64,000 nucleotides of DNA from Armatimonadota bacterium (GCA_029781035.1 JAKOXK010000030.1:1-64000); one strand, 5' to 3'; positions 1-64,000 are shown, counted from the first letter of the stretch. The notes: generated by a model from the sequence alone, not told the origin. Numbers and translations are program-made.

Positions 1-2
1 AG

Positions 3-1118
3 GCCAAGGTCGAGTTGAGCAGCCAGGTCACGACCGACATCAACCTCCCGTTCATCACGGCCATCGACAACGAACCGGTGCACCTGGAGATGAGCCTGAG
101 CCGCGCCAAGTTCGAGGAACTGTGCGCAGACCTGCTCAAGCGGGTCGAGGGCCCGGTCAAGAAGGCGCTCGAAGACTCGAAACTGAGTCTGAGCCAGATC
201 AACGAGGTGATCCTTGTCGGTGGTTCGACCCGAATGCCGATGGTGCAGGATCTGGTCAAGAAACTGACGGGGAAAGATCCGAACAAGAGCGTGAACCCGG
301 ACGAGGTTGTGGCGGTCGGAGCGGCGATCCAAGCCGGCGTCTTGGGCGGTGACGTGCGCGACATCTTGTTGCTCGACGTGACGCCGCTCAGCCTGGGTGT
401 CGAGACCCAAGGTGGTGTCTTGGACAAGTTGATCGAGCGCAACACGACGATCCCGACGAAGAAGAGCCGGACGTACACGACCGCAGTGGACAATCAGACC
501 GAAGTGACGATCCACATCCTGCAGGGCGAGCGGCCCATGGCCTCCCAGAACAAGAGCCTAGGCCAATTCAACCTGAGCGGCATCCCGCCTGCCCCCGCCC
601 GCCTGCCACAGATCGAGGTCACTTTCGACATCGACGCGAACGGCATTCTGAACGTGAGCGCACTGGACAAGGCGACGAACAACCAGCAGAAGATCACGAT
701 CTCTGGTTCGGGCAACCTGAACAAGGACGAGATCGAAAGGATGGTCAAGGAAGCCGAGGCAAACGCCGACCTCGACACGAGGCTCCGCGAACAGGCTGAG
801 CTCAAGAACGATGCGGACAGGCTCGTCTTCCAGATCGAGAAGACGTTGAAGGATCTCGGCGACAAGGTCGGCGAAGCGGAACGGACTGATATTGAGGCCA
901 AGGTCCAGGCGGTCAAGGAAGCCAAGGAGCGAGACGACATGGAGGCCCTCCAAACGGCTTTCAAGGAGTTGGAGAGCGTGTCGCACTCACTGACGCAGAA
1001 GCTCTACGAGCAGGTTGGCGGATCCTCGCCCGACGAACCGGTGGGAGCCGGAGTCGGTGGAGGTGCCAAGACAAGCGGCGAAGACGTCATCGACGCCGAG
1101 TTCAAAGAAGAGAAGTGA
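3..1118 (+). CDS. dnaK: Molecular chaperone DnaK (Hsp70), C-terminal part, 5' truncated by window edge
   Basis: Frame is open to the window edge ([18 protein letters not shown]...); motifs [47 protein letters not shown], and C-terminal acidic tail [11 protein letters not shown]. Confidence 0.97.
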
Positions 1119-1122
1119 ACTC

Positions 1123-1158
1123 GAGCCCCTTGCGAAGAGGTTCGCAAGGGGCTCTTGG
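1123..1158 (+). terminator. Rho-independent-type terminator of dnaK
   Basis: Perfect 14-bp inverted repeat gagccccttgcgaa/gagg/ttcgcaaggggctc just after the stop codon, followed by ttggtttt. Confidence 0.8.
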
Positions 1159-1280
1159 TTTTGGGCAACGACACCCCCAAGTCTGGCGTAGGAAGAGGCG
1201 GTGCGGCGGGGTTCCAAAGCCGAACTTCCTGCCATGCCGAGCGCTGACGAATCCCGCCGCCATGCTTGGAGGATGGGAGT

Positions 1281-2078
1281 ATGTTGTCTTGTAGGCCCCG
1301 ACAACGAGGCTTCACTTTAATTGAACTTCTTGTCGTCATCGTCATCATCGCGATCCTTGCCGCGATTCTGTTCCCAGTATTCAGCCAAGCCAAGGAGGCG
1401 GCTCGAAAAACCACGTGTTCATCGAATCTGAGAGGCTTCGGTCTGGCTCTTGTCCTGTACTTGAACGACCATGAGGGCTACTATCCTCAAACAAAGCAGA
1501 CCCTTGGGAATCCTGAGGTCGAAAACGCTGACGAGTCGAAAGAAGCGCCCGACCGTGGTTCTGCGTTCTACATCTTGTTGCCGTACGTCGTGGGCCACAG
1601 CGGGCATCACGATACGGGGAACAATTCAGTCGACCAGACTCAGCTCAAGGACTACTTGCTCCTGACCTGTCCCACCGATCCGAATCCTTGGGATCCCAAG
1701 TGCCCGACCGTCTACAATCCGGGCGGCTCGTCAGCTAACTCGTACCTCGTCAACGGCTACTTCATCTGGGGGATGAACGAATCCCAGGTGGGGCAGACGA
1801 GCAACGCCATCATCTTCGTCGAACGACGGAGCTTGCCGAGTCAGGTTCAAGGCCAAATCGACCCGTATCCGTTCTGTGACGACAGCTACAAGCCGTGGTT
1901 CCAGCACGACCAGAACCCATTGTCGCCTTCGCACCACATGGACGAGTTCGATGGCGCGATCCAGACAAACCGCCACAACCAGGGTGCCAACTACACCTTC
2001 TGTGACGGTCATGTCAAGTGGATGCACTTCCGGCAGACATACGATCCACCGATGGTGAACCTACACCGCCCCTACTAG
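1281..2078 (+). CDS. Type IV pseudopilin-like protein (prepilin-type N-terminal cleavage/methylation domain, H-X9-DG type)
   Basis: [41 protein letters not shown] at N-terminus; C-terminal [21 protein letters not shown] extends to a TTG at 1266 but the ATG at 1281 is preceded by a purine-rich RBS. Confidence 0.9.
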
Positions 2079-2099
2079 TCTTTGCCACTCATCGGAGGC

Positions 2100-2594
2100 T
2101 CACTTCAAGGCTTCGATCGCGTCGATGGTGAAGCCTCCTTGTTTGGTGCCGTCCTTGCGCAGGATCACCCAGTCAGAGACGTCTGACTGCGGGAAGGTCA
2201 GCCACATGCCTGGCTTGAGGCTGGGCAGTTCGTAGGTGTCCTTGCTCAGTTTTCCTGAAAACGTGCCGTTTGAGTAGACGGGCTGCTCGACCCACACGTG
2301 CTCGACTTTGTCACCCTCATGGGCGCGGCATTTGACCAGGGCCTCTTCGTCCGGGTCGAGGTGCCCCAGCTGTGCGATGAAGTTGGGCAACGTTTCCTGC
2401 GACCGAGAGACGGCGAGGTTCATGACGGCATCCTTGCTGGACATCTGGACGATGTTATTGGCCTTGGCGCGCCGGTCCCCGTTCAGGAGCAATAGAACCC
2501 CGCTGAGGACGGCCAGCCCCAAGATCATCCACGCTGTGATCCGTTGCGCTCTACCCACACTTGGTATGGTACCGATGAACGCAACTCCGGGCAT
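2100..2594 (-). CDS. Hypothetical protein with N-terminal TM segment
   Basis: 164-aa ORF; ITAWMILGLAVLSGVLLLLNG hydrophobic segment. Confidence 0.55.
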   Translation of the reverse strand: MPGVAFIGTIPSVGRAQRITAWMILGLAVLSGVLLLLNGDRRAKANNIVQMSSKDAVMNLAVSRSQETLPNFIAQLGHLDPDEEALVKCRAHEGDKVEHVWVEQPVYSNGTFSGKLSKDTYELPSLKPGMWLTFPQSDVSDWVILRKDGTKQGGFTIDAIEALK

Positions 2595-2661
2595 TCAGGA
2601 TTTGTGAACGATCGAATGAGAAATTGGAGCAAGAGCCCAGGTGCCATCGCATAATAAGGGC

Positions 2662-3879
2662 ATGTTTATGTTCCTGGCAGTTTTCGGAGGTCAACTCGCC
2701 TTTGGAGCTCCGTTTCAAGTCACAGCGGCTGGGAAAGCGATCACGGTCGGCGTCGGACACGCTGCCCCCCTGCTGGCGGACATCGATGGTGATGGGAAGG
2801 CTGAGCTGTTGGTCGGTCAGTTTGAGGGAGGCAAGATCCGGGTCTACCGTGACCACGGGACGGACGCCCACGTATTCTCAGACTTCAGCTACTTGAAGGC
2901 AGGTGGTAAGGAAGTCTCCGTCGACTTTGGGTGATGCATCGGCGCGGTTCCACAGTTTGTGGACGTAGATGGCGACGGCCATCCTGATTTGGTCTCCGGC
3001 TCTTACACCAAAGGCGTTTTCTGGTTCAAGAACCTTGGCGGTGGAGAGTTCGCCGAAGGGAAGAACTTCCTTGACACGGACGGCAAGGTGGTCAACCCCG
3101 ACAGTGCCCTCGCTCCTGCCTTTGCTGACTGGGACGGCGACGGCGACCTCGACATGGTGCTCGGCACCATCGATGGACCGGTGCTGCTCCTTGAGAACCA
3201 GGGGGGCTTTCGGTTCGGCCCGGCGATCAAGCTGACCGTGGACGGTCAGCCCCTCGTCGCGCCCGATGGTGGACCCCTCCTGCAGGATTTCAGCGGCGAC
3301 GGCCAGCCTGATCTTCTCCTTGGCGACGGTGAGGGAAGCCTCATCCTGTACGTGACGAAGTCCCAAGGCGGGATCGGCCTCACGAAGGCTCAAACGCTCT
3401 GGACAGGACAGAACGCCTGGGAGCCTCGGCAGGTCGCCGATCGAGACAAACTCCTGCTCAAGGATCCCAAGCCTGGCGTGCGCCTGAAGCCGTGGGTGAC
3501 CGATTGGAACGGCGACGGCAAATGGGACATCCTAGTCGGTGACTTCACCCAAATCGCTGCCGCTCCCAAGAAGCTGACAAGCATTCAGGCGAAGCACCTT
3601 AAGGGCCTTCACAAGAAAGCCTCGGACCTCCAGCTGCAAATGCAGAAGTACTACGAGAAGTTCACGGAAGCTGCCCGCAAGGCGGTGGGCCTCAAGCCAG
3701 GCCAAGAACTGCCGAAAGACAAGCAGCAGGAATGGCAGGTAGCCTACTCCAAGGCCATGCAGGCCGACAAGGGTTTCATGAAGCTGGAGCGGGTTTATTC
3801 GTCGGTCTACCAGGAGGTCAACTCGCTTGAAGCCGCGCCCGAGATGGGCGGCTTCGTCTGGGTGTTTCTGCAGCAGTGA
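2662..3879 (+). CDS. FG-GAP/VCBS-repeat secreted protein; candidate selenoprotein (in-frame TGA at 2932-2934 proposed to be Sec)
   Basis: ORFs 2641-2934 and 2959-3879 are in the same frame, separated only by one TGA: ...EVSVDFG-TGA-CIGAVPQFVDVDGDGHPDLVSGSY...; DxDGDG repeats on both sides (ADIDGDGKAELLVGQF, VDVDGDGHPDLVSGSY, ADWDGDGDLDMVLG); signal-peptide-like N-terminus MFMFLAVFGGQLAFGAP only in the upstream part. Confidence 0.7.
2932..2971 (+). promoter_or_regulatory. Candidate bacterial SECIS-like stem-loop following UGA
   Basis: UGA(2932-2934) then UGCAUCGGCGCGGUUCCACAGUUUGUGGACGUAGAUG: UCCACA(2949-2954)-GUU-UGUGGA(2958-2963), bulged U2948 with G2947-C2964 below it, lower stem CAUC(2937-2940)/GAUG(2968-2971). 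Confidence 0.55.
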
Positions 3880-4186
3880 CCTGGTGGGCTGGCACCGTCG
3901 CTGTGGCGTGGCACCTACCTTCTGGTTCCAACTGCAAGTTCGTCGAGGAATGGAGAACTGCGTCGGATATGGAAATCTAATCTAGCTAAGGAAGCGAGGG
4001 TTGAGACCTGAATGCCCGCAGGTCATGCCCTCGTGATTCTGTCAGCTAGCCCGAAAGGAGAGGCACGTTCGTCACAAGCTGGTTTGCAGCTGGTGACGAC
4101 TCAGAAGGAGTGGCGTACACTGGTGTTCGGTTCAGAGCGGGCTGGTGCCGCATCTGCCTTTGTCTTGCAGCGAGGCACTTCGTCTC

Positions 4187-5545
4187 ATGAAACAGAACAC
4201 TCGAAAGGTCGCTTTGTGGTCGACCGTCGCGCTCACTCTCGTCGTCCTGCCTTGTACTGACTCGATGGCTCAAGTCGGCTCCAAGCCCCTTGTCAAAGAC
4301 TACATCGTCGTTCGTGGTTACTCCGACAAGTTCCAGGAAGGCAAGCTGGCCAATTCCTTGAGCTTCTATCCGAGTACGGACGTCCAAGTGTTGGCGAGCG
4401 GGGATTCCCACGTCTCGAGCTGGGGTCCGCTGATCCCGTGGTTGACGGGGGTCACGACCTTTGAGGATCCGAACCATCCGAACTGCGATCCGAACGTCTT
4501 GGTCGGCGCGTACAACTACGCCAACACGACGGGCGGCAAGATTAATCCGCTCGAGCCGTGTGGCGGGATCAATCTGGAGACCAACTACCTGGTGCCGGAC
4601 ACCTACTACCGACAGATGGAGTGGTACCTGACCTTTCGAACCACGGCGGGTAACCCTGGCCTTGAGTACCGGCCGATCAACGTCAACTATGCTCCGGATA
4701 CGGGGGAAGTGACCGGTGTGGCTGTAAGCGCGGCTTCCCAGCGTTGGGGCGCCAACTTCGAGTGGCGCTCACCGACAGGCGGAACTGCGGGCGAGCGCTT
4801 TGCTCAGATCGGATGGACGAACCAGGGAGGCGGGAACATCTGCGGGTTCCAGCACCTGGGGAGCCCTGTGGACGACACGGTCGTGGACATTCAGGCCCAA
4901 GGGTTACAGAACTCGCGCATGCAGATCGGCTCCCACGGCGTCGCCGGAGTGGGACGATGGTCGACCCTCAGCACCAACCAGTGCAGTTTTTCGGTCGGGT
5001 CTGCTGACGACCTGTTGCGCCTATTCGATACGGGTGCGGGATCGGGTGGAGCGCTGGCGATCAACATGAGCAGTAACGGACAGAACGCCGGACTAGCGGT
5101 CGCGAGCAGTACGCCCGAAAGGCCGACGATAGTGGGAAGGGGCATCTCTGGACAGAGTGCGCCCCTCCTCCGGCTGGTCGACTCGACGAACACGGATCCG
5201 ATCAACAACACGGGCGAGGTCTACTCGATCGACTCTCACGGCTACCAATACACGAAAGTAGCGACCTTGAATGCCGGCCAGGGTCAGAGCGCAGCCACGA
5301 TCACTACCCCGTTTGCCGACATCGTCGGCGGTAACGGGAGCCGGGGCGCGACGCTGCCTGTCCCGACCCAGGGGATGCTCGTGCGTGGATTCATTGATGG
5401 GTCGAACGCGACGATGCTCTATCCAAGCGCGGGATGCTCGATCAACGGAGGAAGTGTCAACTCGGGAATCACGGTCGGTGCCCGCAAGCCGTTCACTGCC
5501 ATCGCCTTGGATTCGAGCCGGTGGTCGGTACAGATTGGGGCTTGA
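4187..5545 (+). CDS. Hypothetical secreted protein
   Basis: Long ORF; ATG at 4187 gives signal-peptide-like MKQNTRKVALWSTVALTLVVLPCTDSMAQ. Confidence 0.75.
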   Translation: MKQNTRKVALWSTVALTLVVLPCTDSMAQVGSKPLVKDYIVVRGYSDKFQEGKLANSLSFYPSTDVQVLASGDSHVSSWGPLIPWLTGVTTFEDPNHPNCDPNVLVGAYNYANTTGGKINPLEPCGGINLETNYLVPDTYYRQMEWYLTFRTTAGNPGLEYRPINVNYAPDTGEVTGVAVSAASQRWGANFEWRSPTGGTAGERFAQIGWTNQGGGNICGFQHLGSPVDDTVVDIQAQGLQNSRMQIGSHGVAGVGRWSTLSTNQCSFSVGSADDLLRLFDTGAGSGGALAINMSSNGQNAGLAVASSTPERPTIVGRGISGQSAPLLRLVDSTNTDPINNTGEVYSIDSHGYQYTKVATLNAGQGQSAATITTPFADIVGGNGSRGATLPVPTQGMLVRGFIDGSNATMLYPSAGCSINGGSVNSGITVGARKPFTAIALDSSRWSVQIGA

Positions 5546-5563
5546 ACGTTAGCGCAAAAGGAT

Positions 5564-6580
5564 TCAGCCAGTCTGAGCGGCCCTGGCCGCCTCAGCCTGG
5601 CACTTCTTTTCATAGAACCACTCATTGGTCCAGATGGCACGAGTGCACATGCTCACGCACACGTCTTCAAGGTAGTCCTCGTCGAACAAGGCGTTGGGGA
5701 TGAATTCGCGGAACGCTAGCTTGCCGTTGTGGTTGCACCACGATCCCAAGGTGTGGCAACGCTTGTACTCGGACTTCTCGTAGGTGTTCAGGTCGAGGAG
5801 AAGGTGGCCGATGGCTTGGGGCGAGAGGCGCATCGGTACTGTGAGCGTGACGTGGAGGCCATTGCCGAGCTTCGGGTGGGGCTCGTTTGTCCGAAGATCG
5901 AGAGTCAGAGGATCTTCGCCGCACACCCAGTCGAAGTCGGCGTGCATGTAAGTCTGGCGGTCGGTGTCAAAGTGCCGGGCTTCCCGCTCCATCATCCATC
6001 CGGCTTGCTCCCACGTTGGCACTCCTTCCCACTTGGAAGGCTGGTCACCCGTTGATTGGAAGAAGCTTCCCGCGTTGGCGAGCACGGGATCCGGAATGGT
6101 TCTGAAGCCAGACTGCGGGTGGGCACTCGCGGCCTGGGCGACGTGGAACTTCTGGCTCAATCGACGGGCCAACTCGTGCGCCTCGGCGATTTGGAGGGCC
6201 ACGGCTGCGGCGAAGGTGCGTTTGAGCCAAACGGCTTGGTCGCTCGCGGCGTAAACACCGCAAAAGAGGCGGAACGTGTCCGAGGGTGCGTCGTAGACAG
6301 GGCCGCTGAACGTGCACTGGTCCATCTCGCCTTCCAGGGCGGTGGCGAGCTCCTCCATATGTCCCTTGCCCTTGATGAACTCGGTCTCGGCCGTGACGCG
6401 ATAGATGCTGACCGATTGGCGGAAGATGCCAATGTCGGTCTCGACCCGGGTCGCGAAGTCGCCTGCCCAGTAGGTGAACCCGGTCGGCGAGTCCATGACA
6501 TACGTGTCATTGACCCGCAGAAGATCGTGGACGGCGGCCACGAACTCTTGACCCAAGGTAGCTTTCTCGTGCCAGGACAT
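5564..6580 (-). CDS. Hypothetical protein
   Basis: Long ORF (to 6613); internal ATG at 6580 (MSWHEKATLGQEF) is the plausible start. Confidence 0.7.
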   Translation of the reverse strand: MSWHEKATLGQEFVAAVHDLLRVNDTYVMDSPTGFTYWAGDFATRVETDIGIFRQSVSIYRVTAETEFIKGKGHMEELATALEGEMDQCTFSGPVYDAPSDTFRLFCGVYAASDQAVWLKRTFAAAVALQIAEAHELARRLSQKFHVAQAASAHPQSGFRTIPDPVLANAGSFFQSTGDQPSKWEGVPTWEQAGWMMEREARHFDTDRQTYMHADFDWVCGEDPLTLDLRTNEPHPKLGNGLHVTLTVPMRLSPQAIGHLLLDLNTYEKSEYKRCHTLGSWCNHNGKLAFREFIPNALFDEDYLEDVCVSMCTRAIWTNEWFYEKKCQAEAARAAQTG

Positions 6581-6677
6581 TGGTACTACTCCTACCCTGT
6601 TAACATACGACATTTCTTCCAGTTTCGCTGCAAATTGAACTTTTTGGGGACAAGATGCGCTCTATAACTGGGTCTTC

Positions 6678-7379
6678 GTGTTCCTCACCGCACTCTTGGG
6701 TTGTGCCTTGGCCGTCGATCCAGGCTACTGGAATCTGTACGACGCCAGGCATGGCTCGATGCCCCAGGAATCTCCTTGGTACTGGGGTTTGGTGGGGACG
6801 GGCGGCGTTGTCACTCCTCCTGACGGGAGTTCGAAGGTCACTCTGGACACCACGTCGCTCCTGACCATCCAAGAGGGATGGCTGAACGTGGCGCCAGTCC
6901 CGATCCTGATTGCGAGTGGGCCGCGCGTGTCGTTCGACGTGAGGCTGCGTCAAGAGTCGCATGCGAACTCGGACCGCGCCGGGCTCAGTGTCATTGTGCT
7001 TGCCGATGACAAGTTGGGGGTGGAGATATCGTTCTGGCCCGACCGGGTGTGGATACAGAACGACAGTCCGCTCTTCACTCACGGGGAGGAGGCTTGGCTC
7101 GACACGGGTGCGGCCGGATCCGGAGTGGGAGGGCTACGGCACTATGACCTCTTTTTCCGGGCGACGGGGTACGAGTTGCGGGTAGACGGAGCAACGGTCT
7201 TGAGTGGGATCCGACGGGACTACACTGCGTTTTCAGGATCCTTCAACCCCTATGTGATCCCTAACGTCCTGTGGGTGGGGGACGACACGAAGTCAGCGTC
7301 TGCCGTCACTGAGTTCTCGCGATTCACAGTGAGTTGCGGTAGCCGTTACCTCACGGGCGGGCAGCGTGTCGGCGGCTAG
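6678..7379 (+). CDS. Hypothetical secreted protein (laminin-G-like/choice-of-anchor-type beta-sandwich suspected)
   Basis: GTG start, hydrophobic N-terminus MFLTALLGCALA; ORF intact. Confidence 0.6.
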   Translation: MFLTALLGCALAVDPGYWNLYDARHGSMPQESPWYWGLVGTGGVVTPPDGSSKVTLDTTSLLTIQEGWLNVAPVPILIASGPRVSFDVRLRQESHANSDRAGLSVIVLADDKLGVEISFWPDRVWIQNDSPLFTHGEEAWLDTGAAGSGVGGLRHYDLFFRATGYELRVDGATVLSGIRRDYTAFSGSFNPYVIPNVLWVGDDTKSASAVTEFSRFTVSCGSRYLTGGQRVGG

Positions 7380-7918
7380 TCGTGACTCTCGATCACGAAG
7401 AGCTTGTGCCCGATCGCTTCGCCATCGATCGTGAGGTCGATCCGGTAGTGGCCACTTTGCCACTGACCCGGCTCGTCCCAGCCGATCGTGATGTCGGTGG
7501 TGAACGAAGTCCAAGAGGGTTCAAGCAAGAAGCGTGAGTCGACCTGACGGATGATGTTGCCGTCGAGCTTGCTAAAGCGGGCCGACACGGTCACGGATTC
7601 AGCGGATTTGGACTGCCGCCTGATCGTTGGGACACAGTGCAAGAATCGGGTGGTCGAGCGATCGAAGACAACCTCGCCGCCCTTGGGCGGGGGAGGATCG
7701 CACTCTCTGGGGCCCTCGTGGACGCCCAGTCGGACTAGGACGAACCGTGGCCGTTGACGGGACAGCGGTCCGAGCGGTCGTGACACGTTGCACCCCTCTT
7801 CTGAGGGCCGATCGCCAGATGGTGCCATGGCGTCGGGAGCACCGAGAGGTGGCACCTTGAGTTTGTCAGTCGCAGGTATTCGGGCGGTGGCCTCCGCCTC
7901 CAAGTCACAGTCACGCAA
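7376..7918 (-). CDS. Hypothetical protein, start uncertain
   Basis: C-terminal half ...RFLLEPSWTSFTTDITIGWDEPGQWQSGHYRIDLTIDGEAIGHKLFVIESHD looks like real beta-rich protein; N-terminal half is less convincing. Confidence 0.45.
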   Translation of the reverse strand: MRDCDLEAEATARIPATDKLKVPPLGAPDAMAPSGDRPSEEGCNVSRPLGPLSRQRPRFVLVRLGVHEGPRECDPPPPKGGEVVFDRSTTRFLHCVPTIRRQSKSAESVTVSARFSKLDGNIIRQVDSRFLLEPSWTSFTTDITIGWDEPGQWQSGHYRIDLTIDGEAIGHKLFVIESHD

Positions 7919-8576
7919 TTAAATGTTTCCCTGCCAAATAGGAATTATAGTATCAAACATTAGAGACGCCACTATGGGTCAGAACGTTCACGAATTTGAG
8001 GGGTACCTTTATTGATCAGTATGGCACGGTTTCCTGATGTGGCCATGATTCCACCAGGGTTCATCGTGTGAGGACGGCCAGGGGCTGCTCGGAAAGTGCG
8101 CTGTGGTCCATCCAGTGCCTGCTTCTGAGCGAGACGCGCCGTCCGGGAGGGTGATCCGGGATTCGGCAGGTTCGCGGACGGGTCTACAGGGAGTTCGTCG
8201 AGAGGATGACAGAACGGGAGCGGGGATGAACAAAGTGCCTCATTAGTTCTGTGTAATGGGAGGAAACATAGGTCTGTGGCTAAGGGAGAACCGTGGAATC
8301 CTGAGGCAGCGGCGATCGGCCCAACGGTTTAGGGACGCGCGTGAGGTCGGCCCTCCGATGGCGGCTACACCTGGATCCCTTCGCCCGGCTTGGGACAGCT
8401 CGATAACTTGACGAAGAGGTCGTCATTGAGCATGGCCTGGAAGCGTCCCCTCGCACGGCGGGAACGAGTGGGGATCACGGACTTGAAGCGGTTTTCCACT
8501 CTCCGAAGGCCCCAAACCCGGTAATCCAACCAGAAAACGCCGAATCGCCAGATGCCCTCATTCAGTCTTAACCCAC

Positions 8577-9818
8577 GTGATTTCCTCGATGCTCCTCCTT
8601 GCGATGCTCGGTCAGTCCGCAGGCCAAGACATGGCGAAGCCGTTTGCGGTCACCCAGCCCATTCGGCTCGCGATCACGCCGGACCTGGACGGCAAGATCG
8701 CCAGCGAGGAGTGGGACGTGCTCTCTACCACGGACACGTTCAAGTCCTACTTCGAGTGGGAGCCGGAGAAGATCTATTGGGCCGCCCAGGCTCCTGCGGG
8801 CCAAGACGTTGTTCTCAGCCTTGACGAAAAGGCGGACGGGTGGTTGATCGGGAACGACAACTACGAGTTCCGTGTCTCGTTCAATGACGGACAACCGACA
8901 CTCAGCGTGCGCCGGTTGGACGCCACAGATCCGGCAGGGCCGCGCTGGATCGATGCGAACATGTTGCACGAAGCCGTGAAAATGGCCGTCTCGAAGACGG
9001 ACACGGGTTGGTCGCTCGAAGCTTCTTATACGCCGCCGGCAACCGTCGCGCCAACGACAGGGACTAAGCTTGGCGTGCGTGTCGACACGGTTCCGGCTGG
9101 CAGCGACATCGGTGACGCCTATCTGCCTCGATCGCTTTCCTTCGTGACGCTCGCCTTTGACTACGGCCAAAACCTGCCCACGGGCTTCAGCTGGAAACCG
9201 GACTTCCTTGTGCGGCGTGTCCCGGTGGAAGACACCTTCAAAGTGAAATACGGATTCAAGCGGGACGCTCCGGTCGAGTTCAAGCAGATCGAGTACCGGC
9301 CAGAGGGCTATGCGAAGGGCGTCATGGCTGAAGGAACGCGGCCGTTCCCGCTGTGGGACAAAAAGGGCCGTTGCGGCGAGGAGTACACGACCTCGCTTGG
9401 CAAAGACGCGAGTCTTGGATACCGGGTCTTGCGGGCGACGCTGAAGAACGCAGACGGAAGCGAGACCGTCTTGCGGTCCAGCTTTCGAGTCGCCGAGCTG
9501 TTGGACTTCGATGTGAACCTGCCCAAATCCCTCGACATGAGTTCGGACGCCAGGATCGTTCGCGGAAGCGTGGCCCTTCGTTCGAACGGACTGGGCCGCA
9601 TTACCGGACAATTCGAACTCAAGGTTCCCGGCGAATGGACGATCACCAGGGGCAAGGACACGAAGTTCACGATCTACCACAGTCGAGGGGTCTCGAGCAT
9701 TCCAGTCGAGATCATCGTGCCCAAAGACACCGTCGGTGTGTTCCCTCTGACGTTCACGGCGACCATAGGTGAAAAGGTCATCACAAAGACTCTTTTCATT
9801 CCGGTCGGCCAGCCGTGA
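8577..9818 (+). CDS. Secreted protein with carbohydrate-binding (CBM9-like) domain suspected
   Basis: 413-aa ORF with signal-peptide-like start; DLDGKIASEEWDVLSTTDTFKSYFEWEPEKIYWAAQAPAGQDVVLSLD resembles sugar-binding beta-sandwich N-termini. Confidence 0.7.
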   Translation: MISSMLLLAMLGQSAGQDMAKPFAVTQPIRLAITPDLDGKIASEEWDVLSTTDTFKSYFEWEPEKIYWAAQAPAGQDVVLSLDEKADGWLIGNDNYEFRVSFNDGQPTLSVRRLDATDPAGPRWIDANMLHEAVKMAVSKTDTGWSLEASYTPPATVAPTTGTKLGVRVDTVPAGSDIGDAYLPRSLSFVTLAFDYGQNLPTGFSWKPDFLVRRVPVEDTFKVKYGFKRDAPVEFKQIEYRPEGYAKGVMAEGTRPFPLWDKKGRCGEEYTTSLGKDASLGYRVLRATLKNADGSETVLRSSFRVAELLDFDVNLPKSLDMSSDARIVRGSVALRSNGLGRITGQFELKVPGEWTITRGKDTKFTIYHSRGVSSIPVEIIVPKDTVGVFPLTFTATIGEKVITKTLFIPVGQP

Positions 9819-10573
9819 GGGCTGATCCACGCAATCAGTTTGGGCGTGAGGCAGAGAAGTACCTCACGTCGGCCATCCATGCGGACTCGGAGGCGCTTGC
9901 CAGTCTGATCGAGTTAGTCCGGCCGAACGGAGGCTTCGTTGCGGACATAGGCACGGGCGCCGGGCACATGGCCTTTGCCTTAGCGCCTTTTGTGGAGCGA
10001 GTGACCGCGGTGGATCCAACCCAGCGGATGTTGGACGTGACGGCCAAGGAAGCGCGCCGTCGCGGCCTTGGGAACATCGAGACTCAGCTCGCACACGGGG
10101 AGAAGATGCCGTTCAGGGACGGGGAGTTGGATGGAGTTTCAACTCGGATCGCAGCCCATCATTTTGACGACGTCGAAGCGTTCTTATGTGAGGTAGAGAG
10201 GGTGTTGAAGCCAAGTGGGTGGTTCCTTCTGGTGGACAGCGTCTCTCCGGAGGACGACGAGGCCGACCCCGCCCTCAACGTCATCGAGCGGATTCGCGAC
10301 CCCTCGCACAACCGGAACTTGAGAACAAGCGAGTGGTGCCGCTTAGTCAGGAAACACGGTTTGGACGTCGAGGCCGTGTCGAGCCGGTTCAAGCGGCTCG
10401 ACATTCAGGACTGGATGGACCGGATGTCCGTGTCGAAAGCTCACCAGAAATGGTTGCGTGAGCTCATCGTCCACAGCTCAGGATCCTTGCGCGAGTACCT
10501 GCAGCCAACGGACGACAGCTTCTGTCTGATGGAGGCGACGATCTTGGCCCGGAAGCGAACTGATCCCGCGTAA
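9815..10573 (+). CDS. Class I SAM-dependent methyltransferase
   Basis: VADIGTGAGHMAFALAPFVERVTAVDPTQRMLDVTAKEA (motif I) and later FDDVEAFLCEVERVLKPSGWFLLVDSVSPEDDEAD; GTG start overlaps previous stop. Confidence 0.9.
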   Translation: MRADPRNQFGREAEKYLTSAIHADSEALASLIELVRPNGGFVADIGTGAGHMAFALAPFVERVTAVDPTQRMLDVTAKEARRRGLGNIETQLAHGEKMPFRDGELDGVSTRIAAHHFDDVEAFLCEVERVLKPSGWFLLVDSVSPEDDEADPALNVIERIRDPSHNRNLRTSEWCRLVRKHGLDVEAVSSRFKRLDIQDWMDRMSVSKAHQKWLRELIVHSSGSLREYLQPTDDSFCLMEATILARKRTDPA

Positions 10574-10601
10574 CGTCCAGAGACATTGGAGACTCAGCGA
10601 G

Positions 10602-11366
10602 TTGGCACTCCTTACGTCCGTCATCGTCCCGCTCGTGACGCCGTTCACGGACGACACTTCGGCTCTCAGCGAGATTCGCTTCGCCAGACTCGTGGCCTTT
10701 CACCGAGAGCTGGGAGCAGGCGGTTTCATCGTCGGTACCGAAGCTGGCGAAGTGTTCTCATTGAGTCTGTCGGAGCGCAAGCAGATCCTCGAATGGGCGA
10801 TCCGCGAGTCGCACGGCTTGACCCTTTTTGTCAATGTGACGGCGATGACGACGTCGGCCACGATCGATCTGGCCCAACACGCCGAGCGACACGGGGCCAA
10901 AGGCGCCGTGTTCGCCGTGCCGCCCCACGCCGTCCTCGACGACCAAGAGATCCAGGGCTATGTCACTGCGGTTCGGCGGCATGCCAACTTGCCCTGTGCC
11001 TTCTTGGGGCCTAAGGTGGTTGCTGAAGACAGTCTGGCCCTCTTCGACGTCAAGACCCTTGAACAAGTGGGGATGGGCTCACTGGCCTTTTTCAGGAGCC
11101 ACGTTGCCGAAGAGTTCGCGACAGCGAACGAGATGGTTTCCCCGCTCGGCATCTTCGGGGCCGATTGGGCTCGAAAGATCTCCGCTGCCTGGCCCCAGCA
11201 TGAGGAGCCGGTTCGACAGCTTCTCCAGCTCGCTCGGACTCACCGCGTTGGCAAAGCCCTGCTCCAGATGCGGTCGCTGGATGTGGGGCCACCGCGCGGG
11301 CCTGTCCAGGAACTGCACGGCAAGCAGCTCGAGACGTTGGAGAAGGTCGTTACGAGTCTGATTTAG
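10602..11366 (+). CDS. Dihydrodipicolinate synthase (DapA)-family protein, probably catalytically divergent
   Basis: N-terminal TSVIVPLVTPFTDD, GFIVGTEAGEVFSLSLSERKQILEWA typical of the DapA/NanA fold; TTG start. Confidence 0.8.
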   Translation: MALLTSVIVPLVTPFTDDTSALSEIRFARLVAFHRELGAGGFIVGTEAGEVFSLSLSERKQILEWAIRESHGLTLFVNVTAMTTSATIDLAQHAERHGAKGAVFAVPPHAVLDDQEIQGYVTAVRRHANLPCAFLGPKVVAEDSLALFDVKTLEQVGMGSLAFFRSHVAEEFATANEMVSPLGIFGADWARKISAAWPQHEEPVRQLLQLARTHRVGKALLQMRSLDVGPPRGPVQELHGKQLETLEKVVTSLI

Positions 11367-12228
11367 CCGCAGACCTTTTTCGGACCAACTTGACCGTGGT
11401 CACCCCTGCCTTGGTTGCTGTCTCGGAGACAACAAAGGTGTCGCCGTGCTCGTCGACCTCGATGGGCAAGCGAGCAGCACTGTGGGCAAAGAGCCGTTCA
11501 GCCGCCTGGCGCATTAGGGAAGTCACGAGCACTTCTTCGTCCGGCTCTTGCAGGTTGGTGAGCATCTCCGGTCTCCCGACTTTGCGAAGGCCCAGGGTCT
11601 GACACTCGAAGCCTTGGCCCTGACGGCGCCAGACGACACGGACTTGGAGGTCGAAGCGCTCGGCATCGTTGTTCCGAGTCAGGGCTTGGCCGAGCTCTTC
11701 GGGCGTGTAGAAGACCTCGCTGACGGTGTCGAAGATGAGCGTCCCCCGCAGGAGGCGGCACATGGCGGCGGCCAGGTGAGTCATGAACTGCAGGTGACGG
11801 TGGTCGGGCAACGGGACATGGCTGACGAACCGAAGCTTGGCGAATGTCGTGCTCTCAGCAAGGGCCTGCAGGGCTTCTGCACTCGGGACGGCGTCGGAAT
11901 CGAACAAATCGGGACGGAACGCTTGGGGGTTCTTCTCGCGCTTGGCTAGGGCGATGTGCAGCCTTATGTCCGTGAAAAGGGCGCCTTCACGCTGTGTGAT
12001 CGCCGCTTTGTGCGGGCGGTTGTGGGGGTTCTTGGCGATCATGTAATCCATGATCGCTTGCGTCTGAGGGAGGCGACTGGCCGTAGAGTACACCCAGAAC
12101 TCGGTGAGAGACAGGTAGCCGGCTTGACGTCTTCCGTTGAGATAGCGCCAAGCGAGAACGCCCATGAAAAGGGTGACGAACCCGCCAAGGACGATCCAGC
12201 CGACTATGGCCCAAACCCCGAGAGCCAC
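11350..12228 (-). CDS. Hypothetical membrane-anchored protein
   Basis: GTG at 12228 gives VALGVWAIVGWIVLGGFVTLFMGVLAW TM segment; overlaps the end of the upstream small ORF by 25 nt. Confidence 0.65.
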   Translation of the reverse strand: MALGVWAIVGWIVLGGFVTLFMGVLAWRYLNGRRQAGYLSLTEFWVYSTASRLPQTQAIMDYMIAKNPHNRPHKAAITQREGALFTDIRLHIALAKREKNPQAFRPDLFDSDAVPSAEALQALAESTTFAKLRFVSHVPLPDHRHLQFMTHLAAAMCRLLRGTLIFDTVSEVFYTPEELGQALTRNNDAERFDLQVRVVWRRQGQGFECQTLGLRKVGRPEMLTNLQEPDEEVLVTSLMRQAAERLFAHSAARLPIEVDEHGDTFVVSETATKAGVTTVKLVRKRSAAKSDS

Positions 12229-12461
12229 TTGTCCGCAAGCTTTCGTTCCTCGTCGTTCAGCAAAGCGTGGCAGATTTTGCACAGCGCAGCTTCGTTCACT
12301 TGAGGATTCCGACACAGTAGACAGCAGTCGCGTCGGCGCGCGTCATGCACCAGGGCCTGCTGGGTAAGTGCGAACGTGAGTTGGTCTCGAGCGATGCCAG
12401 TGGCGTTGACGCGTCTCATCAATGAAGCTGCCTGCCTGATTGTGCCATATACGTCCGACAA
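12204..12461 (-). CDS. Small CxxC/CxxC zinc-finger-like protein
   Basis: 85-aa ORF with CCLLC...CKIC pairs; translationally overlapping with the 11350-12228 gene. Confidence 0.5.
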   Translation of the reverse strand: MSDVYGTIRQAASLMRRVNATGIARDQLTFALTQQALVHDARRRDCCLLCRNPQVNEAALCKICHALLNDEERKLADKWLSGFGP

Positions 12462-12698
12462 AATGGAGGCCCTTGATTGCCACTACACTGCGTGCTTGGA
12501 TCTAGAGGACGACTCGTTAGGAGGGAGTGCCAACCTGACAGCCGACAGTCTGGGCCAGCCCGAAGCATGACCAAAAGACAATCTCCGCACTTGCGGAAAC
12601 CATTGAGTAACATCACAAACTTGTCCCCTTACAGACTAAACAAGTAAGAGGACTTCAGTCCTGACTATACAAAAGCAGTCGTACACTACAGATCAAGC

Positions 12699-13277
12699 AT
12701 GAAGCGGAGTCACGGTGACAGGGCGGATAATGGGCCGTCCCAAGACGAGATTCAATGCAAATACGGGTTCCTCAGCTCCACAGCAGGCCTCATCTGCCTA
12801 CCAGTAGCCTCGTTTATGATCTTTGCTTACGCATCCCACTCTCTCGCCGAGGCACTGCCTCAGAATCGAGTCCGATTGAGCAGCCACATCTTTAGTCCCG
12901 CGCTTGGAAGCCACATTCTCAGACCATTGTACCGGACACGAGCCCCAAGATATGTGTTTGTCTACCCTTCCTGCGATTCGTGCTCTTTACGTCGTCCCAG
13001 CGATCACTGTCTGCGCTCCCTCTCGCGGAATCCAGGAGTGACCCTAGTCATACCAGACCGAGATGCCGAACAAGACTTCACGAGAACCGTGGGCCAAAGC
13101 GTGCGCGCCACGGTTATCTCCGCCCAAAGGGCAACCCGCCTATGCAATATATTGGGCGACGCTTCCCTCCTCGCAAGGATAGATCAGAACGGCGATCTCT
13201 GCCAAGCTTGGACATCAAAGGAGGATGTAGAAAGGCAGTGCGAACTTCTCGTCGCACAAAATCCGGCTTTACAGTGA
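12699..13277 (+). CDS. Thioredoxin-fold-like protein with CxxC motif and N-terminal TM
   Basis: FLSSTAGLICLPVASFMIFAYASHSLA TM; YVFVYPSCDSCSLRRPSDHCL resembles a beta-strand followed by a CxxC redox motif. Confidence 0.6.
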   Translation: MKRSHGDRADNGPSQDEIQCKYGFLSSTAGLICLPVASFMIFAYASHSLAEALPQNRVRLSSHIFSPALGSHILRPLYRTRAPRYVFVYPSCDSCSLRRPSDHCLRSLSRNPGVTLVIPDRDAEQDFTRTVGQSVRATVISAQRATRLCNILGDASLLARIDQNGDLCQAWTSKEDVERQCELLVAQNPALQ

Positions 13278-13804
13278 TCGAGTTCTTGGTCTCCATTTCG
13301 ATCATTGTCATTATAGCTGCGATCCTGACACCGACGTTCTTATCGGCCAAGAGGTTCGCGAATGAATCGTCGACAAAGACGAGGTTGCACGAATTCCATT
13401 TAGCGCTGATGATGTACCGTCAGGATTGGGACGAAACGGTGTCGTACGGGCCTGTGGATCAAATGGGCCTGCCGGACGCCTATAACCTCCTTCTGACAAA
13501 GCTGTGGCTTCCACAAGGCATGTGGAAGAGCCCATGTGGTGATCACCCAGGAAGGCCCATCCTTCAAATCAACTACGATTATTTTCCTGGGGACGGTGGT
13601 GCGCACTGGACGGATCATGTCGGTATTTACCAAGACAACATGATCCTTATGTGGGACATTAATTGCAACGACCCGTCTCTTGACCTCTACAATAGTTTTG
13701 AGTCCCATCTGGCGATAGGGGTTCTTCTAGGAGGAAACATCGCGGTGCATCGAAAGCCGGGTCGCTACGACGAGGCTTCATGGTGGGCTGACCCAGTTTT
13801 CTGA
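13238..13804 (+). CDS. Divergent type IV pseudopilin-like protein
   Basis: GTG start with upstream GGAGG; VRTSRRTKSGFTVIEFLVSISIIVIIAAILTPTFLSAKRFANESSTKTRL prepilin signal; overlaps the upstream gene by 40 nt. Confidence 0.75.
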   Translation: MRTSRRTKSGFTVIEFLVSISIIVIIAAILTPTFLSAKRFANESSTKTRLHEFHLALMMYRQDWDETVSYGPVDQMGLPDAYNLLLTKLWLPQGMWKSPCGDHPGRPILQINYDYFPGDGGAHWTDHVGIYQDNMILMWDINCNDPSLDLYNSFESHLAIGVLLGGNIAVHRKPGRYDEASWWADPVF

Positions 13805-13852
13805 AGCCTTCTTTGTGACGAGAAGACTATGTCGAAAGAGTCGAGGACAACA

Positions 13853-14098
13853 ATGAACAAAAAGAAGACGACGCTGTTGCGGCTATTTGCAGTAGCTGCG
13901 GTCTTAGCTGGATCACGAGGGCAGGTGTCTGCGGTCGACACAATCTGCGTAAGTTGTGGGCCACTTCAGGCTTGCCTGCGGTGGGGTGCTGCAATTGCTC
14001 AAAGGCAGTGGTGCGGCGCCACCGATCATGATCTGCCCCAAGCGTGCACCGATTACTACAAGCAGCGGTTTGCATGTTTGGAGGGTGGACTAGGCTGA
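13853..14098 (+). CDS. Small secreted Cys-rich peptide
   Basis: MNKKKTTLLRLFAVAAVLAGSRGQVSA signal-peptide-like, then CVSC...C...C...C...C (six Cys in ~45 aa). Confidence 0.5.
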   Translation: MNKKKTTLLRLFAVAAVLAGSRGQVSAVDTICVSCGPLQACLRWGAAIAQRQWCGATDHDLPQACTDYYKQRFACLEGGLG

Positions 14099-14138
14099 AA
14101 GGTGACGGGCGATTACAAGTTAGGATTCACTTGTACAA

Positions 14139-14795
14139 ATGACTACTGTTATTAGTGTTTGGCGACGGCATCGTCTGATCATTGTAATCTTCGCTGTAGC
14201 GGCGGCACTCCTGGTGGCGGTTTGGCGAGTGGTCTCTCGACCATCACTAGAGTCTACGGGCCGGCGGGCACTGGATTGCTTGGCAGCTGGAGACGCTGCA
14301 TGTCTGTACAATCTGACAACAGCTGACGAGAGAGCGGCGTACGCGCTCTCGCCCGATAAGCTGGATCGTCTGCTGAAAGAATATGTTTTGCCTACGTCCA
14401 GGCCAGTTGAAAGGAGTGGTGTGACCTTTGACGGGCTTGCGAATTCTGCGTCGTTGATTTGTAGGGAAGAGTGGCTGGGTAAGAGCGGTAAGCGACAGGG
14501 GGTGGGTGTCTTTGTGGCGAAGACGGACGAGGGCATCAAATGTCCGTACTTGGTCGGTGGTCTGCTGTTGGCTACGGCCGTCTATGAGAGAAGTGAGCCG
14601 ACATCGGGTGTGAAGGCTATGGACAAGCTCCTGGCTTGGCGGGACGCGGCAGTGAGGGACAAGTCGAAATTGGAGGGACTGGGTGTTGATGGGATTTACA
14701 GAAGCTCCGATGAGGGGCTTATTAGGTGGGATGATTGGATTGCGAACTGCAATAGCCGCATCGAGGGTCTCCGTAGTAAGGTCAGTTCGAAGTAA
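14139..14795 (+). CDS. Hypothetical membrane-anchored extracytoplasmic protein
   Basis: N-terminal TM RHRLIIVIFAVAAALLVAVWRV followed by soluble 190-aa domain. Confidence 0.65.
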   Translation: MTTVISVWRRHRLIIVIFAVAAALLVAVWRVVSRPSLESTGRRALDCLAAGDAACLYNLTTADERAAYALSPDKLDRLLKEYVLPTSRPVERSGVTFDGLANSASLICREEWLGKSGKRQGVGVFVAKTDEGIKCPYLVGGLLLATAVYERSEPTSGVKAMDKLLAWRDAAVRDKSKLEGLGVDGIYRSSDEGLIRWDDWIANCNSRIEGLRSKVSSK

Positions 14796-14949
14796 TTGGG
14801 AAGTTGGGGGATGATGCGTTCAGTCGAGGTACGTTGGAAATCAGGTGCCGTGGATTTGCTTTAACCAATGGGTGAAGGACCCTATTAAGGTTAGGGTTTA
14901 GCGTTGGCACGGCCTCGACGGTCTGGGGCGAGGGTAACCTCGGTCGTCC

Positions 14950-15726
14950 ATGACGATCGCGACGTTCAATGTGAATTCAGTGCGCGCACGGCTGCCAGTC
15001 CTCACCGAATGGCTGAAGTCAGTAGAGCCGGACGTGGTAGCGCTTCAGGAGACCAAGGTTGAGGATGACAAGTTTCCGAGGGAGGAACTGCAAGCCTGTG
15101 GTTACCAACTCGCTGTCCACGGGCAGCAGAAGTACAACGGCGTCGCCCTGCTCTCGCGGCGACCGATCGAAGACGTCGCGATGGGCTTTGGCGACCCCGA
15201 GTTTCCCGAGGATTGCCGGATCATCCGGGGGCGCATCGGAGGTGTGCTCGTCATCAACACCTACGTTCCAAACGGGTCTTCTGTGGGCAGCGAGAAGTAC
15301 GCCTACAAGCTGCGATGGTTTGAGCGCTTCGGACGTCTGGTGACGGATCTGGCCCGTCCAGACGACAAGGTGGTCTGGCTGGGGGACATGAACGTGGCTC
15401 CGACGGACGACGACGTCTTCGAACCGGAGAACAAGGAGCGGTCGGTGTGCTTCACGGCCGAAGAGAAGGCTGCACTCGAGGCGGTGAAATCGTGGGGTTG
15501 GACGGACGCGTTCCGCCTGTTCACTCAGGGCTCCGGGCACTATTCATATTGGGAGTTTGTCATCCCCAACGGCTTCAAGCGGAACCTTGGTTGGCGGATC
15601 GACCATATCTACGCTTCGCCTGGTCTTGTGGGTTCGTGCAGGGCTTGCGTGATCGACAAAGAGCCCCGCAGCTGGGAGCGCCCCAGCGACCACACGCCGG
15701 TCTTGGCTGAGTTCGCGGTCAGTTGA
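14950..15726 (+). CDS. xthA: Exodeoxyribonuclease III
   Basis: MTIATFNVNSVRARLPVLTEWLKSVEPDVVALQETKVEDDKFP, WLGDMNVAPTDDDVF, GWRIDHIYAS, SDHTPVLAEF. Confidence 0.95.
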   Translation: MTIATFNVNSVRARLPVLTEWLKSVEPDVVALQETKVEDDKFPREELQACGYQLAVHGQQKYNGVALLSRRPIEDVAMGFGDPEFPEDCRIIRGRIGGVLVINTYVPNGSSVGSEKYAYKLRWFERFGRLVTDLARPDDKVVWLGDMNVAPTDDDVFEPENKERSVCFTAEEKAALEAVKSWGWTDAFRLFTQGSGHYSYWEFVIPNGFKRNLGWRIDHIYASPGLVGSCRACVIDKEPRSWERPSDHTPVLAEFAVS

Positions 15727-16040
15727 CCCTAAAGGGATCCGAGGAATGACGTCCGTGCATGTCAAGGTGCGTGCCGACCATGAACGGGTGGCGGGCGCCT
15801 TTCATGAGGGAGACCGTGGGACTGCGATCACAAGCCTTCGAGGATCCCGGCACGGCTCCGACACCCGACTGGCGACTGCCTCGCCATGGATCGCATGTCT
15901 GCCGTCGAGGATCGATCTCCTCCGCCAGGCGTGGAGTCTCCTCACCCTGGATAGATGCAACGTGAACGGACCTAAGACGTGTGCGGAGTCAGCTTGCCAC
16001 TTAGTTCGAGTTCATGGTGATGGCCGAGTAAGATGCCTCC

Positions 16041-16808
16041 ATGCTCACCACGTTAGTGCTTGGAGCTATGCAAGGCGGGGTCGTTTTCGCCGACGGGTTT
16101 GAGAGCGGGAAGCTCGACGGATGGGGCGACAACCGCGGCACCATCGAGATCACAGAGCAAGACCCCTACGAGGGGAAGAAGTGCGTCCAGTTCACAGGCG
16201 AAGTCGGCACCAGGGAGGGCGCGCACCTCGTCCACTGGTTCATGCCCGGCACCGACGAGGTCGCGGTCAAGTGGGCGGTGAAGTTCGCCGACGACTTCGA
16301 CCAAGGCGATTTCATGCACCTTTGTGCGGTCGGTGGCAACCGCACCGACAACAAGTGGTCGAGCATGGGCCAAGCGGGGAAGAAGCCGACCGGCACTGAC
16401 TTTTTCGTCACCAACCTGGAGCCGTGGAGCGACTATGGGCGCAACCCGAAGCCCGGGCGGCTGATGTTCTACTCCTATTGGCCTGACATGAAGAAGTCCG
16501 GCGACGGGATGTACTGGGGCAACAACCTCCTGAGCGACCCACCGATCATCGTCCCGCGGGGCAAGTGGATGGTGATGTCGATGTGGGTCAAGCTCAACGC
16601 GCCCGGCAAGAGCGACGGCGAGCAGGCCTTTTGGATGGACGGAAAGCTCGGCGGGCACTGGCAGGGGATTCGATTCCGCGACAGCGACGTGCTCCGGCTC
16701 AACTCCCTTTCCCTGGACCTCTACTTGCACGATTCGAAGAAGATCAACGTCTGCTGGTTTGACGATGTGGTGGTCTCGAGACAGAAGTTCGAGTGGATGA
16801 AGCTGTGA
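16041..16808 (+). CDS. Secreted polysaccharide lyase/laminin-G-like protein
   Basis: Signal-peptide-like start; concanavalin-like pattern (FADGFESGKLDGW, GKWMVMSMWVKLNAPGKSDGEQAFWMDGKLGGHWQGIRFR, INVCWFDDVVVS). Confidence 0.65.
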   Translation: MLTTLVLGAMQGGVVFADGFESGKLDGWGDNRGTIEITEQDPYEGKKCVQFTGEVGTREGAHLVHWFMPGTDEVAVKWAVKFADDFDQGDFMHLCAVGGNRTDNKWSSMGQAGKKPTGTDFFVTNLEPWSDYGRNPKPGRLMFYSYWPDMKKSGDGMYWGNNLLSDPPIIVPRGKWMVMSMWVKLNAPGKSDGEQAFWMDGKLGGHWQGIRFRDSDVLRLNSLSLDLYLHDSKKINVCWFDDVVVSRQKFEWMKL

Positions 16809-16823
16809 CCACGCCCCAGGAAC

Positions 16824-17507
16824 TCAGCGTGTGAAGTGCCGCCATCGGCCCTCGGAGACGACCTCGACCTGACCGTCGACGACCTGGATGGCCGTCTCGT
16901 CGTCGATCGCGTAGGCTGGGCCAGAAAGCGTGTCCGCCCATTTTTCGGCGTTAGCCATGGTGTTGTACGGCAGCATGGGGTGCTCGAGGTGGGGGAAGAT
17001 CGAAAAGTCGACCAACCCCAGCGTCTCGTCGCTGCCGGTGGGCGGGGTCCAGCCGACGAACCACTCCCCGATGCGGGGGGCCATCACCATGCTTCCCGCG
17101 CTCAGCCCGACCCAGACCTTGTCCCGCATCAACGGCAACTGAGCGGCCAAGCCCGACTCGCGCATCCAGTGGGCCAGGTACAGGGCGTCGCCACCGTTTG
17201 CGAGCAGCACGTCCGCTTCCTGCACCCAAGGGAGCCAGCGCTCTTCGCCGATGCTGGGCAGGGCGGTGAGCTCCAGGATGCCGACGGACTTCCAACCGAG
17301 CTCAACCATGGGGCACTCCGGCTGGCTGCCATCCGGCTCTTGACCACTGACGAACGCCCAGGCGCGCACGGCGCCGTTGGAATTGGCGTATCCCGCAGTA
17401 GGGACAAGAAGGGCCTTGGCTTCGGCGATGGGTTTGCCCAGCAGCCCGACGAGAGCCCGCTGGATGCTCTCGTTCCTGACGCCGCCGGATGTGAGGAGGA
17501 GTTTCAT
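16824..17507 (-). CDS. Peptidase S51 (dipeptidase E-like) family protein
   Basis: MKLLLTSGGVRNESIQ, DVLLANGGDALYLAHWM, VGLSAGSMVMAP (nucleophile elbow). Confidence 0.88.
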   Translation of the reverse strand: MKLLLTSGGVRNESIQRALVGLLGKPIAEAKALLVPTAGYANSNGAVRAWAFVSGQEPDGSQPECPMVELGWKSVGILELTALPSIGEERWLPWVQEADVLLANGGDALYLAHWMRESGLAAQLPLMRDKVWVGLSAGSMVMAPRIGEWFVGWTPPTGSDETLGLVDFSIFPHLEHPMLPYNTMANAEKWADTLSGPAYAIDDETAIQVVDGQVEVVSEGRWRHFTR

Positions 17508-17690
17508 GGTGTGCTATCCCGTCTGGTGCAGAGCTCTGCCTGAATGACCGAAGGCCAAGCATGCCCGACATCCCTCGCCGTTTGCCCGCAGTCGGGCCCA
17601 TAAAACGCTCGATGTCCGGCCCTTCGTGGTCGACGCCGCCAAGGAGGAGGCCCGTAGGTACACTTGTGGCCACTGGGGTGAAGACAACTC

Positions 17691-20282
17691 ATGACTATTG
17701 GCACCATCGCCCTTCTTGCGCTTCTCATCGCGCCGGTCAAAGGCCAGACTGAGGCCTCACAACCTGCTTACAGGAACCCCAAGCTGCCCATTGAGCAGCG
17801 CGTCGAGGACCTCATCAAGCGGATGACTCTGCAAGAGAAACTCAATCAGCTCCGGTGCGACGGAGGCCTTTGGGAAAAGTATGTCGAGACGACCGGTTTT
17901 GGCGAGACGCTCGACATTCTCAGGCCTCTCAAGAGCCTCGACGCGGCCAAGCTTGCGAACGAGGTGCAACGGCGCTCGGCGAAGTCCAGGCTCGGCATCC
18001 CGATCGTCATCCACGACGAGGCGCTGCACGGGCTCATCGCGAACGGCACGACGAGCTTCCCGCAGTCGATCGGAATGGCGGCGACCTGGGATCCTCAGAT
18101 GGTCGGCAAGGTCGCAAACGCGATTGCGGAGGAAACTCGGGCGAGGGGCGTGCGGCACGTACTTTCGCCGGTCATCAATGTGATTCGCGACGCTCGGTGG
18201 GGAAGAGTCGAGGAGACATACGGCGAAGACCCCCTCTTGAGTTCGCGGATGGGTGTGGCGTTCGTCAAAGCGTTCGAGTCGCACGGAATCGCGACGACGC
18301 CCAAGCACTATGTGGACAACGCAGGCGACGGCGGGCGGGACAGCCATGCGATCCAGATTTCGGAGCGAGAGCTGCGCGAGGTTTATCTACCGCCGTTCGA
18401 GGCGGTCGTCAAGGAAGGTGGGGCGAGCACGATCATGTCAGCTTACAATTCGCTCAATGGGCGGGCCTGCTCCGCCGACCGCTGGCTCTTGACCGACGTG
18501 CTTCGGAAGGAATGGGGCTTCCAGGGTTGGGTGGCGTCTGACTATGGCGCCGTTGCCGGAATCCTTGAGGCGCACCACAACACCGCGGACGCCGAGGAGA
18601 CCGCGGCCGCAGCGCTGAACGCGGGCCTGGACTCGGAGTGGCCGAACGTATACATCTGGGGCAAGGGTCTGGACGATGCGGTCAAAGACGGTCTGATCAG
18701 CATGAAGACGATCGACGAGGCCGTCCGAAGGGTCTTGCGGATCAAGTTCAAGACGGGCATGTTCGAGGATCCATGGGCAGACCCTGAACACGTGGATCAG
18801 ATCGTCCAGTCTCCGGCGCACCGGGAGGTCGCGTTGGAGGCAGCCAGGAAGGCGATCACGTTACTGAAGAACGAGAACGGCGCGTTGCCGTTGCGGAAAG
18901 ACCTCAGGTCGATCGCTGTCATCGGCTCGAACGCCAAGGATTCCATGCCGCTCGGAGGGTACAGCGGCTCCAACATCCCTACGGTTTCCGTTTTCGACGG
19001 TATCAAGGCGAAGGTCGGCGCGGGCGTGCGCGTTGAGTGGGCCAAGGGAAGCGAGTACGAAGGGGGTGGCAGTTTGCCCGCAATCAAGCCGAGTGAGTTC
19101 ATCGGTCTCAAGGGTGAGTACTACGACAATCAAGATCTGACGGGCGCGCCAAGGCTGACACGGGACGACCAGCAGATCAATTTCGACTGGGGCGACGGTG
19201 GTCCAGATTCCTCGTTTGGGGCCGACCACTTTTCCGTCCGATGGACGGGCCAGATCGTTCCCCAGCAGTCTGGTGACACACGGGTGACTGTGACGTCTGA
19301 CGACGGCGTCCGATTGTGGCTCAACGGCGTCAAGGTGATTGACGACTGGACGCTGCACGCGGCCAAGACGAACGAAACCACCATCCATGTGGAAGCGGGA
19401 AAGCCAGTGACGTTCAAGCTCGAATACTTCGAGCAGACAGGTGGCGCGAGCGTGCGGATGGGTTGGGCCCTTTCCGGCGTCGCCAATCCCGAGATCGCGG
19501 AAGCGGTCGACCTAGCGAAACGATCAGACGTCGCGGTGATCGTAGCGGGCATCGTCGAGGGTGAGGGACAGGATCGAGCGTTCTTGGACTTGCCGGGCAA
19601 TCAAGAGGAACTGATCCAGCGTGTGGCGGCCACGGGCACGCCTGTGGTGGTAGTGCTCGTGGCGGGCGCTCCCGTGACGATGCAGCATTGGATCGACCAA
19701 GTGCCCGCACTTATAGACGCGTGGTATCCCGGGCAGGAGGGTGGCACCGCGATCGCCGACGTTCTGTTCGGCGACGTGAACCCCGGCGGAAAGTTGCCGA
19801 TGACCTTCCCGCTCTCGGTTGGCCAGTGTCCGACTTACTACAACATGGAGCCCTCAGGAAGGGGTTACGACTACGTCGATCTGAGCGGAAGGCCCCAGTT
19901 CTCGTTCGGGTTCGGCCTCAGCTACACGACGTTCGCCTACAGCGGCCTGAAAGTGACGCCCGAAAGTGTCGGCGCGAAGCAAGCGGTGACCGTGAGTTTC
20001 GACGTCACGAACACAGGCAAGGTGGCGGGCGACGAAGTTGCGCAGGTCTACTTGCACGAGGCGGTCTGCTCGGTCGTTCGACCACTGAAGCAGTTGGTCG
20101 GCTTCCAACGGATCACGCTGAACCCGGGCGAAAGGCGGACACTCACATTCACGTTGCCTCCCGACACGTTCGCCGTGTGGAACGAGCGGATGAAGCGTGT
20201 GGTTGAACCGGGCCGCTTCGACTTGATGGTGGGCAGTTCCTCGGAGGATATTCGACTGAGGGGTTCGTTTACCGAGAAGTAG
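17691..20282 (+). CDS. bglX: Glycoside hydrolase family 3 beta-glucosidase with inserted PA14 domain
   Basis: RVEDLIKRMTLQEKLNQL, GWVASDYGAVAGI nucleophile region, PA14-like GLKGEYYDNQDLTGAPRLTRDDQQINFDWG, fibronectin-III-like C-terminus. Confidence 0.95.
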   Translation: MTIGTIALLALLIAPVKGQTEASQPAYRNPKLPIEQRVEDLIKRMTLQEKLNQLRCDGGLWEKYVETTGFGETLDILRPLKSLDAAKLANEVQRRSAKSRLGIPIVIHDEALHGLIANGTTSFPQSIGMAATWDPQMVGKVANAIAEETRARGVRHVLSPVINVIRDARWGRVEETYGEDPLLSSRMGVAFVKAFESHGIATTPKHYVDNAGDGGRDSHAIQISERELREVYLPPFEAVVKEGGASTIMSAYNSLNGRACSADRWLLTDVLRKEWGFQGWVASDYGAVAGILEAHHNTADAEETAAAALNAGLDSEWPNVYIWGKGLDDAVKDGLISMKTIDEAVRRVLRIKFKTGMFEDPWADPEHVDQIVQSPAHREVALEAARKAITLLKNENGALPLRKDLRSIAVIGSNAKDSMPLGGYSGSNIPTVSVFDGIKAKVGAGVRVEWAKGSEYEGGGSLPAIKPSEFIGLKGEYYDNQDLTGAPRLTRDDQQINFDWGDGGPDSSFGADHFSVRWTGQIVPQQSGDTRVTVTSDDGVRLWLNGVKVIDDWTLHAAKTNETTIHVEAGKPVTFKLEYFEQTGGASVRMGWALSGVANPEIAEAVDLAKRSDVAVIVAGIVEGEGQDRAFLDLPGNQEELIQRVAATGTPVVVVLVAGAPVTMQHWIDQVPALIDAWYPGQEGGTAIADVLFGDVNPGGKLPMTFPLSVGQCPTYYNMEPSGRGYDYVDLSGRPQFSFGFGLSYTTFAYSGLKVTPESVGAKQAVTVSFDVTNTGKVAGDEVAQVYLHEAVCSVVRPLKQLVGFQRITLNPGERRTLTFTLPPDTFAVWNERMKRVVEPGRFDLMVGSSSEDIRLRGSFTEK

Positions 20283-20376
20283 TTCAGGGCACGCGGGCAA
20301 CTCGTGGCTGACCGGTTACGGATGAGTCGGTTGGGCTCTGGGCAACCGGGAATGCTCGTTCCAAGTATCCTGAGTC

Positions 20377-23172
20377 GTGGATCATTACGAGTTGCCTCGC
20401 CCGATCACGTTCGATCCGAAGAGCGTGAAGAGGGCCGTCCGGACCGTGACGATCGTGCTCATCGTCTTGTTTGTGCTTGGCGTCCTTCTTGGTTCCGTCG
20501 GCATGTACACGGACTACTTGTGGTTCGTACACGACGTGCGCCAGCCCCAGGTCTTCACGAGAGGCTTGGAAGCCAAGGGAACACTCTTCTTCGGCGCGTT
20601 CCTCGTGACGTGGGCCTTCCTCTACTTCAACTTGCGCCGGGCCCTCAAGCTAGCACTGATCTACGCCGACACGCCTGGCTCGATCGGCACGATGGTGATC
20701 AGCCACACGATGAAGTGGATCCAGGACAGCGGCCCCAGTTTCGTCCGGATCCTGACGCCGATCGCGTCGTTCTTGATGGCCAGTGGCTTCTCGAACGAGT
20801 GGATGGACTACCTCATGTGGCGTCACGGGAAAAGCTTCGGGACACCGGATCCAATGTTTGGGTTGGACGCCGGGTTTTACGTCTTCTCATTGCCGTGGTA
20901 CCAGGCGGTGTGCGGATATCTTCTCTGGTTGACGATCGTGACGACGGTCTTGGTCGTGGCTCTGTACATCGGTCTGCAGTCATTGGGTGCGGTGGCGAAG
21001 ATTGAGCTGAGCCGTCCTGGCTTTCGATTTCACGTCGGTTTGTTGGTCGGCCTGACGTTGTTGTTGATCGCTGGGAGTCTTTGGCTGGGCACGTACGGTT
21101 TCGTTTTGACGCCGACCGCGCAGTTTGTCGGTGCCGGTTTTGTGGAGAACCAGGTGGTCGGGCTCCAGCGCGTTTTGGCAGTGCTGGTCGCGCTCTTGGG
21201 CCTGGCGACGGTCGCCACTTCGAACACGGGCAAGCCGTTTGCGGTTCCGGTCAAGGGCGGGGTCGTCTGCCTCGGCTATTGGCTCTTGACGATGGCGGTG
21301 TGGCCCGTGATCGCGCGCCACTTGATCGTCGATCCAGACCGGCTAGGGAAGGAGGGTCCTTTCGCCGCCCGGGCGATCCAGATGACACGCGTCGCCTTCG
21401 GGCTTGACAAGATCGAGGTCCGCAACATGGAGGTGAAGGATCGCCCTTCGGACCAAGAGATAGCCCAGTCTCAATCGACGTTGGACAACATGCGGCTGTG
21501 GGATCCCGAGATCTTGCGCCGGACACTGGAGACACTACAAGGGTTCCGGCCTTACTACCAGTTCAAGGACGTGGACGTCGACCGGTACACGATCGACGGC
21601 AAACAGACGATGGTGATGCTCGCGCCGCGCGACTTGAAGCTGACCGGTCTACAAGCTGACGCCCAAAACTGGACGAACATGAGGTTGCGGTACACCCACG
21701 GCTACGGAGTGGACATGGCGCGGGTGAACAGCGCCACGAGCGACGGCCGGCCCAACTACGTTCTGCGGGACATACCGGTCGCATCGTCCGGTGGTGTGAC
21801 TCTCAACCAGCCCCGCATCTACTTCAGCGATTGGAGCCAGAGCTCGGATGAGCCCACGAGCGAGTACGCGCTCGTGAACACGGGTGAGAAGGAACTGGAC
21901 TACGAGACGGCCTCGGGATCGTCAAGCACGAGGTGGGAGGGTACGCGCGGTATTCCCATCAGTGGATTCTTGACTAGGCTGGCCTTCAGCATCGTACTGG
22001 GCGACGGCAACCTGCTGGTCTCGCCCAACGTGCGTGCTGGCGCAAAACTGCTGATGCGGCGCAACGTGACGGAGCGGGCTTCCGCCCTCTACCCGTTCTT
22101 GAAGTTCGACCAAGACCCGTACATCGTCATCCTCGGTGGGAGGCTTGTCTGGGTTCTCGACGCTTACACATCGACGGACAAGTTTCCGTACAGCGCCACC
22201 TATGCCGATGTCAACTACCTGCGCAACTCGGTGAAGGTGACCATCGACGCGTACACGGGCGACTGTGCGGCATATGCGATCGAGCCGAACGAGCCCATCC
22301 TGCAGTGTTTCCGCGGGATCTATCCAGGTCTGGTGAAGAACCTGGACCAAGCGCCAGCGGGACTGGTCGAACACTTCCGCTATCCCGAGGACCTTCTCGG
22401 GGCTCAAGCGGTGATGCTGCAGACATATCACGTCACAGATCCGGTGACGTTCCTGAGCAACTCGGACGCGTGGAACATCGCCGTAGAGCGCGACCTCAAC
22501 GGACAGAGCGCTCCGATCCGGCCCTATTACGTCGAGATGAAGCTTCCCGACGAGCCTCAGTCGGGGTTCCTGCAGATCCTGCCGATGACGCCGAACGGCA
22601 AACCGAACATGTCCGGCTGGTTGGCAGCGCACTGTGACCCGGGCCACTATGGCCGCATGACGCTGTACCGGTTTGTCGGATCGTCGCTGCCGAAGGGGCC
22701 CGAGCAGATGGAGAGCGACTTCAATGCTACGCCCGAGATCAGCAACATCAACCGTCAGTACAACAACGACGAGAGCAAGGTGATCACGGGGAACCTGCTG
22801 GTGATCCCTATCGGGCAGAGCCTGATGTACGTGGAGCCGCTGTTCCTGCAAAGCAAGACGTTGGGAATCCAGGCGGCACCCCGGCTTTCCTGGGTCGTTC
22901 TGGCTTTCAATGACCAGATTGTGGTGGGATCGGACTACAAGGACGCGTTGGCGAAGCTGCTGGGGTCGCAGGGGACGCCGTCAGTCGTCCCGCCAAGGGC
23001 GACGAGTCCGGGCATGACGGCGCCGCCGCCCACGAAAGTGTCTGGTGCAAAGCAAGCGCTGGACTTGCTCGACCAAGCCGACGCGGCGATGCGGGCCGGC
23101 GATTGGGCCAAGTACGGCGAGTTGCAGAAGCAGCTCAAGACGAAGTTACAGGAGCTGGCGGGGGCGAAGTAG
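20377..23172 (+). CDS. UPF0182 family multi-TM protein
   Basis: 931 aa; MYTDYLWFVHDVRQPQVFTRGLEAKGTLFF and LWDPEILRRTLETLQGFRPYYQFKDVDVDRYTIDGKQTMVMLAPRDL are characteristic. Confidence 0.92.
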   Translation: MDHYELPRPITFDPKSVKRAVRTVTIVLIVLFVLGVLLGSVGMYTDYLWFVHDVRQPQVFTRGLEAKGTLFFGAFLVTWAFLYFNLRRALKLALIYADTPGSIGTMVISHTMKWIQDSGPSFVRILTPIASFLMASGFSNEWMDYLMWRHGKSFGTPDPMFGLDAGFYVFSLPWYQAVCGYLLWLTIVTTVLVVALYIGLQSLGAVAKIELSRPGFRFHVGLLVGLTLLLIAGSLWLGTYGFVLTPTAQFVGAGFVENQVVGLQRVLAVLVALLGLATVATSNTGKPFAVPVKGGVVCLGYWLLTMAVWPVIARHLIVDPDRLGKEGPFAARAIQMTRVAFGLDKIEVRNMEVKDRPSDQEIAQSQSTLDNMRLWDPEILRRTLETLQGFRPYYQFKDVDVDRYTIDGKQTMVMLAPRDLKLTGLQADAQNWTNMRLRYTHGYGVDMARVNSATSDGRPNYVLRDIPVASSGGVTLNQPRIYFSDWSQSSDEPTSEYALVNTGEKELDYETASGSSSTRWEGTRGIPISGFLTRLAFSIVLGDGNLLVSPNVRAGAKLLMRRNVTERASALYPFLKFDQDPYIVILGGRLVWVLDAYTSTDKFPYSATYADVNYLRNSVKVTIDAYTGDCAAYAIEPNEPILQCFRGIYPGLVKNLDQAPAGLVEHFRYPEDLLGAQAVMLQTYHVTDPVTFLSNSDAWNIAVERDLNGQSAPIRPYYVEMKLPDEPQSGFLQILPMTPNGKPNMSGWLAAHCDPGHYGRMTLYRFVGSSLPKGPEQMESDFNATPEISNINRQYNNDESKVITGNLLVIPIGQSLMYVEPLFLQSKTLGIQAAPRLSWVVLAFNDQIVVGSDYKDALAKLLGSQGTPSVVPPRATSPGMTAPPPTKVSGAKQALDLLDQADAAMRAGDWAKYGELQKQLKTKLQELAGAK

Positions 23173-23215
23173 GAACGATCCTAGGTTCTTGAACCACCAA
23201 GTACACTCGACGACG

Positions 23216-23797
23216 ATGGAGACGGGGCCGAGGCGGCGCATCTCTACAGAACGGCTTGACTTGGTGGCGGCGGGAGTGGAACATGCCTCGCTCTTGGCAC
23301 AGTTCTTTCAGCGAGAGCGCGAGCACTTGGAGCCATGGAGCCCGCCGTTCCCGGACGACTACTTCACGTTGGCCGGCCAGCGGCGGCGGTTGCGCGAGTC
23401 GGATCTGGCGTTCCGGACTGGCTCGGCCTGGAAGTGGTTGTTCTTCGAGCGCGAGCGACCGGGCGCTCTCGTCGGCACCGTCCACTATTCACAGATCTTC
23501 CGTGGAGTCTTCTGCAACGCGATGCTCGGATACGCGCTCGGTCGGGAGTGGCAGGGCAAGGGGTTTATGACCGAGGCCCTGAGGGCCACTCAAGACGAGG
23601 TCTTCAGCGAGCGCGGGAGGCTGCACAGGGTTCAGGCGAACGTGGTTCCGGAAAACGCTCGTAGCTTGGCTCTTCTGGAGAGGCTGGGATTCCAGCATGA
23701 AGGGTTGGCGAAACAGTACTTGTTCATTGGAGGAGCTTGGCGCGACCACGTCATGACGGCCATCCTAAATCCGGGCTTTCAGGAATCGTGGCGGTAA
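23216..23797 (+). CDS. GNAT N-acetyltransferase (RimJ/RimL type)
   Basis: RRRISTERLDLVAAG, LGYALGREWQGKGFMTEALRA, NVVPENARSLALLERLGFQHEGLAKQYL. Confidence 0.9.
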   Translation: METGPRRRISTERLDLVAAGVEHASLLAQFFQREREHLEPWSPPFPDDYFTLAGQRRRLRESDLAFRTGSAWKWLFFERERPGALVGTVHYSQIFRGVFCNAMLGYALGREWQGKGFMTEALRATQDEVFSERGRLHRVQANVVPENARSLALLERLGFQHEGLAKQYLFIGGAWRDHVMTAILNPGFQESWR

Positions 23798-23833
23798 GGC
23801 GCCGATGAAAGGGCTTTGGTGCGAACGCCCACA

Positions 23834-24109
23834 CTAACCGTCGGGAAGGATGCGCACAACGCGCAGTCCGGTCCAAAGGGCGACGACAGCGAGGCCCGCC
23901 CACAGCGATACGATCAGGAAGAAGCGGTGATGTCCGAGTCTTGCGGTGACCGATGCTGTCGTTACGGCCGTGACTGCCCCGATGATCGCAATGGGGAAGG
24001 CATTCACCGTCCAGCCATCCCGCCAAGGGTCGTATTCGGTGCCAGCTACCACGTGTGACCAGACGTCGAGGGCTGGGCCCGACGAGCACAAGGCGGAGAC
24101 TACCGCCAT
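23834..24109 (-). CDS. Small multi-TM hypothetical protein
   Basis: Hydrophobic segments NAFPIAIIGAVTAVTTASV and FFLIVSLWAGLAVVALW; start uncertain. Confidence 0.4.
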   Translation of the reverse strand: MAVVSALCSSGPALDVWSHVVAGTEYDPWRDGWTVNAFPIAIIGAVTAVTTASVTARLGHHRFFLIVSLWAGLAVVALWTGLRVVRILPDG

Positions 24110-24238
24110 GAACCCGAAGACGGGGAATGCCAGGTTCTTGAGACGTTTGATGATCCATTGTCGACGATGGGGACGAAGATCCTGAGGTAACAACAGGATC
24201 TGCACGGCCGTCTGAAAGCTGTGGGTCGAAGGATTGGG

Positions 24239-25852
24239 ATGAGGGGTCGTCTTGCCTTTCTGTTGGTGTTGATTCCCGGTGCCTGTGTCGCGGCACAGGA
24301 CACAGCTGTTCGTTGGACGCGCCACCAGCTTGTCGCCCGGCTCGCATCGAGCACGCCTATTTCCGTCAATGAGATTCCTGGGCTTATCGACGCCTTGAAA
24401 AGTCCAGACCGAGCGATCCGCCGTGCGGCCATGAGGTTCTGGGCCGTCCGAGGAGACGAAGCTCGCGAAGCGCTCTGGGGGGACGACGATGAGGACACCG
24501 ATAGCCGAAGTGGCTCCGTTATCCAATTGTGCGAAAAGGTGGTCGGGCTCATTGAGAAAGCCGTGAGCGACCCAGACAGGGCCACCAGTCTGGAGGCCCT
24601 ACGCGACCTGTGCGCACTGGGCACCCCTGTGTCGGTGATATGCCCCCCCGTCGGAAGGTGCGGTAATGGAATGGAGTTCACGTTTGAGCCATACGTCACC
24701 ATCGCCCTGAGCAAGATCGAACCGTCACGCCAAGCCGACATGGAGGCCGTCTCGCAGGATCCCGATCCGACGGTCGGGCTCAACGCCCTTTCCCACGTTT
24801 CGAAGGATCGGATCCAAGCACTCCAGCCTCGGTTTCGCAAGCTCCTGATCAATCCGGACAAGTATTGGCGGGCTGTCGCGCTTGACTTCATCAAATCAGC
24901 AAACGATGCGGATCTGTTTCGGACGGTCGGGCCGCTTCTGGACGATCCTGACGAAGACGTGCGTTCCAGTGCTTCCTGGGCTTTTCAGGACGGATTGCAG
25001 GATCTTCGGACGGCCTTCCAAGGAAGAGCGAAGCGGTCCGCAGGAGTCCGACTGGCGATCGCCACCAAGATCGGCAACGAGAGCGGGTTCGCGGGACGGT
25101 CGCACATGCTCGTCGAACTGTTGGACGACCCTGTCGGATCGGTTCGGCAAGAGGCTCTAAGTTGGCTCTGTCGAGGCGATTCATCCTCGCCCGAGTTAAC
25201 CCTGGTGCGGCTCAGGTCGCTTGTTGTGGATCCCGAGGGACGCGTGCGTGCCACCGCTCTTCAAGAGCTTTGCGAACGGGACGAGGCCAACCGAAAGCAA
25301 CTCATACGGACTGGGCTCGCTGACGAGGATCGGGACGTTCGCACGACGGCTGGTTGGTGCTGCGGACACTGGAGTCTGGAGGTCGAACTCACGGATGCTG
25401 TTGTAGGAGCTATCGAGAAGGGGATGGACGATGACTGGATGGTCTGTGCCGTGTTCTCTTGTCCCTTGAACGACAACAAGCTCGACGGCTGGGTCACCTC
25501 CGACAACGTTAACCTCCGACGCGCCGTAGCCCTGAACATGGACTGCGAGAAGGACGCGAAGCGCGTGCTGCCCCGCTACTTGCGATTGGTGAACGACTCA
25601 GATTTCGAGGTCCTGCGCGCCACGGTGTACGGGCTGGCAGACTGTGGTGGAGCGGAAGCAGTGAGTGCGATCGAAACGATTGCGAGACGGTCGCAGGGTG
25701 ACTTGCTCGTGGAAGCTCTTCGCAGCCTGGGTCACACGAAGGGTTTCGCTGATGTGGCGTTTGTGACGCCTTACCTGGAGTCGTCCCAGAACGAAGTTCG
25801 GAAGGCGGCCAAGTCGTTGCTGAAGGCGATCAGCCAAAACCCTCCGCAGTGA
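24239..25852 (+). CDS. Secreted HEAT-repeat protein
   Basis: MRGRLAFLLVLIPGACVAAQ signal; repeated helical units such as LLDDPDEDVRSSASWAF, LVELLDDPVGSVRQEALSWL, LVVDPEGRVRATALQEL. Confidence 0.85.
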   Translation: MRGRLAFLLVLIPGACVAAQDTAVRWTRHQLVARLASSTPISVNEIPGLIDALKSPDRAIRRAAMRFWAVRGDEAREALWGDDDEDTDSRSGSVIQLCEKVVGLIEKAVSDPDRATSLEALRDLCALGTPVSVICPPVGRCGNGMEFTFEPYVTIALSKIEPSRQADMEAVSQDPDPTVGLNALSHVSKDRIQALQPRFRKLLINPDKYWRAVALDFIKSANDADLFRTVGPLLDDPDEDVRSSASWAFQDGLQDLRTAFQGRAKRSAGVRLAIATKIGNESGFAGRSHMLVELLDDPVGSVRQEALSWLCRGDSSSPELTLVRLRSLVVDPEGRVRATALQELCERDEANRKQLIRTGLADEDRDVRTTAGWCCGHWSLEVELTDAVVGAIEKGMDDDWMVCAVFSCPLNDNKLDGWVTSDNVNLRRAVALNMDCEKDAKRVLPRYLRLVNDSDFEVLRATVYGLADCGGAEAVSAIETIARRSQGDLLVEALRSLGHTKGFADVAFVTPYLESSQNEVRKAAKSLLKAISQNPPQ

Positions 25853-26208
25853 GGCTGAGTTTCCGCTGGACCAGGGAGGCACTTGTGGATATGAGGTTTC
25901 AGTTCAGTGATGCCGCTCTTGGCGCGATGCGCCGTCTCGGCTGTCTGATTCCTCTCACGCCTTGGCCGGTTATGCTGACGCTGGAACTTCAGGAAACGTA
26001 CACGGTTGGCCGGCACACGGCCATGGCGATGCATGCGGTCGGAACGCTGGCGAACGAGCTCTGTCTCGCGGTGGCGGTGATCGGAGCCCTGTTGACGACG
26101 ATCGGTGCGCGTGACGCTCCGACACGATTGTGGTTGTTGGTCCTCGGTGTGGTCAACTACTTCCTTCTCTGCAGCTTCATCGACCGGACGGCAGCTGTCT
26201 TTGTGTGA
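25849..26208 (+). CDS. Small multi-TM hypothetical protein
   Basis: 119-aa ORF with hydrophobic segments. Confidence 0.5.
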   Translation: MRLSFRWTREALVDMRFQFSDAALGAMRRLGCLIPLTPWPVMLTLELQETYTVGRHTAMAMHAVGTLANELCLAVAVIGALLTTIGARDAPTRLWLLVLGVVNYFLLCSFIDRTAAVFV

Positions 26209-26372
26209 AGGATGCGACACGGCAGCCAACGGCTCATCAGCTGGGAAGTTGGGCCCGGATACCGGAGTTTGGAACATTGGGGCGTACAGGACCGTCATAC
26301 GGCCATGATCGTCCAGAGACAAAGACGAGGTTCGCAAAAACGCGAGGCTCAATTCTAGGGAGGGCTTGTACA

Positions 26373-27710
26373 ATGGACGGCATTGGGCGCAACATGAGCA
26401 ATCGTTTCCTATTCCTACTGGCCCTCTTGGGCCTCGCCGCCATGGCCTCTGCCGAGGTTCGATGGGGGCAAGTCGAACTTGCGTTCTTCCGCGTCCGTGG
26501 TGCTGATGGCCGCATGATCGACCTTCCGACGCAGGGCGTCGTGATCCCGGTCCGTATGGAGCGGATCCAGGCACATTCCTACAAGCAGCCAAAGCCGCCG
26601 GCGCAGAACAACATCCACTTCTTGGCTCCAGCCGTGAGCGAGGTCTACAAAAACGACCTTGGGACGAACTACTTCTATGATCCGGGCGGGCCAAGCGCAT
26701 TGGACGATGTGAACATTCTTCCAGTCGGGAACAACCAATGGTGGTACGACCTGACCCTTGGCGTGTACACGTCCACAGGCAACTCAGCCAAGATCATGAA
26801 CCGACAGTTGGGATGGACAAACTATGTCCAGGGCCTGGGTCATGATGTGCAGGCCTTCAGCAACCTGGTGTTCGATGTGGGATGGGTGTTCCAGCCCGGC
26901 CAGTTCCCGGCCGGTAGTTGGAAGTACACGATCAACATCCACAACTACTGGTCGCAGATCCCGGACTACAACAAGCCGAGGGTTCCGAACGGGCTCATCT
27001 ACTTCGCACAGGAGTGGCGTGCGTACGACTTGCTCGGAAACGGCGCTTTCCTGACGAACCAGTTTTCACCTGTGTTCAGTGGGGATGGTGACCCTCAGAT
27101 AGGATTCAGCGACGACCAGTACTGGAACGACTGGGATCCCGTGGACGGCATTTTCGCCGAAGACGAGGTGGACTACTTTGGAGGTCCGCCGAACCAGGCC
27201 AACTTCTTGATGGACCTGACGACACAGCAGGGCGGCGTGACGGACACCGTGCGGCCCTATCAAGTGTCGCTGTTCCGGGGAAAAGCTAACGGTGGGAACA
27301 TCGCCAGCCTGCAGTTCATTGACCAGAACTATTACAAGGCCCTGAAGGGCATTGTCGCGAACGGTAGCGAGGCGCCGATCCAGATCATCATGGACGGCTT
27401 CGTGAGCACGACGAACCTGACGGCTCTGTCGGCGGACATCGTGACGAAGGTGAGCACCCCAGGGCTGAGCCAGATCGTCGAAATGTACAACTTCGTGACG
27501 AACACTTGGGTTCAAGTCGATCAGCGGACAGCGGCAACGTCTGACACGCATTTGACCATCGGTGCCCCAGGGACGGCGTCGGACTATGTCGATCCTACGA
27601 ACGGCAACGATGTTCGCCTCAAGATCAGCTACAAGCAGGTCGGTCCGGTCACTCAGTCTCTCTGGGGATGCAGTGTCGATCTTGGTAACTGGCTGGCGAC
27701 CCATCCTTGA
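26373..27710 (+). CDS. Hypothetical secreted protein
   Basis: MDGIGRNMSNRFLFLLALLGLAAMASAEV signal peptide; ORF intact to TGA at 27710. Confidence 0.8.
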   Translation: MDGIGRNMSNRFLFLLALLGLAAMASAEVRWGQVELAFFRVRGADGRMIDLPTQGVVIPVRMERIQAHSYKQPKPPAQNNIHFLAPAVSEVYKNDLGTNYFYDPGGPSALDDVNILPVGNNQWWYDLTLGVYTSTGNSAKIMNRQLGWTNYVQGLGHDVQAFSNLVFDVGWVFQPGQFPAGSWKYTINIHNYWSQIPDYNKPRVPNGLIYFAQEWRAYDLLGNGAFLTNQFSPVFSGDGDPQIGFSDDQYWNDWDPVDGIFAEDEVDYFGGPPNQANFLMDLTTQQGGVTDTVRPYQVSLFRGKANGGNIASLQFIDQNYYKALKGIVANGSEAPIQIIMDGFVSTTNLTALSADIVTKVSTPGLSQIVEMYNFVTNTWVQVDQRTAATSDTHLTIGAPGTASDYVDPTNGNDVRLKISYKQVGPVTQSLWGCSVDLGNWLATHP

Positions 27711-27728
27711 TGGTGCCGAGGACTTGAA

Positions 27729-27757
27729 GGCAGAGCCCGGCATTTTGCCGGGCTCTG
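27729..27757 (+). terminator. Hairpin between CDSs, terminator-like
   Basis: Perfect 13-bp stem gcagagcccggca-ttt-tgccgggctctgc 18 nt after the stop codon; lacks a long U-tract. Confidence 0.55.
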
Positions 27758-27823
27758 CGATTAATGAGGCCTGGCTTTGGGTTCCGTAACCTATCGTTAA
27801 CAGGTGACAATCACGATTGCGTC

Positions 27824-28621
27824 GTGAAGCGCGCGTTTACACTCATTGAGCTTCTGGTCGTCATTGCGATCATTGCGATACTCGCTGCCATCCTCTTCCC
27901 GGTCTTCGCCCAGGCGAAAGAGGCCGCGAAAAAGACAAGCTGCTTGAGCAACACCAAGCAAATGGCCACGGCCCTTTTCCTCTATGCAGGGGACAACGAG
28001 GACACGCTGTGCCAGACGAGTTGGGAGAAGGACTCGATGCATCCGTACCAGGTGCATTGGACGTTCCTGATGCAGCCTTACATCAGGAACTGGAACATCT
28101 TCCGTTGTCCATCGGACACGACGCCAGTCACGCCGAAGAACCCCTGTCCAAACGGAATTCAGGACTTCGGCAAATTGCCAATGACCTGTGACTGGCAAGC
28201 ACCGGAGTACAGCTACATTCCGAACTACAACTGCTTGCCGGCACACGACTGGCGGCCGGGGCCGCTGACTCAGTTCACCGAGCCGGCGAACGTGATCATG
28301 GTGACGGAAAGGCGGAACAAGCTGTTGAGCGGGTATGTCATCGGTCAGCAGAAGGGCCTGAGCGCGTTCAACCCGTCACAACCTTGTCCTACTGACAACT
28401 ACACGATGGTCACCCCCGAGGAGGCGGTCGCTCATTTGAACGACAGCAGCGACAAGTTCGACATCGTCCGAGTTCAGTGGGATCGCCACACAGGCGGTGC
28501 CAACTACTGCTATGCCGACGGCCACGCCCGGTTCACGAAGCTGGCGCAGACTTTGGATCCTCAGCGGTATCAGTATGGAGACCGTTGGTACTCGACGCCT
28601 GCTCCGGGGACTTGCCCGTAA
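27824..28621 (+). CDS. Type IV pseudopilin-like protein (H-X9-DG type)
   Basis: [67 protein letters not shown] near C-terminus. Confidence 0.92.
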
Positions 28622-29680
28622 ATGCTGACCGCTATTGCAGTCAGTCTGGCCATCGGCCCCGCTCTGCGTTCGCTGAGCGGGGTCGGGCTACCACCTTCGA
28701 ATTCGAGCCAGTTTGAGTTCGTCGTAATGGGCGACAACCGCCCCGCAGGCCCTGGAATGGGTGCGACGGACGTGTTCAAGCAGACGTTGAGGGAAGTCTC
28801 TTGGATCCATCCGAACTTCGTGATCTCGTCGGGCGACCTGCTCTATGGCAAAGAGGAGTCTTTGGCCGCCTACCAGAAGGAAGCGGACGAGGTCGCTGGG
28901 CTCCTTCGGCAGCTTGGAGTCCCGTTCTTCAATGCTCCCGGAAACCATGAAATCTCGGAGAGACCTGAATTCGCGGCGGAATACGTGAAGCGGTTCGGCC
29001 CTCTCTATGGCTCGTTCGAGTACGGAGGATGGCGGTTTGTCGCCCTTTGCTCAGAGGAACTCGGCTCCTCACCGGGGTTGTCACCCACACAGAACGAGTG
29101 GCTCGGTGGCCTGCTCAAACAACTGGAGCCGACGGTAGTGTTCCTTCACCGACCGGTGTTCGCCCGCCCTGGCAACGACGAGGAAGGGAAGACCGTGGCC
29201 AAACCGGAGGCGCTCCATGCCCTGTTCAGGGCGAGTGACGTCAAGGGCGTGTTCGAGGGTCATGACCACGTGTGCAACCACCAGACTCACGACGGAGTCG
29301 AGTACTGGATTTCCGGTGGAGCAGGCGCTCCCTTGGACGCCTTGCCTCAAGACGGTGGTTTCTTTCATTACTTGGTCGTCAAAGTGAACGGCGACCACAT
29401 GCAGGTCGACGTTGTGCCGTCGGGGTCGATCCAGGTTCGTCATGAAGGCAACAACGTCGAGATCGGTAACTACAGTGACGTTGACATCGAATTGGCCGAC
29501 TTCACCGTTACGACGGACAAGGTGCCGACTACTTTCAAGGTGTACAACCAGAAGAGCGGTAAGGCGAAGGATGTCGATGTTCGAGTTGTTCAGACGGAGA
29601 AGACGGTTGCTGGAGTTGTCTCACGTTTGGCGTTCACGTTGGTCAAGCACCGCATGACCGTGGTCGCCCCGAATTACTGA
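28622..29680 (+). CDS. Calcineurin-like metallophosphoesterase
   Basis: VVMGDNRP, NFVISSGDLLYG, NAPGNHEI, GVFEGHDHVCNH metallophosphoesterase motifs. Confidence 0.9.
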   Translation: MLTAIAVSLAIGPALRSLSGVGLPPSNSSQFEFVVMGDNRPAGPGMGATDVFKQTLREVSWIHPNFVISSGDLLYGKEESLAAYQKEADEVAGLLRQLGVPFFNAPGNHEISERPEFAAEYVKRFGPLYGSFEYGGWRFVALCSEELGSSPGLSPTQNEWLGGLLKQLEPTVVFLHRPVFARPGNDEEGKTVAKPEALHALFRASDVKGVFEGHDHVCNHQTHDGVEYWISGGAGAPLDALPQDGGFFHYLVVKVNGDHMQVDVVPSGSIQVRHEGNNVEIGNYSDVDIELADFTVTTDKVPTTFKVYNQKSGKAKDVDVRVVQTEKTVAGVVSRLAFTLVKHRMTVVAPNY

Positions 29681-29703
29681 TCGTTTGCGAGAGGACAGCA
29701 CTT

Positions 29704-29733
29704 GGGCTCAGTCGGCTGACTGGGCCCTCTTTT
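29704..29733 (+). terminator. Rho-independent-type terminator
   Basis: gggctcagtc-ggct-gactgggccc followed by tctttt. Confidence 0.6.
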
Positions 29734-29772
29734 CGTCGCTTGGAACTGTTCGGGTGAAATCGAGCGGGTCGC

Positions 29773-30648
29773 GTGGACACAAGGAAGACTCGGCAAGTAC
29801 TCGGGAAGATCGTCAAGGGGATACACGACGTCGCGAGCGAGATCGACCTCCAAATCAACGAGCGGGAGTCGTTCTGGGCCCGTTGTGACGAGACAGGTCT
29901 CTCGTTGGTCTTTGTGCACGGGCTGTTAAGCGACGCAAGCCGCGCTTGGTCCACGCGGAACAGCAGTTGGATCACGATTGCTCAAAATGAGCCGATCTTC
30001 GCGGGGATGGACATCTTTGTCGCGAACTGGTACTCGACGATCCTCGCACAAGGTTGGGCGCTTGACGACAGCACCGACGCTTTGAGCTGGGATGTGGAAA
30101 AGTGGTTGCAGGGTCACCCCCCGCTGGCGCAGTCCCGTGACATTGTGTTCGTTGGTCACAGCATGGGGGGTCTTCTCGTCCGCCGTATGCTGGTTCGGAA
30201 CCCAGGTTGGCTTGCGGAGAAGAGGATCGGAGTGGTCACCCTTGGGACGCCAGCGAGAGGCGCTTATCTTGCTGATTTGGTCGGCCCCTTGGCGGCGGGC
30301 ATGGATCAACGCCAGGTCTTGGACATTCAGCGTGAGAGCCTGGCGCTGGAAGAGCTTCACGAGGAGTTCGGTGCCTTGGTTTCGGCGTCTGGCGGAGCCT
30401 TGCTGGGAGCGGAGTTCGTGGAGAGCCATTTGCTGGTCCCCAAGAGCCGCTTCTTCCAAGCGGTGGAGGCCTTTCTGCCCTGGCCCCAGCCAGTCGTCGT
30501 GCTCGGCTCACAGGGCGGCTACTTCGGACCGCCAACGGTCTTGCCGAACACCAACCACCGGTCGATCAGCCGACCAACGAGCGCCCGCCACCCGAGTCAC
30601 CGAGCGCTCTGTCGGTTCGTCGCCGGCTTCCGCGACGTAGGTCACTGA
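29773..30648 (+). CDS. Alpha/beta hydrolase (PGAP1/lipase-like)
   Basis: LVFVHGLLSDASRAW, IVFVGHSMGGLLVRRML nucleophile elbow, VVTLGTPARGAYLADL. Confidence 0.87.
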   Translation: MDTRKTRQVLGKIVKGIHDVASEIDLQINERESFWARCDETGLSLVFVHGLLSDASRAWSTRNSSWITIAQNEPIFAGMDIFVANWYSTILAQGWALDDSTDALSWDVEKWLQGHPPLAQSRDIVFVGHSMGGLLVRRMLVRNPGWLAEKRIGVVTLGTPARGAYLADLVGPLAAGMDQRQVLDIQRESLALEELHEEFGALVSASGGALLGAEFVESHLLVPKSRFFQAVEAFLPWPQPVVVLGSQGGYFGPPTVLPNTNHRSISRPTSARHPSHRALCRFVAGFRDVGH

Positions 30649-31127
30649 TTGTGTCGGTTGTTGATCCAAGTCGATATGCCGTACAAGGCAAGACCTGCCC
30701 CGATTGTTCCAAAGACGTAGGTAAGGGTGCCGATCGGACTAGCCTCGAACTTCGGCCCATGGTCGTCGATCCCCGTCGACTTGAGCCCACCCTGCGCTTC
30801 AAGCCGGCTTCGCTCCGCCATCATTCGGTTGAAGTTCGAGGAATCGATACCGTTAGACACGACGAGGCACACGATAGCGAGGGCGAACGCGATTCCTCCG
30901 TAGGCTAGGAACCTCTTGCCCTGTATCTGGCCCTCGATTCTTGCCTCAGTTTCTGGATCCATCATGCCGCAGCGGGCACAGTAGTAGCCGCCTTGGAACC
31001 ACTCGTGATCGTGGTGCCCGACAGGCTTGCGCTGAGGCAAAGGCCGTTGGTCGGATCCGCAATAGGGGCAAAAGTCGAAGCCGTCTTCGACAGCGAGCCG
31101 GCACTGCGGGTTGCCGCACGTTGTCAT
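30642..31127 (-). CDS. Zinc-ribbon membrane protein
   Basis: CGNPQC...FCPYCGS and YYCARCG pairs, two TM segments. Confidence 0.75.
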   Translation of the reverse strand: MTTCGNPQCRLAVEDGFDFCPYCGSDQRPLPQRKPVGHHDHEWFQGGYYCARCGMMDPETEARIEGQIQGKRFLAYGGIAFALAIVCLVVSNGIDSSNFNRMMAERSRLEAQGGLKSTGIDDHGPKFEASPIGTLTYVFGTIGAGLALYGISTWINNRHNQ

Positions 31128-31168
31128 GAGGCAATTCTGTCATGCTTGGGGGCGCTATCGTCTTGGCA

Positions 31169-32503
31169 CTATCCCAACTTTCGCTTGAGGAAGTCGAGAA
31201 TCACGTCCACGATCTCGGGATTGAACTCGCCCCCCTTTCCCCATTTGGCCGCGCTGTCCTTCATCGATGTTGTGCGCATGAAAGCGTGGTCGCTGTTCTT
31301 GATGAGTCTGAACTCGGCGGTTCCTGGACGGAGGGTTTCGACCGTCTTGGCGATCCTTTCGTGATCGTCTCTGCCAGAGAGAAAATCGTTCTCGCTGTAG
31401 ACAGCCAGAACGTTGGTCTTCGCCGTGGTCCATGCCTGCCCCAAGTTGGTGTGCTCGAGTTCACGGAAGAACGGAATGCCGACGCCCGAGTAGGTTTCCC
31501 CGTCGGGGAACGTGGCGTTGACGAACGATGCCAGTTCGGGGTCGGACTTGGCGACTTCCTTCGGCGACTGGCCCTTGTCAAAGACAAGGTAAGTCACAGC
31601 GGCCAGTTGCTTTTGTTCTTCATCGAGGTTGCCCTCGTTTGTGTCCGAGAGTTCAACTTGGCGACGGGTGTTCTCCAGCATGTATTCCGTGAATGACTTG
31701 AAGAGGGTTCCATTCACGATGAGGGCCTTGACGGGTACTTGACTAGCGACCAAGGGCCCGAAACAACCGCCCATGCTGTGGCCAAAGATCGCCACTCGAT
31801 CCGGATCGACGAAGTCGAGGCTCTTAACAAGCCGCAGGGCCTGAACATAGGCGTCGCACTCAGCATTGAAGGTCAGGTCCTTGTAGGCTGGCCCCTCACT
31901 GTCGCCTTGTCCTGGCTTATCGATACGTGCTGTCACGTAGCCGGCGTTCGCAATCGGTCCCAGAACATTCCCGTAGGGTATTGACGGGAAAGGGCCATCG
32001 AGTGAGTAAGCGCCGATACCACCGATCATGAACAAGACCGGGTGTTTGCCAGACGTCTTCGGTTTGGTCAAGATGATCCTGATTCTCTTGCCTTGACTCA
32101 CAACTTGGTCGTAGACGACGTCAAGCTGTGCCTCAGTCTGGCGCGGTCGCTCGACGAGTGGCCTCGATGCTGTGGACTCGTGGCCGTCATGAAGGAACGT
32201 GACGGTCACTTTGTCCCCAGCGTTCAATCTTCGGACCTGGTCAACCAATTGGGCGCTGGTGTCGAGTGCGTTGCCATTGAACGTCAACAGCGTGTCGCCG
32301 GGCTGAAGTCCAAGTGTCTCGGCTGTCCCGCCTGGAACAGTCCGATCGACGTGGAGCCCTTTCTTGCCGGCCGTAGGAGTGGCCGAAATGCCGAGATATC
32401 CCTTGCGGGGGAGTGGGTCACCACGAAGCGGATCTTGCAAGGGTTGCGAAAAAGCGGCGAATGCGATGAGAGACAGCATCATGTTCTCATACGGCTTGAG
32501 CAT
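31169..32503 (-). CDS. Secreted alpha/beta hydrolase with N-terminal PDZ domain
   Basis: PDZ-like GYLGISATPTAGKKGLHVDRTVPGGTAETLGLQPGDTLLTFNGN; hydrolase VAIFGHSMGGCFGPLVAS. Confidence 0.85.
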   Translation of the reverse strand: MLKPYENMMLSLIAFAAFSQPLQDPLRGDPLPRKGYLGISATPTAGKKGLHVDRTVPGGTAETLGLQPGDTLLTFNGNALDTSAQLVDQVRRLNAGDKVTVTFLHDGHESTASRPLVERPRQTEAQLDVVYDQVVSQGKRIRIILTKPKTSGKHPVLFMIGGIGAYSLDGPFPSIPYGNVLGPIANAGYVTARIDKPGQGDSEGPAYKDLTFNAECDAYVQALRLVKSLDFVDPDRVAIFGHSMGGCFGPLVASQVPVKALIVNGTLFKSFTEYMLENTRRQVELSDTNEGNLDEEQKQLAAVTYLVFDKGQSPKEVAKSDPELASFVNATFPDGETYSGVGIPFFRELEHTNLGQAWTTAKTNVLAVYSENDFLSGRDDHERIAKTVETLRPGTAEFRLIKNSDHAFMRTTSMKDSAAKWGKGGEFNPEIVDVILDFLKRKLG

Positions 32504-32620
32504 CGTTGTTAGCGCCCGAGCCATGTCGAGCCGCCTTGTGGCGGATCAGATTGAGCCGAAGGACCGACAGATAGGCTAGTGAATGGCGGCTCCTGATCCT
32601 GTACCCGGACTTCGGGCCGC

Positions 32621-33721
32621 TCAAGTAGTCGGCGCGCTGGGCGGAGGGTTGGTCTTGGCCCGACCGATCGTGAGGTACTCGCCGAGATTGTGCAACGTGA
32701 AGAGGCCGACAGTTCGGCCGTCTTCGACGACTGGAACCGTTGAGCAACAGCCAGATGCGATCTTTCGAGCAACGGATTCGGCTGACTCAGTGGGAGCGGC
32801 GACGACAAAGTCGCGTTCCATTGACTCGGCGACCGTTCGGTGGGGGTTTCCTCGGGCCAGCGCTTCAAGGAGGCGTGCTTTGGTCAAAACGCCCACGACC
32901 TTGCCTTCGTGTGTGATAGGAAAGTCCTCTTGAAATCCTGCAACGACATGTTGAGCGGCGGTGTCAAGTGTGTCCTCGAGGTCCAAAGTCCGAAACTCGG
33001 TTACCATGACATTGGCGACGGTGACGCCCTCCAAGTTCGCACGGAACTCGACGCTCTGAGACTCGGTCGCTGCGCCGAACCAGACGAACAGAGCGACGAA
33101 CACCAGGAGAGGGTTGAAGAAGAAGCCGACGAAGGCCATGACGACGGCAATGCTCTGTCCGACGGCCGCAGCCACCCGAGTGGCATCAAGAAACGGAAGC
33201 TTGAGTGCCAAGAGGGCGCGAAGAACACGGCCGCCGTCCATCGGAAACGCGGGAATCAGGTTGAAGAGCACGAGCGCCACGTTGACGACGAACATCTTGT
33301 TGAGGAGGTTTCCTCCTTCGAGAGAGATCTCGTCGACTTTGCCCCATCCGTGAGTCGCCGTTAGGAGGATCGCGAACAGTAATGCAAGGACGACGTTCAC
33401 GGCAGGGCCAGCTGCTGCGACCAGCAGCTCTTCGGCTGGCTTTTCGGGAATGTGGTCGAGATGGGCGACTCCACCGATCGGCAGGAGAGTGATGTCTCGG
33501 GTCTTGACGCCGAAGCGTCGCGCCGTCAGCGCGTGCCCCAGTTCGTGCAGGACGACGACCATGAACAACAGGAGGATGAAGCCTATCCCCAGCAGGGCGT
33601 CAATGATGCTGTGGCGCTCCAAGTAAGCACTGACACCGATCCAAAGGAGGAGGAAGGCAAAGGTGAAGTGGACGAGGATCTGGATCCCTGCGATCCGTCC
33701 GACGCGCCAAGACCACTTCAT
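32621..33721 (-). CDS. Site-2 protease-type M50 metalloprotease with CBS domains
   Basis: MVVVLHELGHALTARRFGVKTRDITLLPIGG, NLIPAFPMDGGRVLRALLA, two CBS-like segments. Confidence 0.9.
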   Translation of the reverse strand: MKWSWRVGRIAGIQILVHFTFAFLLLWIGVSAYLERHSIIDALLGIGFILLLFMVVVLHELGHALTARRFGVKTRDITLLPIGGVAHLDHIPEKPAEELLVAAAGPAVNVVLALLFAILLTATHGWGKVDEISLEGGNLLNKMFVVNVALVLFNLIPAFPMDGGRVLRALLALKLPFLDATRVAAAVGQSIAVVMAFVGFFFNPLLVFVALFVWFGAATESQSVEFRANLEGVTVANVMVTEFRTLDLEDTLDTAAQHVVAGFQEDFPITHEGKVVGVLTKARLLEALARGNPHRTVAESMERDFVVAAPTESAESVARKIASGCCSTVPVVEDGRTVGLFTLHNLGEYLTIGRAKTNPPPSAPTT

Positions 33722-33786
33722 GTTTTTGGGGATACACCGGAAAGTGATTCGGGGACAGCCAAAAGGCCCTGGTCTCGGGCGTTCCG

Positions 33787-34137
33787 TCACTTCTTGGCGG
33801 CGAAGTAGGCCGCAAGGACAAGGAACGCGAAAGAAACGGCATGGTTGACGGTCGGCTTCTCCTTGTACACGAACAAGGCGAAGACGGCGAATGTGCCGAT
33901 ACTGAGCAGCTCTTGAATGACTTTGAGCTGCGTGACGGAAAGGAACTCGCTGCCCATCCGGTTTGCGGGCACTTGGAGGCAGTATTCGAAGAATGCAATG
34001 CCCCAACTGGCGAAGATCACGGCCCACAACGGGGCAGACTTGAACTTGAGGTGTCCGTACCACGCCGTGTTCATGAAGGTGTTCGAAAGGACGAGGAGCG
34101 ACACAGGCAAGACGAGTCGTTTCATGAGAAGACTCAT
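33787..34137 (-). CDS. DMT-family (DUF486-type) membrane protein
   Basis: MSLLMKRLVLPVSLLVLSNTFMNTAWYGHLK...WAVIFASWGIAFFEYCLQVPANRMGS. Confidence 0.85.
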   Translation of the reverse strand: MSLLMKRLVLPVSLLVLSNTFMNTAWYGHLKFKSAPLWAVIFASWGIAFFEYCLQVPANRMGSEFLSVTQLKVIQELLSIGTFAVFALFVYKEKPTVNHAVSFAFLVLAAYFAAKK

Positions 34138-34223
34138 TCTTGGCAGAATTGTGGGGTTTCGGCCAGCCAAAGGACCGCGACCCAGGAGTGGCCTGAGGGC
34201 AGAGCCCCCAGGCCGCCTGGTCT

Positions 34224-35363
34224 TCACTCTAGGGTGAAGATGTTCTTCTTGGCACAGATTTCTTTGAGTTGCTTCGGCCAAACCGTGACGCTGACCTCGC
34301 CGAGATGGGCCTTGCGGAGGAGCCACATGAGGACACGCGACTGCCCGATGCCTCCACCCACGCTGAGTGGAATCTGATCATGGAGGATCGCCTGGTGGTA
34401 AGGCAGGTTGAGGAAGCTCAGTTGCTCGGTGATTTCGAGTTGCTGGCGCAAGGTGTCCTTCGTGACCCGGACTCCCATCGAGCTGAGTTCGTGTCGCCGT
34501 TTCGTGACGGAGTTCCAGACGAGGATGTCGCCGTTGAGTCCATGGAACACTTCACCGTTCTTTTCAATTGTCGGCGTGACCCAGTCGTCATAGTCCGCGG
34601 CCCGCATTTCATGGGGATAGCCGTCTTTGAGCACCCAACCGATCCCAATGATGAACACGGCAGGAAACTTCTGCAGGATCTGCGTCTCACGCTGCTTTCG
34701 TGGCAAGTCCGGGTACATCTCAAGGATCTCTTCGGCGTGGAGGAACGTCAGTTCCTCAGGTAGTTCCGGGTATCTCGGATCTCGGAGTGCGGGCCAGTTG
34801 GTCAAGACAAACGTTTCGGCGCCTTTGAGGACTTTCCAGATGCGCGTGACGACGTCCTTGAGGAAGTCGAGGTTGCGCTCGTTCGGGAGCATGACTCGTT
34901 CCCAGTCCCACTGGTCCACATACGCGCTGTGGTCGTGGTCGAGGAAGTAGTCCTTGCGCACAGCCCGCATGTCCGTCACGAGCCCTTCGCCTGGATCCAT
35001 GTCGAACTGCTTCAGGGCCATTCTCTTCCACTTGGTGGCTGCTTGGACGATCTGCGCATCGATGCGCTTCTCCAGCCCGAGCCCACAAGGGAAGTCGATG
35101 GGCGTGCGGCTTCCGTCGCGGTCAAGATAATCGTTCACGCCACTGTCTTTGTCCACAATGAGTGGCACTTCCACACGGATGAGGTTCAGTTCGCGACAGA
35201 GTCCGTCTTCGATGAACCGCTTCGTTGCGGCGACAGCGACTTGTGTCTCCTTAGGTGACAGAAGGGATTTGTAGTCGTTTGGGAGGATCTTCTCGACTTC
35301 TTCGTAAGTCGAGACACCTGGCCCGGCAAGATCAGCCTTCTTGTCTATGGTCACGTGTGCCAT
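34224..35363 (-). CDS. asnA: Aspartate--ammonia ligase
   Basis: Class-II-like catalytic motifs GGGIGQSRVLMWLLRKAHLGEVSVTVWP; overall AsnA pattern. Confidence 0.93.
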   Translation of the reverse strand: MAHVTIDKKADLAGPGVSTYEEVEKILPNDYKSLLSPKETQVAVAATKRFIEDGLCRELNLIRVEVPLIVDKDSGVNDYLDRDGSRTPIDFPCGLGLEKRIDAQIVQAATKWKRMALKQFDMDPGEGLVTDMRAVRKDYFLDHDHSAYVDQWDWERVMLPNERNLDFLKDVVTRIWKVLKGAETFVLTNWPALRDPRYPELPEELTFLHAEEILEMYPDLPRKQRETQILQKFPAVFIIGIGWVLKDGYPHEMRAADYDDWVTPTIEKNGEVFHGLNGDILVWNSVTKRRHELSSMGVRVTKDTLRQQLEITEQLSFLNLPYHQAILHDQIPLSVGGGIGQSRVLMWLLRKAHLGEVSVTVWPKQLKEICAKKNIFTLE

Positions 35364-35489
35364 GGCGTTTCTTTCCTACGCCGGAAAGATTACGGATGTG
35401 CGTTCGTGGGAATCACTCGGGACTGACGCCGCGGACCGGGCGGTAGGCTCGTGTGCAAGAGCTCCCAAAGGTAGACTTCCGCCATCCTT

Positions 35490-35565
35490 GGGCCTGTAGC
35501 TCAGTGGTCAGAGCGGGCGGCTCATAACCGCTTGGTCGCGAGTTCGATCCTCGCCGGGCCCACCA
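35490..35565 (+). tRNA. tRNA with CAT anticodon, most similar to tRNA-Ile2 (lysidine) type, CCA encoded
   Basis: Full cloverleaf GGGCCTG/CGGGCCC acceptor, GCTC...GAGC D-stem, GGCGG-CTCATAA-CCGCT anticodon arm, GCGAG-TTCGATC-CTCGC T-arm, ACCA; AGTGG(T/C)AGAGC...TCGCTTGGTCG-like core resembles E. coli tRNA-Ile2. Confidence 0.93.
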
Positions 35566-35578
35566 AGGATCCAGATCG

Positions 35579-36517
35579 TCACTGAGTCTTACGGACTCGC
35601 GAAGGCGGGAACCAAATGAACTCGCTTTTGCCGATGATGTCCTGACGCTTGACCAAGCCCCATGCACGGCCATCGAATGATCCGTTGCGGTTGTCGCCCA
35701 TGAACAAGTAGTAGCCCTTCGGAACCGGGGCTGGCGGAGACTTGAGCCACCTTTCGGCTTCTGCCGCGCTTGTAGGGACGTAGTCGTAGGTCAAAGTCAG
35801 AGGGTCTTGCTCGAGGAACCCTCCCGTCAAGTTCCAGGTGTTTACCGTCTCGCCGTCATACCGGACGGGAACGTAGACCCCATGGTCGTTGACCAACTTG
35901 TAGTCGGCTTGTTGGACTTGGCCCCATTGGTCTCGCGGCAGGACCGGTCCGTCCGGATCGTCGTCGTGTGTATAGTCCACGTACGGCTCTTTGACCGGTC
36001 GCCCGTTCAAGTAAAGTTGCTTGTCCTTCCACTCGACAATATCGCCTGGAACACCGATCAAGCGCTTGATGAAGTTCGTGTCCGAGTCAAGCTGGCCCGG
36101 CATCAACGCTCCTTTGGGCGGCCGGAAAACGATAATGTCGCCGCGTCTGGGCTCCGTAACACGATAGACCCACTTGTTGGCGACGATGTAGTCGTTCGGG
36201 CGAAGTGTGTCGATCATAGAGCCCGACGGGATGAAGAACGTCTGGAAACAGAAAGGCCGGACCAGCATGAAGATGAAGATGCCGGCGTAGACAACGGCGT
36301 CGCTCACTTCGTTGGCGATCCGGCAGAGGCTGTAGAGCCCGTTGGCGCGGTCGTCAGGATGTGTGCCCTTCAAGGTCGGCCATACGGCCAAGCGGAGGAT
36401 TGTGAAGCAAGCAGAGAAGACGACGACGACGCTGAGCGGCACCTTGCCGATCTTGTCGACGACCGATGCAAACCCACCCGGTTGGACTTGAGCCAGCAGG
36501 TCTGCGGGGCCGAGCAC
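35579..36517 (-). CDS. lepB: Signal peptidase I
   Basis: FFIPSGSMIDTLRPNDYIVANKWVYR, FIKRLIGVPGDIVEWKD, GYYLFMGDNRNGSFDGRAWG. Confidence 0.95.
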   Translation of the reverse strand: MLGPADLLAQVQPGGFASVVDKIGKVPLSVVVVFSACFTILRLAVWPTLKGTHPDDRANGLYSLCRIANEVSDAVVYAGIFIFMLVRPFCFQTFFIPSGSMIDTLRPNDYIVANKWVYRVTEPRRGDIIVFRPPKGALMPGQLDSDTNFIKRLIGVPGDIVEWKDKQLYLNGRPVKEPYVDYTHDDDPDGPVLPRDQWGQVQQADYKLVNDHGVYVPVRYDGETVNTWNLTGGFLEQDPLTLTYDYVPTSAAEAERWLKSPPAPVPKGYYLFMGDNRNGSFDGRAWGLVKRQDIIGKSEFIWFPPSRVRKTQ

Positions 36518-36520
36518 CGC

Positions 36521-36871
36521 TTAGCGCTTTTCCTCGATCCTGGCGGCTTTGCCGACTTTGTCCCGCAGGTAGTAGAGCTTAGCCCGACGGACTTTGCCGT
36601 GCCGGATGACCTCGAACTTCGCCACGTTGGGTGAGTGGACGGGAAACGTCCGTTCCACTCCGACACCGTTGCTCATCTTGCGGACGGTGATGTTTTGCGC
36701 AATCCCGCCATGCCGGACGGCGATGACGATCCCTTCGAAAATCTGGATGCGCTCCTTGCCAGCTTCACGGACCTTTACGTGCGCCCTGACTGTGTCACCG
36801 GGCTTGATCTGGGGAACGTCTTCTTTCTGATAGGTCTTGGCAACGCTGTCGAGGATCGCCTGCTTGTTCAT
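36521..36871 (-). CDS. rplS: 50S ribosomal protein L19
   Basis: [60 protein letters not shown]. Confidence 0.97.
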
Positions 36872-36946
36872 CGTCGTCTCCGGTGGCCCGGCGCTGGGGG
36901 CGAATAGAGATTATGGCTCACGGAAGGCTTGCCGTGTTGGGTCTGG

Positions 36947-37912
36947 CTAGTCGATCTTCTTCCAACGGGCCATTGGCATCCAGACCACCTCGGCCCGACC
37001 GACCACTCGGTCTTTCGGCACGAGTCCCCAGCCCCTGCCGTCGAACGAACCGTTCCGGTTGTCGCCCATGAAGAGGTAGTAGCCGTCTGGGATCTTTGCG
37101 GGGGGCGCTTCGTACCATCTCTGGGCTTGCTCTTCCGAGGAGGGGACGTATTCCTCTGCGCAGAAGGTCAGGGGGTCTGAGCCCATCTTGGCCCTATGGT
37201 CGTAGAGGCTTTCACCACGGATCATGTCCCACTCGTTGATTGTGTGGTCGTAATACTGGACGGGCACATACTTGTCGCCTTCTTGGACGAGTTTAAAGTT
37301 CGACTGATCGATTGTCGCCCAAGTCTCAGGCTGGGCCACCGGCCCGTTCGGGCTGCCGGGAACCGTATAGTCCTGGTGTGGCTCTTGCACGAGTTTGCCG
37401 TTCCGGTAGAGCTTCTTATCCTTCCATTCGATGAGGTCGCCGGGCACGCCGATCAGGCGCTTGACGAAGAAGGTGCCCGGGTCTTGCCCGGGAAAGAGCG
37501 CTCGGAGCGGTGGTTTGAAGACGACGACTTCGCCGTGCTTCGGCTCGGTCGTGCGGTAGACGAACTTGTTGAGCAAGATGAAATCACCAACCCGCAGCGT
37601 GTCCACCATCGAGCCAGACGGAATGTAAAACGTCTGCAAGACGAACGGACGTACCAACATGAAGACGACGACCGCCGCATAGACCACGGCGTCGGCAATG
37701 CCGTCGACGAACTTGACTACAGGGTAGGCCCCGTACCGCTGGTGCCGCGCTGTGGTCATCAAGTACTTGTACAGACCGACCCGGAGCAGCGTCAGAACAA
37801 CTCCGAGGATCGCGATCTGGCTGAGAGGCGTCCTGGCAAGTTTGTCGATCATCTCGGCCGGTGTTGCGGCAGCGAGAACAGGCAATGCCGAGTGGGTCAG
37901 TGACAAATCCAT
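36947..37912 (-). CDS. lepB: Signal peptidase I (second copy)
   Basis: FYIPSGSMVDTLRVGDFILLNKFVYR, FFVKRLIGVPGDLIEWKDKK, GYYLFMGDNRNGSFDGRGWG. Confidence 0.95.
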   Translation of the reverse strand: MDLSLTHSALPVLAAATPAEMIDKLARTPLSQIAILGVVLTLLRVGLYKYLMTTARHQRYGAYPVVKFVDGIADAVVYAAVVVFMLVRPFVLQTFYIPSGSMVDTLRVGDFILLNKFVYRTTEPKHGEVVVFKPPLRALFPGQDPGTFFVKRLIGVPGDLIEWKDKKLYRNGKLVQEPHQDYTVPGSPNGPVAQPETWATIDQSNFKLVQEGDKYVPVQYYDHTINEWDMIRGESLYDHRAKMGSDPLTFCAEEYVPSSEEQAQRWYEAPPAKIPDGYYLFMGDNRNGSFDGRGWGLVPKDRVVGRAEVVWMPMARWKKID

Positions 37913-37917
37913 GTGAG

Positions 37918-38649
37918 CTAACCTAGAAGATCAACGTCTTGGGGTGTCAGTTTTGCACCCGCGAAAAGGTCCGGACGGGATTGGCGGGTCCTCTCAAGGC
38001 TCTTTCGACGCCGCCAACGCGCGATTTCACGGTGATTGCCGCTGAGAAGGACGTCGGGCACCGACTCACCCATGAACTCGAGCGGCCTTGTGAACAGGGG
38101 GTGACCAAGCAAACCGTCACTGTGCGAGTCGTCTTCATGACTGGCAGGGTCTCCGATGGCGCCAGGCAGCAGACGCACGATCGCGTCGGTCATACAGAGG
38201 GCGGGAAGCTCGCCACCCGTCAGCACAAAATCGCCAACTGACAGTGCGTCGGTACAGAGGCACGTGCGGACACGCTCGTCGAGGCCCTCATAATGGCCGC
38301 AAACGAAGACAATGCGGTCGAGTCGGCTGAACTCCTGAGCATCGTTCTGTGTGAAGAGCCTGCCTGCCGGATCGGTGAGGACCACCCTTGTTCGCGAATT
38401 CGGAGCGCAATGGCCCGGTTGGGCCCCTATCTTCTCCAGGGCGGCCAAGACGAGTGGAGCCATCATCACCATTCCCGGACCACCGCCGTAAGGCTCGTCG
38501 TCGACAGACCGGTGCTTGTCGGTGGCGAAGTCGCGAGGGTTGGTCGCCCGGAATTCGACGAGGCCTGCAAGCGCGGCCCGTTTCGTGATGCTGTGTTCCA
38601 ACGCGGGCAGCACCATGTCGGGAAAGAGCGTTACGAAGTCGATAAGCAC
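37918..38649 (-). CDS. trmD: tRNA (guanine37-N1)-methyltransferase
   Basis: GTG start VLIDFVTLFPDMV; DDEPYGGGPGMVM, VFVCGHYEGLDERV, LSVGDFVLTGGELPALCMTDAIVRLLPG. Confidence 0.96.
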   Translation of the reverse strand: MLIDFVTLFPDMVLPALEHSITKRAALAGLVEFRATNPRDFATDKHRSVDDEPYGGGPGMVMMAPLVLAALEKIGAQPGHCAPNSRTRVVLTDPAGRLFTQNDAQEFSRLDRIVFVCGHYEGLDERVRTCLCTDALSVGDFVLTGGELPALCMTDAIVRLLPGAIGDPASHEDDSHSDGLLGHPLFTRPLEFMGESVPDVLLSGNHREIARWRRRKSLERTRQSRPDLFAGAKLTPQDVDLLG

Positions 38650-38674
38650 GACGCCAGAAGGGTACCGGACGACG

Positions 38675-40741
38675 TCAAGGGCACTCGACCGAGGCTGGAT
38701 GGTTGAGCAGATAGGCCTGGAGCTCAAACCCCGAGTCACAGGGTGGGTGCGCGTACCGTCCCTCACTGTCCAACGCCCAGCCCTTTCTGCAATCGTCAAA
38801 GTAACGCGTGAGCACCTGGTCGCGGAGGTAGGCGATGTGACAGGGGTCGGAGACCGGCGCGAGGACTTCGATGCGGCGGTCGAGGTTGCGGCGCATCATA
38901 TCAGCGCTTCCGATCCAGACGTCGGGTTCGCCGCCATTTTCGAAGTAGTAAATGCGACTGTGCTCGAGGAAGCGGCCGACGATGCTCACGACCTGGATGT
39001 TCTCGCTCATCCCCTTAACGCCGGGCCGCAGACAGCAGATCCCTCGGACCGCGAGTTTGACTTCGATACCTGACTCGCTCGCCTCGCAGAGCGCGTCGAT
39101 GACCTCAGGATCGACGAGCGCGTTGAGTTTGAACAGGATCCGTCCCGCTCCTTTCTCACGCTTGACTCTGATCTCGCGTTCGATCCTCTCGAGGATCCCT
39201 TCCCGGACGTTAAGGGGTGCGACCAGCAACTTGCGGTACCGGGCCTGCTTTGAAAACCCAGTCAAGAAGTTGAACATTTCAATCACGTCTTGGCAGACCT
39301 CGCGGTCGCAAGTCACGAGACCGAGATCCGTGTACCCTCGAGCGGTGAGAGGGTTGTAGTTGCCGGTTCCGATGTGGGCATAACTGCGGACTTGCTTGCC
39401 TTCTTGGCGGACGATCAGGCAGAGCTTGCAGTGGACCTTCATGTCCGGGAAGCCGTACGTGACATGGACGCCTGCGCGTTCCAGCGCTCGTGACCACACC
39501 AGGTTGTTGCCCTCGTCGAACCGGGCTTTGAGCTCCAGCATGGCAGCGACCTGCTTTCCGCTTTCGGCTGCCCTCAGAAGGCTCTGCACGATCGGAGACT
39601 CGCTGCCGACGCGGTAGAGGGTCATCTTGATCCCGATCACGTCTGAGTCATCGGCGGCAGAGGCCACCAATTCCTCAACAGGGCGAAAGCTGTCATAAGG
39701 GTGGTGTAGGAGGACGTCGCGTTCGGTGACCTCGGGGAAAAGGGAGCTTGAGCGGGTCAGTTTGGGCGACAAGTAGGGGATGTGGGGCACGTACTTGAGG
39801 TCAGGCCGATCGAGGGCCACCAACTCCCAAAGGGCCTCAAAGCCCACGTGTCCCCGCACAGCGATCGTGTCTTGGACATCCAGCGCCAGGTGTTGCCGCA
39901 GCGTGAGGATCCAATCCTTGCCCAGACTCTCCTGGTATTCGAGGAGGACGGGGTCGCCGAACCGGCGCAACTGGAGTCCTTGCTCGACAGCCGTGATCAG
40001 GTCCGCAGCCTCAATCTCTCGGATCTCGATATCGGCGTCGCGGATGACCCGGAATTTGTGCGAGGCCAGGACAAGGACACCAGGGAAGAGGAGGTCGAGG
40101 TTCTGGGCGACGACGTCTTCGAGGAACAGGAACGAACCCGGTAGGGACTCGAGGCGGACGAGACGGGGAAGGTTCGGCGGGATCTTGACCCTCGCGAGCT
40201 TGACGTCTCCATTGTCAGCGAGCTCGACTGCGAGGTTGAGGCTGCGATTCGAGATGAAGGGGAAGGTGATTGCCGGATCGAGCATCAAGGGGGTGCACAA
40301 CGGGAACACGGACGTCTCGAAGTACCGACGGGCTTCCGCCTGTTGCTCGGGAGCGAGCATGGACGGGTCTACCAGGCGGATTCCGGCCTTGTCGAGTTCG
40401 GGCATCAAGACGTCGCACCAGAGGTCGCCGGCCCGATGGCGCTGGCAAGGGGCGACCTGCGCGATCTCGGCCAACTGTTGGGCCGGGGTCAGCCCGTCAG
40501 GCGACGGCTCCGTTACGCCGAGCTCATCCTGTTCGATCAGACCGCTGACCCTGACCATGAAGAACTCGTCCATGTTCGATTCGAAGATAGCGAGGAACTT
40601 GAGGCGTTCCAGTAGGGGATTGGCGGGGTTCTCCGCTTCGGCAAGGACGCGCGAATTGAACTCCAACCAGCTCAGTTCACGGTTGATATAGCGACTGGTC
40701 CGGCGGCCCTTGAAGTCCCCCTTCCGGTTCACAGTTGACAT
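38675..40741 (-). CDS. ppk: Polyphosphate kinase 1
   Basis: RYINRELSWLEFNSRVLAEA, LFPEVTERDVLLHHPYDSF, VKVHCKLCLI-type motif (MKVHCKLCLIVR), YAHIGTGNYN. Confidence 0.97.
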   Translation of the reverse strand: MSTVNRKGDFKGRRTSRYINRELSWLEFNSRVLAEAENPANPLLERLKFLAIFESNMDEFFMVRVSGLIEQDELGVTEPSPDGLTPAQQLAEIAQVAPCQRHRAGDLWCDVLMPELDKAGIRLVDPSMLAPEQQAEARRYFETSVFPLCTPLMLDPAITFPFISNRSLNLAVELADNGDVKLARVKIPPNLPRLVRLESLPGSFLFLEDVVAQNLDLLFPGVLVLASHKFRVIRDADIEIREIEAADLITAVEQGLQLRRFGDPVLLEYQESLGKDWILTLRQHLALDVQDTIAVRGHVGFEALWELVALDRPDLKYVPHIPYLSPKLTRSSSLFPEVTERDVLLHHPYDSFRPVEELVASAADDSDVIGIKMTLYRVGSESPIVQSLLRAAESGKQVAAMLELKARFDEGNNLVWSRALERAGVHVTYGFPDMKVHCKLCLIVRQEGKQVRSYAHIGTGNYNPLTARGYTDLGLVTCDREVCQDVIEMFNFLTGFSKQARYRKLLVAPLNVREGILERIEREIRVKREKGAGRILFKLNALVDPEVIDALCEASESGIEVKLAVRGICCLRPGVKGMSENIQVVSIVGRFLEHSRIYYFENGGEPDVWIGSADMMRRNLDRRIEVLAPVSDPCHIAYLRDQVLTRYFDDCRKGWALDSEGRYAHPPCDSGFELQAYLLNHPASVECP

Positions 40742-41637
40742 GGCAGGATCTTGCCTTGCGACATTTCGAGAATGGCGCCTTCACGAACGCCAAACTGACT
40801 GACGGTCATCTCGGACAGATTGAATTTTTCCATCAAAGCCTTGTACACAAGCGAACCCGGCAGCAAGGTTGCGGCCCGCTTGGCCTTGACGCTGTACCGC
40901 TTGCCGATTGTCGTTTGATTAAGACGTTTGGCCACCCAAGCCATGAACTTGAGCTCCTCCAAATGGATCGTCGGGTCTCCATCGGGGTGAAGTGCCCTCC
41001 AGAGTCCGCGAGCGACGCCGCCGGAGGCCACGAGTCGTTTGACGTCGACATCACTGGGCACGGCGGACAAAGCGTCTCCGATGAGTGCCTCGGCGGCGCC
41101 GACTTGACGGGTCGTTGCCGGTTGGTGGAGAAGGGCGCGGTCGATCAACACGCCGGTTCCAATGGGCGCCGAGGTCTCGGACAGGATGTCGGCGCCCTCG
41201 CAGACGGCCACTTGGACGCTGCCCCCACCAGTCTCGGCCAGGACAAACCGTCCGTCGGAGTGGCAGTCGATCAGGGCGCCTTTGAGGCCCAGTTCGGCCT
41301 CCCGTTTTGGTTCGATGATGTCGACATCGAGCCCTGTCTCCTTCTTGATGATCTTCAGGACGTCGCGATGGTTCTCGGCCTTTCGCACGGCTTCGGTCGC
41401 AAATACGTAGATTCCGTCAGCCTTGAGCGACGCTGACTGGCTCTTGAAGGCCTTGAGGGTCGTGGTAAGGCGACTGATCAGTTCCTTGGGGATCCGGTTC
41501 TCATGGCTGACGACCTGCCCCAATGAGAGCCACTCGCTCTCATTGAGAAGCCGCCCCAAGCCGCTCGGTCCATACGACGCGACCAACAGGTGGGCCGTGT
41601 TACTGCCGATGTCGGCGGCAGCGAGCACGTTGGTCAT
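40729..41637 (-). CDS. ppx: Ppx/GppA-family exopolyphosphatase
   Basis: AADIGSNTAHLLVA, VFATEAVRKAENH, FVLAETGGGSVQVAV; overlaps ppk by 13 nt. Confidence 0.93.
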   Translation of the reverse strand: MTNVLAAADIGSNTAHLLVASYGPSGLGRLLNESEWLSLGQVVSHENRIPKELISRLTTTLKAFKSQSASLKADGIYVFATEAVRKAENHRDVLKIIKKETGLDVDIIEPKREAELGLKGALIDCHSDGRFVLAETGGGSVQVAVCEGADILSETSAPIGTGVLIDRALLHQPATTRQVGAAEALIGDALSAVPSDVDVKRLVASGGVARGLWRALHPDGDPTIHLEELKFMAWVAKRLNQTTIGKRYSVKAKRAATLLPGSLVYKALMEKFNLSEMTVSQFGVREGAILEMSQGKILPCQL

Positions 41638-41693
41638 TCGGTGATTCTACTGAATCCTTTAGCCTTGTCCTCCGGCTGTGCCAAGCTGGATCC

Positions 41694-42251
41694 ATGTATG
41701 GCGAGCGACTCCAATCCGCCGTTCTCTGGGCAGCCCAACTGCACTCGGGGCAGTGGCGAGACGGGGACGTGCCGGTTCCGTATGTCTGCCATCCTTTGGA
41801 GGTGCTCACGCTTCTTCGATACGTGGGAGGCGTGACCGACGAAGACCTCTTGCTGGCGGCAGTGCTGCACGACATTCTTGAGGAGACCGTTGCGACGCGG
41901 GAAGAAATCGAAGCCGCTTTCGGCATGGAAGTCGCACAACTGGTCTCCGAGTTGACCCGGTCCGAGCCGACGCAGTCGGACATAGCCGGTCTTGGCAAAG
42001 ACGAGATCTGGGAACTCCGGTCGAGCCGACTGCTGGCCGAAATCCGATCGATGAGTCCGCGCGCTCAGACCGTCAAGTTGTGCGACCGACTCTCGAATTT
42101 GAGGGAGTCGGCTTATACCAAGAGAGGCAAGAAACGGAAGCGGTATGTCGCTCAAACTTGGAAGATCCTGGACATCGTGCCGCGTTCCACGAACCCGGCG
42201 CTTTGGGACGCGGTCAAGGCAGAGGCTGCCTGCCAGGATGCCCGACCATGA
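41694..42251 (+). CDS. HD-domain protein, (p)ppGpp hydrolase-like (MESH1/SpoT hydrolase type)
   Basis: AQLHSGQWRDGDVPVPYVCHPLEVLTLLRYVGGVTDEDLLLAAVLHDILEETVATREEIEAAFG and VKLCDRLSNLRE. Confidence 0.88.
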   Translation: MYGERLQSAVLWAAQLHSGQWRDGDVPVPYVCHPLEVLTLLRYVGGVTDEDLLLAAVLHDILEETVATREEIEAAFGMEVAQLVSELTRSEPTQSDIAGLGKDEIWELRSSRLLAEIRSMSPRAQTVKLCDRLSNLRESAYTKRGKKRKRYVAQTWKILDIVPRSTNPALWDAVKAEAACQDARP

Positions 42252-43222
42252 GGATCCTGGGTGAAAGCGATGCCGATCCCTCTTTGATCTTGGAAAAGAC
42301 CATCGCGGTCGTCGGCTACGGCAACCAGGGAAGGGCCCATGCCTTGAACCTTCGCGACCGTGGCCTCAACGTCCGTGTCGGGGCGAGGCCGGGGAAGGGT
42401 CGCCACAGGGCATTGGACGACGGCTTTGGCCCGATGGAAGTGTCGGACGCTGTGACCGACGCCGAACTGGTCCTGATGTCGGTTCCGGACGAAGCAATGG
42501 CAGACGTCTTTCGGGACGACGTCGCGCCCTGCCTCCTACCTCGAGCGACGTTGGTCTTCGCGCACGGATTCGCCGTGACTTATGGGCTCATTCACCCACC
42601 CGAGCACGTCCGATTGTTGCTTGTGTCGCCCAGTGGCCCTGGAACGGCGGTGCGAGAGGAGTTCGTGAAGGGCTCAGGTGTCACCGCCTTTGTGGCGGCT
42701 GAGCCCGAGGACGGACTGCCGTTGGCCATCGCTTATGCTTGGGGGATCGGTTGTGCGCGAAGGGGCCTCGTTGTCACGTCGTTCAAGGAAGAGACGGAAT
42801 GTGATCTTTTCGGAGAACAGGCGGTCCTTTGTGGCGGGATGCCGGAGTTGGCGATTGCCGCGTTTGAGACGCTGGTGGAGGCTGGTTTCCAGCCAGAGGT
42901 CGCATACATGGAGTGTGTCCAACAGGTAGCGCTTCTTGCCGACCTGATCGCCACCGAGGGTATCGCTGGGATGAAAAAGCGGATCAGCGACACAGCGGAG
43001 TGGGGCTCGTATCAAACGGGGAGGCGTGTGATCGGGTCCGCAGTCCGAGATTCCCTCAGGGCCGCTCTGCAGCAAATTCAGACTGGAGTGTTTGCGAAAG
43101 AGTGGATGGAAGAAGCTCGATCGGGAAAGAAGCGACTCCTTGAAGAGCGGAACCGGAGGCGACAAGACCTTGTCGAGGAAGTCGGAAAGAGGATCCGCGG
43201 AGGGGCCCAAGACGAAGTCTGA
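42248..43222 (+). CDS. Ketol-acid reductoisomerase-like protein
   Basis: VVGYGNQGRAHALNLRDRGLNVRVG, FKEETECDLFGEQAVLCGGMPELAIAAFETLVEAG, MKKRISDTAEWGSYQTGRRV; ATG overlaps previous stop. Confidence 0.85.
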   Translation: MRILGESDADPSLILEKTIAVVGYGNQGRAHALNLRDRGLNVRVGARPGKGRHRALDDGFGPMEVSDAVTDAELVLMSVPDEAMADVFRDDVAPCLLPRATLVFAHGFAVTYGLIHPPEHVRLLLVSPSGPGTAVREEFVKGSGVTAFVAAEPEDGLPLAIAYAWGIGCARRGLVVTSFKEETECDLFGEQAVLCGGMPELAIAAFETLVEAGFQPEVAYMECVQQVALLADLIATEGIAGMKKRISDTAEWGSYQTGRRVIGSAVRDSLRAALQQIQTGVFAKEWMEEARSGKKRLLEERNRRRQDLVEEVGKRIRGGAQDEV

Positions 43223-43227
43223 TTCGA

Positions 43228-43743
43228 TCAGTCGGCGGACGAGTCCAACTGCGCCGGGCCGAAGGAACTGAATTCGAGGACAACGGTCGATTCGTCGCTC
43301 GTGCCGAGTTCCCGTGCGGGTTTGCCGAACGATCTCCGGACGACTTGTCGCCAAAACTCGATCGCTGGCCGGTTCTCGATGTTGAGGTAGACCTCGTATT
43401 CGCCAGGGTACATGTCGAAGACGCGGCGGGCCATTTCGTCTCCGATGCCTAGCCGCCGGTAGCTCCGAAGGACGAAGAAGTGCTCGACACGCCACTTGTC
43501 TCGGTCGGCAGCCCGCCCCGTCTTGTGAAGGACGATGATGCCCGCTGGCCGTCCAGCCATGTAGGCGAGGACGCGTTCGTAACGGGCCTCGTGCCAGAAC
43601 TGGTCTACCTGTCCGTTGCCGAAGTATCCAGCATGGTCCACGGGTGCGCTTTCGTATTCACTGAGATCGTGAAGGCAGAGCTGGAGCAACCTCTCGAAGA
43701 GGGCTCGGTCATCATCTGTGGCGCATACGAGTCTTAGCGGCAT
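43228..43743 (-). CDS. GNAT-family acetyltransferase
   Basis: ERVLAYMAGRPAGIIVLHK, VEHFFVLRSYRRLGIGDEMARRVFDMYPGEYEVYLNIENRPAIEFWRQV. Confidence 0.88.
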   Translation of the reverse strand: MPLRLVCATDDDRALFERLLQLCLHDLSEYESAPVDHAGYFGNGQVDQFWHEARYERVLAYMAGRPAGIIVLHKTGRAADRDKWRVEHFFVLRSYRRLGIGDEMARRVFDMYPGEYEVYLNIENRPAIEFWRQVVRRSFGKPARELGTSDESTVVLEFSSFGPAQLDSSAD

Positions 43744-43805
43744 TTCGGGACGGGCGGAGGTTCGGTTGAATCCCCCCTGGGAAGTCTGCTCGAGATGAAC
43801 TACGT

Positions 43806-43836
43806 AAAAAAACGCCTGCCAGTTTCCCGGTCAGGC
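43806..43836 (-). terminator. Rho-independent terminator downstream of rpsT
   Basis: Reverse strand: gcctg-a-cc...gg-caggc stem followed by gtttttttacg. Confidence 0.7.
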
Positions 43837-43862
43837 CTGAACAATCTTCTGTCGACCGGCCC

Positions 43863-44129
43863 TCAGCTCTTCGCATTGGACAGTGCTTTGGCCAAGCGGC
43901 TCTTTCGTCTGGCCGCCTGGTTCTTGTGGATCACGCCCTTTTGCGCCGCTTTGTCGATCGCTTTGATCGCCGTGGTGGCGGCTGTCACGGTGGCCTTTGC
44001 ATCGCCGCTTTCGCCGGCTTTCTTGGCCTTCTTGACGTAAGTCTTGATGGCCGATTTGATGGCCGTGTTCTTGGCGTGAGCTTTGGTGCTTCGCCGGATG
44101 TCCTTCTTGGACGACTTCAGGTTCGCCAT
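43863..44129 (-). CDS. rpsT: 30S ribosomal protein S20
   Basis: MANLKSSKKDIRRSTKAHAKNTAIKSAIKTYVKKAKKAG...KGVIHKNQAARRKSRLAKALS. Confidence 0.97.
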   Translation of the reverse strand: MANLKSSKKDIRRSTKAHAKNTAIKSAIKTYVKKAKKAGESGDAKATVTAATTAIKAIDKAAQKGVIHKNQAARRKSRLAKALSNAKS

Positions 44130-44152
44130 GGATTCCTCAGAGTTGGATGTGA

Positions 44153-44158
44153 ATTATA
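44153..44158 (-). promoter_or_regulatory. -10 element of rpsT promoter (TATAAT)
   Basis: Perfect TATAAT on minus strand 24 nt upstream of rpsT ATG; no obvious -35. Confidence 0.5.
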
Positions 44159-44164
44159 GCAGAA

Positions 44165-44205
44165 GCGGCCGCTCCGACTGGTCCGCTATGGGACGGAGCG
44201 GCCGC
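44165..44205 (-). terminator. Large hairpin between the 613-aa CDS and rpsT
   Basis: Perfect 12-bp inverted repeat gcggccgctccg...cggagcggccgc beginning 9 nt past the stop; no U tract. Confidence 0.5.
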
Positions 44206-44213
44206 ACAACGGT

Positions 44214-46055
44214 TCAGGGCTTCTTGATGAACTTCTTCTTGGTCTTGTCGAAGCCCAGTTCCACTTTCTTGTGGTCGTAGTGCCAGACGGGCGACCCCGA
44301 CCGCTGGTAGAAGCAAACGTAACTGGAAAGGAGCGATGCGAGCAGCCTCCTGGAAGTGCGTCGGACGACGTTGACTTCCCAGAGGATGGTCAAAAAGTCG
44401 GCACCTTTGGGCCAGTGAGTCATCACCTCGCGCAAGACGTCGAACGTAGACATTTCGTCGGCACGGCTGACGATCTCGCGCAGTTCCTCCATTCTCTGGC
44501 TGCTGATGTATACGACCGGGTCAGTCTGCTCCAGCCAAGTGAATTCGAAGACGTTCGGTCTGGACGTCTTGGTCAAGCTGAACACGGCGCCGGACTCCAC
44601 GCTCTGGTCGAGCCACCAGTCGAACAGGCCGAACAGGAGGCGGGTCTTGGTGTTCATCCAGACTTGGAGGTCTCTTCCGTCACTGTTGCTCCAAATGAGC
44701 TCCTGAACCCCAGGCTGAACGTCGAACCAGCCTGTAGGGAACTGGGAAAGTGGGAAAGTGCCCAGTTCGCGGTGGACCGGCTTGAGCACCAACCGGACTG
44801 TTTCCGGCATGTTCTTCGGCGGCGGGAGGATGTCCTCGTCGTTCACGTCCATCGCCAGCGGGTGGATGACCAGCTTGCGAAGCGAACTTGACAGGCCGTC
44901 GTCAGTCAATTCGACGTCCACTGGGTCGCCATCTTCCTGCAGGAAGGGAGTCTGCACGAACTCGAACGGCTCTGGAAGGATATCGATGTAGTCCGGCGCC
45001 GTTTCCGGCCTGCGGAAGCGGTCGCCGCCGACCCACCAAACACGCGAGTCCGACTTCAGGGTGTTCATGACGTTCTCAAGATCGTCTGGGAACGTCTTTA
45101 CCGTGGGCGTGACCTCGAAGAGCGACTCCAAAAGCGATGTGGCCGTGATGGTCTGCTCCGACTTGAGGATTCGGGAGACGGCTTCCTCAATGTCAGTGAC
45201 CTTGAATTCGAGAGGCGCGGCGTCTTCGACCTCAATCTGAGGCGTCACCTTGTCAGCCAGCTTCACAGCGGTGCTGATCCACTTCTTGGCATCCGCTTCC
45301 GGGTGGAGGGTTCCATCCGAGGCGTATACGAATCCGGGAACGCTGAGCAGCTCCGCATTGAACGAGCGCCAGTCGTAAAGCAGGGCTGATCGGGGATCCT
45401 GGGGGCTCAGGGCTAGCCATGCCGCGGCACCAAGGGCTTTGACTTTGACGGGAGCTATCTTCTCGAGGGCCAGAAGGATGGCGTCAGTCTGGAACCAGTC
45501 GAAGTCGCCCAGTGCGGCTTGCACTTTTTCAACTTCTGGCATCGTGACCTGGTTGACTTCAAACGCCCGGTCGATCGATTCGTCGGTCGCCGCGAACACC
45601 GTCGTTGAGACAGCGACGTGGTCGTCGAGCGTCAGGAACATCGTCCTGTCGTGGGTCAAGAACCTGCGGAGAGAAAACTCCACCTCTTCTTGAGGCCTGG
45701 AGAAGATCCTGCTGAGTTCAGCGACAACGAGATCGAGAGGCACGGGGCCACCAAACCGGTCGATCATGAGCCGTGCCGCTTCGTGGATCGAACGGCCCGC
45801 GCCAGCGAGGCGCGAAGCGGGAACCCACCGGCGTTCGGCATACGCGAACTTGTCGGGGTTCGAAGCCAAGAGGGATCTGATGGCGGCGAGCCCAAGTCCC
45901 TCAGGATTCAACTGGTCGGCGAGTTCGCTCGGCTTGACGACTTCAAAGAGTTCCGTCAACTTTTCGAGGATCAATCGGTCGGCAAAATCCCTGGCTAGGG
46001 TTTCTTCGGGCTTCAGGTCGTATGTCTTGGCCAAAGTCAAGGCTCCTACGGTCAA
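44214..46055 (-). CDS. Large protein of unknown function
   Basis: 613-aa intact ORF; repeated helical segments suggest tandem winged-helix-like domains but no family recognised. Confidence 0.8.
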   Translation of the reverse strand: MTVGALTLAKTYDLKPEETLARDFADRLILEKLTELFEVVKPSELADQLNPEGLGLAAIRSLLASNPDKFAYAERRWVPASRLAGAGRSIHEAARLMIDRFGGPVPLDLVVAELSRIFSRPQEEVEFSLRRFLTHDRTMFLTLDDHVAVSTTVFAATDESIDRAFEVNQVTMPEVEKVQAALGDFDWFQTDAILLALEKIAPVKVKALGAAAWLALSPQDPRSALLYDWRSFNAELLSVPGFVYASDGTLHPEADAKKWISTAVKLADKVTPQIEVEDAAPLEFKVTDIEEAVSRILKSEQTITATSLLESLFEVTPTVKTFPDDLENVMNTLKSDSRVWWVGGDRFRRPETAPDYIDILPEPFEFVQTPFLQEDGDPVDVELTDDGLSSSLRKLVIHPLAMDVNDEDILPPPKNMPETVRLVLKPVHRELGTFPLSQFPTGWFDVQPGVQELIWSNSDGRDLQVWMNTKTRLLFGLFDWWLDQSVESGAVFSLTKTSRPNVFEFTWLEQTDPVVYISSQRMEELREIVSRADEMSTFDVLREVMTHWPKGADFLTILWEVNVVRRTSRRLLASLLSSYVCFYQRSGSPVWHYDHKKVELGFDKTKKKFIKKP

Positions 46056-46219
46056 CCGGATCGTTACGGGGGGAGCAAATTATGGCATAGACCTAATCCA
46101 GAAGTGCGGGCCAGGGCTCACAGATGTCGGGCGTCCAGACTCATGCACCAGTTTCTGGGCAATTTACGGTGCCGAAGTTGACCTTTTTATGGCGGACCGC
46201 CTTCATGGACGTCCTCACC

Positions 46220-47107
46220 ATGAAGACACACACGAGCCATCACCCTCCCGAGGCCCAAGAGCTGCTCAGGCGAGCGGCCGAGCTTGGGCCCGGCCACCGG
46301 GGCGTACGAAAGGACGCTGGAGCCGCTAGTCGGAAGCATCTTGCCGCGAAACTCGCCTCTGCCGGCATCGAGCCTCCGCCATTCCTCGGTACCAGCCAGA
46401 CTTGGATCGAACGGGGAGCGAAGTTGTTCGAGGCAGGCGAATACCCCGACAAGGGCCTGAGCGTGACATCGAGCGACCTTGTCCGGCTTCAAGAGTCGTT
46501 CGATCTGCCGGTGCCGATCCTCATCGAGCACGCCCATTCGCCCCTTCAACTCGGTTACCTCACCGACGTCAGGGCTCAAGGATCCGAGCTGTTCGGAACT
46601 GTCGCCCTCACAAAAGAGGCTAACGACCTCCTCGAAGCGTCTGGAGCCAGATCTCTATCCATTGGATTGGAGAGCGACCTCTCTGCCATACAGGAGTTGA
46701 GCCTCGTCGCGAACCCCCGGATCGCCTCGGCCAAGCTGTTCCACGGCGAGGTACTCGCGCCCCCGACCGACTTGCAGGAACGCTGCCAAAGGCTTGAAGC
46801 CGAGCTTCACGACCGAGAATCGGAGGCGGCACTGACCTCGATGGTGGACCAAGGCCAACTTCTGCCGGCTCAAGTGCCCTTCGCCAAGGCCCTTTTGGGC
46901 GTTCCTGGCGTGGTGTCTTTTGACGGCGCGAGCGTCCCTGTCCGCCAATTGGCGATGTCGTTGCTCCAAGCTGGCCGGCCGCATGGGCTATTGGCCGAAC
47001 ACGCCCCTGGCGGCAGGGCCCCGGCCGACCTTGCGCCGGACGAGAGGGCTTTCTACGACCGCTACTTCTCTGGCCTGAGCCTTGAGGAGATTGCAAAGAA
47101 CCGTTGA
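46220..47107 (+). CDS. Phage capsid protease/scaffold-like protein (Mu gpI-like)
   Basis: ILIEHAHSPLQLGYLTDVRAQGSELFGTVALTKEANDLLEASGARSLSIGLESDLSAIQELSLVANPRIASAKLF resembles Mu-like prophage I proteins; sits directly before decoration and capsid genes. Confidence 0.7.
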   Translation: MKTHTSHHPPEAQELLRRAAELGPGHRGVRKDAGAASRKHLAAKLASAGIEPPPFLGTSQTWIERGAKLFEAGEYPDKGLSVTSSDLVRLQESFDLPVPILIEHAHSPLQLGYLTDVRAQGSELFGTVALTKEANDLLEASGARSLSIGLESDLSAIQELSLVANPRIASAKLFHGEVLAPPTDLQERCQRLEAELHDRESEAALTSMVDQGQLLPAQVPFAKALLGVPGVVSFDGASVPVRQLAMSLLQAGRPHGLLAEHAPGGRAPADLAPDERAFYDRYFSGLSLEEIAKNR

Positions 47108-47167
47108 CGACCAGACGAGCCGGATCGGTCATCCCATCCCGGCCCATTCCCCTAACCCAGCAAAGAG

Positions 47168-47605
47168 ATGTCTTTATCCAAACCATACGAAACGTACGAA
47201 CGCCCCGGCCTGGTTGTGAGCTACAAGCTCAGCAACGTCAAGGTCTATAAGGGCGCTAATGTCGGAGTCAACTTGTCCGGCTATCTCGTCCCCATGTCCC
47301 ACGGCACCACTGGCCTGCGCTACGTCGGCGTCGCCAACGACACCGTCGACAACTCCGGCGGAAGTGCGGGAGACAAGACTGTCAACGTCACCAAGACCGG
47401 ATCCTTTGTCTTCAAGGCGTCCGCAGCCTATACGCCGGTTCAGGCAGACCTCAGCAAGGAAGTCTATGGCCTGACTGACTGGGAGGTGCAAACGAGCACT
47501 AGCGGGCTCACGAACCAGTACAAGATCGGCACGATCGTGAACCTCGAAACAACTTCAACCGGGCAGACGGGAGTCCGCGTCCGGATCGACAATTACTCCG
47601 TGTAA
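47168..47605 (+). CDS. Capsid decoration-like protein (DUF2190-like)
   Basis: Small beta-rich protein VKVYKGANVGVNLSGYLVP...LRYVGVANDTVDNSGGSAGDKTVNVTKTGSFVF, position between protease and capsid. Confidence 0.65.
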   Translation: MSLSKPYETYERPGLVVSYKLSNVKVYKGANVGVNLSGYLVPMSHGTTGLRYVGVANDTVDNSGGSAGDKTVNVTKTGSFVFKASAAYTPVQADLSKEVYGLTDWEVQTSTSGLTNQYKIGTIVNLETTSTGQTGVRVRIDNYSV

Positions 47606-47620
47606 AGAAGGGAAGACCAC

Positions 47621-48562
47621 ATGCCATTAACCAAGGGAGACATTCCTGACCTCTTGCTGCCCGGACTCAAGACTGAGTTCGAAGCGGCGTATCGAGCCCA
47701 AATCGACGACAGCATTGCCGAGCAGATCGCTACCGTCGTCAGCACGACCATGCCCGTACAGAAGTACGCCTGGTTGGGTGCGACACCACCGATGCGGGAG
47801 TTCGTCGATGAACGACGGCCATCCGGCATGACCGAGTACGCGGTCTCGATCGAAGACAAGACGTTTGAGTCCACGATCGCTGTGGACCGCAAGGCGATCG
47901 AGGACGATCAGCTGGACCTCATACGGCTCCGGGTCCGCGACCTCGCGAGCCGGGTGACCCAGCACCGGCACCAGATCGTCGTCCAAGCCCTGTTGGGCGG
48001 TGGCTCGAGCACTGGCTACGACGGTGTCAGCTTCTTCAACGACACTCACCCTGGCTATGGTACGGCAACGTACTCGAACACGACGACCAGCGTCCTCTCC
48101 GCGACCAGCCTGGCGACGGCCGTGTCCACGATGATGCAACTTCCCGACGACACTGGGACGCCTCTCGGTGTGGTCCCCGACACTCTCGTCGTGGGGCCAG
48201 ACAGCATGTGGAACGCGATCGAACTGGTAGAGAGCCCGGTCGTGGTCTATAAGGGTACCGGCACGGTCGGCACCTCGCCTACCGACTACGTCAACTCGTT
48301 CCGAGGAAGGCTTCGGCTCATCGTCTCGCCCTACATCACGGGCCCGCAGGCGGATGCCTGGTTTCTGCTCGACACCAAGCGTCCGATCAAGGGAGTGATC
48401 CTCCAGCAGAGAAGCGACGTTCCTGTCGAGTTCACGGCGCTCGAGAGCCAGAGTGGCTCGGAGTCGGCCTTCTTGCGGGATCGCTACTTCTACGGCGTGC
48501 GCGCTCGTTACAACGTCGGTTACGGACTCTGGCAGGCGGCCTATGGTGGGAAACTTAGCTGA
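47621..48562 (+). CDS. Mu gpT-like major capsid protein (HK97 fold expected)
   Basis: LKTEFEAAYRAQ, FSLDTHP-like 'VSFFNDTHPGYG', PDTLVVGPDSMWNAIELVES, DAWFLLDTKRPIKGVILQQRSDVP typical of gpT proteins. Confidence 0.88.
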   Translation: MPLTKGDIPDLLLPGLKTEFEAAYRAQIDDSIAEQIATVVSTTMPVQKYAWLGATPPMREFVDERRPSGMTEYAVSIEDKTFESTIAVDRKAIEDDQLDLIRLRVRDLASRVTQHRHQIVVQALLGGGSSTGYDGVSFFNDTHPGYGTATYSNTTTSVLSATSLATAVSTMMQLPDDTGTPLGVVPDTLVVGPDSMWNAIELVESPVVVYKGTGTVGTSPTDYVNSFRGRLRLIVSPYITGPQADAWFLLDTKRPIKGVILQQRSDVPVEFTALESQSGSESAFLRDRYFYGVRARYNVGYGLWQAAYGGKLS

Positions 48563-48788
48563 CCTCGCCTTGTTGCTCAGTCTCGGCGGAACGCTGGGAG
48601 CGCTCGCCGGGATCTACGCCGCAGGAAAGCGCTTCGCCGACCACCTGAACGACTTGGCGACGACCGTCGAAGCGGTGTTGAAAGACCCGCGTCAAGCCGA
48701 CCTGTCCACCGTGGTCGCAAAGGCTAGGACCGTCGCGGCCGATGCCCGGAGCTTGCTTGGCATGATCAAGCAAGTCGTCCGGGCGTAG
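48543..48788 (+). CDS. Small membrane protein in phage head module
   Basis: ATG overlaps capsid stop; LADLALLLSLGGTLGALAGIYAAG TM then amphipathic helix. Confidence 0.6.
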   Translation: MVGNLADLALLLSLGGTLGALAGIYAAGKRFADHLNDLATTVEAVLKDPRQADLSTVVAKARTVAADARSLLGMIKQVVRA

Positions 48789-48871
48789 ACCGCCCAGGGG
48801 CGCACGGGCCAGCCGCCACGGCGAGCCCCAGCGCCTCGCTCTCGTCCACCGAGTTCCTCTTCACCCTCTCC

Positions 48872-49135
48872 ATGTCTCCGCACGAACTAATTCCGACCCT
48901 GGCCGGGTTCCTTGCCGCGGCCCTCGCCGTTCTCCGCCTCACTGTCAGTCAGTCCAAGGCCTTTACTGAACGTCTCTTGGCATTCTTCGAACATTCGCTC
49001 ACCCGCCAGGACGAGTCTATCGACTGCCTAAGCGCCGCCGTCACCGAGCTCAACCAAGGTGTCCGAGAGAACACGTTGCTCGTCCGCCAGGTCGCCGAAT
49101 GGCTCCAAGTCAGCACGCCGGTGGGGAGAGCCTGA
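48872..49135 (+). CDS. Small membrane-anchored coiled-coil protein in phage head module
   Basis: LIPTLAGFLAAALAVLRLTVS TM; helical heptad-like tail; ends one base before next ATG. Confidence 0.6.
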   Translation: MSPHELIPTLAGFLAAALAVLRLTVSQSKAFTERLLAFFEHSLTRQDESIDCLSAAVTELNQGVRENTLLVRQVAEWLQVSTPVGRA

Positions 49136-49555
49136 ATGAGCCTGGTCGTCACGACCGCCAAGGTCAAAGAAAAGGCGGGGCTCGCGACGTCTGACTACGA
49201 CACCTTGGTCGACAACTTGATTGCTGACTGGGTGCCCGCATTGGAGTTTGGGCTGGATCCGGCTGCCCTCGACGACACGGACAACACCGGGTTGCAGGCG
49301 ACCCTCAACCTCGGGGCCACCGAAGTCGTTGCCGGAGAGTTGCTGGCCCAGCTTGCGCGCGAGCCAGGCGGATCGGAGGTCATGTTCTTCGGCTGGCTCG
49401 AGGTTCGGCCCGCCTTTACTGACCTGGCAGACCCGTTTGGACTGAAGTCTCAGGGTTTCGCCCGGCTCGCTCCGTTTCAACGCTCAGAAGACAGTTTGCA
49501 GGCGTCTCCCGGTGTCCTCATGGGCGGTGTCCGCACCGAGGAATGTGCGACATGA
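49136..49555 (+). CDS. Phage head-tail adaptor/connector-like protein
   Basis: All-alpha N-terminus VTTAKVKEKAGLATSDYDTLVDNLIADWVPALEFGLD typical of gp6-like connectors; gene position. Confidence 0.6.
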   Translation: MSLVVTTAKVKEKAGLATSDYDTLVDNLIADWVPALEFGLDPAALDDTDNTGLQATLNLGATEVVAGELLAQLAREPGGSEVMFFGWLEVRPAFTDLADPFGLKSQGFARLAPFQRSEDSLQASPGVLMGGVRTEECAT

Positions 49556-49854
49556 CAGCTGCGCAAAGGCGGGTCAAGAGCCTCGTCGACAGGTACGGCG
49601 AGTCTTTCACGGTCGGCGCGACGACAGGCACAGGAGTGTTCACCAACGTGACAACGGGCAACGCCCACGCGTTCCTGACGACAAGCGAGATTGATGCGGC
49701 CGCCTTGCCGCTGTGGGTCTGCCTTGTCGCCCATGACGACGCGACGGCGGTCGGGGACACCGTCAGTTGGAACTCTCGCTCACTGACGGTCAAGAAGGTC
49801 GCCGAGGCCCGGTTCCTAACGGCTCTGACCGCGAAAATGCTGATCATGGACTGA
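49552..49854 (+). CDS. Phage head-closure/stopper-like protein
   Basis: Small beta-barrel-like protein, GDTVSWNSRSLTVKKVAEARF; ATGA overlap with the adaptor gene. Confidence 0.55.
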   Translation: MTAAQRRVKSLVDRYGESFTVGATTGTGVFTNVTTGNAHAFLTTSEIDAAALPLWVCLVAHDDATAVGDTVSWNSRSLTVKKVAEARFLTALTAKMLIMD

Positions 49855-50015
49855 AAAGGGCCCCTATCGAGCGGTGTACAGAGTGCGTGACTTGGACAGA
49901 TTACAGTAATTCTTCCTGGCGGAAAGGAGGACAAATCCTAACGAACGATGTTAGAATCTTCGGGCGCGGCCAGACAGCGGGTACCTCACGCCGGTCGCGT
50001 ACGAGAAATTGGTTC

Positions 50016-50048
50016 GGGGCCCTTTGAGAAAGGGTCCCAATTTTTTTT
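50016..50048 (+). terminator. Strong rho-independent terminator closing the phage head module
   Basis: ggggcccttt-gag-aaagggtccc followed by aattttttttgc. Confidence 0.85.
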
Positions 50049-50169
50049 GCGGGACACCATGCAGACCGTGGCCGCCGGAACGAGGCACGGGTCATGGCTC
50101 TGGACGGCGGCTCACAGAGAGCGAGCCGGATTCAGCCCCGGGCGTTAGGTTGAGTGGTAGTCTCCGGCG

Positions 50170-50613
50170 ATGAGAGGGAAAGGGGCCGCCTGGACGAGTT
50201 GGGCGGGCAGCCTACTGGCGGTGGCCCTCACGGTCGGACCCATCGCCTTCGCGCTCTGCTTGTTTGACTGGGCGTTTGTGAACGAGTACTCTGGCCCCGA
50301 AATCGACTTTCTGCTCGTGTTCGGTGTCCTGTTCGCGGGTGGATTCGTTGGAGTCTGTCTGGAACGGCTACGGCGCGACGAGCCTGCCGGGCGGCGGATC
50401 CGCGGTCGTTGGAGCCAGAGCCCTTCTTTGACGACACTGCTTGTCGTCGGTTGCGCTGGCGGCGTCGTGATTGGCAGTCACCTATGGCGCTCCATCCCGG
50501 CAGCCTCCAGCACTTTGGAGCTGACCGTGGCAGCCTGTCTCCTCGGCACGCTTGCTGGATTGGTCGTCAAGGCCACTCACGTCTTAGTCGTCCATGTCGT
50601 CCGCAGTGATTGA
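50170..50613 (+). CDS. Multi-TM hypothetical protein
   Basis: 147-aa ORF with four hydrophobic segments. Confidence 0.6.
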   Translation: MRGKGAAWTSWAGSLLAVALTVGPIAFALCLFDWAFVNEYSGPEIDFLLVFGVLFAGGFVGVCLERLRRDEPAGRRIRGRWSQSPSLTTLLVVGCAGGVVIGSHLWRSIPAASSTLELTVAACLLGTLAGLVVKATHVLVVHVVRSD

Positions 50614-50722
50614 GTTGGGCCAGGGTCACGACCCTCGTTTCATTGATGTCGACGACTTTGTAGCGTCGAATGTCTTTCGGTACCCCCGGACGCCCGCCTA
50701 GTTTTTTTCTCCCGGCATGAGG

Positions 50723-51278
50723 TCACTGCGTCAACCTCGAAGCTCGGGCGGACCTCAGTCGGGCCAACTCTTTCACGACCTCCTCGACCGACATGCTGGA
50801 GTTGTGCTTTCTGGGCACGTCGATCCGAAAAAAGGACTCGGCCGTCCAGCAACAGCACCCTATTCGCCTTAGAAGTGCCAGTGTCGACTTCGTACCAACT
50901 GCAGTCAACCCGGCCCTTGCTGATGTTGATCCGATAAACGTCAGCCTTCCAACGATGGGCGTCCTGGGACGACCCTGCCGGGTTCACGAACACGATGCAG
51001 TCCTGGACTACCTTCAATGGTAGTTCCGTCGGTTCGCCTGGTCGACCGGGAGGCGCGTCGACCGTCGTGAACACGTCGCCCTTGTGGAGCGCCTGGCCCC
51101 ACACCACTTCCTTGACGACCGCCGAACTCTCAGATTTGCCAGGTACTGCGCGGACGCACAACGTAGAGCTCTTTACGAGGGTGACTGCATCTATTGGTTT
51201 CAGTTTCGTGAGACAACCGAGGAGTGCCGTCAATGCACCCGTGCAAATGATCATGTTGGAGACCCCGCTCCTTGTCAC
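50723..51278 (-). pseudogene. Hypothetical protein gene with apparent -1 frameshift at an A6/T6 run
   Basis: Frame 1 (51278 to ~50834) ...DTGTSKANRVLLLDGRVLF joins frame 2 RIDVPRKHNSSMSVEEVVKELARLRSARASRLTQ* if one T of the run at 50828-50833 is skipped. Confidence 0.5.
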
Positions 51279-51353
51279 TGCAAGACGCGCTTTCGTCCTT
51301 TCCGGTTCAGACGAATGCCCTGAACGACGGTTCGTCGAGGTGAGCGATGGGAA

Positions 51354-52073
51354 TCACTGGGGATCGCTCCTAGCTGTTGGCTTGTCGACCGTCTTGCTGG
51401 GTGCGGCGAACCACCATCCGCGCACAAGAACGGCGGGCAGACCCAGCGTGATGCTTGGCAGGCGTTGACCGTTTCGGCGTCGGAACAAGGTCAGGGACTG
51501 GTCAGTCTGCTTGGCCACTTCAGTGACGTCCTCAAAGACTTCGCCGAACTCCAGGGATCGCGGACCGAACCGGTAGACGAACGATCGGGGATCACTGACT
51601 GCGTCGCTCAGGTTGACCTGGCCCATCAGGACATCGCCCAAAGCCACGGACTCGCGCCCGCCGAGCTGACCGTCGAACCTGCCTTTGGGCACCAGGTGGG
51701 CGACGCCGCTCTTGATCCCGATGAAGAATGGCTCATAGAAAATGTCAGCAACATTAACCAGCGCTACAAGCTGGTTTCCTGCCCGGAACAGGCGGTCTTG
51801 AATACCGTAGTCGAGTGGTGCTACCGGCAGGCGCAACAGGCGGTGAGTGCGGCCCTGCCGCCGAACAGTAAGATAGACGGCGTAGTGGCCGCCGCGATAA
51901 TGCCGGCTCAAAGAGTACGGCGCGGCCGATAGGCTGGTGGGCTGGGAGTTTGGCTGTGCGGGCGCGCAGCATGGGCCGACAGCAAACAAGGCCGAGGCCA
52001 GGAGCGCGCCCTTGCGTTGAAGGGCTCTGTCTGGCCCGCAGTGGCGTGGTTTTGTGCGGCCGGAGGTTTCCAT
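51354..52073 (-). CDS. Hypothetical secreted protein
   Basis: METSGRTKPRHCGPDRALQRKGALLASALFAVGPCCAPAQ then a beta-rich domain; ORF extends to 52310 but upstream part looks non-coding. Confidence 0.5.
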   Translation of the reverse strand: METSGRTKPRHCGPDRALQRKGALLASALFAVGPCCAPAQPNSQPTSLSAAPYSLSRHYRGGHYAVYLTVRRQGRTHRLLRLPVAPLDYGIQDRLFRAGNQLVALVNVADIFYEPFFIGIKSGVAHLVPKGRFDGQLGGRESVALGDVLMGQVNLSDAVSDPRSFVYRFGPRSLEFGEVFEDVTEVAKQTDQSLTLFRRRNGQRLPSITLGLPAVLVRGWWFAAPSKTVDKPTARSDPQ

Positions 52074-52344
52074 CCGTGTCTCTAGTGTATCGTTGCCGGG
52101 TTCCGACGGTCCCTGACCCAGCGGCAGGGCCCGCGGTCGATGTCGACATGGGCCTGATCCGTCCGCCCAACCAGCACGGCCATCCGTTTGCCCCCATTTG
52201 AGACGAATCGTGTGGCATAGCAGTGTTCCCTGACTCTGGAGGACGCTTGCTCTGCCGGTGGCGGATTTGCCAACTTGGCCGCCCGGCGGGCGGGAGAGGG
52301 AATAGCGCATAATCCAGCTTCAGGGCGCAACGCTCCCCAGCGCC

Positions 52345-53850
52345 ATGAAAAAGATCCTCGTCATCGGCAGCGGGCCGATCATCATCGGGCAGGCGGCCGA
52401 GTTCGACTACGCCGGTTCGCAGGCCTGCAAGTCTCTCCGCGAAGAGGGCTACGAAGTCGTCTTGATCAACTCGAATCCAGCGACGATCATGACGGACGAA
52501 GAAACGGCCGATGCTGTCTACATCGAGCCGCTGACCCCCGCCTTCTGCGAGCGGGTCATTGCTCGCGAGCGGCCCGACGGACTCTTGCCGACGTTGGGCG
52601 GCCAGACCGGACTCAACCTTGCATCCCAGTTGGCCGACCTCGGCATTTTGGAGAAGTACGGCGTGAAGTTGCTCGGCACCCAGCTCGACGCGATCAAGAA
52701 GGCCGAGGACCGCGAGTTGTTCCGCTCCCTCATGAGGCAGATCAAAGAGCCGGTTCCTGAGAGCTGGATCGTCGAGAGTGACGCCGACCTCGAGGCCATC
52801 TTGGACGTCGTCCCCTACCCCTGCATCATTCGTCCCGCCTACACCCTGGGCGGCACTGGTGGCGGCATCGCGAACAACCGCGAAGAGCTTTGGGAGACGG
52901 GCCGCAAGGGGCTGAAGCTCTCCATGCGCAGCCAGCTCATGGTTGAGCGTTCACTCCTTGGATGGAAGGAGGTCGAGTACGAGGTGATGCGCGACGGCAA
53001 GGGCAACTGCATCACGGTCTGCAACATGGAGAACCTCGACCCGATGGGTGTGCACACCGGCGACTCCATCGTGGTCGCGCCGAGCCAGACGTTGAGCGAC
53101 ATCGAGTACCACATGCTGCGGACAGCGTCGCTCAAGATCATCCAAGCGCTGGGAATCGAAGGGGGCTGTAACGTCCAACTGGCCGTCAACCCCGATAGCT
53201 TCGACTACTACGTCATCGAGGTCAATCCGCGCGTTTCCCGGTCGTCAGCCCTGGCGAGCAAAGCGACGGGGTATCCCATCGCGCGAGTCGCGGCCAAGAT
53301 CGCGGTGGGCAAGACTCTCGATGAGATCGAGAACGCGGTCACGAAGACGACGAAGGCCTGCTTCGAGCCAGCGTTGGACTACTGCGTCGTGAAGATTCCA
53401 CGATGGCCGTTTGACAAGTTCACGACAGGCGACCGGTTCCTCTCGACGCAGATGAAAGCGACAGGAGAAGTCATGGCTATCGACCGGAGCTTCGAAGCCG
53501 CCTTGATGAAGGCTGTCCGCGGACTGGAGGTGAAGGCAAAGGACCTCCGCCACCCCGCGATTGAGGCCCTGGATGACGAATCGCTTCGGTCAGCCTTGCG
53601 CCGACCGACCGACGAGCGGCTTTGGGTGCTGGCAGAAGCCCTGAGGCGAGGATGGTCTCATACCGAGGTCCACCGCCTGAGCCGGGTGGACAAGTGGTTC
53701 CTAGAGAAGATCTCACACCTGGTCGTAGAAGGCTCATTCGAGTCGACTCCTGGTCGCACCGTCTACAAAATGGTGGACACGTGCGCAGGAGAGTTCGAGT
53801 CGCATACGCCCTATTTTTATTCGACACAAGGTCAGTCGCACGACGCCTGA
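52345..53850 (+). CDS. carB: Carbamoyl-phosphate synthase large subunit, N-terminal half only (carboxyphosphate and oligomerisation domains)
   Basis: [99 protein letters not shown]; ends at [25 protein letters not shown]. Confidence 0.95.
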
Positions 53851-53920
53851 AAACATTGCTTGCCGCTCGGCGTCATTAGACGTGAAACCGTGATAGGATT
53901 CACGGTGAGAGAGGGCAGAC

Positions 53921-55300
53921 TTGAATTCAGTCGCGTTATGGGTGGTCTTGGTCTCGACGGCCGTCTTAGTCTTCTTGTTTGTGCGGCAGGCCACGGGCCA
54001 GCCAAAACGGGTCTGGGACTCGCTGGTGCTCATGGTCGTGGGGGCAGGCTTGGCCGCGGCAGCTTGGAAACTGGACTCACTCGGAGCGTGGAAGACGCCG
54101 GTCATCGGCTTCGCCTCAGGACTGGCGGTCGCGGCAGCGCTCCTTGATTTCACGGATTCGGAGCACCCCACCTGGGCGGGGGCCCCCCTCGGACTCGCGG
54201 CCATTGCATTCGCAGTCTTACCCGGGCTGGGGGTGACCGACCCTCTTCTCTATCTCGGCGGCGCGGCTGGAGCGGCGGCGGCGGGTGCGGTCACCACGCT
54301 GTCCGGTCGGTCTTCGGCATCGATGGCGTTTGTCGTGTGCCTGCTCATCGCCTACGCGGTGGGAAAGCTCGCCCCCGAAGGCACACCGAGCGACACCCAG
54401 TTTGCCGTACTCACCGTTTTTGGTTCCGCGCTCTTGTCGACCATCCTGGGAGAAGGACTCGGAGCGCTGACCAAGAATGGCCGGTTTCCGTGGCCTAAGC
54501 CTGGTACGGGCCTGTTAATGACCCTGATGCTAGTGATCTTGACGTCGAAGCAGCAGTCGATGCCGGAACTGGCGATGATCGTTCCAGGCGCCAGCCTAGT
54601 CGCCGTGGTGTTGGCTGTGGCCCTCGGCAGCAAAGATGATTCGGATCCCCTCAAAGCCGTGTTCGGCGCGATGGTGTGGCTTGCGGTGGGAGCCGCCGCG
54701 TTCAGCTTTGGTAAGAGCTATGGACTCGCACTAGCTGGCCTCTCAGGAGTCTGCGCGACGCTCATTTCAGGCAACCGCCGAGCCATCGCGATGATGGCTC
54801 CCTTGTTCGGGCTCCTCATGGTCCGACTGGGACGGAACCTCTTCCCCGACATGAGCCAGGCTTTCGACATCGGACAGCACTACGCCCTGATCGGATTCCT
54901 GGCTGGCGTGCTGCTCCCGGTCGGACTCCTTTCGGCGGGCGCGAAGTGTCGCCAGGCGGGCCAGGTCTTGGGCCGGGGCGCTGTACTAGGATACGGGCTC
55001 GCTGCGCTCGGTAGTATCGCGTTGGCGGTCGCTTTCCTCGGTTCAAAGGGAGCTAATGGAATGCTCGTCGGTCTCTCGGTCGGGCCTGTCGTCGGCGTCG
55101 TGTTGACTCACAGCCCAGCAGCAGCGGGGACGGGGCTCGGGCTTGGCGGATGGTGTCTCGCGGCGATCGGTTCGCTCAGTAGCTCGGAAGACTTGACGCG
55201 CGGAGACAAGGCGCGGCTCTTGGCCGTCTATGGACTCGCCATCCTCGTGGTCGCGGTCGTCGCCTCGATATTGGGACGTCCCAAGAAGGAAGAAGCGTGA
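53921..55300 (+). CDS. Polytopic membrane protein of unknown function
   Basis: 459 aa, about 12 or more hydrophobic segments; TTG start; stop overlaps the A2M start. Confidence 0.75.
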   Translation: MNSVALWVVLVSTAVLVFLFVRQATGQPKRVWDSLVLMVVGAGLAAAAWKLDSLGAWKTPVIGFASGLAVAAALLDFTDSEHPTWAGAPLGLAAIAFAVLPGLGVTDPLLYLGGAAGAAAAGAVTTLSGRSSASMAFVVCLLIAYAVGKLAPEGTPSDTQFAVLTVFGSALLSTILGEGLGALTKNGRFPWPKPGTGLLMTLMLVILTSKQQSMPELAMIVPGASLVAVVLAVALGSKDDSDPLKAVFGAMVWLAVGAAAFSFGKSYGLALAGLSGVCATLISGNRRAIAMMAPLFGLLMVRLGRNLFPDMSQAFDIGQHYALIGFLAGVLLPVGLLSAGAKCRQAGQVLGRGAVLGYGLAALGSIALAVAFLGSKGANGMLVGLSVGPVVGVVLTHSPAAAGTGLGLGGWCLAAIGSLSSSEDLTRGDKARLLAVYGLAILVVAVVASILGRPKKEEA

Positions 55301-58300
55301 TGTCGGACGGAAAGGGAACTTGGCTGGCAGGTGCGGTGGGCACGCTGGTGATGGCCGTGCTGTTGGGCAGTGTCTTGAGTTTTGGCGCAACGGTCGAGGT
55401 GCCCATGGGCGGACTCAAGGGCACCGTCACCATGAAGGAGAACGGCAGGGCTTTGCCAAACGCCGAGGTGATCGCGCTCGCCAAGTTCGACCTGCCCGAA
55501 GGGGTGACGACCCATTGGACGACCCGCACGAAGAGCGACGGGTCGTTCACGTTCCATGGGTTGCCGGCGGGTGCCTATGAGATCGACGCCTATGGAAAAG
55601 CCCACCATAATCAAGACCGCTGCGTCGCGATCGTCTCGGAAGGTAAGTCGTCGACTGAGGAAATCAAGACCGACCGAACTCTGCCTGACGTCGATCTACA
55701 GGTCAATCAGCGCGTGTTCCTGCCGGACGAGAAGCCGGACATTACGATTTCGGGATACACAGACTCTCCTACAGCTGACGTCCGTGTGTACTCAGTGCCG
55801 TTTGAGAGTGTCTTCAACAAGAAGTCGCCCGAGAACCTCGTTCGTTCGGTCTTTGAGAACCAGAACGAGTCCGATCCGGCGAAGATCGCGGGTCTTGAGT
55901 CCGTCTGGACACAATCGTACAAGCTGAACAGCAAGGACGTTGAGGGCCATTTTGTCGAGCAAGCGCACCTCGCTCCTCTTCCCGAAGGGATGTATCTGGT
56001 TCGGGCCAGCATCGGCGAATACGTCCGGTACGGGTGGCTGACGGTCTCAAAAATCGCGCTCGTCTCCAAGATCGGCAAACGGGATTGCCTAGCCTTCGTG
56101 ACCGACCTCAAGTCTGGGACGCCGGTTGCAGGAATCCCCGTATCGTATGCAAAGGGCTCGTCTTCCGTCTCGGCAGGCAAGACCGGCCCTGACGGGCTGT
56201 TGCGGTTCCCGTACACGGCCCCAGATGCTCCGAGCATCTTCTTCGCCCAAAGTGGTAACTCGCGAGCGATCACTTGGTCTTACGGCGGGAACGAAGACCA
56301 CGAAGGGAAGACCGTGCTGTGGGCGCAGACCGACCGGCCCGTGTACCGGCCCGGAGACCGCGTGCAGTACAAAGTCGTCGCCAGGGACACTGTCGGCGAC
56401 GGTTACCAGGTCTCACGCGGTCCATTACACATCACGATCAAGGATCCGGACGAAGTCACGGTGACGGAACAGACTGTGACCTTGTCTGCCGACGGAATGG
56501 CCAGCGGTCAGTTCCAGACCGATGCTGAGGCCCTGCCCGGTGACTATGAGATTACGATGGAGCATGGCGACAGCCAAGAGACTCATTATGTGAGCATTGT
56601 CAGCTACCGAAAGCCCGAGTACCGCGTGACAGTCAAGGCCGAGAGGAAAAGCTACATTCGCGGCGAGTTCGCGCACTTCAAGGTCCATGTCGAAACGTAC
56701 ACCGGCGAGCCGGCTGTCGGCGCCAACCTCACCGCCACCTTGTACCGAGCGCCGTATTGGGACTACTCCCCGTTCGATGACGAGAATAGCTACGAAGAAG
56801 ACGACACAGAGACCGACTACTACGGCGACTTCGTCCGCGATCTAGACGGGATTACGGACGAAAACGGCGACTATTCCGTCTCGGTTCCTACGACGGACGC
56901 CAAATGGGAGAAGGAGAACCTCACTGACGCTGATCTGACTCTGGAGGCCTCCGTCCAAGACGCACGAGGTACCGCAGTCGACGGGCATGCCTCAACCCTG
57001 GTGACACGGGGTGAGTTCGACATCAGTGTCGACGCCGACCGCTACATTGTGAGCCCAGGGGAGAAGGTGAAGGCCAGGATCAAGGCCACTTGGAACGCCG
57101 ATGACAGCCCCGTTGCTGGACTTGAAGTGGCCGTCAAGGGTGGACATCTTCGCTGGCTGCACGAAGACACCGTCTTTGTCCAAGAAAACCAGCAAACCGT
57201 CAGGCTCGACCAAAACGGTGAAGCGAGTGTCGAGCTCACCGCTCAGGAGACCGCCATGTATCAGGTCGACGTCTCGGCAGTCGACCGACGAGGGAACTCA
57301 GTCGAGTCACAACTTCAGTGTTGGGTCGACACAGGCTCATTCGACTATGAGGGTCCGACGCCGGACATGCAGCTGACGCTCGACAAGGAGTCATACGATC
57401 CATCGGACGCGGCCAAGTTGCTCATTCGGACCCAGCACCCTGGCGGTGTCGCCTTGCTGACAGTCGAGGCAGACGGCATCCTGTCGACACGCACAGTCTC
57501 CCTTGAGCACAATGCGACGACGGTCGAACTGACCGGTTTGGAGAAGTATTCACCCAATGCGATCATCGCCATCTCCTATGTGCGAGACAAGGAGTACTAC
57601 GAGGCCCAAAGGAACATCAACGTGTCTCTGGCGTTGAAGAAGCTCCAAGTCACGGTCACGCCCGATGTGAGTACCGTTCTGCCCGGTGGGCAAGTCCGAT
57701 ACACCGTTTCCACCAAGGATTCATCAGGCCGGCCAGTAAGGGCCAACGTAGCGGTCGGAGTCGTCGACGAGTCGGTCTTCGCGATTGCGGAGGACCGCAA
57801 TGACCCGATCACCAGTTTCTATCCTCGACGCTGGAGCTCGGTGACGACTTCGTATTCGTTCCCGATGCTGTACATGGACGGCGAGGACAAAAACCCGCAC
57901 GCAGTCCGAATCAGGAAGAAGTTCGAAGACACGGCCTATTGGAACCCTAATGTCGAGACCGACACGAACGGCATGGCCGAGGTGACGGTGCGACTCCCTG
58001 ACAACTTGACCGAATGGAGAGCGACGGCCACCGCATTTACGGACGACACGCAGATCGGCAAGACGAAGTCCTCGGTGGTAGTCAAGAAGGACGTCATGGC
58101 GAGGCTGAGCCTTCCTTCGTTCTTAGTCGAGGGCGACACTCAGACGATCGCGGGCCGGGTTTCGAACACAACGGGCTCCATGATGCCCATGACGGTGAAA
58201 CTCACGCTCGACAATGCGGACATCGTCGAAGGTGCACCGGATCGTCAGGCCGACGTGGGAGCCAATGGAACGCGTGAATTCGTGTGGAAGATCCGGCCAA

Positions 58301-59997
58301 GGGACGTGGGACAAGCCAGCTTCCGGCTGACTGCAGCTTCATCCACCGGGCCAGACGACGGCGTGGAACAAAAAGTACCCGTGCTTGTGCACGGACACAA
58401 GGCAGTCTCCTTCGCGGTGGGTGACACGACCAATTCGGCTTCCTTCGACCTGAGTGCGAGCCAAGCTTCGGTCAAGTACAAACTGACTCTTCATCTCTCG
58501 CCATCGATCTTGGGCAGCCTCACCCAAGCGCTTCCGTCGCTCATCGACTATCCGTATGGATGTGCAGAGCAAACGATGAGCCGCTTCTTGCCATCGGTCT
58601 TGGTGGCCAAACTGATGAAGGACCACGGCTTGTCGGACCCAAGGCTCGCCGAGTTGCCGAAGATCATCCGTGAGTCTTTGGGCCGACTCCGACGGATGCA
58701 GACTGATTCAGGAGGCTGGGGTTGGTGGGAGTACAGCCAGCCGGACGACTGGATGACCGCCTATGTTCTCGAAGGGCTCTACAGGGTTCGGTCGGCCGGG
58801 GTGTCCGTCGCCCCACTTGACACGGACAAGGCGCTCGATTGGGCGGAGAAGGAGTTGGCCAAACCTGATCCGACTCCTTATCCGAACTTGGAATACGATT
58901 CCGAGTGGTCAAGGCGCGTGGAGCTAGCGGCGTCGGTCTTGCTCTACAAACCATCGAACGTGGCCACCGGCGTCTTCCAACGCGCAGTCAAAGCCAAGAA
59001 GGTTTCGACTCAGGCTTTGTCGCGGGCCATTGTGGCTCTGAGTCGACACCCGAATGACCCTCTTCTGCAGGAAGCCTACGGACAGTTGATGTCTCAAGCC
59101 GTCGAGACGAAAGACACGCTCCACTGGCAAGACGATGGGTGGTACGAGGCGACGGGAAGCGCGCTCGAGGCTCTCGTCAGCGTCGAGCCAGAGAGCCCCA
59201 AGATAGGGAAGGTGTTCCGGTACTTGATGGGTGCTCGCCGCGGAACCGAGTGGACGAGCACGCGAGACACGGCGCGTGTGCTTGTGTCGGCTGCGGCCTA
59301 TCTCTCGCGGACGAAGGAGCCTGTCTCCTCGAGCCCCGTCACGGTGCAGGTCAACGGCACGACGGTGTCGACAGTGGACTTCTCCAATCCGAAGAACCTT
59401 GGCGGGGCCACCGTCACCGTTCCAATGTCCGACTTGCGTCGCGGATCGAACCAAGTGAGCATCCAGTTGGCTGGCAGCGGAAAGGTCTACTACGACGCAA
59501 CGCTCGAACAACAGGTGCGGGACGACAAGCTTTCCGCCGAGTCCACAGCCAAGGATTTCTCGCTCCAGCGGACGTTCCATACGGTCAAGGCCGAGAGGCT
59601 CCAGGACGGGACGTTGAGGCTTGTCGTTAGCGAACAGCCAGCCAGTCAGTTCCACTCTGGCGACGTCGTCCGGTGTCGCCTGACGGTCAGTTGCACTCAC
59701 CTGCTGGACCGGGCCATCCTAGAAGTTCCGATCCCGAGCAACTGTCGCATCGTGGACGACGACGAGCCGTTGGACGGCCTCACCTGGGAGTGGTGGTGGG
59801 ACAGGAGCGTTTTCCTCGACGACCGCGCGGTCTTCTTCGGATCCTTCGAGCCTGGAAAGCCGCGTGTCATTGAGTTTGCGCTCCGGGCAGAGTCGCCCGG
59901 CGTGTGTGTCGCCCTACCGGCTTCTTTGAACCGGATGTACCAGCCGGACGAAAAGGCGTCGACCGCCGGCTTGGCCGTGGAGGTCCTGCCAAAGTGA
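55300..59997 (+). CDS. Alpha-2-macroglobulin-family protein with thioester motif
   Basis: MG-domain pattern (AQTDRPVYRPGDRVQYKVVARD), bait-like region, YPYGCAEQTMSRFLPS thioester (58561-58572), C-terminal TED/receptor-binding-like domains. Confidence 0.95.
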   Translation: MSDGKGTWLAGAVGTLVMAVLLGSVLSFGATVEVPMGGLKGTVTMKENGRALPNAEVIALAKFDLPEGVTTHWTTRTKSDGSFTFHGLPAGAYEIDAYGKAHHNQDRCVAIVSEGKSSTEEIKTDRTLPDVDLQVNQRVFLPDEKPDITISGYTDSPTADVRVYSVPFESVFNKKSPENLVRSVFENQNESDPAKIAGLESVWTQSYKLNSKDVEGHFVEQAHLAPLPEGMYLVRASIGEYVRYGWLTVSKIALVSKIGKRDCLAFVTDLKSGTPVAGIPVSYAKGSSSVSAGKTGPDGLLRFPYTAPDAPSIFFAQSGNSRAITWSYGGNEDHEGKTVLWAQTDRPVYRPGDRVQYKVVARDTVGDGYQVSRGPLHITIKDPDEVTVTEQTVTLSADGMASGQFQTDAEALPGDYEITMEHGDSQETHYVSIVSYRKPEYRVTVKAERKSYIRGEFAHFKVHVETYTGEPAVGANLTATLYRAPYWDYSPFDDENSYEEDDTETDYYGDFVRDLDGITDENGDYSVSVPTTDAKWEKENLTDADLTLEASVQDARGTAVDGHASTLVTRGEFDISVDADRYIVSPGEKVKARIKATWNADDSPVAGLEVAVKGGHLRWLHEDTVFVQENQQTVRLDQNGEASVELTAQETAMYQVDVSAVDRRGNSVESQLQCWVDTGSFDYEGPTPDMQLTLDKESYDPSDAAKLLIRTQHPGGVALLTVEADGILSTRTVSLEHNATTVELTGLEKYSPNAIIAISYVRDKEYYEAQRNINVSLALKKLQVTVTPDVSTVLPGGQVRYTVSTKDSSGRPVRANVAVGVVDESVFAIAEDRNDPITSFYPRRWSSVTTSYSFPMLYMDGEDKNPHAVRIRKKFEDTAYWNPNVETDTNGMAEVTVRLPDNLTEWRATATAFTDDTQIGKTKSSVVVKKDVMARLSLPSFLVEGDTQTIAGRVSNTTGSMMPMTVKLTLDNADIVEGAPDRQADVGANGTREFVWKIRPRDVGQASFRLTAASSTGPDDGVEQKVPVLVHGHKAVSFAVGDTTNSASFDLSASQASVKYKLTLHLSPSILGSLTQALPSLIDYPYGCAEQTMSRFLPSVLVAKLMKDHGLSDPRLAELPKIIRESLGRLRRMQTDSGGWGWWEYSQPDDWMTAYVLEGLYRVRSAGVSVAPLDTDKALDWAEKELAKPDPTPYPNLEYDSEWSRRVELAASVLLYKPSNVATGVFQRAVKAKKVSTQALSRAIVALSRHPNDPLLQEAYGQLMSQAVETKDTLHWQDDGWYEATGSALEALVSVEPESPKIGKVFRYLMGARRGTEWTSTRDTARVLVSAAAYLSRTKEPVSSSPVTVQVNGTTVSTVDFSNPKNLGGATVTVPMSDLRRGSNQVSIQLAGSGKVYYDATLEQQVRDDKLSAESTAKDFSLQRTFHTVKAERLQDGTLRLVVSEQPASQFHSGDVVRCRLTVSCTHLLDRAILEVPIPSNCRIVDDDEPLDGLTWEWWWDRSVFLDDRAVFFGSFEPGKPRVIEFALRAESPGVCVALPASLNRMYQPDEKASTAGLAVEVLPK

Positions 59998-60740
59998 GGG
60001 GCCTGACCACAGCGGCGTTGAGTCTGCTGACAGTCTCGGCTGCTTTGGGGCTGCTCTATGGCTCATCGAATCCGACGGCCACGTTAGGCTCGTTTAGTAC
60101 CTCGTTCGACGGTCGCCTCCTTGATCAGACCCACAACGCCGTCCTTGCTGCCATGAAACTAGACGGCGCCGTCATTGAACCTGGCGCCGTACTCAGCTTC
60201 AACGACCGGGTCGGTTCATGGAGCCGCGACCAGGGATACAGACGGGCTCCCGTCAGCTTCAGTGGAACGTTGATCAACGAGTGGGGCGGAGGTGTGTGCC
60301 AGACGAGCACCACCCTCTACAACGCTGGACTCCTGGCGGGACTAGAGCCTGTCGAAAGGCACCATCACCAGTTCGCTGCTAACTACGTGCCTCCGGGCCG
60401 AGACGCGGCCGTGGCCTATCCCAACATCGACTTGCGCCTCAAGAACCCGTATCCGTTCCCGATCCGCGTCAAGGTGAGGGCGAACAATGCCCGCATGGAG
60501 ATCCGGTTCGTGGGGCCGGGGAGCCCACCGTCGGTCCAGATCCAGTCGAACGTGATCCAGGTTCGTCAACCGGGCCGACTTCAACTGGGCCATGGACCGT
60601 TGGCGCGTGTGCGGAATCCAGGCAAAGCGGGTTATCAGGTGCAGGTCACGCGGTTGATCAATGGCAAGACTGAGTGGATCAGTCAGGACAGCTATCCGTC
60701 CATGACCCGGGTCGTGGAACGCTTGCCAGCATCCCAGTAG
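59994..60740 (+). CDS. VanW-family protein
   Basis: NAVLAAMKLDGAVIEPGAVLSFNDRVGSWSRDQGYRRAPVSFSGTLINEWGGGVCQTSTTLYNAGLLAGLEPVERHHHQF. Confidence 0.93.
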   Translation: MRGLTTAALSLLTVSAALGLLYGSSNPTATLGSFSTSFDGRLLDQTHNAVLAAMKLDGAVIEPGAVLSFNDRVGSWSRDQGYRRAPVSFSGTLINEWGGGVCQTSTTLYNAGLLAGLEPVERHHHQFAANYVPPGRDAAVAYPNIDLRLKNPYPFPIRVKVRANNARMEIRFVGPGSPPSVQIQSNVIQVRQPGRLQLGHGPLARVRNPGKAGYQVQVTRLINGKTEWISQDSYPSMTRVVERLPASQ

Positions 60741-60749
60741 ACTGGAAGC

Positions 60750-63257
60750 ATGGTGCTCGCCGCGCTGGTGGCCCTCGCTTGGCAAGAGGTCACGGTGTCC
60801 TATGACCCGTTTGGTGGGCTCCAGGTCAAGGTCGGCGGTGTTCCTTTCATTCAAGGCTCTGGGTTCCAGTACTTCAGTGTCAAAGATGGCTCTGGAATCT
60901 ACAGCTCTCGATGGTCGCCCAAGGAGGTGACCCGACTTCCAGACGGAACCATTCGGGTCCGGTACAGCGGCGTCAATGGAGACGCTATTGGCACTCACGA
61001 CTTCTCCGTCCGCGCCGACGGCTTGACAGCGCGGTACCAGTTCCGGTGGCGGGGAAAGGATGACGTCTGGATCGAGGACAACATCGCGCAGGTCTGGGCT
61101 CCGAGCGTCTCACACGGCCAAATGCTCTCAGACGGCTTGCAGACCTTGCCGTTCGATCGACCCATCCATGGCGACTGGTCCTCCAGACGGACCGCTGGCC
61201 CCGCACAGCAGATCAGATTCGATTCCGCCCTTCTGAGCGCCACCGCACAAGTACGTGGGGCCAAGATCTCTGTCTACGACGCGCGCGACTACTCCGCTGA
61301 ATGGGCGCGGACGGCCTGCCTGTTTTGGATGGGCTTTGAGCGCGTCAAGCTCACTCCCGGCACGACGCTCGATGTCACAGTGGATTGGAAGATTCAACCT
61401 AAGGTCCAGCCAGCTGGCAACCGCCGGTCGGTTGTCCTTCAGGGCACTGAACATGCTGCCGTCCTCCAATCGGCCCAGGATGGCATTCCGATTGTCCCCA
61501 AGCCAAAGCTGGTCACCGAGTCGGGTGGATTCCTCGACATCGTTCGCGAGACGGACCAAGACCAGGCACCACCGGATTCGGTCACACAGGCCATAGCCCG
61601 TCGCTTTAGGGTCGACGCAAGCAGCATACGATTCCCCCTCCGGCAGTCGACCGGACCACAGGGACTTCCGCCCGAAGGCTATCGGCTCGTGGTCACACCT
61701 GACGGCGTGGAGGCCAAGGGGCAAGACCCTGCTGGACTCCGACATGCGCTCGACATGATCCCCAAACTTGCGCGGATACGAAACGGCCGGCTCGTTCTGC
61801 CCTGCGGCATTGTCCGTGATTGGCCTACAGTTGCTTGGCGCGGTGTCCATCTCTTCGCAGGCCCTCAGGCGGCGTCCTTCCAGTCCGATCTGGCTGAACA
61901 CCTGCTCGGGCCCCTCGGGTTCAACAAGGTCGTCGTCGAGTGTGAGCGGACGCAATGGGACGCCCTCTCGGCTCCCCGCCGTGACTTTACGTCCAAAGCA
62001 GAGCTGAGCGACATCTTTGAGGGCTATCGAAGGGCGGGACTCGAGCCGATTCCTCTGATCGAGAGCCTCGGACACATGGACTGGCTTCTAGATGGCGCGT
62101 TCAATGCGCTAGCTATCGATCCCCAGACGCCTTATATCCTCGATGCTCGGCGCGGGCAGGCACGAGAGCTTCTGGCTCGTGTTTGGAAGGAGGCCATCGA
62201 CTTGCTGCACCCGTCGGCAGTCCACTTTGGCTTGGACGAGACCGACAAGCGGGGAATGAAAGACGATCCGACTCTGGCCACGCGCCTTTGGGACTGGCAG
62301 GTGCCCAATCTGGTTGGACTGGCACAAGCCTCTCGGGTGACACCCATGGTCTGGGGCGACATGATCCTCAGTCCGGGCCAGGCACCTGACGCCACCCATG
62401 CGGCAAACGTTGCCGATGCCGCCCACCGGGCGGCGAAACTGCCTCGGGGCACCTTCGTCTGCGACTGGCATTACTTGTCAACGGACGATCCGGACCGGTT
62501 CACCTCGCTGTCCCGGTTCAAGAGCCTTGGCCTCGTGCCCATCGCCTCCTCTTGGTGGCAACCACGGAACATTCGTTCGCACACTCTCGCTGCGATCCGG
62601 GAGAAGACGGGAACACTGCAGACGACGTGGGCCGGTTATTCCACCGATGAGGCCGCCATGATTCAGTCCCCCGAGCAATTTGCAGCCTATGTCACCGCTG
62701 CTGACTTCACCTGGTCTGGGCGCACCGATCCAGTGGCGAAGCTCCCCTACGACCCGCTCGACGTGCTGAGAAAGCTGATGTTTGGCCCTCGGGCCGCGCT
62801 GACGGACCTGCCAGGCGCCTGTTGGTCAACGATCGGCTCATCCCGAGTCGACCGGCTTAACGGCGTCCTCTTCAACACAATGGAGCCTCTGGCCCTTAAC
62901 ACACCGCTGACGTCAGCTGGGAGTCAGGGTGCGAGTTCTCTGATCCTCAAGCTAGCTACGAAGGCATCGGAGTTGGCTTTGGCCCTGGATTGCGTCTCCT
63001 GGGAGCCGGAAGGAACGCCGGTGGCGGACGTGCAACTTGTGTTCAGCGATGGCACGATTCTCGATCGGGCACTCCGCTATGGAGGCGAGGTGCGGGTTCC
63101 GGAAGACGGCCGACCAGACTTGGAGTGTGAGCGAGCCGGTACTGTCAGCATTCTACGGCTTCCCATCGGCAGCGGGAGGGGGAACCTCGAGGAGATCCGC
63201 ATTCAACCCCTGAGCCGCACGGCTGGACTCCGCGTTCTGGGGGTGTCAACGTTTTGA
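60750..63257 (+). CDS. Glycoside hydrolase family 20-like (beta-N-acetylhexosaminidase-type)
   Basis: RDWPTVAWRGVHLFAGPQ, PLIESLGHMDWLL, AVHFGLDETDKRG (DE catalytic pair). Confidence 0.85.
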   Translation: MVLAALVALAWQEVTVSYDPFGGLQVKVGGVPFIQGSGFQYFSVKDGSGIYSSRWSPKEVTRLPDGTIRVRYSGVNGDAIGTHDFSVRADGLTARYQFRWRGKDDVWIEDNIAQVWAPSVSHGQMLSDGLQTLPFDRPIHGDWSSRRTAGPAQQIRFDSALLSATAQVRGAKISVYDARDYSAEWARTACLFWMGFERVKLTPGTTLDVTVDWKIQPKVQPAGNRRSVVLQGTEHAAVLQSAQDGIPIVPKPKLVTESGGFLDIVRETDQDQAPPDSVTQAIARRFRVDASSIRFPLRQSTGPQGLPPEGYRLVVTPDGVEAKGQDPAGLRHALDMIPKLARIRNGRLVLPCGIVRDWPTVAWRGVHLFAGPQAASFQSDLAEHLLGPLGFNKVVVECERTQWDALSAPRRDFTSKAELSDIFEGYRRAGLEPIPLIESLGHMDWLLDGAFNALAIDPQTPYILDARRGQARELLARVWKEAIDLLHPSAVHFGLDETDKRGMKDDPTLATRLWDWQVPNLVGLAQASRVTPMVWGDMILSPGQAPDATHAANVADAAHRAAKLPRGTFVCDWHYLSTDDPDRFTSLSRFKSLGLVPIASSWWQPRNIRSHTLAAIREKTGTLQTTWAGYSTDEAAMIQSPEQFAAYVTAADFTWSGRTDPVAKLPYDPLDVLRKLMFGPRAALTDLPGACWSTIGSSRVDRLNGVLFNTMEPLALNTPLTSAGSQGASSLILKLATKASELALALDCVSWEPEGTPVADVQLVFSDGTILDRALRYGGEVRVPEDGRPDLECERAGTVSILRLPIGSGRGNLEEIRIQPLSRTAGLRVLGVSTF

Positions 63258-64000
63258 ATCCGGTTGAACTCCTACTTGGCCAACTGGTCGAGGAGCACGT
63301 GTTTCCAGGATGTGCGTTCGCCTTCGGTACGGCGGAGACGTGTGAAACCGGGGCAGTCGGGCGGTTTCGTTACGACCGGGATGCACCTGTAGTGACCGAC
63401 GCGACCCCCTTTGACCTAGCGAGTTTGACCAAAGTCGTGTGCACGACTCCGCTCTGCCATTGGATGTGGACGAACCGTGGCCTTGAGTTCGATTGGCCAG
63501 TCCGTTCGATCCTGCCGCAGTTCCAACACCCTGGGGTGACCGTCGAACACCTGCTTCGGCACCAGTCTGGACTGATGCCTTACTTGTCCGAACCTGAGTT
63601 GTGCCAATGTCACAGCGATGTCGTGGATCAGATCTGTCGGCTCGAACTGACGGATGCACCAGGATCCAGGACCGTCTACAGTTGCCTCGGCTTCATCTTG
63701 CTCCAAGAGATCCTGGAGCGGCTGACCGAAGATCCCCTCGATCGCCTGTACGCCCAACACGTGGCCCAACCGCTCGGCGCTCATGGCCTTTCGTTTCGGG
63801 GCACCTCAGACCTGGACGCCAGTTCACCACCGACCATGGTTCTGGAGCCGTGGAGACATGACAAGCTAGGGAACCCTGAGTTGGGCCACGGGTTTGTCCA
63901 GGGTGTTGTCCACGATCCGCTCGCATTCGTGTCCGGCGGTGTTTCCGGCAACGCCGGTTTGTTTGGCTCAGCCCAAGCCGTGGCTGCTTTCGCTCAGTCG
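63254..64000 (+). CDS. Serine hydrolase/beta-lactamase (S12) family protein, 3' truncated by window edge
   Basis: Open frame from TTG at 63254 to the window end (absent from the ORF track): FDLASLTKVVCTTPLCHWM (SxxK), VTVEHLLRHQSGLMPYL, RTVYSCLGFILLQEILE, VSGGVSGNAGLFGSAQAVAAF. Confidence 0.88.
   Translation, partial: MNPVELLLGQLVEEHVFPGCAFAFGTAETCETGAVGRFRYDRDAPVVTDATPFDLASLTKVVCTTPLCHWMWTNRGLEFDWPVRSILPQFQHPGVTVEHLLRHQSGLMPYLSEPELCQCHSDVVDQICRLELTDAPGSRTVYSCLGFILLQEILERLTEDPLDRLYAQHVAQPLGAHGLSFRGTSDLDASSPPTMVLEPWRHDKLGNPELGHGFVQGVVHDPLAFVSGGVSGNAGLFGSAQAVAAFAQS

Follow-up and report, generated by a model that had tools for sequence, protein, structure and literature searches.

The seven genes at 46220-49854 of the window, the 64,000-nucleotide stretch of DNA that was analysed, probably form the capsid locus of an element of Armatimonadota that is domesticated and resembles a gene transfer agent (GTA); on the best reading, this GTA-like element is ancient and previously undescribed. 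By sequence, the genes encode a head of the phage Mu gpT type, and other loci of the genome encode a matching portal and large terminase (TerL). The unlinked capsid, portal and TerL genes are kept or lost as a set, and their sequences suggest that inheritance follows the host in a largely vertical manner. The host, as judged from its named relatives, is a fimbriimonad, a member of the little-studied phylum Armatimonadota.

The capsid locus and its proteins

All seven ORFs of the packed block described in a first-pass annotation are present and intact on the + strand (Table 1). ORF4 starts inside ORF3, the major capsid protein (MCP) gene, ORF6 directly after the stop of ORF5, and ORF7 inside ORF6; the reading frame of the protease ORF is open from 46124. 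The G+C content of the module (0.60-0.63) is that of its surroundings. A pattern scan found 4 terminator-like sites, where 3.7 are expected by chance; the hairpin behind the module, where a terminator had been claimed, exceeds the other sites in stem length (10 pairs) and in the length of its T run. The flanks proved to be cellular context, as annotated: in addition to rpsT and a 613-aa protein, they hold genes for a GNAT protein and ketol-acid reductoisomerase, and carB at 52345. The 613-aa protein has no Pfam match; three related genomes also have it close to the module. A PADLOC search returned no defence-system match. Elsewhere in the window, the region 12000-15000 has a lower G+C content (0.53-0.55), with a strong positive GC skew at 14001-15000 and no Rfam match; a protein encoded there (12980-13804) is, by reading, prepilin-like.

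Table 1 Features of the capsid locus and its immediate context, in window coordinates
Feature	Position	Strand	Remarks
rpsT	43863-44129	-	flank, context only
613-aa protein	44214-46055	-	flank, cellular context, outside module
Head maturation protease, C-terminal scaffold-like part	46220-47107	+	295 aa from ATG 46220
Head decoration protein	47168-47605	+	145 aa, phrog_1731
Major capsid protein (MCP), Mu gpT type	47621-48562	+	313 aa, PF10124
ORF4, small membrane protein, single N-terminal hydrophobic segment	48543-48788	+	81 aa
ORF5, small membrane / coiled-coil protein	48872-49135	+	87 aa
Head-tail adaptor-like protein	49136-49555	+	139 aa, fold comparison
Head completion stopper	49543-49854	+	103 aa, fold comparison
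Intrinsic terminator-like hairpin, then T8	50016-50038	+	pattern scan

The MCP matches Pfam Mu-like_gpT (PF10124, E=6e-57) and a PHROG major head protein (E=4e-62), and its family profile retrieves PDB entry 8rkc ('Bacteriophage Mu GpT domain-containing protein', E=3e-65), which we take to be the capsid protein of Casadabanvirus JBD30. The decoration protein matches the virion structural protein family phrog_1731 (E=7e-22). For the protease the HMM matches are weak (phrog_976 head maturation protease, E=5e-4; Mu-like_Pro, E=0.009), yet His104 and Ser147 (alignment numbering, from 46220) are invariant over 16 relatives, which is the pattern expected of a His/Ser prohead protease, and homologues occur in the cassettes of most families. 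ORF4 (hydropathy 1.78), which overlaps the MCP stop, has homologues among related Fimbriimonadaceae; ORF5 (hydropathy 1.88 at residue 7) is conserved in the loci of f1, the family of the window genome, and f5, and is possibly related to lysis.

HMM searches (Pfam, PHROG) gave no match for the adaptor and the stopper, which were assigned by AF2 structure prediction followed by Foldseek. The stopper model (pLDDT 93) matched the lambda neck protein 8k37_M with probability 1.00 and E=0.004, as well as the T1 stopper and SPP1 gp16, so that its top matches are stoppers of the lambda FII / SPP1 gp16 type. The adaptor, whose family alignment has 30 members, gave a model (pLDDT 86) with its best matches in the Bxb1, Douge and E217 necks and HK97 gp6, all at E=0.3 or weaker; most of its top-ranked matches are phage necks. 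The predicted folds thus support the identity of the stopper and, more weakly, that of the adaptor. This structural check had been proposed in the first-pass annotation, whose gene assignments (protease/scaffold, decoration, gpT capsid, two small membrane proteins, adaptor, stopper) hold, that of the adaptor more weakly.

Portal and terminase genes at separate loci

The absence of terminase and portal, as originally annotated, applies to the window locus and not to the genome (G000; 3.42 Mb, 98 contigs). The suggested search of its remaining contigs located a Mu-type portal gene on C77 (82137-83213) and a TerL gene on C94 (47582-48844), each on its own, which together with the capsid genes makes three separate loci. 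In a genome of the same genus (G003) the portal and terminase genes are adjacent, and the flanks of the pair match the G000 terminase flank on one side and the G000 portal flank on the other. This indicates that a rearrangement within the genus split the portal from the terminase. Among other relatives, the portal, terminase and capsid genes lie side by side in G018 and about 20 kb apart in G013 and G034. In two closed genomes the distance is about 0.75 Mb (G010) and about 1.0 Mb (G020), and in G041 all three are separate. An M15-type peptidase gene near the terminase of G020 (L055:11866-12603) is either a linked lysis gene or there by chance.

Co-retention, inheritance and selection

The set of relatives comprised 61 genomes (the window genome and 60 others), 51 of them of high quality. 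A strong-scoring MCP is present in 43 of the 61, nearly always in single copy, and the decoration gene also in 43. Among 256 Armatimonadota genomes searched, 112 have an MCP (about 107 strong matches and about five weak, phage-like ones), mostly in single copy; the portal and TerL are likewise mostly single-copy. The closest MCP match outside the phylum, among genome contigs, has 34% identity.

With either the MCP or the decoration gene taken as the capsid marker, capsid genes occur in 44 of the 61 genomes. The portal is found in all 44, and is absent from 15 of the 17 genomes without capsid genes. The Fisher p values for the 61 genomes, which are inflated by relatedness, are 2e-12 for capsid and portal and 3e-9 for capsid and TerL. 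Capsid genes, portal and TerL are all present in 36 of the 51 high-quality genomes and all missing from 11, and several genera have lost every gene of the set. An apparent loss of the MCP in G001, of the same genus as the window genome, was rejected, since the decoration gene is present and a contig break is likely.

For 29 genomes, the trees of the MCP and of rpoB share 91% of their quartets (Mantel p=1e-4), and in both trees a single branch separates each multi-member family from all other genomes; within f1 the quartet agreement is 77%. Genes to which a role in the head or in packaging is assigned have pairwise dN/dS values of 0.02-0.24, with 0.37 for ORF4 and 0.21-0.55 for the variable protein described below; for the pair G000 and G003, dS is near saturation and dN/dS is a rough value. 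In the MCP tree, f1 and f19 have, by inspection only, shorter tip branches than phages do. Apart from the 81-aa ORF4, each module gene (six of the seven) recurs as an intact ORF in relatives outside the nearest kin of the genus, far more often than expected by chance. The comparison of conservation, synteny and dN/dS, which had been put forward as a check, bears out the earlier argument against random decay: the genes are conserved in relatives, with intact ORFs and under purifying selection.

Contiguous cassettes in other families

In families f31-f35 the genes form a cassette, although some are missing from some members, in the order small terminase-like, TerL, portal, protease, decoration, MCP, variable protein, adaptor and stopper. 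The stopper is followed by a coiled-coil membrane protein, to which several cassettes add another membrane protein and then an endolysin of varying type (M15 in G198, Amidase_3 in G214, M23 in G201). From their position, the membrane proteins may act in lysis. Cellular genes are also found inside cassettes (an aquaporin in G214, a GGDEF protein in G201). The capsid operon of one relative is interrupted between the decoration and MCP genes by about 8 kb of inserted DNA (L107:1894-10000), whose genes, by reading, are those of a type III restriction-modification system and a Fic-type protein.

The variable protein, between the MCP and the adaptor, ranges from 127 to 1005 aa across families. It shows 37% identity where the neighbouring MCP is 97% identical, with a dN/dS of 0.55, and this fast evolution suggests a surface-exposed spike or adhesin. 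Examples of this candidate head spike gene are found at L073:11068-11559, L070:4564-5622 and L076:5914-8931. Three loci of families f13 and f11 (L068, L074 and L075, in G100, G083 and G105) hold a divergent version of the cassette, with larger packaging-type genes and protease, long MCP branches and no recognisable tail genes, and perhaps represent a separate domestication.

Many neighbours of the module genes are housekeeping genes, and none of those scanned is an integrase or replication gene. No integrase, repressor or tail gene was recognised at the window locus or at related loci, in line with the absence of tail and integrase genes claimed for the former.

Tail searches and viral relatives

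No tail genes could be recognised downstream of any cassette examined. We also searched whole genomes with the Pfam profiles PF10145, PF04984 and PF20155, which cover the contractile sheath and two families of tape measure, and with a profile of the large tail protein from the phage contigs L171 and L174 (see below). No match was conserved across genomes, with a profile set that is non-exhaustive for genes as fast-evolving as those of tails. PF10145 matched only in G000 (contig C47) and in G008, where the match is next to a second portal, of prophage type. PF04984 matched G020 alone, and PF20155 was above the cut-off only in G029 and G041; the L171/L174 profile, which lacks a positive control, had zero matches in the genomes. 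Contig C47 (L285, 12.85 kb) has phage tail-type genes, including a 935-aa tape-measure frame, and no homologue of the module; it is an unplaced phage or a contaminant of the bin.

A search of IMG/VR with a single MCP matched nothing, whereas with the MCP alignment it retrieved contigs of tailed phages (L168, L171, L172 and L174), whose MCPs branch among the chromosomal ones. The chromosomal MCPs are therefore not a single clade that excludes phages. L171 and L174 (L174 carries a tape measure, E=3e-40) have MCPs 61-66% identical to those of phylum members, and the closest catalogued phage has about 35% capsid identity. The capsid, decoration and protease sequences of L171 and L174 are among the closest outside the cassettes, but they have tail genes and lack an adaptor or stopper of the cassette type. 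These adaptor and stopper types recur, out of 95 viral or foreign loci, only in L169 and L170, which look like fragments of cassettes, and weakly in L182. Types that are common to the cassettes and nearly absent from these 95 loci point to a shared history of the set. L182 (IMG/VR, 8.9 kb) encodes, in a different order, decoration, MCP, adaptor-like, TerL, portal and stopper-like proteins, followed on the other strand by genes that do not look phage-derived, and is another head-only cassette. One domestication with later escape or exchange, or two or more domestications, both fit the data; as judged from the sequences there may have been more than one, with independent or replaced versions in f3, f10, f11 and f13.

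Discussion

The genomic features by which GTAs can be recognised are found in this set. The MCP, decoration protein, protease, portal, TerL and stopper are caudoviricete-derived, by HMM or fold; inheritance is vertical (91% of MCP and rpoB quartets), though at depth the MCPs may be related to those of phages; the genes are dispersed, with no integration, replication or excision genes among the neighbours sampled; and they are under purifying selection and evolve more slowly than those of phages (dN/dS, and tip branches by inspection). As the set is known here from its genes, we call it GTA-like and not a GTA. If so, the dispersed genes would be switched on in part of the population, and the protease and scaffold would shape a prohead. 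The terminase, freed from its own replicon, would load heads with any available host DNA, the adaptor and stopper would seal the portal, and the membrane proteins, with the endolysin where one is linked, would release the particles by lysis. Since no conserved tail was found, delivery would depend on a tail from unrecognised genes or on another device, for example the variable protein as a head spike. The lambda stopper is the protein on which the tail docks, so its retention here suggests that the heads may still have a docking partner. Tails are present in the best characterised GTAs, which counts against the GTA-like reading. A narrower proposal, a tail-less, phylum-wide ancient GTA whose stoppered, DNA-filled heads are released by lysis and deliver by a head-borne spike or the recipient's uptake machinery, is one we hold only tentatively and consider rather unlikely.

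The first-pass annotation had offered a domesticated capsid, a split GTA locus, a nanocompartment or a satellite relic. The former two are favoured by the conservation of the distant portal and terminase along with the capsid genes, and the latter two are not. A domesticated satellite, which fills its own heads, with adaptor and stopper, and takes the tails of co-resident phages, is improbable, though less so than the other alternatives. Its gene content (head, packaging, adaptor and stopper, no tail) would resemble that reported for capsid-forming PICIs (cfPICIs), and tailed phages with related capsids do exist (L171, L174), but their adaptor and stopper types differ from those of the cassettes. 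Moreover, neither an integrase nor a satellite regulation or replication module occurs among the neighbours scanned, and the genes are single-copy, unlinked, under purifying selection and largely vertically inherited. Particles aimed mainly at killing competitors have a precedent in PBSX, which packages host DNA, reportedly without injecting it, and acts as a tailocin (PMC12946183), and the variable gene could encode an adhesin. Killing of this kind needs a tail, of which none was found, and would make the kept packaging motor hard to explain, so we regard it as very unlikely.

An encapsulin-like compartment, an empty shell for cargo, would account for finding small membrane proteins together with a phage capsid protein of HK97-fold type in a bacterial operon. 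Encapsulins have a cargo and neither portal nor terminase, whereas here both are conserved, and lost, together with the capsid. The module has also kept its adaptor, its stopper and the maturation protease, and the capsid gene has no conserved cargo enzyme as a neighbour; we give this reading hardly any weight. The same applies to a decaying prophage at the window locus. Although the phage gene set is partial and isolated, and several genera lack all of the genes, the ORFs are intact and conserved over many families with dN/dS far below 1, and their presence is coordinated with that of the unlinked portal and terminase. A prophage would join lytic, lysogeny and tail modules at its attachment site, but no tail, integrase or repressor gene was recognised at the loci. 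A prophage relic was rejected on these grounds. An assembly artefact was rejected as well: assembly error, pseudogenes and absence from all close relatives, which the first-pass annotation had named as evidence against its proposal, were not observed.

The GTA-like set looks, from its genes, like an undescribed system of DNA exchange between cells. If true, capsid-mediated gene exchange would reach further than now known, into many families of one phylum. With its single-gene loci kept or lost as a set, such a system would offer a clean test of why hosts retain such machines, and raise the question of how a DNA-loaded head with no known tail delivers its cargo. The GTAs with known genes are few, mostly from Alphaproteobacteria, plus those of Brachyspira, Bacillus (PBSX) and Faecalibacterium (PMC12946183). 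In the open-access literature, with most subscription papers outside the search, we found no report of GTA genes in Armatimonadota. For Fimbriimonadales, a hot-spring survey (PMC8597652) lists prophages that are incomplete, with 'portal; head; capsid', perhaps the same genes as the module.

Compared with known systems, the set shares its capsid family and Mu-type portal family with Casadabanvirus JBD30 and other phages with a Mu gpT head, which are complete tailed phages. PMC11389934 describes cfPICIs as having their own capsids and stealing only tails. They resemble the Armatimonadota set in having head and packaging genes of their own and no tail genes, but they are mobile and phage-dependent, whereas the set is single-copy and vertical, with no integrase or replication genes seen. 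FpGTA of Faecalibacterium, reportedly near-ubiquitous in its genus, forms particles without identifiable tails (PMC12946183). It likewise has a head and packaging operon apart from other loci, and differs, in a comparison by description only, in its second locus (baseplate, fibre, receptor-binding and lysis genes) and in that its particles have been shown. From RcGTA, BaGTA and BhGTA, which are gene transfer agents classed as viriforms (PMC9662315), the Armatimonadota set, known from genes alone, differs in its Mu gpT-type head, its Mu-type portal, the lack of a recognised tail, its occurrence in another phylum and its loci, which go down to single genes. It resembles them in its phage-derived head and packaging genes, the absence of visible self-mobility genes, vertical inheritance, dispersed loci and slow evolution, and in the lysis genes that are linked to it in some Armatimonadota families.
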